From Clavelina lepadiformis (Eukaryota; Chordata; Ascidiacea; Aplousobranchia; Clavelinidae), in the NCBI RefSeq assembly GCF_947623445.1, contig NC_135245.1, positions 17,739,501 to 17,803,500 of the forward strand: 64,000 nt of DNA. Reading direction: 5' to 3'. This document shows positions 1 to 64,000 of this stretch, in pieces (within the stretch, counting starts at the first letter, position 1; each line of letters starts with the position of its first letter). The notes under the pieces were generated by a model that was not told the DNA's origin, made no database searches, and was given only the letters and a program-made list of their open reading frames with translations. The position numbers and the translations under genes are program-made.

Positions 1-211
1 AGGTAAACATGATATTTTATACCTATATATTGTACAACTGTTAGGTCAAAGTCTTTTAGTTTTATTACACTGAGCACAAGAAATTCACCGAAAATATTAA
101 GGTCTAATTTTGAAAAACTTGTTGTCTGTATGACAAAATCTTTATATAATGATGTATTCAAGTGTAATGAGATAATTATCTCTCAGTTTTTTTGTTCTGT
201 TTAAAATTTAG

Positions 212-2321
212 AAACAATTCAACCCGAGGTTCCTGGATGGGTTTGGACTTACGGATGGTGAAACTGTGGAGCGATTATGGGCATACCTTCGTGGATTTAA
301 CAAAATCTCAAAAGAGATGAAACCGGAACATCGTACTGATTTGCTTACCGGTGGCTTGATTCATTATGGGCGCAAGATCAAAAAAAATTTGGGTAAGCCT
401 TGTTTGTGATTTGGTCCAGATTGACTTAAGATATCTTCACACAATTAAGTAAACTTGCATGATTTAGGTTTTCTTTTTCTTCAGCTTTCAAACATGCACT
501 AAATAACTAAAATAAATATGACAAGCTTTAAGCTCTGTTTCAAAGGTTGTACATTGATGAACAAGCTGAAGAGAGCTAGCTGCAAAATGGAATTGGCCAA
601 GAGTGAATTAGAAGCTATGGCAGCTTCTTACCCTGGTGGTATGTATGGTTATGTGTCTTTGTATATTTGTATTTGTATCATCTATTTGAATTATTATATT
701 CCTTGTTATTTATTTTCAGAAATGAGAGTATAACATTATACAATAAACCTTACAGGAACATTAACACAACATCAAGTAAAAGCAATAGCTCTGCAACCAG
801 AGCCGTGTTCTTCTGCAGAAATGGCATCTTTTTCTTGGGTAGAAGAATACTCACTTAAACTTCAAGAATACTATTGGTTGAAGTGAGTTGACTAAATGTT
901 TTCTGAATGATACATTTTTCAATACAATTTTGTGGTGTATAAAATTCATGTTAGTTACTGTTTGTGGGTTGTATTGCAAAAGTAAAAATTGCGAAACTGT
1001 TGAACATACAAATTTAAGTACTGAATCCTTTAGGAATAGAATTTTGTATAATTGTATAGGAAACTATATAATTTTGTTAATTTGTAGAGAAGAAGTTGAA
1101 GATTTGACAAAGGAAATAACGTCTGAAATACTTTCTGGAAAAGTTGACCAAATTGCTAAGTAAGCTGAAGGACATATCAATGTTAAATTGAGTTACTACA
1201 ATAATTCCCCAGACATAAACGAATATTGTTACTTCCCACTGCTGCAACATCAAAAACCATTAGAAAAGCTTATAAAACAGTAACAACAGTGTATCCACCC
1301 AATTTACTGTGATAAAGTTAAAACCCACACAATGATGGTGAAAATACAGTATATGGGAGTTCAATTGCCAAGAGTATTGTTTGCCAGGACATGATATATG
1401 CTTTCTTCATCGATGTATTGCATGTTCTTCTATTTTACATATTGTATGCGTTGTTTTGTAGACTTGACAGTCATCTCTCCAAAGTTGAAGTAGAAAACGG
1501 CATATTGATTCGTTGGGATGTAAAAGATGATATGATGCTTAAATATTTGTCAAGTGCTGTGAAGAAAAAAAGAGCAGAAATTTTGGAGAACATTTATAAA
1601 TTAAATATCGAAAAAATTTTTTATCTACTTTGATTCAAAAATACCCAGGTAATTTGTGCATGCACTATGCATGGGGTTACATTATCGATAAAGCTACCGT
1701 TCTGTTATTTTCAAGTTTGTACATGATGATTTTTCAGCTGGTCAAACAATTGTTCAACGACTAGTGCGAAGCATCAGGAAGGTTAACAACAACATTCGTC
1801 ATCAGATTACTATGTATATTAAATACCAGAATGTTCCACAAAATGAAATGAAAAGCATAACTTTTGAGATGGTTGTCGGGTCTGGACCAGTTCAAAACGT
1901 ACCTGGTTTTATTGAAAAAAAAAATCAAGGAACAACATTGCATTCGGGAAAGGTGCAAAGAAGAAATGTTTCATTTAAAAGAAGATATGACAAGTGTGAT
2001 GAACTGCTATCAAAAGCAAATAAACATAGTGTCTAATCTTGTAAAAGGCTGTGAGGTTGTGGAACCATATGTGGTTACCCATCAGTTGCAAGCAGAGATC
2101 GAACTTCTTTCTTTCATAAATGACATTAAGGGCACAGTACCTTTCAAGCAAATACACCTCTGCTCAATGAGAAGCTAGGCACTTCCGATATGGCAAAATT
2201 GGACCCAATGGAGAAAGAAGATGATGAAAGTGAATCACCAATAAATTTATCGGAGCTTCAACACATTTTAACTGAATTTGGCTCGGAAAGCGAAGGTTCA
2301 GATAACGAAGATGAAGCTTAA
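212..2321 (+). pseudogene. KDZ-type (Kyakuja-Dileera-Zisupton) transposase remnant
   Basis: The exon at 212-392, preceded by an AG acceptor and followed by a GTAAG donor, encodes the KDZ transposase signature: an N-P-R-F-L-D-G-F-G-L-T-D-G-E run, then V-E-R-L-W and later H-R-T-D-L-L. Further open segments at about 1088-1160, 1462-1632 and 1740-2321 carry charged helical tail sequence and an acidic C-terminus ending at a TAA at 2319-2321. The tail is not in one frame. The frame changes in the A-run near 1912-1922 and again near 2140-2155, where no plausible intron fits. KDZ proteins are cut-and-paste DNA transposases of eukaryotes. The gene begins left of the window. I read it as a decayed or decaying copy, although a homopolymer sequencing error could explain the first break. 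Confidence 0.7.
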
Positions 2322-5300
2322 ACTAATTAGTTTTAACCCGTGTCCTTGAGTCAGTTATGCCACAAAATTGCGTTTAACTGCATTTGTTTCCATTTTTTTG
2401 TACGCATTTCAGTTATTAAACGTTCATTACATATATATGCTTGCCATATGTTTGTTTTGCCTCAGAAACGTTTCCTAGGCAGTAGGCAGTCTATCAAATA
2501 TTTCGCCTTTAATTGTCGGAAAGGAAGAGTACGATGATTGCAAAAAGGAGCAATGCACGTCGACATAAAACGTGGAAAGACCTTGACCCTTTGTGGTGCT
2601 ATAACGGTGAAAGGTTAACGACGGCTACCCAACACACCAAGCGTTTCACGGTGATACTGTACCAAATAAGATTTTAGGAAACTTACAGAACGTGCTCGTT
2701 GTTGATAGACACATGGACGGTTAAAATAGAACTCGGTTATAAGAAACAGCATTTTAGGGATTAAGACCCCGCTTCTGTTGCCAGAACACATCAAACCCTC
2801 AGAATTCAAGCATTCTCCAATTTCGATGAAACTGTCCAGTAAATGAGCATGCAAAATTTAGTACACTCTGTATTTTGTCACTCTTTCGCTGTAAGCTTAC
2901 TTGTTTAACTTTCAATTATAAACGTGCGTGGGATCAACAAACTTCTTATTAGTCTATACTTTTGCTGGCCAAAGCAACAATGTTACCGGTATAACTTTTT
3001 TTAATTAGATACAGGCTAAGGCATGTAATAATTGGCGTTGATTTCTTTAATGAATGAAAAATGCACAATTGTTCTTAAAACAGTCCGCACAAAAAATGAA
3101 TTTCTTTTTTAAATTGTTGCGATTAACCATGCCTAATTTGTTTATTCTATATTTCAATGCTGTTTTATTCTCTTAGAGCTACAATCATGGAAAATTTTCA
3201 TTTCCGTTTCAAAATCTTCACCTAGTAAATAACAAAAAAAGTAGTATTTGTCGTCGTGTGATCCAGTTGTTATTCAGCCCATCAAGCTGAATGGAAAAGA
3301 GTGGAAGCACAGGAGGTTGGATGCCGGCAACTTGCTGACCGCAAGGAAGAGAAGGTTTTCCAATGATGTGGGACCCAGACATCCAGTACGTTAAACATCG
3401 TAGTATGCAAAATATCGTTTATGACAATGTGTACTTGGTGGTTGTGTGATGCGACACCAGACACAAGTGCAGTAAGCTACTCAGCGATGGAGTAGAGTAA
3501 AACCATCGCTTCTTTACGGAGAGTAGCAGCCTAGTGCCCGAGCCAAAGTTATCATTTATCTTTTCAAGGCGATCCGGGATATTCGTTTCTTGCGTAGTGA
3601 CTCAAGTTGTCGACAAAACGTGAGCCAACTGTTCGAGTTCGACAAAACGTGAGCGAACTGTTATTCCGACTTATTTGGGGACTGGACAGAAGAGCGCGTA
3701 GATGTTTAAGAAGGAGTGCCATCGATCCTTGTGGGATCCCGTCTTTAAGGCGTCATAGCTTGTTTCGCTTATTGTGACCTGGGGTGAAGATACTTCTCCG
3801 TTTGTAAACTAGCACCATGGTTATACGGATTATGTACCTGTTTTGTCTGGGAGTACACGCAGCGGCTTGCAGGCAAAGCTTCGGTGGCATACTGTATCAT
3901 AGGCAGCTGTAAGTTTATGAAGTACAGCACCAGCCTTTTTGTTAATCCCGAAGCTTTTCGCGATGTTCTGGGTCATAAAGGTGACCTGGAATTCAGCCAG
4001 GGGAGAAGTTGTCGATTATGGGTTCGACGCAGGGGTAGACCAAGCGTTTGCGGACTTTCAAGAGGACACACAAAAGAGATAGGGGCAACAACTCTTCGGG
4101 CCCTAAATCACGATGTTAAAAGCTCTTGAAATTTTGTGACCCAGAACCTTGCTTGGCTTTGTTTGATGGAGCACAGCAGCGAAGTCATTTTGAGAGAAAT
4201 GGCCAGAGATGTTTTCGCTATCAGGGGTTTCTAACCTCTAAAGGTCAGACACTTCTTTTCCAACAAGTTTGGTCCCTCTTTTCGTGTATTCCGTATTCAG
4301 TCAGTTGTGTGGCGAATGTGTTGGATGAGAAAAAGCGCGGGCGTATTGAGTAAGCTGACCGGCCAGCGAAATTGTTCAAGACATTGTGAGCAGTATTGAT
4401 AGTATTGAGTTTATAGATCTGTCCACAGCGCTAACTTCTTGGGATTGGGTCTCTGCAAGACCGAAGGGGCTGCTTTACTAGAAGCGGTAGATCTACAGCG
4501 TCAAGAGAAAAGAACGGTGGTAAAGGACGTGACGTGGTGTGTCACTAAGTTTTAAAGTTATAATTGCTGAAGCGATTCAATAAATAATAACAATAGGTTG
4601 TAAGTCTTGCCAAGGTTCCTCTTTTGATATTTTATTAAAATACAGATTTAATAAAAAAAACTAACCATTTGAGAAAATTTTCTTTTCGTTAATCTTATTC
4701 ATAATTTTAATAGTTGGCAAAACCGGCAAAAAGATCTAAAAATGCGTTTTATTGATCTTGTTTTACCATGTGAACCCGAAAGAGGATCAAAATGTCATAC
4801 AACAAAAGGGTTATAGGCTACTTTTATAAACGCATGTTGAGTGTTAATAAGCATTTCAAATTCCGACATGATATTGTTGGAGATATTTATGACAAACTTG
4901 AATTTTATAGCCTTGTAGCGATTGAGCTCGCCTACCTCTTCAATAATATCATGTCAAAATATCATATCATACGATAGAAGAGATTATTACGATGAAATGT
5001 GTTCGACCCACACGTCTATAAGAGATAAGAGCTTTCAACTTATATTGCATAGAATTTTCATTGTTAGGTTGCGTCCTTTTTAAAGTGGTTAATTTAACCT
5101 TCCTAAAAAGGTGTGAGTAACATTTTGAAGTTAACATCACGATCTTCTGTTTTTAATGTGGCCACATCAAAATTAGCATGCGACCAACTTATCAAAGAAA
5201 CCTCTTATCATGTTACGTCCATTTGTATTCGTCACGTCATTGACTTTTAACGTAATCGCAAGTGTGACTCGTTTAGGCTACATATCAAAGTTTTGCACAT

Positions 5301-5872
5301 ATTGCAACTACTTTTTAGTGAAAGTGTCACGAAAAGTGATATTGAACCCCCATATTACTATGGAATTTTGTTAAATTAATTTAAACGTTAATGTTAACTT
5401 AAGCCTTATAAGAAAATCAATGTACCAAAATACAGCAGTGAGTCATTATCACTAAAAATGCTTTGATTCAGCACAGTATATTTTCCGAAAGCGCAATCAA
5501 AAAGTGAAAAGCAAAATTACGAAAATATTGAAGACGGTGAAATAAGTAAAAAAACAACAAACAATTTTAACGAATGTTAACTTTATACAATGACGAAAAT
5601 GCGGACATAAATAAAGGATGAGGTGCTAAAATGGAATGAATGATCGCAGCTTACGTTAATAATAAAAGACTGTAAAAGAGGCACACTACAAATCTAACTG
5701 TACAAATAAGGAAAATTAACGAAAAGTAACTATTCGCTCACCAATACGTGTGTGATATAATTATATACTGTACAGTATATCAGCACAATAGGTTGGTCAG
5801 AAGAAATCATTGCACCGTTGTACGGCAATGTAAAAATAACAAACATTACGAAAACGAAACTGGCAAATGATG
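2322..5872. other. Gene-poor stretch
   Basis: No supported exon was found. Short ORFs between 3.8 and 4.4 kb lack domains and splice support. A short tandem echo of a unit reading like tcgacaaaacgtgagc lies near 3608-3660. The rest is AT-rich unique-looking sequence. Confidence 0.4.
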
Positions 5873-5873
5873 T

Positions 5874-6151
5874 ACCGTATTTTACGGACCATAAGGCGCA
5901 CCGGGCTATAAGGCGCATTGTCAATAAATTGCTTTGATTAGTTTTTTGTTCATACACAAGGCGTATCGGACTATAAGGGCATATGGCTATAAGGCGCATG
6001 TGTTACCGTATAAAGCTCATTAAAATACGTTGTGAGCATGCGCATACGCATTATGATCCATACATTAGGCGCACCGGCTTATAAGGCGCACGATCAATCT
6101 ATGAGGAGAAAAAAGGATTTAAAGTGCGCCTTATGGTCCGTAAAATACGGT
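5874..6151. mobile_element. MITE with 28-bp perfect terminal inverted repeats
   Basis: Bases 5874-5901 (beginning ACCGTATTTTACGG) are the exact reverse complement of 6124-6151. The interior holds further degenerate copies of a CTATAAGGCGCA-like motif in both orientations and has no ORF, so this is a non-autonomous DNA element of 278 bp. I could not see a convincing target-site duplication, so the superfamily is left open. It lies about 35 bp beyond the stop codon of the minus-strand gene at 6187-9221, probably in its 3' UTR. Confidence 0.85.
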
Positions 6152-6186
6152 CATTTTTACTCGTTATACATATAACACTGAACAAA

Positions 6187-9100
6187 TTACCAATCTACTG
6201 TTCTATGTGTTGGTTCAGCAAAGTGCAAATGTTCCTCATTTTTACATTCTTCCAAAGTCACCAGAAGAACTAAATTTTTTTCTGCCAGCTCCAAATTGCT
6301 ATAAAGAGCAACAAGTATAACAGAAAGCGCACAGCGTAAAATTTGCAATGTAATCCTTTTATGCATGCAAAGATTACAGAAATCCCATCACTTACCCCCT
6401 TTTCATAATTATAATATTTTCTTGCTCATCTATAATTTTCTGGCAATCGACTGGACCATAACTGCCGGGATTTTGAAAGGGGATTCCACAAGGCATTCCA
6501 GTGATGCTGAACTCGTTAATTTTAGCATACGGCATACGTCCATTGGATTTATGCATTGTCTCACCTGTAAAGCACCAGAGCAAAGATACCAAGGCATGCA
6601 CAAACACAACTTAATATAATTAAGATGAAACAATTAGCATCAATTCTATTGTATTACATTCTATTGCTTGGAAAAATACGCAACACTAATAATAAAAGTT
6701 TTTATTTCACACCGTTAGGCTAAAGAAAGACAATTTGTTGGCATAAAAAGACTTACAATATTTCTTATTAAAAAATTTTCGAACTTTCATTTGCAATTCG
6801 GTGTTTTTTTGTCTTCAAGTACTGCAAGCTGTATACAAATATATAGCATACGTTACTTCTAATGAAAATTTTTTCATACTTTATGATTAACATGCTTAAT
6901 AATGACACTAATATCATTCAGGTTCATATACAAAAAAAATCTTCAATGAGTTAAAGTTAAAAAATAAGTGCTATAAAAGCTCCCTTTTAATATATGCTTG
7001 CAGTAAATGTAACTGTAGTTAATCATGTTCTTGCAAATGTTTAGAAATATCACAGTAAATTACATAAAATTACCTTTTCCGCAATGTAATATCTCAATAA
7101 AGCCACTTTGAACACTTGGCTCCAAGAAATATGGCCTTACATCCCTGCTTCCAAATGCATTGAATGTATCGTTAACAAATGCCATTCCACCAATGGCCAC
7201 ACCAATTTCTTCAAGTTCACCACACTAAAACAGGAAGAAGTTACCTTTGTTTCGTGTACAGCATGGTCACACCATAGTATAATATGAACAGCAACATACA
7301 GCTTGAATTATTCGAGCAATGGCATTTTGTCTAAGTTTGGTTTTCATGTTTCCATCCATTTCATTTGGTGGCATGGAACTTTCAGAATTGAAGGTCTTTG
7401 CTTTCTCTTTCCAAACTTGTTTCGTTTGCTTCGGAAGTTCTCTCCACCTGCTACCCCAGAGTTTGAAATCTTGAAAAACAGCAATTAAAAATTAGTACAG
7501 AACATTTGAAAGCTTTATAAAAAAATGAACATAAATTGAAAGTAAGAAACACTGAAAACAGGCAAGACCTTACTTCATGCAAAACACTTTGATAACTTGT
7601 CTAAACTAGTACTTTCATTGTTCAGCTGTTAACATAGTGAAACCTTCATTTATGTAAATTTGCAAGTCGAGTAGAAGCTTACACCTCTTAAGATTTAACA
7701 GCGTCAATCAATGTTAACATCTTCAGTATCTAATTCTAAGGCTTTCTAATAACCAACATAACAGTAAACACATTTTTGGAAATTCATTACACACGTATCA
7801 TGTGAGGTCACAAATAGCATGCACTTCAAGTCATGCATCATTCATTATGTATCATGCTCTTCACTAATCCAACTAACACTGTGACACAAGTTTCACAATC
7901 AAACCGAGAAAAAAAAATTACAACATGCAAATTTAGTAACGAACACAGTAAGCATGAAATCAATGAATGCAATTTATCAGGTGAAAAACAATGAAAATTA
8001 TTTTGAGTGAGAACTACATTTGTGCATTTAACGACATAATGCTAATGACTCAATGAAGCAAGCGATCAATTAAGCAAACCAACCAGAATATTAGACCTTG
8101 TACATATCTTAAATGAAACACATGTGATGCTGTCTAGAAGCTTCTCCCTTGAAAATTTGGGAAGAAATCATGCAACTGTATTAAAAATAACAATATTCTG
8201 TTTCTTAATGGAAGAACAAAATAGATTGTAGCCTGTGAATCTTCGTTTTCGAAAAGGTTTAACTTTTTGAACCCTTGGCCTTATTGATGCATTGTAATTG
8301 TAAATCCAACGCTAAAACACAGCAGTTGTCAAAACGCTAGTAAACAAGCGGCAAAAGTATTTAGTAGTGGCAGTTTAACATACCATCATACAAGAGATCT
8401 GAGAAAGGGACAAACTTTAATCATTTTGTAAGATCATGCAATAAACATGCAATAACTACTTTAAGTTGGAGAGTTGTCCCGGACAAGGAACGGAGCCTTT
8501 GATTATAAATCGTGTCTGGTTTACGCTTTTTTCTCAGCCAACAAGATTATTTTGGCGAAGACAACTGTTGCAATCTTTGAACTTAAAGTACGTAATGGCA
8601 TCTTTCAACCAGAGTTCTATCATAATAGCCTACTTCAAGCGGAAATTACAGCATAGAGTTACAGTAATGAACTGTAACTTGTTTGTAAAGCAGGGAGTGC
8701 AGTTCTACAGCTTGTGGTAATACTGAAAGAGCTGATAACTACAGCAAGTATGAATTATGGCAAATAAAACTTTAATCTACGATGAATCACCTTGATTTGG
8801 TTTTTACTTAAACCAGTATTAATGGTTGCTTCATTGAGGTGCTCTGACTTTGCAGTTCTCATACCTTTTGTTTCCCACAAAGATATAAGCATATCCCGCT
8901 GGCTTTGTGAAATGTCCTTACTGAACAATGCAAATCAAATTATTAATAGGTGAGACACAAAATTTTTTTTTTTAAACTGAAAACACAGGTTGTCTGTATC
9001 TACACGAAATATCTTACGTCCATCTGGACGGCAATTTAGAATAGCGTTTTATTAACACTTTTAGTGACTTATATGCAAATGAACAGAGTGACATGAAAAA

Positions 9101-9221
9101 AATGCCATACTAACAATTACTTATTTATGACCAAAGATCGAACTAAATATACAACAGATATATACATATAAGTTAGCTATTATACATGAAGAACTAACCG
9201 AGTTCTTCTAGTGCTTGCCAT
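6187..9221 (-). CDS. Homeodomain-like / GTF2I-repeat-like protein, seven exons
   Basis: Minus-strand exons: 9199-9221 (ATG start), 8791-8920, about 8218-8311, 7300-7469, 7074-7224, 6396-6564 and 6187-6298 (TAA stop). Phases agree at every junction, giving about 280 residues. Residues 8-60 resemble a homeodomain, with a T-G-L-S-K-N-Q-I-K-R-W-I recognition-helix pattern. A G-Y-N-L-F motif and a W-R-E-L-P...W-K-E-K-A stretch then recall HMG-box pieces. Near the C-terminus, P-Y-A-K...T-G-M-P-C-G-I-P-F-Q-N-P-G-S-Y-G resembles a GTF2I repeat. This suggests a nuclear DNA-binding protein, by inference. The 3' edge of the third exon is unresolved: 8218 (weak GTTCTT donor) and 8233 (GC donor) both give phase 1. 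I recognise no orthologue. Confidence 0.55.
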
Positions 9222-12200
9222 GTTACTCAGAAAAGAGCAAATAGTACGACAAAATTTTAACAATTTTACAAAAATTAAAACATGCAATAAACTAAACTGT
9301 TTGGATAAAAATTAGTTTTGTAAGAAGTAATCACCACTCAATATGAATTAAGAATAGAACATACACACATAAAGATAGCCATCCTAATAAATAATATAAC
9401 TTAGGGCACATGTTGCAATAAAAGCAAACGCTCAACACTAAAGTCTTACAGATGTCAAAAATTTACTGTGCACAGATATGATTTTCTTGGTGCTTGGTAA
9501 TCAACAGTAAGCGCATGTTTCAACTTCAACTCCTTTTCAAATCATAAAGGCTTCAAAGATTATCAAGAACTTTGGCAAACCCTTTTATGTATATGGTACA
9601 CATAAGTCTTTTCCTACAGCATTATAGTATTACAATATCACAATGCTCCTTTGGCTAATAGCTTATATGCACATACTTTGATGTGAATTAAACACTTTAT
9701 CGGTGAGGTCACTGTCTGTCTCAGCACAACCAAGTTATGGGCATTAATGCTATAAAAATGTAAAAATATAAGCGATAGTAGCTGTGACATGAAATGACAA
9801 ATGTTCCAAATCAATTTACTTGATATTTGTTTGTAATAAGCGATTGTTTTTCGGAGTAAATAGCCATTTATCTGCACAACTTCTTTGACCAGCTTTTTGT
9901 TTAAATAGGCCATTCTTGAATGCAGTTGAGAATAAATTGCCAGCATTACTGTTCAAAGTGGATGGCTTTTAAGAGGTGGCAAGTTGTATTTAATCGGGGC
10001 TTTTATCAAGCAATAAGTATGGATGTTTTAACTAAAATCCATTATATCATATATATTGTAGTAACCGGTGCCCTTCAAAAACTTTGCTAATCGTAACTTT
10101 CTTAATTGAAATGTTTGGTCTGAAAAGCATACAAAGTAGGTGGCTTCAGGAAGAAATTGAGTTTTATTTTGAAAACAGTACACCAAAATGAAGTGCTGTT
10201 TTCAATCCTCGCAGAAAAGCAATCGTTTAGACAACAACAACCTTTTATTTGTGGTAATTTTGATGGCAGCCACTTGAGATGGCTGCTTTCGCATGGACTA
10301 AGATTCAAATCAAGAGCACTAGAGCCAAAGTACACATTTCAGTAATAACTCTAAACATTCTCTTGGAAAGGTAGAACAAATCTTACTGACACTTTTTAGT
10401 CGGAGGTAGTGGTATATTTTGAAATAATTTGAAGAATATGTAAAACAGATAATAAAAAAGTCAAGACAGGCTTCAGAATTTCATGGTCCCAAACTAGGGT
10501 AAAGTTGGTACAACAACAAAGGTCAGTAAAGGGGTACACATGAAAAAACGTTTCCAAATTAAACAACTTCATGCATTATGTATTTACTTCCAAGTGAAGT
10601 TTCTCCCAAAATAGCCAAGTTTCAGTCATTCACAATGTGTATCAAACAGAAGATTTCAGCTGGCAAACAATGTTTGGTGGTGGATAATGTTGCATTCCAA
10701 ACAAATTAAAAAATTTAAATAGTTTTAATTTAAGAATTTAAAATACGAAATCAAATCAAAATATTTTACTGTTGACAATAATTATTACCATCAAAAAATC
10801 TCTGTATAATCTAACAAAACCTTCTTTTGTCTTAAGTTAAAAAGCAATGAAGCACATTCAAAAGTAATCAATTTCGCTAAGCGCAGCATCTTACATCGAT
10901 CAGCAGAAAAATTCTCGGACAGCAGTTTTTGCCACAGCGTGTGCTCTGACTTACTCTGACTGCTGGTTGGTCACTATGTTTTGTTGTCTCTCTTTAAATT
11001 ATTTTCTCCTAATCTCACTTGATGCCACTACTAACGGCATGATCTGCATATCAACAAGAACTTCCCAGATGTCTGCGTTGATGCCTGTCTTTTTTGGGTA
11101 CGTTTGAAAGCATCCCTGATGTGTAGTGCGGTACGAACTACACAGTATCGCTTAGTTTACCATAGAAGGTCTTGAAGTATATCAGCATTCTTGCTGTGAC
11201 TCACATGACTGAGTAAGCGCAAACAATGTCAACAGAGCAAGTTACGTATGCTGAGCGAGTCCCCAGCAGATATGGACCTTGCCTCATGACACATGACTGT
11301 GATAATGACAGCATCTTTGCCAATAGACTAATTGTTCTTAATGAACCGAGATAAATAATTATAATTAATTACCCATCACAGTTGAGCCAAGTGGTGAGTG
11401 AACTTAAATAACGACCCACCAAGAGATTAGGTACTCGGCCAAAAATTGGGAAACAGTGAGCTGACCCTTGGCCAATGCATATATCCAAAATTGGAGAATA
11501 AAGCTAACAATGAGTGTTAGCATCCATTTACCCTAACACCAAGGTAGCAAAAAGTGAGCTTAAAGTTAACATCAACAGCTCACCTTGTGACACATTGCAG
11601 AAAATTTAAATCTTTGGTCAAAAAATGACTAATGGGCATTGGGCACCAAACCTACACTGTTATAGTAAACAGCATCCTGTGACTGGATGTAGACCTATAG
11701 AACCCCACAGCATGACAATTTTTCTGTTTTTGTGAGCATTGAACCTGCTGGGCTTCAGTGCGATAGAGTCACTCCTTACCTTGCACATTATGAAGCGGAG
11801 CCACTCTGATTGCTCCTCCCGAAACTATTTGCCTCAGCAAAAAAGCAAGCCGGATAAATAAAATCAAGATACCCATTGCTCACTGGCTCTACATTGCTAA
11901 GGATGGTGTGGGGGAACTTAATTGCATGCTATCTGGAGATGGTTGTTTCTGCTCAACCCTGTAAAAATAGGGAATGGCAAACATTGTAACTTGTGAACGT
12001 AGCACAAAGAAGATTGCAAAATAAAGATTACAACACATCCAGCTATTGTATCCCCACGTTCCCCATAGAATACATAGTCATCAATTTTTGGATGGCAGCA
12101 TTACCCAGTTGTTACTTGACTCAAGCTCAAACATCTAGTTTGTGTTGCCAAATAACATCTTGCTCAGAGGAAGCAGGCTGATGTTAAACAGGGATATTTT

Positions 12201-13654
12201 TACACAAGACATTTATTTTCTAGAGGCCGTTTATTATCATTTTTAATTTGTAATAATCTGCAAACTCATGAATGCATATAATCGACAAATAGCACTCTTT
12301 GAGAACGATTGAAACCTTCGTTTGTCGAAAGTCAAGACAAATTAAATGATTGCCTTCTGCTTATGATCTGCATATCAGATGGATTTCCTTTTTGGAATAC
12401 TACAATGTTAAGTTGCTCTTTCACTCCACTCAGGATTTCGAAGTTCTCTGACAATCACACAAGATCACTGTACTCTGCAAGCTCGTTATGTAAGAAAGCA
12501 GCAATGTTGAGTAGTAGCCAGCTTTGTAGCCGAATGGTTAGAGCTGGCAATTAGGCAGTGTTCACTACCCAGTAGCACTACCATTGTTATGCCCTTGGGG
12601 TATTACCAATGCTTGCTCCAGTTCAGTGCTTCTGATAAACATACCTAAATTCAAGCAATAAAAAACATATGTGTATCATTCCGAACTTGCTTAAGAGCTA
12701 GCCAGATAAGTGGGGCTGGAGCAATTAAAGATTACCACAAAGGTTAATGGAAGCGAACTAAATTGAGATATGAAGTTATACTTCTATCCTAGCCGCCAAA
12801 TAAGGAAAATCATGTTGATTGCTGTGAAACGCTTTGACCTTATGCCACAGCAGTGGTATGCCACGTGTATATAATTGATGCAATCACACCAGCTTGAAGG
12901 CAAAACTATTTCAACCTGATGCTGAATAAAAGCACCATGCAATTACCACAATTCAATTTAATACATTGCATGAGCACTGCAAACCCGAAAAAGTGACTTT
13001 GGCTACTAGAGTACCGGTCTATCGTTGGCTGGATTGCCAGTTCAAACACCATTGTGCATTGCACTGTGCAACAATTAAGCAGTCTTTAGAACTTGCTTGG
13101 ATTCTACATTCAGTAAGTAAGCATACAGCTATTCCAGTGCCTAGAAGCCCGAGGTAGATAACCTATATCTTGTCTACGAAACAGGACCGATTAAGCAGCG
13201 TTAATGCCAGACACACCAAACGCATGAAAGAACTGAAATCGAAAACTAGGCTATTTTGTTCATTTCAGCCTTTTCAGATTTTTAGTGAGATCCGTTTATA
13301 GTTTGTGCAAGGCATTCCAACGTGCATCAATCACTATACAAACCTTATCCATACATACCGGTATAGATCTCAGTGGTCTACAACAGTAGCCTAAGCCATC
13401 CAATCGTACCGTACGATGACCAGCCACAGCAGTTCGACTGGATTACTTATTCGACCTATCGCTCGGTTGGATTACTCATTCCAACACGATTAGCCTTACA
13501 ACAATTATTTTAAGAGATGGAAATATTCTTTTTAGCCCATACGAATGGGTAATCCGTGCATTCCTTTTTCCCTTTCCTATGGGCTAATCCTTGACGAAGC
13601 GGGTGGTCTTAAGCAACTTCAAGGCGAATTCGACTTGCAGAGGTCACTGCTGCT
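9222..13654. other. Gene-poor stretch
   Basis: No exon with domain or splice support was found. The ORFs at 9.6-9.9, 10.1-10.3 and 12.3-12.6 kb have no recognisable similarity. A possible tRNA-derived fragment is listed separately at 12510-12580. Confidence 0.4.
12510..12580 (+). repeat. Possible tRNA-derived SINE head or decayed tRNA
   Basis: A stretch reading tttgtagccgaatggttaga resembles an RNA polymerase III A box, and gtgttcactaccc about 30 bp later resembles a degraded B box. No complete cloverleaf could be drawn, so this is at best a SINE head or tRNA relic. Confidence 0.25.
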
Positions 13655-14335
13655 TGTCTTAACTTATGTTATTCGGACTTAATTTACCTGCCGAATTAAT
13701 GATCTGACTCCGTGGTTGCGTGCGGTTAGAAATCTCTAACCTTAACGTGTTACTACTGTTACTAGCCGAAAGCTATTACGATTAACAGATACAGTTTATC
13801 AGAAAACAATCCTTTATTGTAGGAACTGTACAGGTTCCGATTAATATGACACAAGCACAAACTTAGCATTCACCAATTAAAACAAGTCTAACGAATTACA
13901 TTTTAACACGACTGACGTAATACGTTCGTACGATTCGATATCTCTCTGTCTGCGCGGTTACTCGCGTATCAGCACGAGTTTATAAAGCGGAGCGATGTGA
14001 ACGGAAATATTCAACACAATATACACGAACATTTCAAAACGCGCGAACGATGAACACAAAGCGTTTGCCATGGGAATTTACATTCAGTTACAACCAGGGT
14101 TGCTATGAAATCGCCTGGTAACGTACTAAACGGCGTTTTCACATAAAGTTATTTAGGGCAAGTTTCCAAATATTACATCACGATTGCAGGTTTATCAAGT
14201 TGCAACTGCAGCCAGATTGCAGCTTGCAGAAATGCTAGTTGCAGTTTTATCATGAACAATGTTTCAGTAACTAAATGACGCATATGTTTCCACAATTCAT
14301 ATAATGGTATTGGATGTGGCTCCCAAGCCACTACA
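13655..14335 (-). repeat. 3' LTR of the env-only element
   Basis: Left copy of the direct repeat, bounded on the plus strand by tgtcttaac at 13655 and ccactaca at 14335. The purine tract lies immediately to its right. The first 35 bp on the left differ from the partner LTR while the rest is almost identical. Confidence 0.8.
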
Positions 14336-14478
14336 TTCCTCCCCCGCTACGGAAGAAAAAAAATTGGCTATTAAAAATAACATATATTTACAACATAATA
14401 ACAAAGGGGAAATGGCAAAAGGTTACATGCATACGACATTCGGCACCCCGAAAAACACGTTGAAACAGGTAATAAAAC

Positions 14479-15660
14479 TTAAAGTGTGTTTGTGTCCGCG
14501 AATTCATCACGGGACGACGCAGCGGGCGGCGCGTCATCGGAAGATCGAGAAGAGGACGGTTGGTTACGAGAACGTCGAAGCAAGGGCGACGGATGAGTTT
14601 GTTGTGGAGGTGCATCACGATGGCTGCGTCCAGCGCGAATACGGGATACAAGAGATCTGGCATACCGCAAATGCTGCGGAGATGATCGGATAAACCCGAT
14701 GGTATGGAAGAGGGCCCACATCATGGCAAGTAGCTGCAGGATGAAGATAAGGGCTGAGAGAAATGGATTCGTAATCTGTGACAATGCAAGCAGCAACGTT
14801 TGTTTCGCGGCGTGCGCGAACGTGTCTGCGACGTAGGATCCGTTGATCATAGTTTCATCAGTAGTAGTAAGACTTGTTATGACATTTCGCATTTTCTCCT
14901 TAAGCAGGTTGGCTTCAGACATAGAGCTGAGCAGCGATTGAAAGTCAGTGAACGAGTCGGAGTCAGGCAGCTCGTTGAGAATCTTCTCGTAGTCGGGAGC
15001 GTTGTAGTTGAGGTGTCTAGTCGACAAAGGTAAGTTGAGTTGGTGCACCTGCACATGTTCGTGCGATAAGGTGTAGTTGTGATAAAGGACAGTGTCCCCA
15101 TGAACTCGGAAGACAAAACTTCTAGCTGGTCGATACGATTCCAGCAGATGAACTCCCGGTAAGACAATGTTGTCTGAGATGAGTTGGCCGTATTGACTGT
15201 GGCCGTTTTGATCGCGATAGAGGATGAGAGGGCGTTGACTGAACGCGTTGCGGTACGCAAGTGACGGTAAGACGGTACCGTTGATAGAGTGACATGTTGC
15301 TCTGGACATAAAATCTCCAAGGCTGGAACCCAAGGCTTGTTGTCCAAGAGTAGAAGACAGTATCTCAGTAGGGAAAATCTTCCCAACTGCTTTGTAGAGT
15401 GTGTCAATCAGCTTCGTGAGTTGACAATGTAGGAACTTGTTCTCTTCGTAGAAAGTAGTGCGAACTTCGGAAATGTAAACGAAACATGTAAGCAGCAAAC
15501 AAATGAACATGTTGTGTTTGTAATCAGAGAAACGTTTCATTGGAAGGATTTTGCAACCAGTCCAAGAAGTCATGAATGTGGCAGAAGAGGTTGTAGCGTC
15601 GTCATCATCGTCGTCTTCATCATCTCCGTCAGAAACTAAACTACTTTGAGCTGGAGCCAT
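14479..15660 (-). CDS. Retroelement envelope-like membrane protein
   Basis: A single uninterrupted frame of 393 codons lies between the LTRs. It has an acidic N-terminal run (residues 11-21), a hydrophobic segment near residues 50-65 that could act as an internal signal, and a long ectodomain-like middle with few cysteines and several N-x-S/T sites. A strong hydrophobic segment follows near residues 300-325, then a basic, proline- and serine-rich tail. The layout matches a retroelement envelope or other membrane glycoprotein. I see no furin-type site or named envelope family. The open frame and near-identical LTRs suggest a recent insertion. Function is inferred only from topology and position. 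Confidence 0.6.
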   Translation of the reverse strand: MAPAQSSLVSDGDDEDDDDDDATTSSATFMTSWTGCKILPMKRFSDYKHNMFICLLLTCFVYISEVRTTFYEENKFLHCQLTKLIDTLYKAVGKIFPTEILSSTLGQQALGSSLGDFMSRATCHSINGTVLPSLAYRNAFSQRPLILYRDQNGHSQYGQLISDNIVLPGVHLLESYRPARSFVFRVHGDTVLYHNYTLSHEHVQVHQLNLPLSTRHLNYNAPDYEKILNELPDSDSFTDFQSLLSSMSEANLLKEKMRNVITSLTTTDETMINGSYVADTFAHAAKQTLLLALSQITNPFLSALIFILQLLAMMWALFHTIGFIRSSPQHLRYARSLVSRIRAGRSHRDAPPQQTHPSPLLRRSRNQPSSSRSSDDAPPAASSRDEFADTNTL

Positions 15661-15771
15661 TGCTGTCGTTGTTGTTAAATCAAATCGTTTACAAGAATAA
15701 AGTTAGCAGTACCAGCTTCATTGAAACACGTCGGGTCAACGTCGGTGGTCATCAAAATGCGGAGGTTCTGC

Positions 15772-16451
15772 TGTTCTTAACTTGCTATTCGGTCTTAGGT
15801 TACCTGCCGAATTAATGATCTGACTCCGTGGTTGCGTGCGGTTAGAAATCTCTAACCTTAACGTGTTACTACTGTTACTAGCCGAAAGCTATTACGATTA
15901 ACAGATACAGTTTATCAGAAAACAATCCTTTATTGTAGGAACTGTACAGGTTCCGATTAATATGACACAAGCACAAACTTAGCATTCACCAATTAAAACA
16001 AGTCTAACGAATTACATTTTAACACGACTGACGTAATACGTTCGTACGATTCGATATCTCTCTGTCTGCGCGGTTACTCGCGTATCAGCACGAGTTTATA
16101 AAGCGGAGCGATGTGAACGGAAATATTCAACACAATATACACGAACATTTCAAAACGCGCGAACGATGAACACAAAGCGTTTGCCATGGGAATTTACATT
16201 CAGTTACAACCAGGGTTGCTATGAAATCGCCTGGTAACGTACTAAACGGCGTTTTCACATAAAGTTATTTAGGGCATGTTTCCAAATATTACATCACGAT
16301 TGCAGGTTTATCAAGTTGCAACTGCAGCCAGATTGCAGCTTGCAGAAATGCTAGTTGCAGTTTTATCATGAACAATGTTTCAGTAACTAAATGACGCATA
16401 TGTTTCCACAATTCATATAATGGTATTGGATGTGGCTCCCAAGCCACTACA
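15772..16451 (-). repeat. 5' LTR of the env-only element
   Basis: Right copy of the direct repeat. In element orientation it precedes a leader of about 110 nt and then the env-like ATG at 15660. Its U5 edge (plus-strand left end) differs from the partner LTR over about 35 bp, whereas the body is almost identical. Confidence 0.8.
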
Positions 16452-18713
16452 TTCTAAAGCATAAGGGTCGATGGTAAGTCCCCACAAAAGGATCTTTCTG
16501 AAGAAAAGTTACTTATGCAGAATATTACAGTTTTGCTTTGTAGGTAGTGAACTTGCGCAATTGTTATAAATATTACCAAATTGTTTATGATGAGTTACAA
16601 ATTTGCATATTACACAGGCAGCCTATAGATTAAATTATTATAAAATTGTATGTAAGTAACTGATTGACGTTTGGCTTTTCCGACCTCGAAAGTTCATACA
16701 ACGAGTCACAATTTCTTGTTTTGCTCTAAGGCTCTAAGCTATTTACTTATTTGTTACTTTTCGTCTATTGCTCTACCGACCAACAATTTTTTGTAGTGTG
16801 GCGTTAGTGGGCGCTACATAACTTCATCGATTCAACGCTTTGCAATTTTAATCATTAAAAATTAATTATTGTTAAGTAAAAAAAACTGTTTTTATTACCA
16901 CAAGTTAGTTTAATGTGTTCATTTTTGACATAACTTTGACTACTTTATTTTTCTGCAGGTTTTTATAGTAACATTTAGATGGAAACTTTCGTTTTCTGTT
17001 TTTTTACGTCTCCTTAGGGTTGTTATCCGTGTTGTGTCATGTTTTCTGTAGGCTATTGTACTGTCTCCGATCAAGTCTTGCCGTGTCCTATTCTATTGAA
17101 AAATCCTATTTGTCAACAATTGCTTACAGTTTTGCTTAGAGTTTAAAAATTAGAATTATGTCGTTTTGTTACATGTTGCGTGTTTGACTTTTGTCCGGCG
17201 TTTTTCTGCAATTTATATTTGAACAGAAAAAAAATTCAAAGGTGTTGAGCTAATGTTTGCCACTTTACCGTTACAAGTCGACCAGGCGTGTCAACGCTTT
17301 GCGCTCAATGTTTGTTTTGTGTTTCATTTGTTTATGCAGTTCCACTTAATTTTAGACATTGCTACATACCATTTAATTTGCTAAAGATTTTTCGCTTGGT
17401 GAATTATTTATGTGAAAAAATTGGCTGTCAATACTACACCGGAAAAAGTGTGCGTTCGGGCTATTTGTTTGCAGTTCTTTGCCGTCCTAACTCGAATTTA
17501 AATGCTGGAATGGTATGGTGCGATATAATAATCTTTATCCTCAAACTGAGGAAAGTCTTTGCACGACTTAAACCCGGCGATGATCCCTCGTTGCTCTAGC
17601 TCCGTTTTCCGAGCTAGCCTTTCTGGAAGTTCCGATTGTCACGCATTTTTATTTTTATTTTTTTTCATTTTTTATATGGGATTGCCCGAATTTAGAACAT
17701 CCTGTTCTTCAAGTCCGCTGAACGGAAGCAACAAGTCGTAAACATGAGGCATTACAATCGTGTAGCGCCGCTGGGTATCGAGCATGTTATAACAACGGGC
17801 TGCGTGACTTAGGCCTACTTGCAGTCGAAATGTCGAATACAGTTTTTCCTTTCACTTTCAAAAAGTTCGCACTTGATCAAAGAAGTGTGATAGTATGTAA
17901 CTGTGTATGGTATGAGCAAATTGTTCAGGAATAAGAAAGCCGTTAGCATACCCTAAACAACATGAACGTTTTTAAGAGAGCGAGATCAACGCTCCTATTT
18001 AATCAAAAAATCGTTTGAACTCTAAAGTTATAGGTGAGCATACACTTTGAAGTTATGGACCTAAATCAGTATCATACACTGTCATAATAATATGTCTGTG
18101 AGAACAGAACTAGAAAGAAAACAAGTGAGCATAACTTTTAGATCCCTTCACCCACAATACACTATTATATATAATCATAACACAATTGCATTATTGTTTT
18201 AAGCCCTTGGGCTTTGCCTAAGGGCTTTCATACTTGTTTACTGTTTGTGACCATTTGTTTTTATTGCGCTATAACTACAACGGTTAGCATCATAACTTTC
18301 GCTCTGCGCAGTAAATGGCGAAAAATAAACAATACAATACCAACAATTGATCTTTGTTGTTGTTCATCTTTGATGAACGAAAAGCTTTAAGATATTAGCT
18401 CCAGCTAACAGACATAGCCTATTAGGTTACAGGAAAAATGAATGCTGCATGAGGGTGATTCTGTTATTGAAGGCAAGTTTTTACCATACCTCGAGTTCAA
18501 CTTTCAAGACCACCAGGATATGTATACTGCTTAATGTGTTGGTAATACTTTCTTCTTTTGTGTTTTGATAGCGTAGAGCCGTAGATCACATGTAAATATC
18601 TTGTAGAAAAACCTTAAAATTGTTTAGATAGATTACTTGGGGTAACAATACTGTGTTAAGTAACAATTTTCATACTAGCCTACTGCTGAATTACAGAACA
18701 AACCGAGGCAGAG
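16452..18713. other. Gene-poor stretch
   Basis: AT-rich and without supported exons. The 103-codon frame at 17288-17599 has no recognisable domain, and its neighbouring signals do not make an exon. Confidence 0.4.
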
Positions 18714-19554
18714 ATGACAAGTCCAGCGTGGCCGTATTATGGGATATTTTTTTTGCTTTTTCTTATTCTCATGCCACTTGGTGCTGTCAAGTATCTGACA
18801 ATTTCAAACAACAAAAACCGACAGAAGTACTCGATAATTGCTGTGATGATTTCAATTTTCTGTTCACTGATCATCTTAGAAGTTTCAAGACACATTCCAC
18901 GATTATTTACCAAGTAAAGTTTGTTAATTGGTTAAAAATTCAGATCTTGCAGAAGTGTACAAGCTAATGATGCATTTGAATATTAGATCCCTGCTACTCA
19001 AATTATGATGACTTTTGGTTGTGCACTAAACCCAAGAATTCAATGCTTGGAATTAAGTTATCAACCAAGTTGATTTCAATTTTAACTTTAGCTTGACAGA
19101 AATTAAATTGGTGTTATATTGTGTTAATTATTGTGTTAATAAGTTAATAAAAAAGTTTTTTCCATAATTTATTGAAAAAAATGGTTAGGCCTTAATTCAC
19201 TTTAAGTTATCATTTTCACATCTATGTGAAGTCATCGGGTCACAGTTGATCTTAATTCGCGCTCCTCGAAAGATGCTTTCAATGAAGAGAAATTTCATCG
19301 AAATGCCTCAACCTGTTCCATAAAGCTACACTTTAGTAATACGGCTCTAAGCGTCAAAGTTGAAAACATGTTGTCAGGTTTGTGTTTGCGTGTTGGACAA
19401 AACATTAACTTTTATCATTTTAATTTATTTCCGATCAAATTGATTACTTGTTTTTTTTGTGATAGTAATGAATTATTATGACTTGATAAATTTATAAATG
19501 AGTTATTTTTTGTTGTTTTGCAGACAGAAATCTTCCACGTGGTTGGCTAACTAA
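18714..19554 (+). CDS. Small two-pass membrane protein (tentative) or N-terminal exon of the GLTP gene
   Basis: An ATG at 18714 opens a frame with two clear hydrophobic segments (about residues 10-26 and 42-58) separated by a lysine/asparagine-rich loop. The frame reaches a GTAAAG donor after 18913. Splicing to the acceptor before 19524 gives a 76-residue protein that stops at TAA 19552-19554. The same acceptor in a different frame begins the open run that leads into the GLTP exons. If an earlier donor, such as the G|GTGCTG inside the first segment, were used instead, this exon would supply a signal anchor to the GLTP protein. I cannot decide between these readings from sequence alone. Confidence 0.4.
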
Positions 19555-21344
19555 TGTTATTAATTTATCAAGTTCAGAAAAGCAAGTCACCAACAATAAT
19601 ATCATCCGTAGCAAAGACGTTTGGTCTAAAGGCAAGATATACTTTATCCAGGTTTAACGCACAAAATTGTGTGTGTTAGTGAGTTAGTGTGTGAAAGCTA
19701 CCGATATGTATTCGCACAACACTATTTGTGAAAAATTTGAAAATTTGAACTTCGTTGTATTTTGGAAGTGCAGGGTTTAACAGCGTATGCGCTTTTGACC
19801 CTCAAAGCTTTATGTCTGAATTATTCGCTGGAACACATGGCTCTGAGGGAAGTGTCCCATTTGACAGCAGTTTTAACCAGTTTTGGTCTTCATGTCCTTG
19901 TGAAGAAGTAAATGTAAGTGGACCTATATTTTAAGTGCGGAATGTAAGGAATATGCATTTACAGTTTTTTTTTCGTTTTAGTAACAGTGCTATAAGTTAT
20001 CATATTTGCAAACATTACCATGAATTATTTTCATACAATTGCAATCTGCTTTTTTATCTTCTTGCAGTATGTACAAATAAAGCGCAAGTTGAAATCAATC
20101 AATGCAAAACAAAAAAAATTACTGGGAATACCCTTAATGGCTTATCAAGAAGGAAGGGCATATATTCTTATAATTCATAATGTGAACAGAACACAAAAAA
20201 ACATAGCTAAGAATAATGCTACGTCCATTCCAGTTTTGAAGATGCTTCAAATAAAGTCTTTCTTTTTACTAAATTTTACAAGCTTCCATGATGTCATAGC
20301 GCTCTTCAAAGATGAAAATGCACAGATTATGATACCCACAAGAGAGTTTTTGGAAGCTTGTTTTAATTATCTCGGCTTTTTTGATTGTTTCTCAACAACT
20401 ATTATGTCACCCTTCAAGAAAGATATAAACTCCAACATTGAAAAAATAAGGAAAGTCTATGAGCAGCAAACGCAGAAATTTCAGTACTTACAGGTATCTG
20501 GCTTGTGTTTAATCTTACTTGTATTGTTACTTCTTGAAGTTATTGATTTGAAACTCTTGAAAAAAATGTGAATCAGTTGGTGTAAGTAATAAATAATTCT
20601 TATAAAAAAGTAATTCCTCGTTTCTAATTTCTTTGTTTTATTCAAGTTTTTGGGATTGATTTAGGCATTTGTGGTAATGCAATAATGTAATTTGAATTGC
20701 AAAAAGATGCGACATAAACTTTGAATCACGCTTCTAGGATATGCTGGAACATGAAAAATCTTCAAACACAAACACTGCGTCTGACAGTGCAACCCAAGCG
20801 TTGTCCTGGTTAACAAGAGCTCTTCGCATGATGTGTGTATTTGTAAAAAACATGCTGACTTCAAGCAGCAAAACATTTGCCATTCCTTCCTCCTCTCTTC
20901 TTGAAGCCTACACATCCACTTTGATGCAGCATCATAGTTGGTTGACACAAAAAATTTTCAGGTATTTGTTGGTTTGTTGGCTCTAACTATATCAGCTTTT
21001 GCAATTTATACTGATTTTCATAAGAAAGCAAATGTTTTTAATATGATGTCTGTTGATGACGAAATACGAATCTTTTTGTAGATTGTTTGTTAGTTATTTT
21101 CAACATAACACTAATATATATTCAATATATATCAAGAAATGGCATGAGCTTTTTGGGTGATTTTGATGACTTTTTAAGTGGAATCATCACAAAAGAAAGT
21201 CTGGAAGAAATGAAAGAAGCTCAACTGTCAATCAAAGATGACACCGTTCGAAAACAAGTCATTGAGCAAGGTTTAGCTTACGCCATAGATATGTGTATTG
21301 TTGTAAAAGAAGTAGAAAAAATGTATGTACATTATGATATATAA
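19524..21344 (+). CDS. GLTP-fold (CPTP/GLTPD2-like) lipid transfer protein, 5' end unresolved
   Basis: Exons 19524-19631, 19774-19913, 20068-20493, 20738-20961 and 21137-21344 (TAA stop) keep one frame of about 367 residues. The first intron needs a GC donor (AAAG|GCAAGA); the others are GT-AG. The C-terminal 200 or so residues match the glycolipid/ceramide-1-phosphate transfer fold. They show the D-x-x-x-N-I-x-K helix in exon 3, the S-W-L-T-R-A-L-R-M-M motif and the H-H-S-W motif in exon 4, and a final helix like the end of CPTP. Such proteins move sphingolipids between membranes. N-x-S/T sites before the domain would fit a luminal GLTPD2-type protein. The start codon is uncertain: it may lie in the membrane-anchor exon at 18714 or be internal. 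Confidence 0.7.
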
Positions 21345-22695
21345 CAGTAGGTTTAGTTGCAGCAGAATAATTACACCGTGAAAGGGAATTAGAATACTGT
21401 TATCTTACACAATACTACGTTTCTGATTTCAACCTAACCTCATCTTGCTTGTAATTCAGTGTTGTCTGATCAAACCTCCAATGGAAATAGTGTTTACAAG
21501 AAATTGGTGTTATAAACACATTACTTTTAATAATCTTGTCAGTGTGCAAAAATGTTTTGCTGGTATTCATTTAACTGCAGTTTAAACTATTTGAGTATGA
21601 TATAGATTTTTTCATATATAAAATTTTATACTATACACTCCTCGATTTGAACAAATTGTTTCAATTTCCTATCTATACCTGGAGTTTTTTATAAGTTAGC
21701 TAATAAATATGTATGTTGAATGCATTACTGCACAGTAATCTGGTATACACTACAGTTTTTGAACATCAGACATTCCTACAATGGAACATTTCATGCATTT
21801 TTTAATAATGGATAATCATTAATTATCAGGCTGCAAATGCTTGCTACGTAACACTTAATGCATAACTCCAGGTCTGCAAAAACTAGTCAAGTTGCTATTT
21901 TCATTGGTGCTATTTTTTGTATTATTATTCTGCCATTCCAGTTTGTAGTGTTGGTTTTGCATAATCCAAAATTTTCTTCTATGTAATTTTGCATTTGTTG
22001 AGTTTCTATGACCACTTATTGGTGTTGATTACATTTTTGTGCTTCAGATTGACACGTTGATATTTTTTTCATAACTTGTTAATTTGCACTTATTTGGAAA
22101 ATGAGATATAATCATAAATTTTGTAGGTTTTTTGGTTAAGAATTGCCTTTTTGTATATGTTTTATTAGATCGAAAGGTTAAACAAGCTGTTTAATACTCA
22201 GTTATATAATTCTATGTTGTATGTTTTGGTAAGACTACCAATGTAATGCGTTTTGGTGCTAATTTCTTACTGTAAGATTTGTACTAATAAATGAATATTT
22301 TATATGTTCATCTTTTTGATTTCCTATCTCACATGATTATTTACTCTTGCATGCCATAAGATAAACCAGGCTTGACCATGATAAAATTTATAAGCATAGG
22401 GTTTAGTTGTCCATAGCATTACATTGCAGAGAAATATTTATCTGTTTATAGAGATGACATTACACATATATTCAAGTTTAAATGTGTCAACATTATTAAT
22501 GTGGTTGTATTATGTTTTATTAACACCATAAACAAAGCAAGTACACTTAAAATTAAATTTTTAATCAAACATTAAGTAAATCGGCTTGCATGTGGTATAT
22601 TAAAACCAGAAATACTGTATATTTGCCCAAAAGCTAGGCTTCATCGGGATAAAGCAAACATAGTACAAACAAATATAAGCTGAATCATTGTCACT
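21345..22695. other. Convergent 3' region
   Basis: This stretch lies between the stop codons of the plus-strand GLTP gene and the minus-strand RING/TPR gene. It is very AT-rich, with possible poly(A) signals in both directions and no supported exon, so it probably holds 3' UTRs. Confidence 0.4.
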
Positions 22696-24302
22696 TTATT
22701 TTCTCAACAAGAACTTGTGTGCTTCACTGAGGCCCATGGCAGATAAAATAACACTGTTGTTCTGTCGCTTCTGATCGGCCCAGTCTTTCGCACTGTGATA
22801 GATTTCTATGGCCTTCAAGTAAGTTGCCTCGGCATCTGAATATTTCTCGAGATTTTTATAGGCAGCTGCCAAATTGTGATAACACACACCTAAAACTCTG
22901 TACTCAACTGCTTTGTGCCTCAGACGTTCTCGAAGGAGAGTTATAGCTCGCTTGTTGTATTCAACCGATTTATCAAAGAATCCCATTTCGTTGCAACAAA
23001 GCCCGACATACTTCAGGGACCAGGCAAGCTTAATGAACTTGGTTTCTTCAGGTAAATGTTCAATCCTTGTAATTTTCGTGTAAATGTACTGAAGCGCTGG
23101 AAAACCAAAATCATTAAACAGATTCTTCTGGTTTTTTCTAGACATAGACTTTGAGACTCCTTGCATTAGCTCCAAGCATTCCATAAGCTCCACGATTTTT
23201 GTTAATGGATCATCAATGACATCACATAAATCAGCAGAACGCTGTAAAAGAAATATGGCCGCTTTGTTCTCGTAACATCCGGAGAGATGTTTAGCAAAAT
23301 TCCTCATCTCTTGCGAGGCCGGCAGTTTCTCGTTGTCTGGAAATTGCTGGTCTGTCAGTGCCTGAGTGGTAACTGCAGTATTCTTTATATCTTGAAGCTC
23401 CAGATAACATTTTGACAAATTTATTTTAACTTTTAATAGTTGAAGTCCGGTAACAAATGAGTCAAGCTGTTTATACAGCTTTCTTGCGTCTTCATACCTT
23501 CTGTTGTTCATTAAACTGTCTGCACTTTCTACACAACAAAGAAATTATGTTAAACTTTTGTCGAAAGAGCTTTTGCTAAAATATATTATGATTGTCTAAT
23601 GCAAATTTATAAAGGTTCTTTTGTTAGGTTTCGTGATAATTATATGAGTATACCATAGCCAAAATAACACTATCTAACAGTGGTTATACTGAATATCATA
23701 TCACCATTTACTACTGCTGAATTTATTTATTACAGTTAAGGCATGAAACAATTTAATAAACCAACTTTGCAGCCTGCTATTATTGTTGGCATTTGGGTGT
23801 TGAACTGTCGGTGCACTTCGAACTTCAACTTTTTCCAGTTCTTCCACCATTTGCTCAACCAAATAATTTCTTGGAAGTTTATCCAAACCATTTGGTTCCA
23901 CACCAATATTTTCTCTGCATGTTGGGCATCTAAAGAAAACAGCACCCAAAACTGTTTCCATTAGGATATGTGGGGAAATTATTTATAACATAAATTTGTC
24001 ACTTAAACTGATTTTCTTATCAATCACTCAGAGCTGTGTGTTATATTGTCTATTACATTTAAACCAATATAGCTTTTTATTTGATGAGCACAAAACCAGA
24101 CAAGTTTGATAGAAATCTTCACAATAGGAAAGTAGATACGGTAGATTCATTTCTCTTACCTCTTCTGCAGTGTGGCAGTTCTCAAGATTTGAGCAACACA
24201 AGCCCTACATAAATTATGTTGACAAGACAGGGTTAAAACAGGTTTTCTCAACAGTTCAAAACACACTGGACAAGTCAAAACATCTTGCATTCGTTGACTC
24301 AT
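22696..24302 (-). CDS. RING-finger / TPR protein, probable E3 ubiquitin ligase
   Basis: The first exon, 24160-24302, starts at an ATG and encodes a C3HC4 RING start: C-P-V-C, then C-Q-H-N-L-C-R-A-C. It ends in phase 2 at GTAAGA. The next exon begins at 23929 after a TTTAG acceptor and completes the RING with C-P-T-C, followed by a TRIM-like N-Y-L-V-E-Q-M helix. The last exon, 22696-23528, is 276 codons of helical repeat. It has TPR-type spacing (L...C-Y-L-E-L; V-E-Y-N-K-R-A-I; Y-S-D-A-E-A-T-Y-L-K-A-I-E-I-Y) and ends at a stop. The donor of the middle exon is ambiguous between about 23800 and 23815, so linkage of RING and TPR parts into one mRNA is probable rather than proven. The RING predicts E2-dependent ubiquitin transfer, with TPRs as the substrate or partner platform. 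Confidence 0.65.
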
Positions 24303-25076
24303 GTTGACTAACCATTGCTCACAACAGTTGTGGCACAAAGCTTGCCTACCTTGTAAAATTAAACCCGTGACTTTGGGCAAACATTTTCATTGGTTAATTA
24401 TTGTCGAGACGATGTTGGCGTTACAATGGAAGTTAATTCTGATAAATCTTATACCTCTATTTGCCTGGGTTGCCTCGTACATGCACTCACAAAACTCTTG
24501 TCAGAGACATTCTGACACCCCTCTCATTCAGTAAAAGATGTTTATTTACAACACGAAATACAATTAAAAGCCACTGCTAAATGTTATGCGTGAACCACTT
24601 CACCTTCTTCAATAATTTCAACTGACGCAACGAGATGAGCAAAATATTTTCCATAAAAGGAATGCGAATATGGCAGTGACGTTTAGATCTGCTTACTGAC
24701 AAACAAGCACTTCCAATGTGTTATGTACAAGACGATAAAAGGTGGTCAAAAACATGTAAAAAGTCTTTTAAAACAGCAAAGCAATTGAAACTGGTACAAA
24801 GCAAGGTGTTTGGAGCCTTGTGAAAACAATATAACCACCGTTAAAAGATGGGTGTAGAGTAGAACCATAAACTCTTGTACGAGACGTCACTTGGATGCCA
24901 ATCAAACGATTCCCCGTCGTCGCATCATAGCGCTCGATTTTTTCGTGTCACGTGTTTTTTTCTTATCCACTCTCCTTTTGTCTCTGCAATGACGTAATAG
25001 GCAAGTGCGTGATATATGACGGCAATCACGTCAATCAGTCGCAAAATTGTTTAAAGTTTTAACGAATATCGTTGTC

Positions 25077-28000
25077 CTAATACCTGGTTGTGACCTTTGG
25101 GTTTTTAATATTTTTGATCCGTTCTTTGAAAGGCTGAGTAGGATTGGATGCCGTTTCTTTATAAGATTTTATTGGGCCTTTATGTGGAACCCATGTCAGC
25201 GGTTTTTTTAAGCTTTCCTGGAAATATGAAATAGAATCAGGAACTTGAAATTATTGATCAATTTACGAAACCACTGAAGAAATACCAGACTTTTTTAAAA
25301 ATAGATAACAATGGACACCAAAAGCTACTAAAGACCAAGGACTGATGATGATGCAAACGTTTATAAATAGCAAAACAACTATAAGTAAGCAACTCATTAA
25401 ACCTCCAAATTAAAAGCATTTTTCTTTGACTGGGGCGTGTTTGCTGTCCGAAAAGGAGTTAGAGATGTTCTTTGTGACGACTTGCGAGTAGTGCTACCCG
25501 ATGGGGTACTGGTAGCGGCTGGTGTTTTTGGAGTAACCTGCCGTTTTTTCTGCTTGTTCGGCGACTTTGCAACTGCACAGAAAGTTCTATTGTTTAAGCT
25601 CACTGATTAAGAAAACTATGCAATGGAACCTGCATTAAGCGAAGGAACTTTCATCCATCCAAGTTTGTTGTAAGACTTACATGTCACAGAGACTTTCTTT
25701 GGCGTCACAAGCCTGGAGGGTTTGCTGAAATTTGTGTCAATTTTTGAAGTCGAAAAAACGGTCGGTTTGAAGATCGACTGCGGTTTTGCTGATTTTCTAA
25801 AAAATATTATCGTAGTTTGTAAAGCGCTTTAATTCCAGATCTTCAGGTCATAGATATCATATAAAGATGCTAATATGATCACCGTCTTGGTTGAGAATTC
25901 TCCTTCTTGTTTAATGGAGACATGAAGTTTGGTTTGGGCCGAGTCACGGGCTTTGCAATCACTGGAGTCTAATAAAACAGATCATGTAAACAACTGACAC
26001 TTAAAAAAAGCACGCCAACAAAACTATTAATACTACCGTTTACATTAAATTAAACAATTGCTAAATTGTACTTTAGTCTTGGGTTGTGCCAGACGACTGA
26101 TCATTTGACGCTTCTGATTTGACCCAAACAACTTTGCAGCTCTTTCCTCTTTGCGGCGCTGGTAGTCGTCAATCGATTCCATTTTGTTAAAGTTTCTTTG
26201 AAAATCAATTAGACATCTTATAATGATTTAGAAACACTTGTACATTGAAACTTCATTATAACGCGACGGACCCCAAACTGACCAACATAATGTTTTAGAT
26301 AATAATAGAATAAAAGTAATGCAGTAGACACCAGCCGTAGTATCCACAACTTAAAAACCTTGTTGATTTGCTCTCGAGTGGTTATGCAATGAAACCCGAC
26401 AATGTTCATTACACTTACAGCAATTTATGTTCAGTCAGACCACGTTGGTCCACTTTGTTTCAACACAAAAATGTTGGGTTTAGCGAGGTGTCCGGATAAT
26501 TGGAATCAAAACAAAAATAAGGCAAAATTTTTCATAGTGAATGTCAGGACTGCAAATGACACTCAAGCCTAATAGAAAAGTCTTAGGTGTGAGACAGCTG
26601 CTTTTATTGTGCTTAGATAATGGACTATTGTTTGATATGACTATTGATAATTGACAAACGAACAAAAACTTGCATTTACAACGAATCTTTTTTGCTCCGT
26701 TTTTGGCAATCCAGTTCATCGGATTTTTTTGTATTGATTTAGCACATCTATTCCTAAACTTCCATATAGGAGTCGGACAGCAAGGTTGCCGGCTTAAAGG
26801 GATAAACTGCATGGGAAGAAACCCGTTCCCTACAGTTTTGTGTCACATTTGGTAGTTCGGATCACTGTTCCCTCTAAACTGCGCGTGAGCACAAATGCGC
26901 ACTGCTGACACGGTCTCCGCGCACAGAAAATCTGTGCTGGGCACAAGAAAAAACCCAACCTGAATTGAAAATAAAATAAACGCATAACAATGGCCACAGT
27001 GCGCACGTCTGATGTTGCTCACAGTGGTCCAAGGGACCGCTCAGGGGAGTTAGTGTGTTTGCTCAGACTCGTGAAAAATTAGAGGGAACATTGGTTCGGA
27101 TTAACAAGGTCTGACTGTACCCTGACAATCTTGTTGGTTCACTGCAATAAATTTCTTGCAACGTTTTAGAATCTATTGGAGTATACAAATGCCATTAAAA
27201 CGAAAACTTTGAACAATAAAATACTTTTCATGGGCTTTTGCAAATTTGTTTGCTATTGGTGTAGACTTGGTAATGGTGACACCAGCCGCAGTGAAAACTG
27301 GAATCGATTTGTTCATCGTCTTTGGAGTTTCTGTTTCTTTCGTTGTATGTTTTACTAGAAAAAATAACAAAAATTGGCAATAGTCAAACAGACTTTGAAT
27401 TAGCCTGAATATATATATAAACATAAGTTAGTACAATACTCTCAAACTTAAATGCAAAATAACACGTCAAAAGTTTTCTTCCAATTATATCAGGTAGATT
27501 AACCTCAAATTTTACCAGTTGTTTCAAGCACAGGAATGGCCTTTGCTGCTTTTTTCATCTCGCTTTTCCAACCAGATCCACATTTGCGTGCTCGCTTTGC
27601 CTGAAATAGTTCAAATCCAGTTAAAACTCGGGAAATCACAAAATAAACAATTTAATCACTTTATGAATCACAGCAATTACACACATACATCGGAAAAATA
27701 AAAAAGAAACAATAATTAAACCGCTGTAACAGTTGCTTTATCACTGCTTCTTGTTCGTCTTTTAGTTGCTGCCTTTGGTGTTTTGTCCTTCAATGGGATC
27801 CTAGCTTGTGCCCGACCTTTCTTAGGAAGGCTGAAGGTTTTTGACTGAAATATGCACAAAATTGAAAAGAGCAAACCAATGCAATTTGGCCAGCTAAATT
27901 AGGGTTATGCTGGCTTTCAACACATTACCTGAAATCATACAAACCAGACACATTATCAATAATAAACATATGATCAATAACAGCTTTACAAGCTATTTTG

Positions 28001-29657
28001 AACATGGGAGGTCATTTTTAATTTGTTTTTAATGTCACAGGTGTGTTTCGAAACAGTTACTTCTTTCACACAGTTGAATGTAAGCAAAGAATGCAGTTTT
28101 CTGAGAGAATTTCTAAACCTAATTTGTGCTTACAGCAGCCAGTTGCTGAATAAAAACTTAACGTTTTTAATTTTGAGTCAATTCAAATATAAAACAATGA
28201 AGATTCCAGGATAAAAATAACTACACATAAAGATAAAAAGCAGCTTTCAATCAACTCACAAAAATATCATACTCACCGAAATATCAGGAATGGATTTATG
28301 AGGAGTAACAGCTGATACCTTACTCTGGCCATCTGAAGTTTCATCTGCGCTCTTTTCTTCTATTCAATAAAAATCGCTTTACTTTAAATGCAAATTTCAA
28401 CAAAAATTTGAGGTGAAGCATTAAAAGTTACTTATAACAGGTCTTAACACTGATCTATAGCATTGGTATATGAATTTTGACTGGGGTAGGATTAGACATA
28501 TCAAAAAACCTGCACCTTTTTTGTTCCGAGAAGAACTTCGTGTCCGAACGATTTCTTCGTTATCTTCCCTGTGCTGTGACCTGGACCTGGATTTACTAAT
28601 TTCTTGAGGTGAAGATCCATCTGAAGATATCTAGGAAAATAAAAAATTATGATAATTCCAAATATGGGTCACTGCAAACTTTACGCTTTAAAGTTTTTAA
28701 AAATGTAGTTGGATGCAGTTGCGATTGCGAAGTATGACTCAGTTTTATTCTTCACTCCTAAATAAAGCTATTGCATATACCATAATATCGTTAGAATTAT
28801 GTCTTATAAGCTTACACACAGACACACAAATACAATAATTTCACGAAGAAAGGTTGACTGACATTACAACTGGAGTCCCCCCATAATGGTTTTTCATCGT
28901 TCAGAAAAACTGTTACAATGCCATCAATACTGTCATCGCTAGATGTAGATATGTTCTTGTTTGTAATAGGAGAAACAATCTTATCCTGAAAAGACATGAC
29001 TTAGATATAACAGATTCTCTCAGACATTATTTTAAAATATCGATATCTTGGAATGGTTTGTCTCCACTGTCCAAACCCATAGTATTTCAAATATATACAT
29101 AGCACTGCAACCATCCACAAATGTGGTCATGCAGTCATGCTACAGTTTATTCCTACAAAGACATTTTTTATCTGACACACTGGAAAGAGCAATTAGACAA
29201 AGAGCAAAAGACAACAAGAGATGATTAATGCAAAACTGCTAGGTTTTCACACAAAGAAAGATCAATGGATGTTAAAAAACAACTTACGATTCTGCACACG
29301 GGACAGAATTACTAACAAACAAGACTTTTACAACGTTCTGTCACACAAAACATATTTACTTGGTCTTTTTTGGTTTGCTCCTTTGCAGAAACACTTTCTA
29401 ATTTTTGCTGAAGTGCTTCAATAATTTTTGAATTCTAAAAAACAAACAAAGCAAAAAAAATGAGATCTGTTTTGTGTGCATTACTAAGTTAGGGGTCTGA
29501 CAAACTCCCAAGAACTCATTGGTATTAGTTAGGTGCAGTACAATCTAATATTTTGTTACCAGTACTTTAATCTATATACCTTTAGATTTGCCTTTATTCC
29601 ATACTCCTTGGCCAGTTTTTGCAATTCAGATCTTTTCAGTGAATGCAAATTTTCCAT
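25077..29657 (-). CDS. NUSAP1: Nucleolar and spindle-associated protein 1 orthologue, 13 exons
   Basis: Minus-strand exons: 29580-29657, 29360-29434, 28863-28985, 28516-28630, 28277-28359, 27722-27844, 27516-27600, 27225-27354, 26072-26195, 25883-25968, 25681-25796, 25403-25572 and 25077-25217. All join in phase to give 482 residues, close to vertebrate NUSAP1. The N-terminus (L-K-R-S-E-L-Q-K-L-A-K-E-Y-G-I) is the SAP-like motif. The diagnostic N-K-M-E-S-I-D-D-Y, the C-terminal basic T-P-x-T-P repeats and L-T-W-V-P-H-K-G-P match the family. A K-E-N box in exon 10 would suit APC/C-dependent turnover. NUSAP1 binds DNA and microtubules and stabilises the mitotic spindle. Each junction is GT-AG. 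Intron 8 carries a hAT MITE. Confidence 0.92.
26863..27093. mobile_element. hAT-type MITE in NUSAP1 intron 8
   Basis: The ends are CACTGTTCCCTCTAA and its inverted counterpart ending ...TTAGAGGGAACATTG (one mismatch). Both sides carry the same 8-bp target duplication, GTTCGGAT (26855-26862 and 27094-27101). An 8-bp duplication with C-A-x-T-G-type ends is diagnostic of hAT transposition. The 231-bp GC-richer interior has no ORF. Confidence 0.9.
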
Positions 29658-30061
29658 CGCTAAATCTTTAATTATTGTGAATTATACTGACACAGCAACA
29701 TTTAAAGTTATTATTACGTCTTACTTTGTATTTCTGAAACAAAAGTCAAATCTAAGCTGATGGCTGAGTTACCTAGGTCAAGGCTAGCTACCCTGAACAT
29801 TGACCTATGTTTTGTTGTATCCTACTCTAGATAAAGAGTAAAAGTGCGGCGTCAGTATTGACATCAGCTATTGCTTTCGATTAATTGCCCAACATGTGGC
29901 AAAACACAGTGGTGGATATTCTATGTTGTGCTGAACTTTTTCAAACAGACATCATGGAACGTGATCAGCCCGTCTTGAAAGTAGTAGCAGTTTTCGACAA
30001 GAAATTGCACGCAGATGCAAGTTTGGGCGTGAACTGAAGCATCAATTCTTTGTTATTATAA

Positions 30062-30146
30062 TTGAGGTGAAGATCCATCTGAAGATATCTAGGAAAATAA
30101 AAAATTATGATAATTCCAAATATGGGTCACTGCAAACTTTACGCTT
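30062..30146 (+). repeat. 85-bp exact copy of 28604-28688
   Basis: Read base by base, 30062-30146 equals 28604-28688. The source spans the start of NUSAP1 exon 4, its splice acceptor and about 58 bp of intron. The copy is in the same orientation, 405 bp upstream of the NUSAP1 start codon. Confidence 0.85.
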
Positions 30147-31371
30147 AACTTTACAATTTATTATAAATTTTTATTCATTGACATAGTTTTTCTTTGTTTG
30201 TTTATTAAGAATGGGTGTGAAGATAAATTCTATCTGCTGTTTCATATGCGCGGTTAAAACCATGCAAACTCTTACATATTATCTATCGAATGCTGACCAG
30301 GTACCGTGATGTTATATTAAACAAGTGAAGTGCATAGGATTTAAAGCGTACCTCAATCTATAGCCTGAACCTGTACCAACAGACTGGGCGTTTGGTGTGA
30401 TGGGGTGCACTGAAGCCTCAGCCTCAATTTATTGTTTATTTATTATAAATTGGCAGTCAAACAACCAGCTTTTCTTTGTTTGTTTATTATAAATCGGCAT
30501 GAAGAAAAAAATTTTGGAGTGCACATTGATGAACCTCGTGGGTACAGTTGCCACAATTTCAACTATGGACTGTAAGTAGGTCACACAATCCATAATTAAT
30601 AAGTAAAAGGTAGGTGGTTTGGTTAGGAGAATGGGCAAGAAGTCGATTTACGCTAATTGAGTTTTCATTGAAGTTAGATTTAGATTAAATGGAAGATTTA
30701 GGTTGTAAAAATTTAAGTTACAATGTCATAACATTTAAGTAAGATTAACAAAAAACCATGAATGTATGCTGATTTCTTTCGGTAAAGTAGAGTCAGCCTA
30801 AAATTAATTGTGCATATAGGCCTAGCCTAACTGTTTTATCTTGTTGCACGAGTGATTTCCAAACAACAGCAAACTTTCCAATCTGGGCTAGCCTATAGCT
30901 TTAGCCTACAAATTCCCGACTGGGAAGTCTGGCCGTTTTCGATGAGAAGTTGTGTTGCGTGCAGAGATGCCAATTTTGGCGTGATTGCGCATGCATTAAA
31001 TCTCAGTTCCAGATTGGAAAGTTTGCTGTTTTTTTTTTCGTGAAAAATTTTCCGCACAACAAGTTGAAACAATACCGGTAGCCATTACATGTGCAATTAA
31101 TTTTAATTTTCGATTTACTTAGCAAACTTTCCATCCCGGCCTAAGTTTGATTTTTATTTAGCCTACGGGTAACGTTAGCCTAGCAATTGGCATTAAAACA
31201 AGTTCCAGCATTTATTTATTATAAATCAGCATGGAGTTAAAAAAGTTCGGCGTACTCATTGATCAATCTAGTGCGTGCAGGTACCGCACCTTTTACTAGG
31301 CCTATATCATATCTTACATGGTAGGCTATACACCATGACGTCTTCACGTGAATACGGTAACGGCAGAGGAG

Positions 31372-31800
31372 GGATGTACCGCGGTACTATAGTACGGTAC
31401 CGAATTACAACACCGCAGTATTTTTTCCCCAAAAGTGCCGATACCGTCGGTCCTTTTGGAAAAAAGTACCGAATTACTTTTATCATAAAAGTTTAGTCGG
31501 TTCCGGTACTTTTCACGGGATATTATCAACATTTTAACAAGTATGTTTTCAAAAATACACGTTAATTAATCCTTAATACTAATTTTAGCATCTGTTGGTC
31601 TTTTTTAATTTGGAAATGTCAAGTAAAAATGCAAGCGATTAACATCACATATGGTTTAGCCTGGTGTAACTTTTACTGGGGGCATAATAGCAGCAAACAT
31701 TGCATTTGCAGCAGAATTTTTTACAAAAAAAGAACCGAACCAGTTTTTTAAAATATTACCGAATACCGAACCGTCGGTACATTTTTTACCGAGTACCTAG
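31372..31800. repeat. Probable hAT-like element rich in ACCGAATACCG motifs
   Basis: The left end reads agggatgtaccgcggtac and the right end gtaccgagtacctagcctga. The interior is dense in taccgaat, gtcggt and aaagaaccgaacc. This organisation is typical of short non-autonomous DNA elements, but I found no clean terminal repeat or target duplication. Confidence 0.4.
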
Positions 31801-32757
31801 CCTGATCGCCCACTTGAAAGTTATTAGACTAGATGCAAGACTGCTGGACTGATCGTTTCAAGGGCTTTTTAATTTTGGCGCGATGATTGTTTTGGTCGTA
31901 ATAGACATCATATAATAAGCAAACAATTTGAAACAGTTGATCTTGAATGCTAGACTGCGAAAGCAGAGTTTAACAATCTACCGTAATAGTGACCTACAGT
32001 GAGATCACGTGCTGCAAAGGCAACAAAATTATAAACGTTTTGAAAAATTTTAACCTGAACTCGTAACAATAAGAATAATCCTAGCTAGCGGACAAGATGG
32101 CGAACGCTACAATGTATATAGGCCTAGCTGCGTTTTTCATTCTGTTTTTTTATTTTATTTTACTTTTTATTGATATATTGAATGAATGCACACCAATGAT
32201 AACCTTTTGAAGATGTGATGACAATACTGCTCGTTGCAAGATGGAAATTTCTCTGGTACATCGACAATGATGTACGGAAAAAGATCTCAATACTATCCAA
32301 TAAATGGTAGTACTGAAAGGTAACCCCTCTTGGTCCGCAACTTAAGACTTGTTTATATAAGCATTCATTTTGTTTCACATTCACTAAAGCATGTGTGTAT
32401 AAATTGAGTGATACATCTAGTTTAGTCTATACTTAACACAGGCAAAAGCTGCAGTCGCGTTTCTGTGTTTGCACACTTTTACCTTGAAGAAAAGATTTTA
32501 ACTGTAGGCCTATTTGCAACGCGTTTACATCAAGGCACGCTTCGCTTACCATGAGCTATGAAACAGCACATTGTGTACTCAAAGCCTTTATTTGATCATA
32601 GGTAACGATCGCAAACATTTCGTGACATGGTAAGTGATTACATAACAACCGCAGCTCACAGAAATGTGAAGTTGCTACCACCTGGAAGGGCTGGACGGTT
32701 GAGCAGATTTGGTTACATAAATCGTTTTGCACAATTAAGGTTAGAAAGTTGAAGACA

Positions 32758-33967
32758 ATGAAAGTGATTGTAGCTGGATATTCTAAAACTGGCACGAAGT
32801 CAATGGTTGTAGCTCTCAATCAGCTAGGCTACAACGTTTATGATTTCTTTGATCACTTCTGGTATCATGGCGATAGGTGGGAGAAGATATTCTCGAACAG
32901 TGGTGGGAGTATTGACGACTTCAAAGAGATGTATCAGTCGGTGGACGCGGTAACTGACTGTCCACCCAACATATTTTGGGAAGAGATTTTGCAAGCTTTC
33001 CCTGATGCTAAGGTAGGCCTACTTGTTTTATTACATAGTTCGTAGGCCAGTGAAACCGGAAAAATGACTGATATAGACAATCGCAAATATCATATTGAAC
33101 GCAATCTAATATTACTAGCTATGGAAAAACCTTGGCTACTTGGCTTGTTTGCCCTTCTAGATAATGTAATAACTAATAACCAACTTGCAAGCATATGTTG
33201 CATCGTTGATGCGTGACATGCATTTGTTTCAAGGTGATTCTGACTACAAGAAATGAAGACAAATGGTACCAGAGTTTATTGAAACAGGGCAAAGCCTTTA
33301 AGGAGAATTATGTCTACAACCTCATGCAAATATTATCGCCAACCGGTTGGAAATATTTCAGGTTTATGCAAAATGTTGGTAAGCCCGTATACTTATGTCA
33401 CTTGTTGTATTCTATAACAATATGAATAAATCCCGTTTTACAGTAAAAGCCTGAGGTGTTTCCAACAGCATTTTTGCAGTTATGGTCCTGTGGGGTTTAC
33501 ATAAACGACATCCAATGGATCATTTTGTCAATCACAATCAAATGGTAGTGAAAAAAGCTTTCAGACAACATGGACACTATTGCAAACAAGTAAGTTTTTA
33601 GCTTTATTTTGAACTCTTTGCGAAAATTACCAAACTTTTACCATCGACCTCACATAAATTTCGGTTTTAGAACTGCCCTCCTGATAAACTTCTGGTCTAC
33701 GATGTCCGACAGGGATGGGCTCCATTGTGTGAGTTTCTTGGGAAAGAAATTCTCGACAAGCCCTTCCCTCATGAAAATGTTGCTGGAAATGTTGTTGCTG
33801 AGATGATGGCCAACCGCCCTGCATTAATTCGCATGCAACGAGAAACTGGAGCCATTGTATTTCTGTTGTCTCTTGGTTTAATTTTTGGCTCCTACAAACT
33901 TTACAAATCTAACTGCGTTGTATTCACAAGCACAAGCAAACTGTACTCTGTTTTTAAGTTAGCATAA
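32758..33967 (+). CDS. P-loop sulfotransferase-like membrane protein, tandem copy 1
   Basis: Four exons, 32758-33012, 33234-33378, 33480-33589 and 33671-33967, give 268 residues with GT-AG introns and consistent phases. The N-terminal G-Y-S-K-T-G-T-K-S-M loop (residues 7-16) is the 5'-phosphosulfate (PAPS) binding P-loop of the Sulfotransfer_4 type. Exon 2 starts V-I-L-T-T-R-N-E-D-K-W-Y-x-S, the 3'-phosphate binding strand and serine. Exon 4 has Q-G-W-A-P-L-C-E-F-L-G and P-F-P-H-E-N, typical of the same family. A hydrophobic segment near residues 230-247 suggests a C-terminal membrane anchor. A sulfonate transfer role is inferred from the family; the acceptor is unknown. A near-identical second copy lies 4 kb downstream. 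Confidence 0.8.
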
Positions 33968-36800
33968 TAAAATACAGTTAGTAGACTTTACATGCTACTA
34001 TCTATCTATTTTATATTAACTTGATCTAATCTGACATACCGTATAAAGTTGAAATCAATGTATTCAAAACAACGCTACATGTGCTTGGTATATACTATAT
34101 AGGCCTACCCTACATGTCCTTTTGTTATCTTCAAACGATACTGTAAATCCTTGCCATTTATTACTGTTGCACAAGCTTCAGTGAAAGTTGCATTTTGTTC
34201 TGAAAAGTATTGACAACTGTTCGAAATGCCCTAGTGATTTTTCAATTGCTGGTTGCTTGCATATAAATCCACCATTCTAATTGTGAGACCTTATTAACAT
34301 GATTAGCGCAAACCGTTGTTGTTTGTTTCAGAAATTTTTATTCTCCCTGAGTTTCTGAAAAATCGAAAGAATAAAATGTGTATAATAACCGTAACTGACT
34401 ACTCGAAGATTCTTGACGGCACTAGGTTAGCGCTCTTATAATAGCAGTAACTTATAATGTTCTCGTGCAACGCATTAACGACGCTTGCTTCTGTCCAACA
34501 GTACTGGTGAACAGTTTTTGGCTATATGGGCAAGGTTACAAAACATTGAATGCAGTAACATACTTGCTGACAAGGAATACGTCGTCATAAAATGGAATTA
34601 AGATCTACATTAGTTTCTCTTTAATTGATAAATTACTATTAACTATAGCGAATCTTCACGTACATGTGACGTACTTTGGGTATCAGCAGGAACAGCTAAT
34701 TTACAATGACAACCCTTGATTTATTATGTTATTTGCAAGATTGTAATTTATATCGGTGATAGGCCCTAATGAGCCATGTGTGTTGTCTATACGTTATAAT
34801 TTGCGTATTAGCATTTGTCGTAATTCTGAAGCTATACTAATTAATCGCAGTATAAATTATGTTCCTCTTTGTTTCCTCCAGTCTGTCTCGTTTTAATTAA
34901 TGATATCTCTGCGTACGTTTCAGTTTTTTTTATCCTTTTTTTTCTTGTTTTCAATCAATTATTACCGTCAACGATACAACTTTTTTGATTTGGTGGCTAC
35001 GCTAACCTTTCATCGTTAAACCAGTACCATGATTACTATAACACCTTGCACTTTTTCAATTTGTTTTTGTTGATTGGTCCTGAACGTATTATTCTTGTTT
35101 AGCATGCTATACTATAACTTCTGCATGACTCCTTCTCGAAGACTTCACCGAATCATTTCATTAAGATCTGAACAGTGTACTTTTGACTCGAGTCATTAAC
35201 TTAAATCGAGTCGCAGTTTTTCATGACTTGACTGACTCGAGTGAATTGTCTTAAATGACTCCACTTAAATCGAGTCGGAAAAATGACTTGGTTGTAACCC
35301 GGAGTCCAAACCAAGACCTGCAATAAGAAAATGTTTGTAGCTCGACCAGAAATGGGATACAGTGTAAACAATTTTTTCTTCTTTCATTTTCTTCTCTTTC
35401 ATCCCTACTTGTATCAATAGAAAGTGAATTAATTAATTAAGATTTATATTTCTACTCGGTGGTAAAAGTACTTAAAGATTTCAAACTGAATGGTCAGTAG
35501 ATGGGTAACTGACTTCCCAGCAAAGCTTTCTGGGAAAAATTAAACATTTTACAAAGAATACATTATTTCCAGATGCAAAAATTGACTTTGTCCCTGAAAT
35601 CGTAATTTAGTTTAACGTTAAGTTTGAAAGTGAGAAGGTAGCCTACTTACTGTACTCGTTTTATTCATTTATCAATGTCTGTCAATAAATGCGTAATATA
35701 TGCTGCAAACTTTGACAAAAATCTACAATGAACTCATGTTAGTAGGGATGGGCCGAGACGAACCCAAACCCGAATAGATTCGCCGAATATCGTCTTTGTT
35801 GTAGAAGAATCGGGAGAACACGAATACCAACAATGCAGAACCCGAATACAATATGAAGTTATAAATTTGCTGACTTTGTTAAAAAATGATGATCTAGTTT
35901 CCCGACGAAGCTAAAACAAAGTCAGCAATACTTGCAATGAAGGCCGTTTTCTTAACGATTGTGTTTTTTCAATCGTTTTTAATTAAACACTGTTTTATTT
36001 TAAACAAAGTAGGGATGGGCCGATACGAACCCAAACCCGAATAGATTCGCCGAATATCGCCTTTATGGAAGATTGGGGCGAACCCGAATACAATAATACT
36101 TATAAATGTACTGACTTTCGTAAAAAAAGATGATCTAGTTTCCCGACAATGCTAAACTAGAGTCAGTAGTACTTACAATGAAGGTCGTTTTCCTGACGAT
36201 TTTGATTTTTCAATCGTTTTTTAAACACTACTTTTCGAAAGAAAGCGATTTGTTAATCGATTACATCATTTTAGAAGCAAGACTTTACAACTTTTGGATG
36301 AAATTTTATTGTTTGGTTCTAATACGAATAAATTCGGGATTCGTTCGTGTTGACCTTCATGATATATGGGTTCGCACGAACCCGAATTTAGGTCTACATA
36401 TTCATAATAAAACTTATTATGCACGCTTTCATTTATTTGACATTTATAAGCAAGTGCAAACTAATTGGTTGATGTCTATGTTATGTGCTGCAGTAACTAC
36501 TGTCCAGTACATTTCTTGGCAAACTTTTAAAACGAAGTAAAAGATTTTAACTGTACTTGCAACACGTCTATATCAAGGCACGTTTCGCTTACCATGAGCT
36601 ATGAAACAGCACATTGTGTACTCAAAGCCTTTATTTGATCACAGGTAACGATCGCAAACATTTCGTGACATGGTAAGCGATTACATAACAACCGCAGCTC
36701 ACAGAAATGTGAAGTTGCTACCACCTGGAAGGTCTGGACGGTTGAGCAGATTTGGTTACATAAATCGTTTTGCACAATTAAGGTTAGAAAGTTGAAGACA
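33968..36800. other. Intergenic stretch between the tandem sulfotransferase genes
   Basis: No supported exon. It holds ACTCGAGT-rich sequence at 35150-35310 and two copies of an agggatgggccgatacgaac-type element (see the repeat entries). From about 36541 the sequence duplicates the 5' flank of copy 1 (from about 32494). Confidence 0.5.
35744..36393. repeat. Two adjacent copies of a cgaacccgaat-rich element
   Basis: The units starting agggatgggccga at 35744 and 36010 share a long opening block including gaacccaaacccgaatagattcgccgaatatcg. They also share downstream matches (gatgatctagtttcccgac; acaatgaaggtcgttttc-type sequence). Together they look like tandem insertions or duplications of one short DNA element. 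Confidence 0.6.
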
Positions 36801-38153
36801 ATGAAAGTGATTGTAGCTGGATATTCTAAAACTGGCACGAAGTCAATGGTTGTAGCTCTCAATCAGCTAGGCTACAACGTTTATGATTTCTTTGATCACT
36901 TCTGGTATCATGGCGATAAGTGGGAGAAGATATTCTCGAGCAGTGGGGGGAGTATTGACGACTTCAAAGAGATGTATCAGTCGGTGGACGCGGTAACTGA
37001 CTGTCCACCCAACATATTTTGGGAAGAGATTTTGCAAGCTTTCCCTGATGCTAAGGTAGATATTTTATTAGACAGTCCTGAATACATTGAAGAGAAAAAT
37101 AGGTTGTCAGATAGGCTACCGCAGACAACTAAGTCAATTTTTTCTATCTAAAGCAACATTGTATTACAAAATGTGACGGAGACCATAGCTCAATCTTACG
37201 ACGACATACTTGGAGAAACAATTATGTTTGCCTTTCGATATGAATATATATAAATCTATATGGTTCGAAGGCCAGTGAAACCGGAAAAATGACTGATATA
37301 GGCTACCGCAAATATCAATTTGAACGCAATCTAATATTACTAGCTATGGAAAAACTATGGCTACTGGGCTTGTTTCCCCTTCTAGAAAATGTAATAAGCA
37401 ACTTGCAAGCATATGTTGGATCGTTGATGCGTGACATGCATTTGTTCCAAGGTGATTCTGACTACAAGAGATGAAGACAAATGGTACCCGAGTTTATTGA
37501 AACAAACCGAGGCTTTTAGGGAGAACTATGTCTACAACCTCATGCAAATAATATCGCCCACGGGCCGGAGATACTTTACGTTTATGCGTAATACTGGTAA
37601 GGTTGTTGTAAGACAAGACAGTATTCTTGTAAGACAAATAAATCCTGCTTTACATTTTTGCAGTTATGGGTTTGTGGGGCTTATATATGCGACATCCAAT
37701 TGATTTTTCCACCTCTCGCAATCAAATGATTGTAAAAAAATCTTTCAGACAGCATGGACAGTATTGCGCGAAAGTTGGTTCTTAGGCTTTGTTTTAAACT
37801 CTTTGTATTAATCTTAATAATCGCATTTACCATTGACTTCACATAAATTTCGGTTTTAGAACTGCCCTCCTGATAAACTTCTGGTCTACGATGTCCGACA
37901 AGGATGGGCTCCATTGTGTGAGTTTCTTGGGAAAGAAATTCCCGACAAACCCTTTCCCCATGAAAATGTTGCTGGAAATGTTGTTGCTGAGATGATGGCC
38001 AAACACCCTGCATTAATTCGCATGCAACGAGAAACTGGAGCCATTGTATTTCTGTTGTCTGTTGGTTTAATTTTTGGCTCCTACAAGCTGTACAAATCTA
38101 AATTTGGTGGGGCATTCCTTTGCAAGCTGTATTCTCGTTTCAATTTCGCGTAA
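36801..38153 (+). CDS. P-loop sulfotransferase-like membrane protein, tandem copy 2
   Basis: Exons 36801-37055, 37452-37596, 37664-37773 and 37860-38153 give 267 residues in the same structure as copy 1. Exon 1 differs from copy 1 at only a few codons. The PAPS P-loop, the T-T-R-D-E-D-K-W-Y-x-S strand, the W-A-P-L-C-E-F-L-G motif and the C-terminal hydrophobic segment are all kept. Intron 1 is about 175 bp longer because of extra sequence around 37056-37260. The exon 3 donor is GTTGGT rather than the GTAAGT of copy 1, which may weaken splicing. It looks functional; the duplication is recent because flanks and introns still align. Confidence 0.78.
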
Positions 38154-39630
38154 CAAAATAGTAGTAGTAAATCGAATGTTTTGCTGGAAAATCGACGCAA
38201 TAAAGTCAGTAGAGTAACCAGTTACCCGAAGATGCGGCGGTACCGTATTGCTGTAATGCTTTTCAGAAGGGCCTTTACGTTTTAAGACTCTACTCGAGTC
38301 TTTTGGAAAAACCGATTTGAGGCATTTGACAAACAAGACACGAGTTAAGTTAAGTTAGTTGGTATGTGAACCTGAGCGATGCAGTGTTTCAACTGAAGGA
38401 ATGGATATTTCGGTACTTTCTAGCTGCTTGACGTATCACAATAAACTTTCTACATTGCCACATCCAAGTGCCGACTGCGGTCATTCTTGTTATTGAGCGA
38501 GATGATTGAGGTCGATGACAATTGATATGGCTCCACCACGGATGTCCTCGAAGCTAATGAATCTAAATTCAAAGCGAGATTATTTCTGGATATTTGTTTT
38601 CCCTTTGCTGAATATTACTAAATCAATCCGCATTTATCTTTCATTTGCTTTATTAGTTTGACCGTCATAGCCCAAAATATAAACGTGATTAGTTACAACA
38701 CTACATACCTGAATTGACTGATTGAGAAAGAGACAGAGTCAAAGATTGCGATGATTTTAAATAAAAGCGTGATGCACAGTAGCATTATTTCAAGAATGCG
38801 TTGTTTCAATAAGTAGGCTACTGAACCAATGTCTGTAGGTTGAATATGTCTTGTCCTGGGTTGAATTGATCGACCACCAAACTGACCTATTACAGGACAG
38901 TTCTGCCAACATTGAGTTTACTGCGCTGTATGTGTTTGGACGAACTGGAACTGTCGGAGGTTATGCTCGAAATTGTCCCAGGGTCTCGTGGATACCACAG
39001 CACTGCCATCTTCTCTTTTGGCAATGTTATCCGGCGGATTTGTTTTGCTACGCCTACAACTTTTCTTTCGTGTGCAATAAATCCTTTCCATATTAAACTA
39101 CCTAACAAGTTGACCATTGAACCTGACAAAATTGGATATATCGTCGGCGCATCGTTACCAGCTAAATCGAATAATACATCTGGTGCCACAGGATAGAAAC
39201 CCCTGGTTTTAAACTTGTTTAAGATTATCTAAACTTATTGCATTCAAACACTGTGTTCGGACGAAACAACTAGGTTGTTATAAGACTAAGTTTTAATCGA
39301 TAAAAAATAACTCGAGTCGAGTTAAAGTCTTGGAAGAAATTTCGATTAAAGGTATTTAAGTCAAGTAACGATATTTAGTCATTGAGACCCTGCTCTGCGG
39401 CCTCTAACTCACAATGTTCTAACATAGAATACAAGAGCAATGATTGTTTGCACCACAAGATCATCAGTTAGTTGCTAATCTACATTTACAGAGTATAACT
39501 TAAACATAGACACACTGCTTCGATTCAATGTAATCTATCAATTATGTGCTTATCCAAAATTCACTTTAATTCAAGATTTGGTTCAATTTAAATAAACCAT
39601 AACCAAACAAAGCAAAATCTTTTCTATAAC
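38154..39630. other. Intergenic stretch
   Basis: No supported exon. The overlapping ORFs at 38.85-39.20 kb on both strands have no family resemblance. ACTCGAGTC-type motifs recur near 38290 and 39312, echoing those at 35190. Confidence 0.4.
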
Positions 39631-40117
39631 TTATACATTATATCTCTTTAGAATCAGTTCTTTGGAAATTGGCTGAAAATATTGTTTCACCCTGTCAGGT
39701 TGAGCCAATTGTTTAGCCTCAGGAAAAGGTACTTTTCTATGTTGTTCTGAAACATTTAGATAGTTACGCAAAAACTCCATATTCTCTCGCAATGTTTCAA
39801 ACTTGATTATGTAGTCGTAGTGGATCTTACAAACGTTGCAGATTGAATGGTAGAAAGAAAAATGGGGTCGATTGGTTCCATTTGTGTCGACCAGATAGTT
39901 GACAAAATGTTCAAAAGTTGGCATACCGTTATCAGTTTTGTTTCGATGTCGTAAGTGTCTGTTTTGGTTAATTCATGCCATAATTGTTTGAAAAGATTGA
40001 AGCTGAAACCAAGAGAATCAAGCTTCAGCTTATCAACGCAAGCAGACACCATTCGGTCAAATGGATCACGGACCAAAAATAAATGTGTTGTGATAAAAAA
40101 TTTATCAAGTTTTACTT
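39631..40117 (-). pseudogene. Decayed carbohydrate sulfotransferase (HNK-1ST/CHST family) copy
   Basis: The minus strand encodes the family core: L-V-R-D-P-F-D-R-M-V-S-A with D-K-L (3'-phosphate binding), then P-T-F-E-H-F-V-N-Y-L, S-I-C-x-V-C-K-I-H-Y-D-Y-I-I-K-F-E-T-L and a terminal helix, ending at 39631. The first half (to about 39970) and second half (from about 39965) lie in different frames with no intron between them; one missing base in an A-run near 39967-39970 explains it. Upstream, the frame hits a TAA right after the only good acceptor, and I found no PAPS-loop exon in the next kilobase. It is therefore probably a pseudogene related to the intact plus-strand gene at 49589-51466. 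Confidence 0.65.
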
Positions 40118-41022
40118 TAAATGATATTAAAAATTTTTATGCTAGAAAAAAAAGAAAACCATTACAGGACAAGGGCTCCCGTAATTTGATTGCAAAGACG
40201 CTGAAGTCCTGTGTTTTACCTGGATGCTTTCAATTCAGCCACTACACATACCTGTTCAGCTGGAAGGTAAAAGAAAAAAACTTTACACTATCGCATAAGA
40301 AAGAAATGTGACCGGTTTAAATTTTGCCTAATCGGATTTAGAAAGGTCACTGTATTACTAAAGTTTTAGCGAATGAAGCAATAACTAATGTTGCTTAACT
40401 ATTTTTCCGACCATGAGCTACTGTATTATTCTTAGGTCATCTTGGAGTCCCACTTCTTTAGCCTCATTATTAATTGTGTCCTTCAGGAAACTTTGGTGAT
40501 CACGCGTCGTTGTTTACCTTTAAAACTCCAATTCGAAGATAGAATTGAGATTCTTTTTCGAGGCATTACCCGAACTTGCCAGAGATATAGTCAGCGTTTG
40601 AGAGCGATGGGGCTTGCTTTGTTTAATAAGGTTTGATGTTCGTAAGGTTATTTCTAATTCTACGAGTAGCTTATTTGCATTTAAGGCAATTAACGTTAGT
40701 ATGGGCAATACAGATAGTGGAGTAATCATAATACCCACAACAGGCTATTAATAAAATTGTACGTGCAAATGTTGATCATTAAGGACAGTCAAAACCGAAC
40801 GCATAGTGGAGCTGGTTCATATCACGTATTAAGTTTTAACAGTAAAATAAAGACGGTTGAATAAAAAAAGGTCACTGGGCAGTGGTTGGATAGTACGCAA
40901 CCTACTGCATATGCAGTACAAAAGCGGCGTGACGTAGTTTCAGAAGACAAGACCTGTTTGACGGTCAACAGCAGAATTCCACTTCACATGTTCGAGCCAA
41001 CAACAACTATATTTAACTGAAG

Positions 41023-41028
41023 TTTATT
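41023..41028 (-). promoter_or_regulatory. Poly(A) signal AATAAA for the selenoprotein L mRNA
   Basis: TTTATT on the plus strand reads AATAAA on the minus strand, 73 bp beyond the SECIS element and about 700 bp beyond the stop codon, a fitting 3' end for the selenoprotein transcript. Confidence 0.6.
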
Positions 41029-41100
41029 TGCAATAAAATCCTCTTCACTGGGAAATTACGCGATTGATCGTTCAACAACCAGCACCTTCTGGCTTAGCCT

Positions 41101-41173
41101 AGATTCAGTTGTTGTTGTCATGTGACCCAACGCAGAGCTGCTTTTCTAGGTAACAGTCATTCAAACTAAATCT
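41101..41173 (-). promoter_or_regulatory. SECIS element (type II-like) in the selenoprotein L 3' UTR
   Basis: Read on the minus strand, AGAUUUAGUU (41173-41164) pairs fully with AACUGAAUCU (41110-41101), giving a 10-bp helix I with one G-U. An internal loop follows, then the 5' AUGA (41160-41157) and 3' UGAC (41120-41117) of a non-Watson-Crick quartet. Helix II is UGUUACCUAG against UUGGGUCACA, with one mismatch and wobble pairs. The apical loop starts AAAA and contains a small GCA/UGC stem. Both the core sequence and the geometry are those of a eukaryotic SECIS, which directs selenocysteine insertion at UGA. It sits about 560 nt past the stop of the gene with two in-frame TGAs. Confidence 0.82.
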
Positions 41174-41734
41174 AGATGTGCCAGAAGCGCAAGAGACTGG
41201 CCGAGTCGCCTGCTGGTAAACTGGTTAAATTTATCGATCGTGAACAATAACAAATGAAGAAACAAAGTTATTGAAACAACAATAATTACTGAATATTTGA
41301 AGGACGATGCGAGATTCAAACATTACATATACTCGCAAAGATAAATTGTACTACATAGGACAAATATGAAATGAACATGAAAATGTGTATATTTGTACGC
41401 CTGCCGGTATAATAAACAAGACGCAAATTTCACAGGATATGTCGTTGTAAGAGTAAACACTAACGTTTATACCTCAGCCAGCACGATAGTTATGACATTT
41501 CAGACAAACGACGTGCGCAACGTGGCATGATTCTAACGAATGGGATTGTCCCATGCGCGAAACTTAATCGAAATCTACTTTCAGATAAGACTTGGGCGCC
41601 GTATACCGCTGTTAACAGCAGCGTATGTCAACTCAAGGATAATTCCTGAATCTTCAAGGGCACGGACGTTAATGTCAAAAATATATATATTGCACGTGAA
41701 AGAACGCACTTAAAACGTTTTAGCTACAATTTCA

Positions 41735-43545
41735 CTATTGGTCACTGCTATTATCTTGTAGCATGCACAAGATATCTGCCACTTTTGGCCTATCCGCGGG
41801 AGTGGCGCTTCGGTAAATGAAACTGAATGTAGGTTGATTGTCTGTCATGGTCACGATGAAATTCCCTCCAAGCTGAAAGATACAAAGTCGCTTGTTTTTT
41901 GAGCGCAATGCACCGAAAGAACAATATGAATATACCTGATGTGGATCATCTTCAATGTTGGAAAACATTTTTGGTATGGGCTCCCCACGAGAGATTGCTT
42001 CTCCATAATATGATAACGATTCTGAATGGTAAACCTATGACGAAGATAGTCATAGAAAGATTTTTGATAATAAATTATCATAAGTATATACAGTTATACA
42101 CCCATAAGAGTTACATTTCTTAAAACCCACCACCTGTTTTTACTTTGCACAGATGAGTTTTTGCATACGAATGATTTTCCTTAAAGTACCTTTGCAACAG
42201 ATCGAGGCAAATTTAAGGCGGAATAGAGTTTTCGAGAGCGATCCAAAAGCATTGGAAATGACGAATTTGTTTCCTCCAACCACAATAGAGCGCCATCACG
42301 GGGACCAAAAGAAACCAGAACCACACCACAACTTTGACTGGCCAGGTCATTCTATATAAATTAATGTGCTATTTGCATATGGGTATGGCAGCATCTATTC
42401 TTAATGTTTTACACCAGGGGCGGGCAACTTCTTCGGTCGACGGGCCTGATATGAGAAAATGAAGTACTTGGCGGGCCGGATTACTGAATCGATACATTAA
42501 TCGTGTATCGATTAATCGGGTATCGTGGCCAACTGACATTAATCGTGTATCGTGGAATCGTATCCTGAACATATCCTGAATCGATACAATAATCGTGTAA
42601 CGTGGCCGACCAACAATAATCGTGTATCGTGGTCGCAGGCCACATTATCATGCAAGACCGGAAACTGTCTGCGGGCTGCTCAAAATCCCGTCGCGGGCCG
42701 TATGTTGCCCGCCACTGTTTTACACCATACTGAGGAGAACACTGACTGTATGAAATTAAGATTCTTAAAAAAGTATAGTTGTGCTAATGTTTGAACAACC
42801 CCAATCATGAGCTTATGTGAGGAAAAATCAACTTGATTTCAAAACTACCTTTGTGAATTCAAGTTCCTTTACATGGTTTCGTCATGGCAGTCAAGCGAAA
42901 TGTCTTAGCAAAACCACGAGGCATTTCTTTGTGCAATCATTGAATGGTAAAACAGACGAAAAGTCTTCACTTAAACCGGTTCTTGCATCGATCACATCAA
43001 TATCTGGAGGTAAAGGATCACCAGGTTGCAATCTGGGGCCTTGGGACACCCCCAAAGCAACGTCTTGATCTAACTTTGTTAGAAATTGATTCCATAATTT
43101 CTAAAAGAAGCAATTGTATAAAAGCAAATTAAAGAAATTACTCAAGTTAATTATCCACTCACAATTACCTCGCAATCCAACAAAGCATTCAAGGCATCTT
43201 GAACTTCTGGTATTCTATAGAGTCGACTTAACTGCTTCTCAAGCGTTTTTCTATTAGGAACGTTTGCTTGAGTGTATAGAATCGAGTAAGCTTCAATTAC
43301 ACCAAGCAGTGTTCCCAACTTGGTTTCCAAAAATGATTGTGACGATGTGACTGCATTTAGAAAAATGAACCCTTTTAAAGTGATCTTGCGTGGTGCAATA
43401 AAAACTAATATTGTAAAAAAGCATGCTCAGAATGAATATACCAAAAATAAACTCTACCTTTCAACAGATCTTCTGCCTTTTCCCTTACTTCAGATGTTTT
43501 TGATACAAAAGATGCAATAGCATGAAGAAAATGTTTATGTGACAT
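41735..43545 (-). CDS. SelL: Selenoprotein L, two selenocysteines (UxxU), six exons
   Basis: Minus-strand exons 43458-43545, 43169-43350, 42849-43100, 42190-42351, 41936-42034 and 41735-41872 join in phase to 306 residues if two TGA codons (42891-42893 and 42882-42884; residues 160 and 163) are read as selenocysteine. They sit in L-L-R-H-F-A-U-L-P-U-R, the UxxU redox motif of selenoprotein L, a thioredoxin-fold, peroxiredoxin-like protein known from aquatic animals that forms a diselenide. Coding similarity continues strongly after the TGAs: V-S-F-G-P-R-D-G-A, F-P-M-L-L-D-R-S-R-K-L-Y, then G-G-N-F-I-V and T-P-A-D-R-P-K-V. A SECIS lies in the 3' UTR. Standard gene calling would end the protein at residue 159. 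Intron 3 holds a hAT MITE. Confidence 0.92.
42415..42717. mobile_element. hAT-type MITE in SelL intron 3
   Basis: The ends are CAGGGGCGGGCAAC and, inverted, CAGTGGCGGGCAAC. The 8-bp target duplication TTTTACAC flanks both sides (42407-42414 and 42718-42725). The interior carries four or five repeats of an aatcgtgtatcgtgg-like unit and no ORF. Confidence 0.88.
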
Positions 43546-43724
43546 TGTGAGCAGCTATGATTACATGATCAAACCACGCTAAGAAAATGAAAACAATACA
43601 TACTAAAAGGAGCCTGATTGTTCTGCTTATACTCATACTTTGTTAAAATGAAACTGCGAAGCAACTCAGCCATCACATTGTTGCAAATATTTCATAAACA
43701 TAATTAAAATTGCAATAAGGAAAA

Positions 43725-44147
43725 TTATTCTTTCTTTAAAGTCTCTTGTGACTTTTTCCCAAATATTTCATCCCAGTTCACTTCTTCTCCTGTTGACGAT
43801 GCGGCAGGCGGAATTTTCGGCATTATGCCTTGCATTTTAGCACTGAACTCTTTCAAGTTTTGAACCCCCATAAGTTTCCATACAGTGAAGCAAAACAAAG
43901 AAAAACCGCCGACAGAATATAATGTCGCTCTTCCCAAAGCTCGCATCGCCAACCTTGCGCCACTTTCAAGGCCAACTTCAGGGGCAAGCCCGGAATGAAA
44001 TTCATTTGGACTCTTCTTTTTTGCTTGAGCCAGCATCATTCCGAAGCCACCTAGAGCAGCAGTACCGGCAACTCCAAAAATAAATGCGGCACTTTGCATT
44101 GGCCCAGCACTACTGTCTTTGCCATCTTCTTCTGTATTGTTCATCAC
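43725..44147 (-). CDS. TMEM242: Transmembrane protein 242 orthologue, single exon
   Basis: The intronless 140-codon frame has two hydrophobic segments (about residues 19-41 and 73-92). It carries the family landmarks A-K-K-K-S-P with a following F, L-A-M-R-A-L-G, F-T-V-W-K-L-M-G-V and K-M-Q-G-I-M-P-K-I-P, and ends in W-D-E-I-F. TMEM242 is a mitochondrial inner-membrane protein that assists assembly of the ATP synthase c-ring and complex I. The ATG at 44147-44145 is followed at once by another ATG; either could start. The stop is only 179 bp before the SelL start on the same strand, with no AATAAA between them, suggesting joint transcription. Confidence 0.85.
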   Translation of the reverse strand: MMNNTEEDGKDSSAGPMQSAAFIFGVAGTAALGGFGMMLAQAKKKSPNEFHSGLAPEVGLESGARLAMRALGRATLYSVGGFSLFCFTVWKLMGVQNLKEFSAKMQGIMPKIPPAASSTGEEVNWDEIFGKKSQETLKKE

Positions 44148-45229
44148 AATGCCGCAGGCAAAGTGAAATTATTACAAATAATAAGCGTATAGACCTATTT
44201 TTAAAGTTCTGTTTTACTTCACTGGCATAACTTGGTCCTATTATCCTTAATATCAAAGAAGCAACAGGAAGCCATTATTAATATTTTTGATACTTTAAAA
44301 CTCATTTATTTTGTCAGCAAAGGGATGAAACAGGGCATCCTAACAACTAAAGCAAAATGTTTTCTACCATGCATCCACATATATACAGCTTTAAGTGCGA
44401 TATATTTCACATAGGTCCACCCATTTCTTGACCTATAACGTTTTGTCTGCAAAAGAAATCCATACCCGGCACCGAAAAGAAACTCTGCAACTTAATACAA
44501 GTTCATGCAGACTCAGCACTTTTGTAGCCTTGGAAAATTATGTATATATATATATATATATGTTTCACGATACAAAATTTCCAAGTAAGTTATACAAATA
44601 TATTCAAGTCATAACTCACAATCCATGCGAAGAAAATTAATGAATTAGATAAATGTTAGTCAGAAACTCGAAACGTTTGAAAATAAAAGGGTTGAATTGC
44701 ATTTATGTCCAAATCGAAATGTACTGCATGGCGTAAGAGGAAAACGTCTGCTGCCAGTGGAATCAAAGATATATTTTACCGCTCCTGAGGAGAAAGAAAG
44801 AAACAAAAAAAACCGAAGGTAGGGAGAAAAAATTTTGTACCGAAACCACTATTACAAAAGCGTACCGATATCACTCAGAGAAATATACAACGATACCAGT
44901 CTGGACAGTATTCCTACAGCCACACTCAAATCCCATTTTTACCACACAAAGTGCCATAGATTTAGGTAAGATGTGAAAGTGACGCTAAACGGCAAAACAA
45001 TTGTAGTGCTTGCATTAAAACGCTTAGTAACTCAGTGTACAGACCAAACAGCCAAAGTCCAAACCTAAACAATTCTTTTTATCCTCTTAATTCTCTTAGT
45101 CAAGTCCTACTGCTGTACTATGTATTAGTATGCCTACTTCGCTCACTGGGTCAGCAAAATAGTGAGAAACACACAGAAAAATTTATTGAGTCCCTCAAAA
45201 GAGCCAAATAAAATTATATACATTAAAAG

Positions 45230-45775
45230 GGGGACCCACACCAATGCAAAATCACCAAATTTTTCTTGGAAAATCCACATGACAGCCTAATTACCCTTTA
45301 CCACTCTCTAATGGAAAGTTACACTCGATATTGCATACCTCTGTGGAAGCATGGTCAGAAATCTTTAATAAACAAGTTACAAATAAATCTGTAATAAATT
45401 TAAAGAAATGATAACAGGAAGCAAGACGAACAATACACTGTTGTCAATTGAGAGTTGATTTAGCCTAAAAACATGTACTTTCATACATGAATTTAGGCAA
45501 CAAAATTTATCCTCTTGCTATAACAACTTTTTTAATAAAAAAACATTCATAAATACTAGAAATAGTTCTAAATTTTATACTTTACCTTTTTTCAGCAAGC
45601 AGGTCACTCAACAGTCTTTAAAATATTAAGGACCAAAAGAATGGAATAATTTACCAGACTCTTTAAAGGAACTTACATCAACAACTGTTTTTAGTAACAA
45701 ATTAAAAGGGTATTTACTAGAGAGACAGTCTAAGAACATGTACTCCGACTGGCAGCTACTCCATTAACTCATCTT
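45230..45775 (+). pseudogene. LINE reverse-transcriptase C-terminal remnant
   Basis: Conceptual translation gives two blocks typical of the end of a non-LTR retrotransposon ORF2. One is L-Y-H-S-L-M-E-S-Y-T-R-Y-C-I-P-L-W-K near 45296-45345. The other, near 45625-45765, is G-P-K-E-W-N-N-L-P-D-S-L-K-E-L with a following F-S-N-K-L-K-G-Y-L-L. In-frame stops interrupt both. A 3' tail of tgaatgaatga near 47075 may mark the element's end. The clade (CR1/L2/Jockey-like) is unresolved. Confidence 0.65.
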
Positions 45776-48417
45776 TATCTTCATGGATATGCACTTCTAA
45801 ATTTACCATTATTTTTAAAAAGCTACGAAAAATAAGAAACAGGATATAGTTTGGCACTCTTAAGGTTAACTTTATATTTTTCGACCCAAGCTTTGCAAAG
45901 CATAAGCTTTTTCTTTTGGTGTACTGTGAAAAATACTTTTAAATCACTGTAATCAAATTGTACTTATGAGCACTTAAAAACTTTTTTAATTTTACGGCTT
46001 TCTGTAATCACTGTGGTCAGATCTTACTCGTAGACACTTATTTACGTTCACATTCCCAGAATTTTTATTAACTGACATTTTTTCTCCCGTTAGTAGACAT
46101 TGCTGTGAGTGTGCTTTTATACACAAATATTTTTGCTGTCTGTTGCACCTTGTGTATCTATATGACATGAATTGATTTTGTGTAAGCGCAAGCCTACTTT
46201 ACACACCCACACTGCCTCGTTTGTAGTTTCTATAAAAAATAAGTATTATTGCTCTCCCTCTCTTGCATCATATTCCACTCTATATCTATTTCTTTCTGTA
46301 TGTCGATTAATCTCTAAATAACCACTGTTGTACAATCAAAGCCCAGTAGTCTCTCAGACTGCGTTGTACATATTGTTTTTCAGAACAGAAAGACTTGAAC
46401 AGAACAGGATTGAAAAAAGTGACTTATTCACACCCTGGCAAAGAAGACCCAACCATGAAAAATGGATTTTCAAGATCGCTTGCTCCAAGATCCAACCGGG
46501 CATCAGATACATTCATCTCTTCCTGGCACTTACATCACTGTCGATGTATGCATATTCAATTAAATTGATCAAACAATCTGGTTGGACATGAGTGATATGT
46601 CTAACTTGCTTCTACTTCCGTTCATAACTGACCTGTGTAAAAGATTCTTACCGCATACACAGGCCACCTGAACGGAAAATCCCATGGATAGAGTTCATTT
46701 TAGTGGGGTTTTCCTTCTTCCATCCAGACACACAGGTCGGTTCCATCTTGACAGTAAAACAACGCTTATGTCCTACCAAACTAACAGCTTAACTTTTGTT
46801 TTATATTAAATCTAATTAAATGTGTTTCAATTGCGTGTTTTTGCTTTAAATTGTTTAAATAATGTGTTGGTAATTTGGGTTTGATGGCCGTGCTGAGGCT
46901 AATAACTTTTTAACATTCTCGTATTGGTCCTTAATGCACGTTTATGCCCTCTAAGCCTTGCCACATTTGCCTGTCGAATTTGTGGAAACTATTGTCAATA
47001 ACTACTAATATGTTTGCACTATCTGCGTCAGCACATATTGAAGACGAAGAATAAAATAAATGAAGTAAATGAATGAATGAAACGGGGGATTCGAAATTTG
47101 GCGTCAACCAGACGCCACAAAATAATGTAGACTTACAAACAATATTCGTTTAAAAAGTTATAAGTTATAACCCACAGTACCATATCTTTAATTTTACATA
47201 ACAGAAGAAAAAATACTCCCTGATATTTTTGCCTTAATTTCGATTGTGTCACCAAGCCGCGATTGGCGCCTTTTTCGGAAATGAAGCACCAAAAGTTTAG
47301 CGCAGTGTTGGATTCTTGTAAGAATCGGTGCTATTAACGGATCATAGAATCTCGTTGTACGCCATGTTACGTAACAAACCTTATTTTTTTATTATAAACA
47401 AACAAAAAACTATTTTTGTATCAAACGATAAAAGCTTTGTCGAAATTGGTGAAGCTTGATTCGATGAACAAGAGAACCTAACACAACAAAATCGTGCACA
47501 TTTGCATTATGTTCACAAATTGCATTGACTGCAATGAGACAAAGCTTTTTGTGGCGGTTTTCGTTCTCCTTTCGTGAGTTTCAACTAATTTACCATTGTC
47601 ATTAATACATCTGGTTAAAAGCTTTGATGCTGTTTCCACTAAACTTTCTCTTAAGTCGATCTGATCGAATATTTACCATGTTATTTACTTATACTGTACT
47701 ATTTACTTTCTGTTTGTGTAAGCATTATTAGGGTAAGCGAAACAGTTGGCATTACAATTGTGTTATACTCGTTTTAGACGAGACTCATAACGAAGAGTGA
47801 TCAAGACCAAAATAAAAACGGATGTCAATTTTGTTATAATTACAAAAAAATGCCAAAGCTTTTCTGATCTAACTTACAACAACTGTGCAATTAGTGTAAA
47901 TTAAGTATTTCTACAAGTGATGCATTTCTAGAAGTTTTTCTTGTTACGTCGCGCCCCCGCTGTGCTGGAAACCAGCTGACCGCGAGAAGAGAACACAAGA
48001 GAATAGTTAGACGAGTTAGTGATGCGTATATGAGTAAACGAAAACGATACGCTTCAATGGGGAGAGAGAGAGCAAAATTATGACAACATTACAAAAATTA
48101 CAAAATCAAACTTTATAAAACAAACATAGAAAGATAGCTGAACATGTTTTAGGAAAAGTCACCAAATTTCAAATTTCTACAGCAAACAATGCAATTGTAC
48201 GCCACGTTTTGCTGTGACTGTGTGCAGGGGAGGCCACACCTAGTGTAAATAAGGTTAACAATTGGTTCAAAATACTTTATAAAGTAAAAAGCGGTCGGAA
48301 GTTACAAAGTAAAGGCAAGAAATTTTTTTCTTTAATTTTCATACTTTGATGGACTTTTGTCTTATAGCCTATACGGTAACGGGGCTATATGTAGGCCTAG
48401 CTGGTTTGGTGACAAAT

Positions 48418-48534
48418 AATAATCACTTGGACATTTAATCACGCGACACTTAATCACGCGACACATAATCACTTGGACATTTAATCACGTGACACATATT
48501 CACTTGGACAGTTAATCACGCGACATTTAATCAC
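48418..48534. repeat. Minisatellite of aatcac(gcgacac/ttggacat)tt units
   Basis: About seven units of roughly 15-17 bp alternate between taatcacgcgacact and taatcacttggacatt forms in direct tandem. No coding frame spans it. Confidence 0.8.
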
Positions 48535-49588
48535 AGATTTACACTATCGAAAATTACAAGTCTACACATGGGAAATGTGAGCAACTGCACGAAGATAAAC
48601 TAAAATTTCACTTGATAGATAACGGTCAACTGTGTTTTGCACGCGCAGTTTCAGTGCCTTGTACTGCTTTGGAATAGAAGGTTGAGTACCAGCAATTCAT
48701 TGTAGAAACGTTGCATTGGAAGGTCTTTTTCAATTCCCTATATGAAAGTCCACAATGTCCGGTGGTGGCATTGAAAAAGCGCTTGGAGGCCAAAATGAAG
48801 AAGAATGGAGGGAACAAAGAAAAACGTGTACGTGTATCTACAACTACAATTTCCTAAAAACGATAAAAAGTATCACAAGTGCCACAACGGTAAAATATTA
48901 CTACACAATAACAAACTATACCGCAAACTAGTGCCTTAAAAATTGGATTATATAACTTTAAAATGCAGTACTTTTTAAAACTAATGGGTAAAGATATTTT
49001 CGTGACAGGTTTATATCTTATTAATTCTTTATAATTTTTGTTGTTCAATTCTACAAACAAAATCGATCTGATTTTTACGAATTCGTATTCTAAAATGTCA
49101 ATACTCTTACGAATAAGATAAGATTTTTGTCAATAAGATTTTATTCCAAATTTAGATTTCGGTGTTTTGCCATTTTTATAATATTCGTTGTGTTTGTGGT
49201 TGTGTGAGTGTAACTACTGTGAGGATAAACTATTGACTAACTTCGTTTTGAAGACATCAACTGCAGCTGATCAACTAGAGAGTGCAGATTACATTGAAAA
49301 CCAAATATGCGAATCGTAACTGTCGCGAGGCACAGTGCTCAGACAACGGAAAAATCTGAAAACTGTTGTGATAAGAAATAAAAATAACAGGTAAATAATA
49401 GGTTTTTAAAAGCGTCAGCTTTATAGTTATCTTACGGCTTTGACACAACAAAGAATGCCAACGGTTATTTTCGAGGAAAGTTATTCGAGGATTATTTTAA
49501 AGTTCATTATTTTATTAGAGAGCTGAGCATTTGATCCAAGTTAGTTGCTTAATAAGAGCGTAAAGTTGAGGAGACAGCGACGTTCAAC

Positions 49589-51466
49589 ATGGCGTTTGGT
49601 AAACGTCATTTACGCTTTTTGCTTTTAATTTTCCTATTGATTCTGACGATGAAAAAAATAATAAACTTGAGAAAAGAAAGCAACTTCATTTCAAGCTTTC
49701 GAAAAATAAAAAGTAAATTAGAAAGTTTGTTTAAGATGGATGGATAAAACAATACAAACTTATATACAGCATGAGTTCGTTTTAATAATTACGCAAAAAT
49801 TAGCCTCTTTTTAAATTGTTCTTTAAAAAATAACGATTAACCAGTAGTTTTAATTAGTGCAAGAACCACTTAAGCTCCATCCGCTTTCGTCGAAAGAACC
49901 ACACAGAAGTAGAATGCTTGAGATGCGGGAGAAATGCAAGGGAAGAGACCAGGAAGTCGGAAATATTCTCTCCAGCACATTCAAATACAACGATCAGCTA
50001 AAGCTGGTCATGTGTGAAGTGCCGAAGGTAAAAAACTGCTTCAGAGCAACTTTTAAACTCTGCATGGTTATAAGATAAACATTGAGTAGATATCTAAGCG
50101 TCAGATTTGTACCTCAATTTTAGTCGTGTTTAATAATTGAGAAAAATACATATACATGACATACAATACATGTAGGTGGCAAGCACTACTTGGCAAATAT
50201 TATTACTTCGTCTGGGAGGATTCAAAGGGAACATAACAAAAGATCTTCGTAAACGATGGGACTACGCAAAAATTCCAAACAAGCAATTTATTCAGTTAAT
50301 ATTTTATGCTGCACATAAGAATACGATCAATGTAAAAGTCTGATCGAACGTGACTTAGGCTATAACTTTGCTCTTATTTTCGCGATTTTGCGCTGTAGGC
50401 TCAAAAGCCAAACCGAAGCTCTGGCGCGCATGGCAACCTACACAACCTTCTTTCTAACGCGACATCCTTTCGAAAGACTTGTCTCAGCTTATTTTGACAA
50501 GTTTTCAGGACGAAGCACTTATGAATATTACAAGAAAAATGTCGGGAGAGCGATTGCTAGAGCTCAAGCGAAAGCGCATTTGTATGGATTGCATGACAGG
50601 TAGCCTATAAAGAATTGTTAACATACTTTATTAAAAGTGATTTAAAACTTGTCTTTGTCGCTTTGTAATGATGATTTCCGAGAAAATGTTAACTTTGAAC
50701 AAAATAAATCTCACTAGCATCTTCCATGATGACCTGTTGGAAAAAGAAGATTTTAAAAAGCTAGATTCCAAGGAAAAAAGCGAAGTGATCCAATACATCC
50801 ACATCATGAAAACTGGAGAAATCTCCTTTCCGCAGTTTGTGAAGTAAATCATCGAGCTCTCTTACCATTTAGAAGCTTAGATTTATTCTTTTTTCCATAA
50901 TGCCGTTGAGGTCATTCAGCATAAACTATACGTTCTTATAGACCTATATAACTCTCGGTCTCGCCTTACTTACTGATCTTATCTATACATGCTCCTAAAA
51001 TATCTTTAAACGTTGAATATATTTTCAATGCTTCCGAAACATTGTAGTATGGACTATTATTGTCTTTTAGTTGGCGCATCATGAAAATTAGTATTTTCCC
51101 GACTGCAGGTATCTGATTGGATACAAGAAAAACAACAACGTAGAAAAAATGGATAACCACTGGTTGCCGCAAATGCAGATCTGCCGACCGTGTGCGTTCA
51201 GTTACAGCTACATAATTCGCTTCGACAATCTTACCAACGAATCCAACAAACTGCTTGACTATATTCAGACACAAACTACAACGGAAACGTTGCCTAAAGG
51301 CCCTCGAATAACATTCCCTGGCAACAATCGGCCATTTGTTAAACACGAAGAAACAGAAAAAATGCTGAAACAGATTTCAGACGAAGATGTCGAAATTTTA
51401 AGAGAAATTTATGCTGACGACTTTTCTGTTCTCAACCATGATCCTCATTTATATCGAGGGCATTAG
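49589..51466 (+). CDS. Golgi carbohydrate sulfotransferase (HNK-1ST/CHST8-14 family), six exons
   Basis: Exons 49589-49712, 49858-50027, 50176-50294, 50399-50599, 50718-50843 and 51109-51466 (TAG) give 365 residues, all GT-AG with matching phases. Residues 8-22 are a type II signal anchor after a short basic tail, as in Golgi enzymes. The 5'-phosphosulfate loop is C-E-V-P-K-V-A-S-T-T-W (94-104). The 3'-phosphate motif is T-R-H-P-F-E-R-L-V-S-A-Y (158-169). The late H-W-L-P-Q-M-Q-I-C-x-x-C and Y-I-I-R-F-D-N-L motifs complete the family pattern. It should transfer sulfate from PAPS to glycans; the exact acceptor cannot be read. AATAAA follows near 51650. The minus-strand fragment at 39.6-40.1 kb is a decayed relative. 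Confidence 0.87.
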
Positions 51467-54400
51467 CTTTTGCTACGTCATGGCATCATTTCTGCATTGT
51501 CAATGGTTGTACAGAAGGTGTTGATATTTTATTTTCAAAGCAACAAACAAAGTATGGCAGTAAGCTTGTGACGTAATCGCCACGGTGATTGCCTTAGTTA
51601 TATGAAGATACTGTATTTGTTTGCAAAACCGTATATACTTACGTCACTAAAATAAATTGCATTTTTATAAGGATTGTATTTCTGTCTTAGTAGTATACTA
51701 GTTATGCATAATTGTTTTTAACGTAACAATGTGTTTTGCATTTGTTTTAACTTTTGAAATTAGGCACGTAAATTCGTTTACAAAACCTTACGCATTTTAC
51801 GTCGCATGTTACACTGATCACGTACCATTTGACGTCATATCGAACAACGCCTTTCATAGAAACGAAAACACTGTAAAATAAATGCTAAGCAACATTTTTT
51901 AATATTCAATATTTTTTATTTGTCGTTTAAAGAAATCCAGATGCTTCTTATCTGGGTAAAATATTCATGATTCGACGCCCAAATTGTTCGCAATTAAAAG
52001 TTATATAGAAGTGCGTTATTTATTTCCATTGTTAAGTAAGCAATAAAACTTTGGGTTGATACAATTGAATTTGATTGTGTGAAACGTTTGGCGGTTAATT
52101 CAATTAGGTTTCCCTGGCTAAAGTGTCAAAAAGTGAGAAAATAAATACTATAGCCGATTGGTAAGTCATTGGCTGATATACCGAGTCTTTTAATTAGAAA
52201 TTTCCAGATAAGAAAATTTAAGCATGATTGTTTGCGGCCAACCAAGGCAAAATAATAGTGTAATGTCTAATATGGCTCATACGCTTAAAATGTGGGCACC
52301 ACTGCTTTATGTGGTGCACAAACACATTAGAGTAGAGTTGAAAACATTTTTATAAAAGCTGCTATGTTTTTTTCATTTTCATTCATTTTAGCAAGATTAT
52401 TTTTGTGTGACGTACTGTATGTGCTTAACTATGGATTTTTCCAAGTCAAATTGACGGCTGTTTACATATCACTAAAGACTAATAAAGTGTTATAAACTTG
52501 CAGCTTGGAATAACTCACCACTTGATGGCACAATCGAAATTAGAGTTACTACAAATTAGGGTTTCAACGGAGTGCTGTGCCGGCCTTCCCACGTAGACTA
52601 ATCGTACCAAGTAAATGGTGATGCAGTAACGAGAACGTAAGATAAGTTGTCGAATACGAAGGGTAGACTACTCCAAGGTCGCGCAAATGGTTTTTTGCTC
52701 CATTTAAATCAACGCAATTGCACCTAGCGCACAACCGAGTTGCCTCCGTTTTTTGCTTTGCAATCGGTTTGCATTTTATCAATTCCATTTCCAACGAAGT
52801 TTGTAGGCTACCGTTGGGATTGGAAGATATTTCTCCGTCCGCCAATAACGTCGATTTGTACGAGAATTTAACATAGAGCCAGCTACCGGTGACTAAACCA
52901 ACTTTGTTACCGAATAACTTGTAATGAAATGATTGTTTATCGTTCCTTAGCCTGTAAGGACGACCACTTCAATTACAAAGTTTGTCTGTAGAATTGTTGT
53001 CTGTCCTCGATGATAAATGAGTCTCCGGTCGTTGTTTCGCTTCTCTTAATCTTAGAATCAATTGTATACCATGACAACTGTATAAACTGGTTATATTGTT
53101 TCTTGTTTAAACGATTACATTAAATAAGACCTTGTGACAGCTACATAATAAAGTCGACCACTTTCTATGGTTAACTTCGTAGACTGTGACGCATTGAACA
53201 ACTATGAATAACAACACACGCAAAGCAGGCATGCACGACATTTTTGTCACGACTTAATACGACAAGCAGAGAGGAATCGATTACGTAACGCAATGCTTTG
53301 CTTTGCCGATTTCCGTAAACAAGTATTCTATGCAGCATTCGATTTGCAAGCAATTTTATAATATCATCACAAACTCGTCACTTGGTGACGCAAACGAAAT
53401 CGAGTTTCAACGGTGGGCCGGGACGAATCATCTTACGTATGCTTGCCGGGGTTGTTTTTCCGACTATTTATAGAGATATTACGCTTTTAATATTAACTAT
53501 AAATTAGTTCGTACATTTGAGTGGTGCCTGGAAGACGCCATGTAATTGGGATTCCCCTTTTTTCTGAAATTTGTTTATTTTTGTTGTTTCTGTGAGGTTG
53601 GGGACCGGGGTATATTGCGTGTGGATGGTTGTGATTAGTACGTCGAACATCAGTTTGGCGTACATTAGCAATACGCCGCTTGACCGTTGGTCACGCCGAA
53701 GATCTTCAAGTTTTTTTTTTATCAAAGGATGATCAGATTTCTCTTCTTCCTACTAGTCTAGAGTAGGGTTACCATATTTTCGTGGCCTAAAATCCGGACA
53801 CTCTTTAGTGCCCACTAGCGGTTTTTAAAAATGAGGTATGAACATATTGTCTGTCAATATGACGTCACACTAGCAATGCTTTGCCTATCCATTGTATACC
53901 GGAGTGGATTTTTGAACATAGTGTCGTGAATTCACTAGGCTATTGGACTATTTTTGATTTGATCTCTAGGCTAGGGTTAGGCTATGGTGATCTCTAGGCT
54001 AGGCCGCTAGGGTCTAGGTCAGACTCGTCGCGTGTAACGTGTTGGACACCTCTGATTTACAGGATTATTCCCGCAGTTCTAATTCCCCCAAAACGCCCAT
54101 CATAAAATTCCGGACATTTGAGCATTTTTTAAAATTCCTCCCGGACGCAAAATTTAACCCTACATTCCGGACATGTCCGGAATTTTCCGGACGGTATGGC
54201 AACCCTAGGAGTCTAGACTCTACAAGCTTCAAGTTAATCAGACATGGTTACTTTGCACACTTCTTTATTTTTTGTTAGATCAAAATGTTTGGTCATTGTA
54301 TCTAAAATAATGTCAAAAGAACTGTTTCATATTAATCTTACATCATTTTGTTCTTACATCACGTAAACAGGGGCATAAATTGTCTGTCTTTCTAAGCAAT

Positions 54401-55331
54401 GTTGAAAGACCGAAAGCATTCTCTGATGCCGAAGAGCGTATACACTAGTCCATATCATTCAAACATGTGGTAGTTGGGGTCAGGATCTTTTCTCACATTT
54501 TATTCTTCAATCTCATTGATTCTAAACTTCTAATCCGCAGCATTGGATTAGTTGTGTTTATGTACCCACATGTATTTTTCAGCTTGATTGTATTAGACCT
54601 TTAATTTGTACTCTGTAAATCAGATTGTTAAAACCTCCTCTGTTTTGAAAACATTTTTTGTGTGCGAAGTACAGTAGCTGACTTTACTCAAAACTGGTTT
54701 TACCATCAAATCTCCTTTACTGCAGGGATTAAGATAGCCGTGCAACTGTGCTTTTTTAGCATACATACAGTATGATACTTTAAGTCAAGCAAATTACAAA
54801 TCATCAGCGCTGTTCTACCATCAGTCAGTATATACAGTAGCACATTACACACCTAAGTAACCGTAGTCTCATCCATTTGCTCTGACAGCTTTTCTTCTTT
54901 TCACCAGAAGTCAGGTCTCTTCTTTCTGAATTTACATACCGTACAATATGTGAAAATAACTTACTGCAGGCTTAACATAGGATTGTGCACAATTATGTTG
55001 AAATTTCTCTTTAAGTCTTTTCAGCTTTAAAAATTTATGGTAACAGTACAATGGATTACCTTTGAGCTGTCGTTTAACGTATGTGTATCAACATACCGAT
55101 ACCCTGCTACTTTCTGATCTAAAATTATTAATGTTCTCAATATTAAATGCAATTTGTTACTGGCATACACCTAATCTAATCTGAATTGGATTGAATTGTC
55201 AGTGTCACACTGTGTTTACTTCAAACTGAAACAAATGTAATTTCTGCACACCGGTAAAGATCATTTAACATGGTAAGTGACTATGGTTTGTCTATCGTGA
55301 ATTACTATCATAGTGTTGACCATTTGAATTG
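51467..55331. other. Gene-poor stretch
   Basis: No supported exon. Segments at 52510-52600 and 53375-53440 share a diverged cacttg(a/g)tg..aatcga..tttcaacgg pattern. A possible MITE lies at 53766-54209. Confidence 0.4.
53766..54209. mobile_element. Possible MITE with TAGGGTT(A/G)CCATA ends
   Basis: The left end tagggttaccatattttcg and the right end cggtatggcaaccctag are approximate inverted repeats. Both sides then carry ccggac-rich sequence. The interior contains short direct repeats of gatctctaggctaggg. The target duplication is unclear. Confidence 0.5.
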
Positions 55332-58300
55332 ATGTGTTTGAAGAATGATGGGTTATTTACAAAAGACTTGCTGAATTACAATGCCCAAGAATTCCTCACC
55401 AGCTGGAATGAAGATGACTTGCTTGGGTCTGGTGGTTATGCTTGTGTTCGAAAATGTCAGCATCCTAAGCTTGGAGAGATTGTGGTGAAATGTTTTGCGA
55501 CTTGTGGGTCCAATGTGAAACAAGACAAAGTTTTCGAAGAGTATAGAAATGTTCTTGCTTGTTTTGCTTAGTGCCTATGTGAATAGTGATTTGATGCTTG
55601 TCGCTTATTCCTTGTTAAATGTAATGTTTTTTTTGGAAAATAATGACCTGCTTTGCTTGCAGGACTGCCCGCGAAGCAAACGTGCTTGTTCGGTTGAAGC
55701 ATAAAAATGTTGTGAAAGTGCATGGAATGACTCTTTGGCTGAACTCCCTTGGAATTGTGATGGAGATAATTGAAGGTGAAAATTTGGAAGATTTTCTCAT
55801 TGTGCAGGATCCAGAATGTGTTCCCTGGGGACTGAAGATGAAGTTTGCGGAGGAAATGGCCGATGGTCTGTCCTATTTACACCATCACGACAGGAGAAGG
55901 GCTTTTGTTCATGGTGATCTGAAACCACAGAACATCTTGCTTACCTGCGATTTGCAGTTAAAAATTGCCGATTTTGGTTCGGTTACGATAAATTTAGCGA
56001 CAGGCATTTCAAAATCGTCAATTGAAGTGGCGCCGACTACACAACACACAGCGTTTTATGCTGCTCCAGAGTTTTTAGATGATCCAACAATTCAACGTAC
56101 TTGTTCTATGGATGTTTACAGGTAATATGGCACAAATTTTATTTGTTCAGGTTAATTAAATAAACAAAGTGGAAAATGTTGAAATATTAAGATACCAGAT
56201 GGTTACAATCAACGCAGGTAAATCTGAAAAAAAGAAAGTGTGAATCTAGCTTAATCTTTTTTAGTTTTATCATCGTTTTTTGTGAATAGTTTCCCGTTTA
56301 ATCCCAAGTTTTGTTTTTAACTTTGCAGTTCTGCACTGATTGAGTATGAGATTATGACACAAAAGCAAGTTTTTAAAGGCGTCCATCCTCATATTATATT
56401 GGAGTTGATCATTAGAAGAGGCCTTAAACCTGATGAAAGGATTCTTGCCAGTGTGGAAAAATCGTTGGAGAATCGACCCGATGATCTGGAAATATTTCAC
56501 ATAATTGAAAACGTAATGAGAAAAAGTTGGGATTTTGATCCACAAATACGCCCTGATATCAGAGACGGTATTCCAATAATATACAATACAATTTTTAATT
56601 TTTTGTGTGGTATGAGTTGAATGATTTGCAAAAACTTTTTTCATGTTGGGTTTCATGCATCATTCAGTGCACGCCACATTAAACAAAGCCTGGACAAAAC
56701 TGAATAAAGACCAGCTTAACACCGACATTGAGAAACTGAAGCCACTCACTGCTTCAATGGAAGAACAGATCAAATGTGTTAAAGTAGGACTTGATGAATT
56801 TAAAGCTCCATTTAGAAACACTAAAGCCCCAGGTACGTTACTGCATCTGTTTTGTGTTGCATTGTTCATTGGGTTTTACCCCAAGGATATCGCTATTGTA
56901 ATAAATATTTTGTATGATTTTTAGTACTACTGTAGTTGTTTTAGTTTTGTACCAGTTAAATTAAAACGATTTTTAAGAGAGTTCAAGACGTGATTACTGT
57001 TTGGTTAATGTTTGGTTCATTATACGCTTTCTTAAGATATCAAACATACTGCACCAGCCAAGGAAGAGGAGAAAGTGTTCAGTGAAAAGCTGACATTTCG
57101 CTGCCCGGGTCTCTGGCGTCACATATCGAGCGCTGCTTGGCAAAGCATAAAGAGACATGCTGAGGCGATGTCTAATTGCAACATCACGCATGTTATTGTA
57201 CGTTTGTTGTAGAATATTAAAACGTTTATAGTTTGTTCCATTTTTGAACTATGGTCCAATTGAAACTGTTTTTAACTTTTTTGGCATTGTTGTTTACTAT
57301 TTTTGAAATATGTATTTATTGTCTTTGTAGGGCCCCACTCATAAAAAGCAATCTGTACTTCCACATAGGTAATAGAAGTCTGCTGTTTTAATTTTTATCG
57401 GTAGTTATTGCGACATTGTCACAACTGCTTAGTGTGGATGATTGTAAATGGCTGTTTGTTTTTGTCACTACATATGACATGATACATTACTGGCATAGCT
57501 TAATGTTCTGTTATTGTGGAGTCAATCAATCAATCAACTATTTTCCAGTTTGATGTTAACAACATTCATGAAATGTATTATGCTATAAAGTGCCATGATC
57601 CAAATTTAATTGTTACATTTGTGTAATAGCTTTTTAGCTGATTGCTTTCTTGCAGCTCACGCAAAGTTGGAAAAATAGATGTTAGTGTTACATGTGGTGA
57701 CATCACAAATGTGACCTCTGATGTCATTGTCAATGGTGTTTTACCCAGCTTCATTCTGAAACATGGTAAGTTTTAAGCAGTGCCTACCAAATTAAGTAAG
57801 ATTTAGATGTGTGAGAATACATATAATGAATTTGTTATTGATGCAAACCCAAATCTGCCATTTGTGCTTTTCATACATAGTCAAAGCACAGTACAAGCAG
57901 GGAAATTATGCTTGAGTTTGTCATATATTAATGAAGAATAGATATTTACTTATTTTCGGCTTAATTAAAATTGCCAAACATTCTCGTAAACGTTCTATCA
58001 TCTTTAAAGTCAATCATACAAAGCAAAGAGTTTGTTCCTGTTTTCTTACTTCTTACGAAATAAAGATTCCCTCAAATCTACGAACAAGATAGATATACAT
58101 TTATGAATATGTTGCTAAATGAGCATTCTTAATGCAGTACCTTGTTGAATTGGCAGGAGACATATCCTCCACCCTAATCAAAAAAGCTGGCAATGAAGTT
58201 CAAACTCAATGCAATAACAATCCTTTCATTAAGACGAAGACTCTGAGGATAACAGGAGTAGGAAAACTTTCTTGCAAGTATATCATCCACTTGGTTATTC

Positions 58301-61300
58301 CACAATCTCTTTTGGATTATGCTGAAAACATCAGGACTGTTTTGGAAGAAGCTGAAAAGCTTCATGTTACATCCGTTGCTTTTCCTGCACTTGGCACAGG
58401 TACAATCTAATGCTACTTTTCACAGATGCTATTTTCAAACATAATATAATTTCTATGTTTATATATGGTTGATGGGGCTAGCATAAGAAATATTCTGTAA
58501 TTATCTCTTTGCGTTATTAGGTATTAGAATTAAAACTTCATCTTGAATAATACCATTAGCAATTTATCATTACATACCTTCGCCTAGGAGGTTATTTTTT
58601 TACTTTTCATTGTGAACAGTATTGTTGGAATACATATTATCAAATTTTTGATGAAATTTTTAGGATAACTTGGCTATGATACAAGAAACAACCGATTAAA
58701 TTTTGGGGTTAATAATTGCACCAGAAAGTGCAGACCCACGCCATATTTACTTTCCCCATTTTGTAAGAGAGTCAAGGTACCAGCTTGCCCTGAGAGAAAA
58801 AGCGTACGCAGACATGTGAGAAAAACAGAAATGTTGCCTCCGGTGTTTGTTGTACGTTGGCGATTTCAATGATTAAGACTTTTTTTATCGTGGGAAAATA
58901 TTGAACAGTCTATATGTCCATTCAGTTTTACACCAGTTGATTAGTGTGTTAAGTAAAAATATAGCATACGTCAGCATTTCTTCTATTTATCAAACTTACT
59001 GACTACAAACAGGTAGCAGCCTAACATTTTGCATTGCTGTGAACTGCACTTGTTTATAAGCTGTAAAGAAAGACATGTAGCAAACAGTTACAGGCCACCC
59101 TTAAAATTACATCACACAGCTTGTTGGCAAGCAGAGGCTAATATGCTGAGAAATCGATCTATGGGTCAACCGGTGTTGGAGATGTAGTTTGCGTTAGATT
59201 TTCTTATTATTGGGTTAAACATATGCTACTGGGCAGACAGTGAAATAATTTTAAACCCTGCAGTACCATAATGGAATGTGATCAAAGAATGCTACATTAT
59301 GACAAACGCCACATCAGAATATTCTGCTGTCTTGGCAGGGGTATAAGCATTTCCTTGTACGCTTTTTTAGTTTTACTTTTTTGTGTTTGTGTGAATGATG
59401 AATTTCAAGATGTAAAATTACTGAAGGTTTAACAAGGCTGAGCCCAGAAAGAGTGGCAAGATGCGTGCTGCGCGGAATAGAAATGTTTTCATTACATCGG
59501 GTTGAGACCACAACAATACAGAAAATTGCGCTGGTTATTTTTAAACCATCTATGCTTGTTCATTTCTGGAAACCGCTGGTGTACTTCAACGGTAAAATTT
59601 TTTTCTTGTACTAAGGTGCCGATAGTTAATATACTGATACTGTTTTAGATAAATAGTTGAAAAATTGTTAATACTGATGAAGATGTGTTGATTTTATTTG
59701 TAGACTTTAACAACCTATTGAGTAAAAAATTCTATATGCTACTTTTGGTTAGCCAAAAGTAAATCCTTTGTCCGAACACTTTTAAAAGATATGAGATTCC
59801 ATGGCTTAAAGGATGACGGCATGGATATGAAGTACAATGAACTTTCTGTTTCCATTCGGGAAGGGGATATCTTCGATGATGATTCTGACGTCATTGTGAA
59901 TGGAATATTGGAGGCTTATACTACTGACTTCCATTTTGCTCTTGGCATGTAACTTGTACAAACACTCAGTAACAATATACTGTTGTCCCTTTTCATAACA
60001 AGACAGTTAAAACATATATATCACGGCTGGAAAAATAATTTTTAGAACACTTTTATGTGATAAATAACTTCGCAATATTGTTCTAGGTGTGCTTTCAAAT
60101 AAGCTTTTGCATATGGCCGGTGAAGAGATTGAAAGACAGTGCAATCAGAATCCAATTATGAAATCGAAACACCTACGAGTTACAGACAAAGGAAAGGTTC
60201 CTTGGAAGTTTGTCATACACCTTCTTATTCCAGAGAAGATAGAGGTTTATGTGGAAAGGATGTTTCATGTCCTTGAAATTGCAGAGAAACTTGAAGTGTC
60301 TTCTCTTGCTTTGCCTGCTATTGGGGCGGGTAAAGACAGAATATGCTTCTTTTATTTATTTGCGAAAAATCTTTTAAACCTACTCAAACTTATTACTCGG
60401 ACTCAGCTATGAAACTTCGAAACAACAATTTGCGTTCCTATTCTGTATTTTTGTTTGTAAATGGATTGGATGTAAATCGCAAAATTATTTCATTGGAATG
60501 ATATAATGTACAGGTGGCGTTGGTCTTCCAGTAGCTAACGTCGCTTCGTCCATCTCCGAAGCTCTGGAAAAGTTTGCTAAGAGCAAACCAAAGCATGTTA
60601 AGAGAATCCGTGTGGTTTTGTTCAATCCAGGCCATCTTTCAGCTTTTCAAGCCAACATAATTGCAAGAAAAAGTGATTTGTCAAAATTTTCTTCGTTTCA
60701 AAACCATTTGTGTAAAATACAGTAAAATAATCTGAATACTACTTACTTCTTAGTTCTTTTTGTTTGTGTTTATTTAGTTTGTCACAATCGTTAAAAAAGT
60801 TGCATGCAACGTAATAGCATCCCAGATCGGTTTTGATTTTTCGTTGTGTTTTCAGATGTTATGACATGTGGGAAACGACAAAGGCAAATAGCAGAGTCAT
60901 TTTTGGCAGCAGTTACAAAGGAGGAAAATATTCTGGAAGTAGAAGTGTCAAGCCAGAGTGAAGAAAATGTGAAAGAGGTAATTTGAAAATATCACCTAGC
61001 TTTTTTCTTGATTGGTCTCGTTTGCCTTTTTTTTGTTGCTTCTTTAAACTGCTTGTAATTACGCAAATTTTCCATTATTCATAAGTAACAATATTAGGGT
61101 CATAATTGGAGCCCATAACAGTTACGAAGAGCAAATTATTGCGGAGTTTAATAACTGATTTGTTCTTAGGCCAAGGAAAAAGTTGAATCCTTGATGAATC
61201 TCTACATAAGCAAACTGGTAATCACGGACAGAGTTATACCAAACTTCGAAGATAACGACATGATTGATATTTACTTTACTGCTATGAAGCACCAAGTGGT

Positions 61301-63864
61301 TGTGTCCTTTTCACCAAGGCAAATAATTTAATTGTTTTTAAGTAACTGTAGCGCAAAGGAATAACAATGAAGTAATGCAATATATATTGTTAAATGTTTG
61401 TTCTTCTTTTGTAATGGCATACATTCATTCTAAGCGAAATGAAAGTAGCCATGTTGCACTAACGTTTCTGAAATTTTCTGTGTACACCGTAGCTGGTTGT
61501 ACACAGATGGTTTTCTGTATACTGTAGTTAAGCATTTGATAAGGTTCATTACTGTATTATATTTGCAATTTCTTACCCTGTTAACCGCTGTTTTTTTATA
61601 GAAATACAGAAATCGTTCTTTTTGGTTTAAGCAAGAATGTCAACAAACTGGAGCTGTTTATTAAAGATGTTATCAGCGAGGTTAAGTATGCCATGGCTCT
61701 CTCCAGAAAGCACCTTTGGGAATGGGCCATCGACTTCAATACGTATTCACCATTGCCATTACGCACGTCACTCACAATGGAACAAGCATTTTTAAATATG
61801 GTAATGAGATAAATATTCAAAAATTAAATTAACTTCTCAAGTTTATCGTAACTTTATGTTTCCTAGTTTCTGCTCATGAAGAGTTTTTGTCTTGTTGTTG
61901 GAAAACAATGTCTTGAAACATTTTTAGAGACCCTATGGCAAGCATGTTGAGCTGTTTGGTTGTCCTTTAACTGTAAACGTCAATTCAATGGAGTTCAGAT
62001 TTTGTGAAGTCTCAGGGAAATTGAAACGCTGCAGCTTTGCGAGAAGAACATGTGAGTAAAACAATTCTATTCTTATCTTTATCCTGGTTCAAACAAAATT
62101 TATCACGTGTGTCATTAGCTGACGCGGATCGCAAGACTCTCTCCGCAGGATCATTCTCTCCTGGGGAGAATGTTAAAGAGAAGAAAGGTGAGTAAAATAA
62201 ATTATATAGAAAGTTGGTGTTATTTTTAGGTTGTTTTTAATTATCGCCATGGAATGGTTACGGTGAAGTATTGATTTTACGTTTTTTTATATTTTGTTCT
62301 CTATATTTTATGTTAGTTCAAATATAAAAGAACTTATTCAGCAGATAAAAGAGTTTAAACCAACATGAAATGTTTCCTATAATGAGCACACAAATATAAT
62401 AGCTTAACCAAAATATTTACATGTTTCCGCATTTATGCTTCGTTGGTGTGGTTCAAGTAACTTATTGCACAGCATTGAAGTCATTTTCCACTCGACTGAG
62501 ATCCAACTCTCCAGGAATGACCGGTGGTTCGTCACCGAAATTCCGTCCCCGTAGTTCGGGTCCACCTTCAGAGGATGAGGACATTTTCAAAATTTTGCTT
62601 ATTGGGAACTCGGGTGTCGGGAAATTGGCGCTGATCTATCGGTTTCTCTACCCTGATGAGCCTATATTCAGGTTGAAGTTTAAAAGCACCGTTGGTAGGT
62701 GTTGGGAGTGCCTTCAGTCATGTGGTTATTTTATTATTGACGTTTTGTTTTAAAAATATAACAAGTGAGTGCGAGGTAGCTATGAGTCAACGCCGGCGGT
62801 TGTAGATCTTGCGAAAATAATCTTATAACCGTTCATCAAAAGAAATTTTTACTTTATGCTATTTCTATTAAAGGACTTGAGTGTGAAACAAAATGGGTCA
62901 AAATTAGTGGCAAGACGAGACAAATTCAAATGTGGTAAGCAATTTGTATATTAAATACGTTTGTTAACGTTAGTTTAATTAAATTTTATATGTGCCATAT
63001 GCTAAATTAAATTTTTGTAAGATACAATTTTTACACTAAGTAGATGTTAATGTTGCAAGTTACTGTCATTATTTGATCTAGGGATATTCCTGGCCAAAAA
63101 CATTTCACGTCAATGACAAGTTACTGGTTTAAAGGAGCTGATGGTATACTGCTTGTCTATGACGTCACTGACAGGCAGAGTTTCGATGATGTACCAGAAC
63201 ACTTCGTCCGCATTAAGCAGGTAATGTCTTGATTTAAGATGAAGTTACATTGTATATTACCAATCTCGATAGGAAACAAAAATACACATGGAAAATGCAT
63301 TAAAATTAATTACACACGCTGTGATATGGTTAATTTGGTTAAAAATTTATGCTGCAGCAAGCTGATGACGACGCCAAGGTTATTTTGGTGGGTAACAAAA
63401 TCGACATAAATGACAAAAGAAGGGTCGGCAAGCAGGAAGGTCTTAAGGTAATTGTTTTTTATTTCTGTGCAATCAGTAGCTAGGTTAGTGGTCAGTAATT
63501 TAAGTGGTCACATTTCAATCTGAGATGTAGGTATGTAAGAAGATTATGGTTGTTGATAGATAGGTCTCCTTGGTTTGTGCTAATTGTCATAAGTCACATG
63601 TCGCACAGCGCTTGTTTTTAAACACACGAAATAGAACACTAATAACATTATATTATCGTCAGATCTGCACGAGAATTCCGTAGGAATAAGAGCTAATTAT
63701 GACAATTAGCACAGGTTCACGAACTTTGAACTTGTAATGCTAAACGCTTACCTTGTGTACAGTTTGCCAAAGAACGTGGATTGAAATTTTTTGAAACAAG
63801 TGCTACGGGTAATATTAACGTTGCTGATATATTCACCATTCTTGTTGCTGATATCTTGAAAGAG
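55332..63864 (+). CDS. Protein kinase - macro - macro - WWE-like - Rab-like GTPase fusion (3' end beyond window)
   Basis: Twenty-two exons, 55332-55540, 55663-56121, 56329-56567, 56668-56832, 57037-57197, 57331-57368, 57656-57765, 58157-58399, 59427-59591, 59789-59944, 60087-60329, 60514-60672, 60856-60977, 61170-61318, 61602-61800, 61928-62051, 62119-62187, 62473-62694, 62874-62934, 63082-63220, 63358-63447 and 63763-63864, keep one frame for 1,208 codons. Kinase: G-loop 32-39, Lys53, H-G-D-L-K-P-Q-N with Asp155, DFG 173-175. Macro domains lie near 425-596 and 610-782 (D-V-I-V-N-G; F-P-A-L-G-T-G / L-P-A-I-G-A-G). WWE-like: about 915-985. Rab-like GTPase: from about 1040, with G-N-S-G-V-G-K-L, D-I-P-G-Q, N-K-I-D and E-T-S-A. 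The P-loop has Leu1055 where Ser/Thr is usual. Two introns use GC donors (after 59944 and 61318). Macro and WWE modules bind ADP-ribose signals, so a kinase/GTPase effector reading ADP-ribosylation is inferred. Confidence 0.75.
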
Positions 63865-64000
63865 GTAAGATTGCAGGTCGCATTACACTCATTTTTACTT
63901 GAGTAATTTTACCAGACTTAGCAGTATTATTGCCAGTAGTAGGGTGGATAAAATGAAAATCAATGTAGCACCATGCAGTTGAAGCGTTGATAAGTAACAA

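Follow-up and report, generated by a model that had tools for sequence, protein, structure and literature searches.

Does a single gene of the tunicate Clavelina lepadiformis encode a protein in which a kinase, macro domains, a WWE domain and a Rab-like GTPase are joined, and what might such a protein do? The original prediction proposed this fusion, in one reading frame at 55332 to 63864 of the window (the whole 64,000-nucleotide stretch of DNA that was analyzed). We rebuilt the gene, compared each part with known proteins, and looked for related genes in Clavelina.

One gene in one open reading frame

We found that the 22 exons in the window, rebuilt with the NCBI splice sites, encode 1,208 codons without a stop (Table 1), the same length as predicted. 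The gene does not end there, however. Exon 23, outside the window at 64110-64187 (L009:610-687), adds 25 residues, RTSYLLEGNREGHKTYGKAVNCHVM, followed by a stop. That is, the whole frame contains 1,233 codons without a stop, and the last residues are CHVM, a CaaX-like end. The original prediction counted 22 exon junctions in phase. The frame is kept throughout, but only 21 junctions are inside the window and the 22nd (63864 to 64110) is beyond it.

NCBI models the same gene as LOC143462538 (P0001), with the kinase, two macro domains and the GTPase in a single protein. The Pfam order in P0001 is kinase, macro, Ras, and WWE is absent from that list. The isoforms at NCBI are predictions, and the first exon of P0001 is short and odd. 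Its introns are GT-AG (20 of 22) or GC-AG (2 of 22; one after 59944, with a weak donor, TG/gcatgt, and one after 61318). Our first rebuilt model, on which the Pfam scan was run, used acceptor 59752 and donor 60711, both in frame, in place of 59788 and 60672 in P0001, and was 25 residues longer. An apparent frame break after exon 1 was dismissed, as the phase-2 donor GA/gtatag at 55541 restores the frame. The absence of stops, the constraint between duplicated copies (below) and the NCBI model rule out a pseudogene or chance frame.

Table 1. Features of the Clavelina gene, in positions of the window and its downstream continuation
Feature	Position	Strand	Evidence
Exons 1-4, kinase cassette and linker	55332-55540, 55663-56121, 56329-56567, 56668-56832	+	Pfam, PDB sequence matches, motifs
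Exons 5-6, start of PARP14-like block, no domain match, entered at a phase-1 intron	57037-57197, 57331-57368	+	also in P0001
Exons 7-9, macro domain 1	57656-57765, 58157-58399, 59427-59591	+	PF01661
Exons 10-12, macro domain 2	59789-59944, 60087-60329, 60514-60672	+	PF01661 2.7e-7; P0001 splice sites
Exon 13, linker	60856-60977	+	rebuilt model and P0001
Exons 14-16, KH-like segment and WWE-like domain	61170-61318, 61602-61800, 61928-62051	+	sub-threshold Pfam, alignment
Exon 17, WWE tail, phase-1 donor AG/gtgagt	62119-62187	+	splice model
Exon 18, WWE tail-GTPase join, internal Met 62518, P-loop	62473-62694	+	splice model
Exons 19-22, remainder of Rab8/10-like GTPase	62874-62934, 63082-63220, 63358-63447, 63763-63864	+	PF00071, Rab8A match
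Tandem-duplicated unit, exons 14-23 (window part 60994-64000)	60994-64293	+	copy downstream at 66667-69977 (L009:3167-6477)

A RIPK-like kinase, a PARP14-like block and a Rab-like domain

The predicted N-terminal TKL/RIPK-like kinase was borne out. The domain (residues 27-303; Pkinase, 1.3e-35, first rebuilt model) keeps the catalytic motifs: the G-loop, the Lys (VVKCF), HGDLKPQN at 153-160, DFG and APE. Its best PDB sequence match was RIPK1 (4.4e-23), then RIPK4, RIPK3 and RIPK2. RIPK4, RIPK3, RIPK2 and RIPK1 were also on top in a fold comparison, with BRAF close behind or tied, using a predicted model without most of the first kinase exon. This comparison in effect covered only the kinase part (model residues 1-267) and therefore says nothing about the other domains. 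With a mean pLDDT of 69.7 and a pTM of 0.39, single domains of the model are usable and their mutual arrangement is not.

Behind the kinase is a linker motif, VGLDEFKAPF, at residues 342-351. A portion of one report describes RHIMs common to human RIPK1, RIPK3, ZBP1 and TRIF (PMC9444067). We dropped a RHIM in the tail as a candidate: the core, [VI]Q[VILC]G, was absent from all 15 proteins scanned. Pfam listed no CARD, death or ankyrin domain for the LOC143462538 protein. Because these elements are missing from the scan and the list, vertebrate RIPK wiring is not established for this protein.

The tandem macro domains were likewise found as predicted, as two stretches matching PF01661 (4.1e-23, first rebuilt model). 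Macro domain 1 best matched a PARP14 structure (4abk, 8.8e-23, an entry titled macro domain 3). The classic macro-domain motif is a NAAN...GGG loop. Neither macro domain has it, so their ligand binding is putative. Behind macro domain 2 is a weak KH-like segment (PF23254, 18.6 bits, under the cut-off of 27) that had been overlooked in a domain list otherwise right about the kinase, macro domains and GTPase. It is followed by the WWE-like domain, with LWEWAIDF at residue 911. The WWE assignment is tentative: this domain and the KH-like segment both align with PARP14 relatives, but the WWE score (PF02825, 12.7 bits) is under the curated cut-off of 21.1. Compared with the PDB by sequence only, the KH-WWE stretch gave one match, at chance level. 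No ART catalytic domain (PF00644) was listed by Pfam at E up to 10, and no RRM.

Five intron positions of the macro block, with their phases, recur in a separate PARP14-like gene (C6:18.52-18.53 Mb); the count is seven if two implausibly short introns are included, in an alignment that proposed 18 introns, several of them implausibly short. A macro locus on C7 was rejected as a relative, because the 30 kb examined there gave no match at E 0.01.

The GTPase domain matched PF00071 (Ras, 2.4e-46, first rebuilt model) and was nearest by sequence to Rab8A (5.6e-44), with Rab10 and Rab12 also near. It is 39-43% identical to the Rab8a and Rab10 PDB chains listed and has the NKxD motif, as NKID. The domain is Rab-like, as predicted, but its P-loop (GNSGVGKL, from residue 1048) departs from GxxxxGK[ST] and has Leu at the Ser/Thr position in both tandem copies. 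Nucleotide binding is therefore doubtful and a working switch is not to be assumed. The CaaX-like CHVM, which the original prediction did not have, may be a membrane-anchor signal, with putative lipid attachment.

The WWE-like and Rab-like parts probably belong together

In vertebrates, PARP14 and Rab8 are encoded by different genes, and it is possible to read the locus as two genes or transcript units: a kinase-macro-WWE gene whose last exon is exon 17, and a Rab-like gene with the internal Met as its start, the two joined only by gene prediction or by occasional read-through. Read-through of the exon 17 donor reaches a TAA (62193-62195) after two codons, with AATAAA immediately behind it (62196-62201; the same strand of the window contains 94 copies of this hexamer, or 1.5 per kb), and the Met codon is shortly ahead of the GTPase. 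Against this reading, the predicted link holds at both ends, with a strong phase-1 donor at 62187 and a strong acceptor, ttgcacag, in phase before exon 18, and the NCBI model joins both halves.

A tandem duplication, overlooked in the original prediction, also argues against two genes. Exons 14-23 are present twice, 97.3% identical, and the copy is a KH-WWE-Rab unit that keeps the splice sites and the frame. Both exon indels (2 of 2) preserve the frame: the copy has 3 extra nt ahead of the internal Met and 9 extra nt after it. Over 410 codons, 5 codons are changed and 14 differences are synonymous (dN 0.0052, dS 0.059), and dN was 0 for exons 14-17. The duplicated part is under constraint; this comparison of sequences indicates that purifying selection acts between the two copies. 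The retention of the splice sites and of the frame, together with the insertion of a whole codon upstream of the Met, is good support for continuity from WWE to Rab. In addition, another member of the kinase family, P0002, has a GTPase tail. Two separate genes are thus highly improbable, and we expect expression as a single transcript.

A Clavelina kinase family with exchanged tails

The kinase turned out to be one of a large family in Clavelina, which the original reading of the locus had missed. A four-exon kinase cassette with intron phases 2,2,1,1 was present at all four loci aligned: LOC143462538, LOC143449441 (P0002), P0132 and a locus on C4 (L034). Behind the cassette at these loci are macro/WWE/Rab, TIR with a Rho-type GTPase, two Z-alpha domains, and TPR. 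Further predicted relatives have IRE1-like, Z-alpha, Sushi, CUB, GBP or sub-threshold Kelch parts; in the GBP member the GBP part is ahead of the kinase and the kinase is more distant. Several relatives are automatic predictions and possibly false joins. The Kelch, TPR, Sushi and GH20 tails have no specific link to immunity.

The linker motif, defined as [VILA]x[LIVFC]xx[FIL]xxP[FYL] starting at residues 282-520, was found in 20 of 41 proteins scanned (19/27 from Clavelina, 1/1 from Phallusia, 0/13 from others). P0132 has a variant in place of the defined motif, and the kinase of P0182 is outside the residue range scanned. Close kinase duplicates, 72-86% identical to P0002, are present at eight places on C3. 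The analysis counted 44 kinase-exon loci; some of the kinase loci are interrupted by stops within the match. A kinase tree with 36 rows gave no clear branching order at the fork that contains LOC143462538 and P0002.

P0002 is a kinase-TIR-GTPase protein. Its GTPase is nearest to Cdc42 and Rac1 (1.1e-51), with degenerate motifs (GDGTSKKT, TEID) and a CaaX-like end, CSIQ. The TIR had no match in the PDB at 1e-3 by sequence only. The family is best read as RIPK-like kinases that diversified by exon shuffling, and it is probably innate-immune.

The original prediction knew of no described family with the kinase-macro-WWE-Rab architecture and proposed a search of other tunicate proteomes. In our protein searches, with candidates picked by shared words and bounded in length, there was no second such protein among the matches listed (best 120 of 315 and best 120 of 1,869). 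Literature titles and abstract openings, mostly outside subscription journals, held nothing on the architecture or on a tunicate RIPK-like expansion.

Possible function

With modest confidence, we favor the explanation that one gene encodes a probably membrane-tethered protein made of a RIPK-like kinase, a PARP14-derived reader-type block and a Rab8/10-like CaaX-ended domain, one of a module-swapping Clavelina family with immune-type action, whose four-exon kinase cassette is followed, across a phase-1 intron, by varying tails. The Rab-like domain and its CaaX-like end would hold the protein at membranes, and the macro/KH/WWE block would bind ADP-ribosylated or nucleic-acid ligands from infection or stress. 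Clustering at membranes would activate the non-RD kinase, which would phosphorylate itself, its neighbors or its own Rab domain and start a RIPK-type immune or death signal.

It is also conceivable, but rather unlikely, that the protein regulates membrane traffic and not immunity, with a TKL-type kinase that acts in cis on the Rab8/10/12-like domain of the same protein and phosphorylates switch-II Ser1108, much as LRRK2 acts on Rab8A Thr72 or Rab12 Ser106. The closeness to Rab8A, Rab10 and Rab12 and the CaaX-like end suit this reading, as does the FTS that lies opposite FRT of Rab8A and resembles FNS of a Rab12 phosphopeptide (in a section of PMC4769169). However, the same section reports that LRRK2 in vitro phosphorylates Rabs with Ser at the equivalent site far less. 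RIPKs were the best kinase matches and LRRK2 was absent from the best 60 PDB sequence matches listed, the P-loop is defective, and relatives with TIR and Z-alpha tails are more in keeping with immunity. We consider it very unlikely that the gene is a young and transient product of domain shuffling, with at most a slight selected function. The lack of a relative with the same architecture among the matches listed, the degenerate P-loop, the weak GC donor after exon 10 and the close kinase duplicates would fit such a product, but the long stop-free frame, the retained catalytic motifs and the purifying selection between the two copies argue against it.

A more speculative and fairly improbable idea, by analogy, is that the protein is an animal counterpart of the integrated-decoy kinases of plants. 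The degenerate Rab-like tail, and the Rho-type tail of P0002, would be bait resembling small GTPases that are targets of modification by pathogens; macro/WWE or TIR would read or make ADP-ribose-type signals; and the RIPK-like kinase would fire the response. If so, a tunicate without adaptive immunity would gain a set of kinase-based sensors from the shuffling of tails behind a single phase-1 intron, and the fusions would predict which modules cooperate with RIPK elsewhere among animals: TIR, Z-alpha, PARP14 and Rab8.

RIPK kinases, ADP-ribose reading and Rab8-type GTPases are usually studied apart, and here a single predicted protein combines them. It comes from a tunicate, and tunicates are the sister group of vertebrates. 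At other Clavelina loci the cassette is joined to a TIR part or to Z-alpha parts; vertebrates have these in TRIF and in ZBP1 (the latter with the Z-alpha domains), which are proteins of their own and meet RIPKs. If they are real, these fusions hint at which modules cooperate and provide a countable animal case of immune-type kinases diversifying through exon shuffling.

Comparison with known systems

The wheat kinase fusions Sr43, Lr9 and Pm4 join a kinase to unrelated integrated domains that are possibly decoys (as described in part of PMC10260397). The likeness is in logic only; these are plant proteins, and we claim no evolutionary link to the Clavelina gene.

Within Clavelina, P0002 shares the cassette phases, the linker motif, a degenerate GTPase and a CaaX-like end, but has TIR instead of macro/KH/WWE and a Cdc42/Rac1-type GTPase. 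Rab8A has a single-Cys CaaX end. The tail of LOC143462538 resembles Rab8, Rab10 and Rab12 in G4, the switch-II core and the CaaX-type end; it differs in having GKL for GKT/S and DIPGQK for DTAGQE, and in being a domain inside a large protein.

PARP14 has the order macro-macro-macro-KH-WWE-ART. LOC143462538 has tandem macro domains followed by candidate KH-like and WWE-like segments, which matches this order, and has intron positions in common with the Clavelina PARP14-like gene. In contrast to PARP14, it has no listed RRM or ART, and has a kinase ahead and a GTPase behind. RIPKs have an N-terminal kinase and then an interaction tail, and LOC143462538 has this layout too, with a kinase domain for which vertebrate RIPK1, RIPK2, RIPK3 and RIPK4 are the best matches by sequence and among the best by fold. 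In place of a RHIM core or a listed CARD, death or ankyrin domain, its tail is macro/KH/WWE/Rab.

Gene model and domains of the fusion gene

We rebuilt the fusion gene as 22 exons without a stop in the window (G000:C6:17739501-17803500; the genome searched was 209 Mb in 95 contigs, and C6 has 20,771,506 bases) before its predicted protein was found. That protein, P0001 (LOC143462538 isoform X2, Clavelina lepadiformis, 1,168 residues), was recognized in a protein search as having kinase, macro and Ras domains, and its spliced alignment to the locus gave 22 introns and no gaps. Compared with our first model, P0001 uses a different acceptor (59788) and a different donor (60672) at one place each, and its first exon is short and odd. 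Using its two sites and the rebuilt exon 1, we reproduced the 1,208-residue frame of the original prediction. Exon 23, outside the window, adds the C-terminus ...NCHVM and a stop, for a total of 1,233 residues.

The original prediction held that every domain is recognizable by its motifs. The kinase, macro and Ras domains passed Pfam; WWE was below the cut-off but is supported by alignment with PARP14 relatives. The Pfam query was the first model (1,258 residues) minus its last exon (1,233 residues searched). It gave Pkinase at residues 27-303 (1.3e-35), two stretches of Macro (4.1e-23) and Ras at residues 1068-1231 (2.4e-46). KH_PARP14_8 was sub-threshold (18.6 bits vs a cut-off of 27), as was WWE (12.7 bits vs 21.1), which was seen only in a 432-residue piece. 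The best PDB sequence matches were RIPK1 for the kinase (4.4e-23; next RIPK4, RIPK3 and RIPK2), PARP14 for macro 1 (4abk, titled macro domain 3; 8.8e-23), and Rab8A for the GTPase (5.6e-44; next Rab10 and Rab12). An AlphaFold model of P0001 (mean pLDDT 69.7, pTM 0.39; built on a 34-row alignment), in which the first kinase exon is largely missing, had PARP14 macro domains 1-2 (7.8e-23), RIPK1 (3.0e-13) and Rab8a (2.5e-13) among its best Foldseek matches. VIA-align put RIPK4, RIPK3, RIPK2 and RIPK1 on top, with BRAF about one Z unit lower.

Of the kinase motifs, the G-loop, the Lys of VVKCF, the Asp of HGD, the Asn, DFG and APE are conserved. HGD in place of HRD (Arg to Gly) makes it a non-RD kinase, a type frequent in innate immunity. 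In the Rab-like part, which begins in phase 1, the P-loop is GNSGVGKL rather than GxxxxGK[ST], DIPGQK replaces DTAGQE, NKID is kept, and the switch-II FTS aligns opposite FRT of Rab8A.

Coordinates of the fusion gene, related loci and other frames (bare numbers are window positions)
Feature	Location	Strand	Remarks
Fusion gene	55332-63864; exon 23 at 64110		cassette locus
Exons 14-23, copy 1	60994-64293
Exons 14-23, copy 2	66667-69977
Frame between copies	L009:1060-1989	minus	310 codons; transposase-like by eye
AATAAA behind exon 17	62196-62201
P0002 gene	C3:23151853-23160200		cassette locus
P0132 gene	C3:23162963-23166043		cassette locus; 2.8 kb from P0002
TPR-type locus, L034	C4		cassette locus; via P0124/P0125 alignments
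Eight more close kinase places	C3:23.4-24.8 Mb		72-86% identity to P0002
Main TIR_2 clusters	C4:0.7-3.4 Mb; C5:22.5-23.9 Mb
Glycoprotein B-like frame	14479-15702	minus	407 codons
TPR frame	22696-23544	minus	282 codons
Near-identical frames	32638-33045; 36669-37151	plus
Sulfotransfer_2 carbohydrate sulfotransferase exons (PF03567)	50319-51466	plus	upstream of fusion gene

Elsewhere in the window, the glycoprotein B-like frame weakly matches a herpesvirus glycoprotein B ectodomain (PF00606; 2.1e-9, 37.6 bits vs a cut-off of 43) and may belong to an endogenous herpes-like element. The two near-identical frames, the second of which matches Sulfotransfer_4 (PF17784, 2.3e-24), are probably a young tandem duplicate.

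One kinase cassette with many tails

Introns of phase 2, 2, 1 and 1 were at matching positions in all four cassette loci in spliced alignments, a pattern that suggests exon shuffling. For L034, 13 alignments were tried; the top-scoring one (P0007) gave two odd introns near the start, and 1 of the 13 had a broken trace. The last cassette intron lies behind a linker motif by 6 (fusion gene), 12 (P0002) or 14 (P0124) residues, and P0132 has the variant CNFAPPFDKAF at the equivalent place. The motif as defined was in 20 of 41 scanned proteins (starting at residues 282-520): 19/27 from Clavelina, 1/1 from Phallusia and 0/13 others.

Protein searches indicated a Clavelina family with one kinase type and many tails. 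P0002 joins the kinase to TIR_2 (1.3e-21) and a Ras-family domain nearest to Cdc42 and Rac1 in the PDB (1.1e-51). This GTPase (residues 594-703) has degenerate GDGTSKKT and TEID and ends in CSIQ; nucleotide motifs are thus damaged in each of the two GTPase tails that the family yielded. P0132 has two stretches of Z-alpha (2e-13; PDB matches ADAR1, 2.3e-6, and ZBP1, 0.0014), and its gene adjoins that of P0002 at C3:23.15-23.17 Mb (L032, L033). The second unit of P0121 resembles IRE1 (8.8e-37 across 356 residues). Further tails in predicted relatives are TPR, Sushi, CUB and, below cut-off, Kelch (P0140); P0182 has a GBP domain N-terminal to a more distant kinase. Among the relatives from outside Clavelina are a Phallusia kinase-Kelch protein and a Ciona kinase-TPR protein, and also GH20 and Kelch proteins. 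The second kinase exon of P0002 matched at least 44 places at ≥45% identity. Some of these matches contain stops, and the count is a lower bound, with 58 of 537 candidates scored. The genome also has 77 TIR_2 matches (76 above cut-off), many clustered. The TPR frame in the window weakly matches the TPR tail of the kinase protein P0179 (3.7e-5), and no kinase match lies beside it.

The macro/KH/WWE block is inserted between two phase-1 introns, after exon 4 and after exon 17. Some of its intron positions and phases recur in a distinct PARP14-like gene at a distance of 0.72 Mb. Agreement was clear at residues 460, 541, 741, 848 and 897 (first-model numbering). There was also agreement at 596 and 807, but the introns of the PARP14-like gene are implausibly short there, and spliced alignment gave none at 660 and 964. 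Because positions and phases are common to both, the block looks to have been copied, introns included, from a PARP14-like gene.

One gene or two

It is possible, though unlikely, that the locus holds two genes. If the exon 17 donor is read through, a stop follows two codons later with AATAAA immediately behind, which makes a short alternative transcript end possible; AATAAA is common in the window (94 on the plus strand). Against two genes, the donor and acceptor joining the WWE and GTPase exons are strong and, as originally predicted, in phase. In addition, exons 14-23 and their introns are doubled in tandem (97.3% identity over 3,317 columns), with ~2.4 kb between the copies; the frame lying there had no Pfam match at 1e-3. 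Splice sites are kept in both copies. Across the ten exons, 20 of 1,233 compared positions mismatch, and there are 12 gap columns. Copy 2 carries two insertions, of 3 nt and 9 nt, that account for these gaps and keep the frame; the 3-nt insertion precedes the internal Met at 62518. The nine introns have 37 mismatches in 1,780 positions and 6 gap columns. By NG86, dN is 0.0052 and dS 0.059 for exons 14-23 (410 codons; 14 synonymous nucleotide differences and 5 codons with a changed residue), and dN is 0 and dS 0.027 for exons 14-17. Based on the splice sites, in-frame insertions and dN/dS, sequence upstream of this Met behaves as coding and continuous with the WWE exons, which argues for one gene. 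P0001 is a predicted model; its isoform label and the RNA-seq described for the species in PMC10884593 suggest that transcripts support it but do not demonstrate this.

Possible functions and known systems

At the level of sequence, the structure and domain order of the fusion gene, and constraint on its duplicated part, are established. The CaaX-bearing Rab-like end may tether the protein to membranes, ADP-ribosylated or nucleic-acid ligands may be sensed by the macro/KH/WWE block, and clustering would then switch the kinase on. Predicted Clavelina proteins join TIR and Z-alpha parts covalently to RIPK-like kinases, and human ZBP1 and TRIF share RHIMs with RIPK1 and RIPK3 (PMC9444067). An immune role is therefore the most economical reading, although not proven. 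No RHIM core was found in the 15 proteins scanned. Less likely alternatives are a role in membrane traffic, with the kinase modifying the protein's own Rab domain in cis, by analogy with LRRK2 as presented in PMC4769169, and a short-lived fusion.

Kinase, macro and Ras domains occurred together only in P0001 among the best 120 of 315 matched proteins (7,992 candidates scored). Residues 850-1258 matched 11 proteins among 6,327 candidates; the ten other than P0001 had small-GTPase domains and covered 33-42% of the query. The kinase-TIR pairing is not unique to Clavelina, because P0174 from the fungus Zopfochytrium has both. Our literature search found no account of a kinase-macro-WWE-Rab architecture. 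The component domains are all known; as far as we searched, neither the way they are combined nor the kinase family with its swapped tails has been described. On the boldest reading of an immune role, the degenerate GTPase would be a bait, an animal parallel to the integrated-decoy kinase fusions of plants as outlined in PMC10260397.
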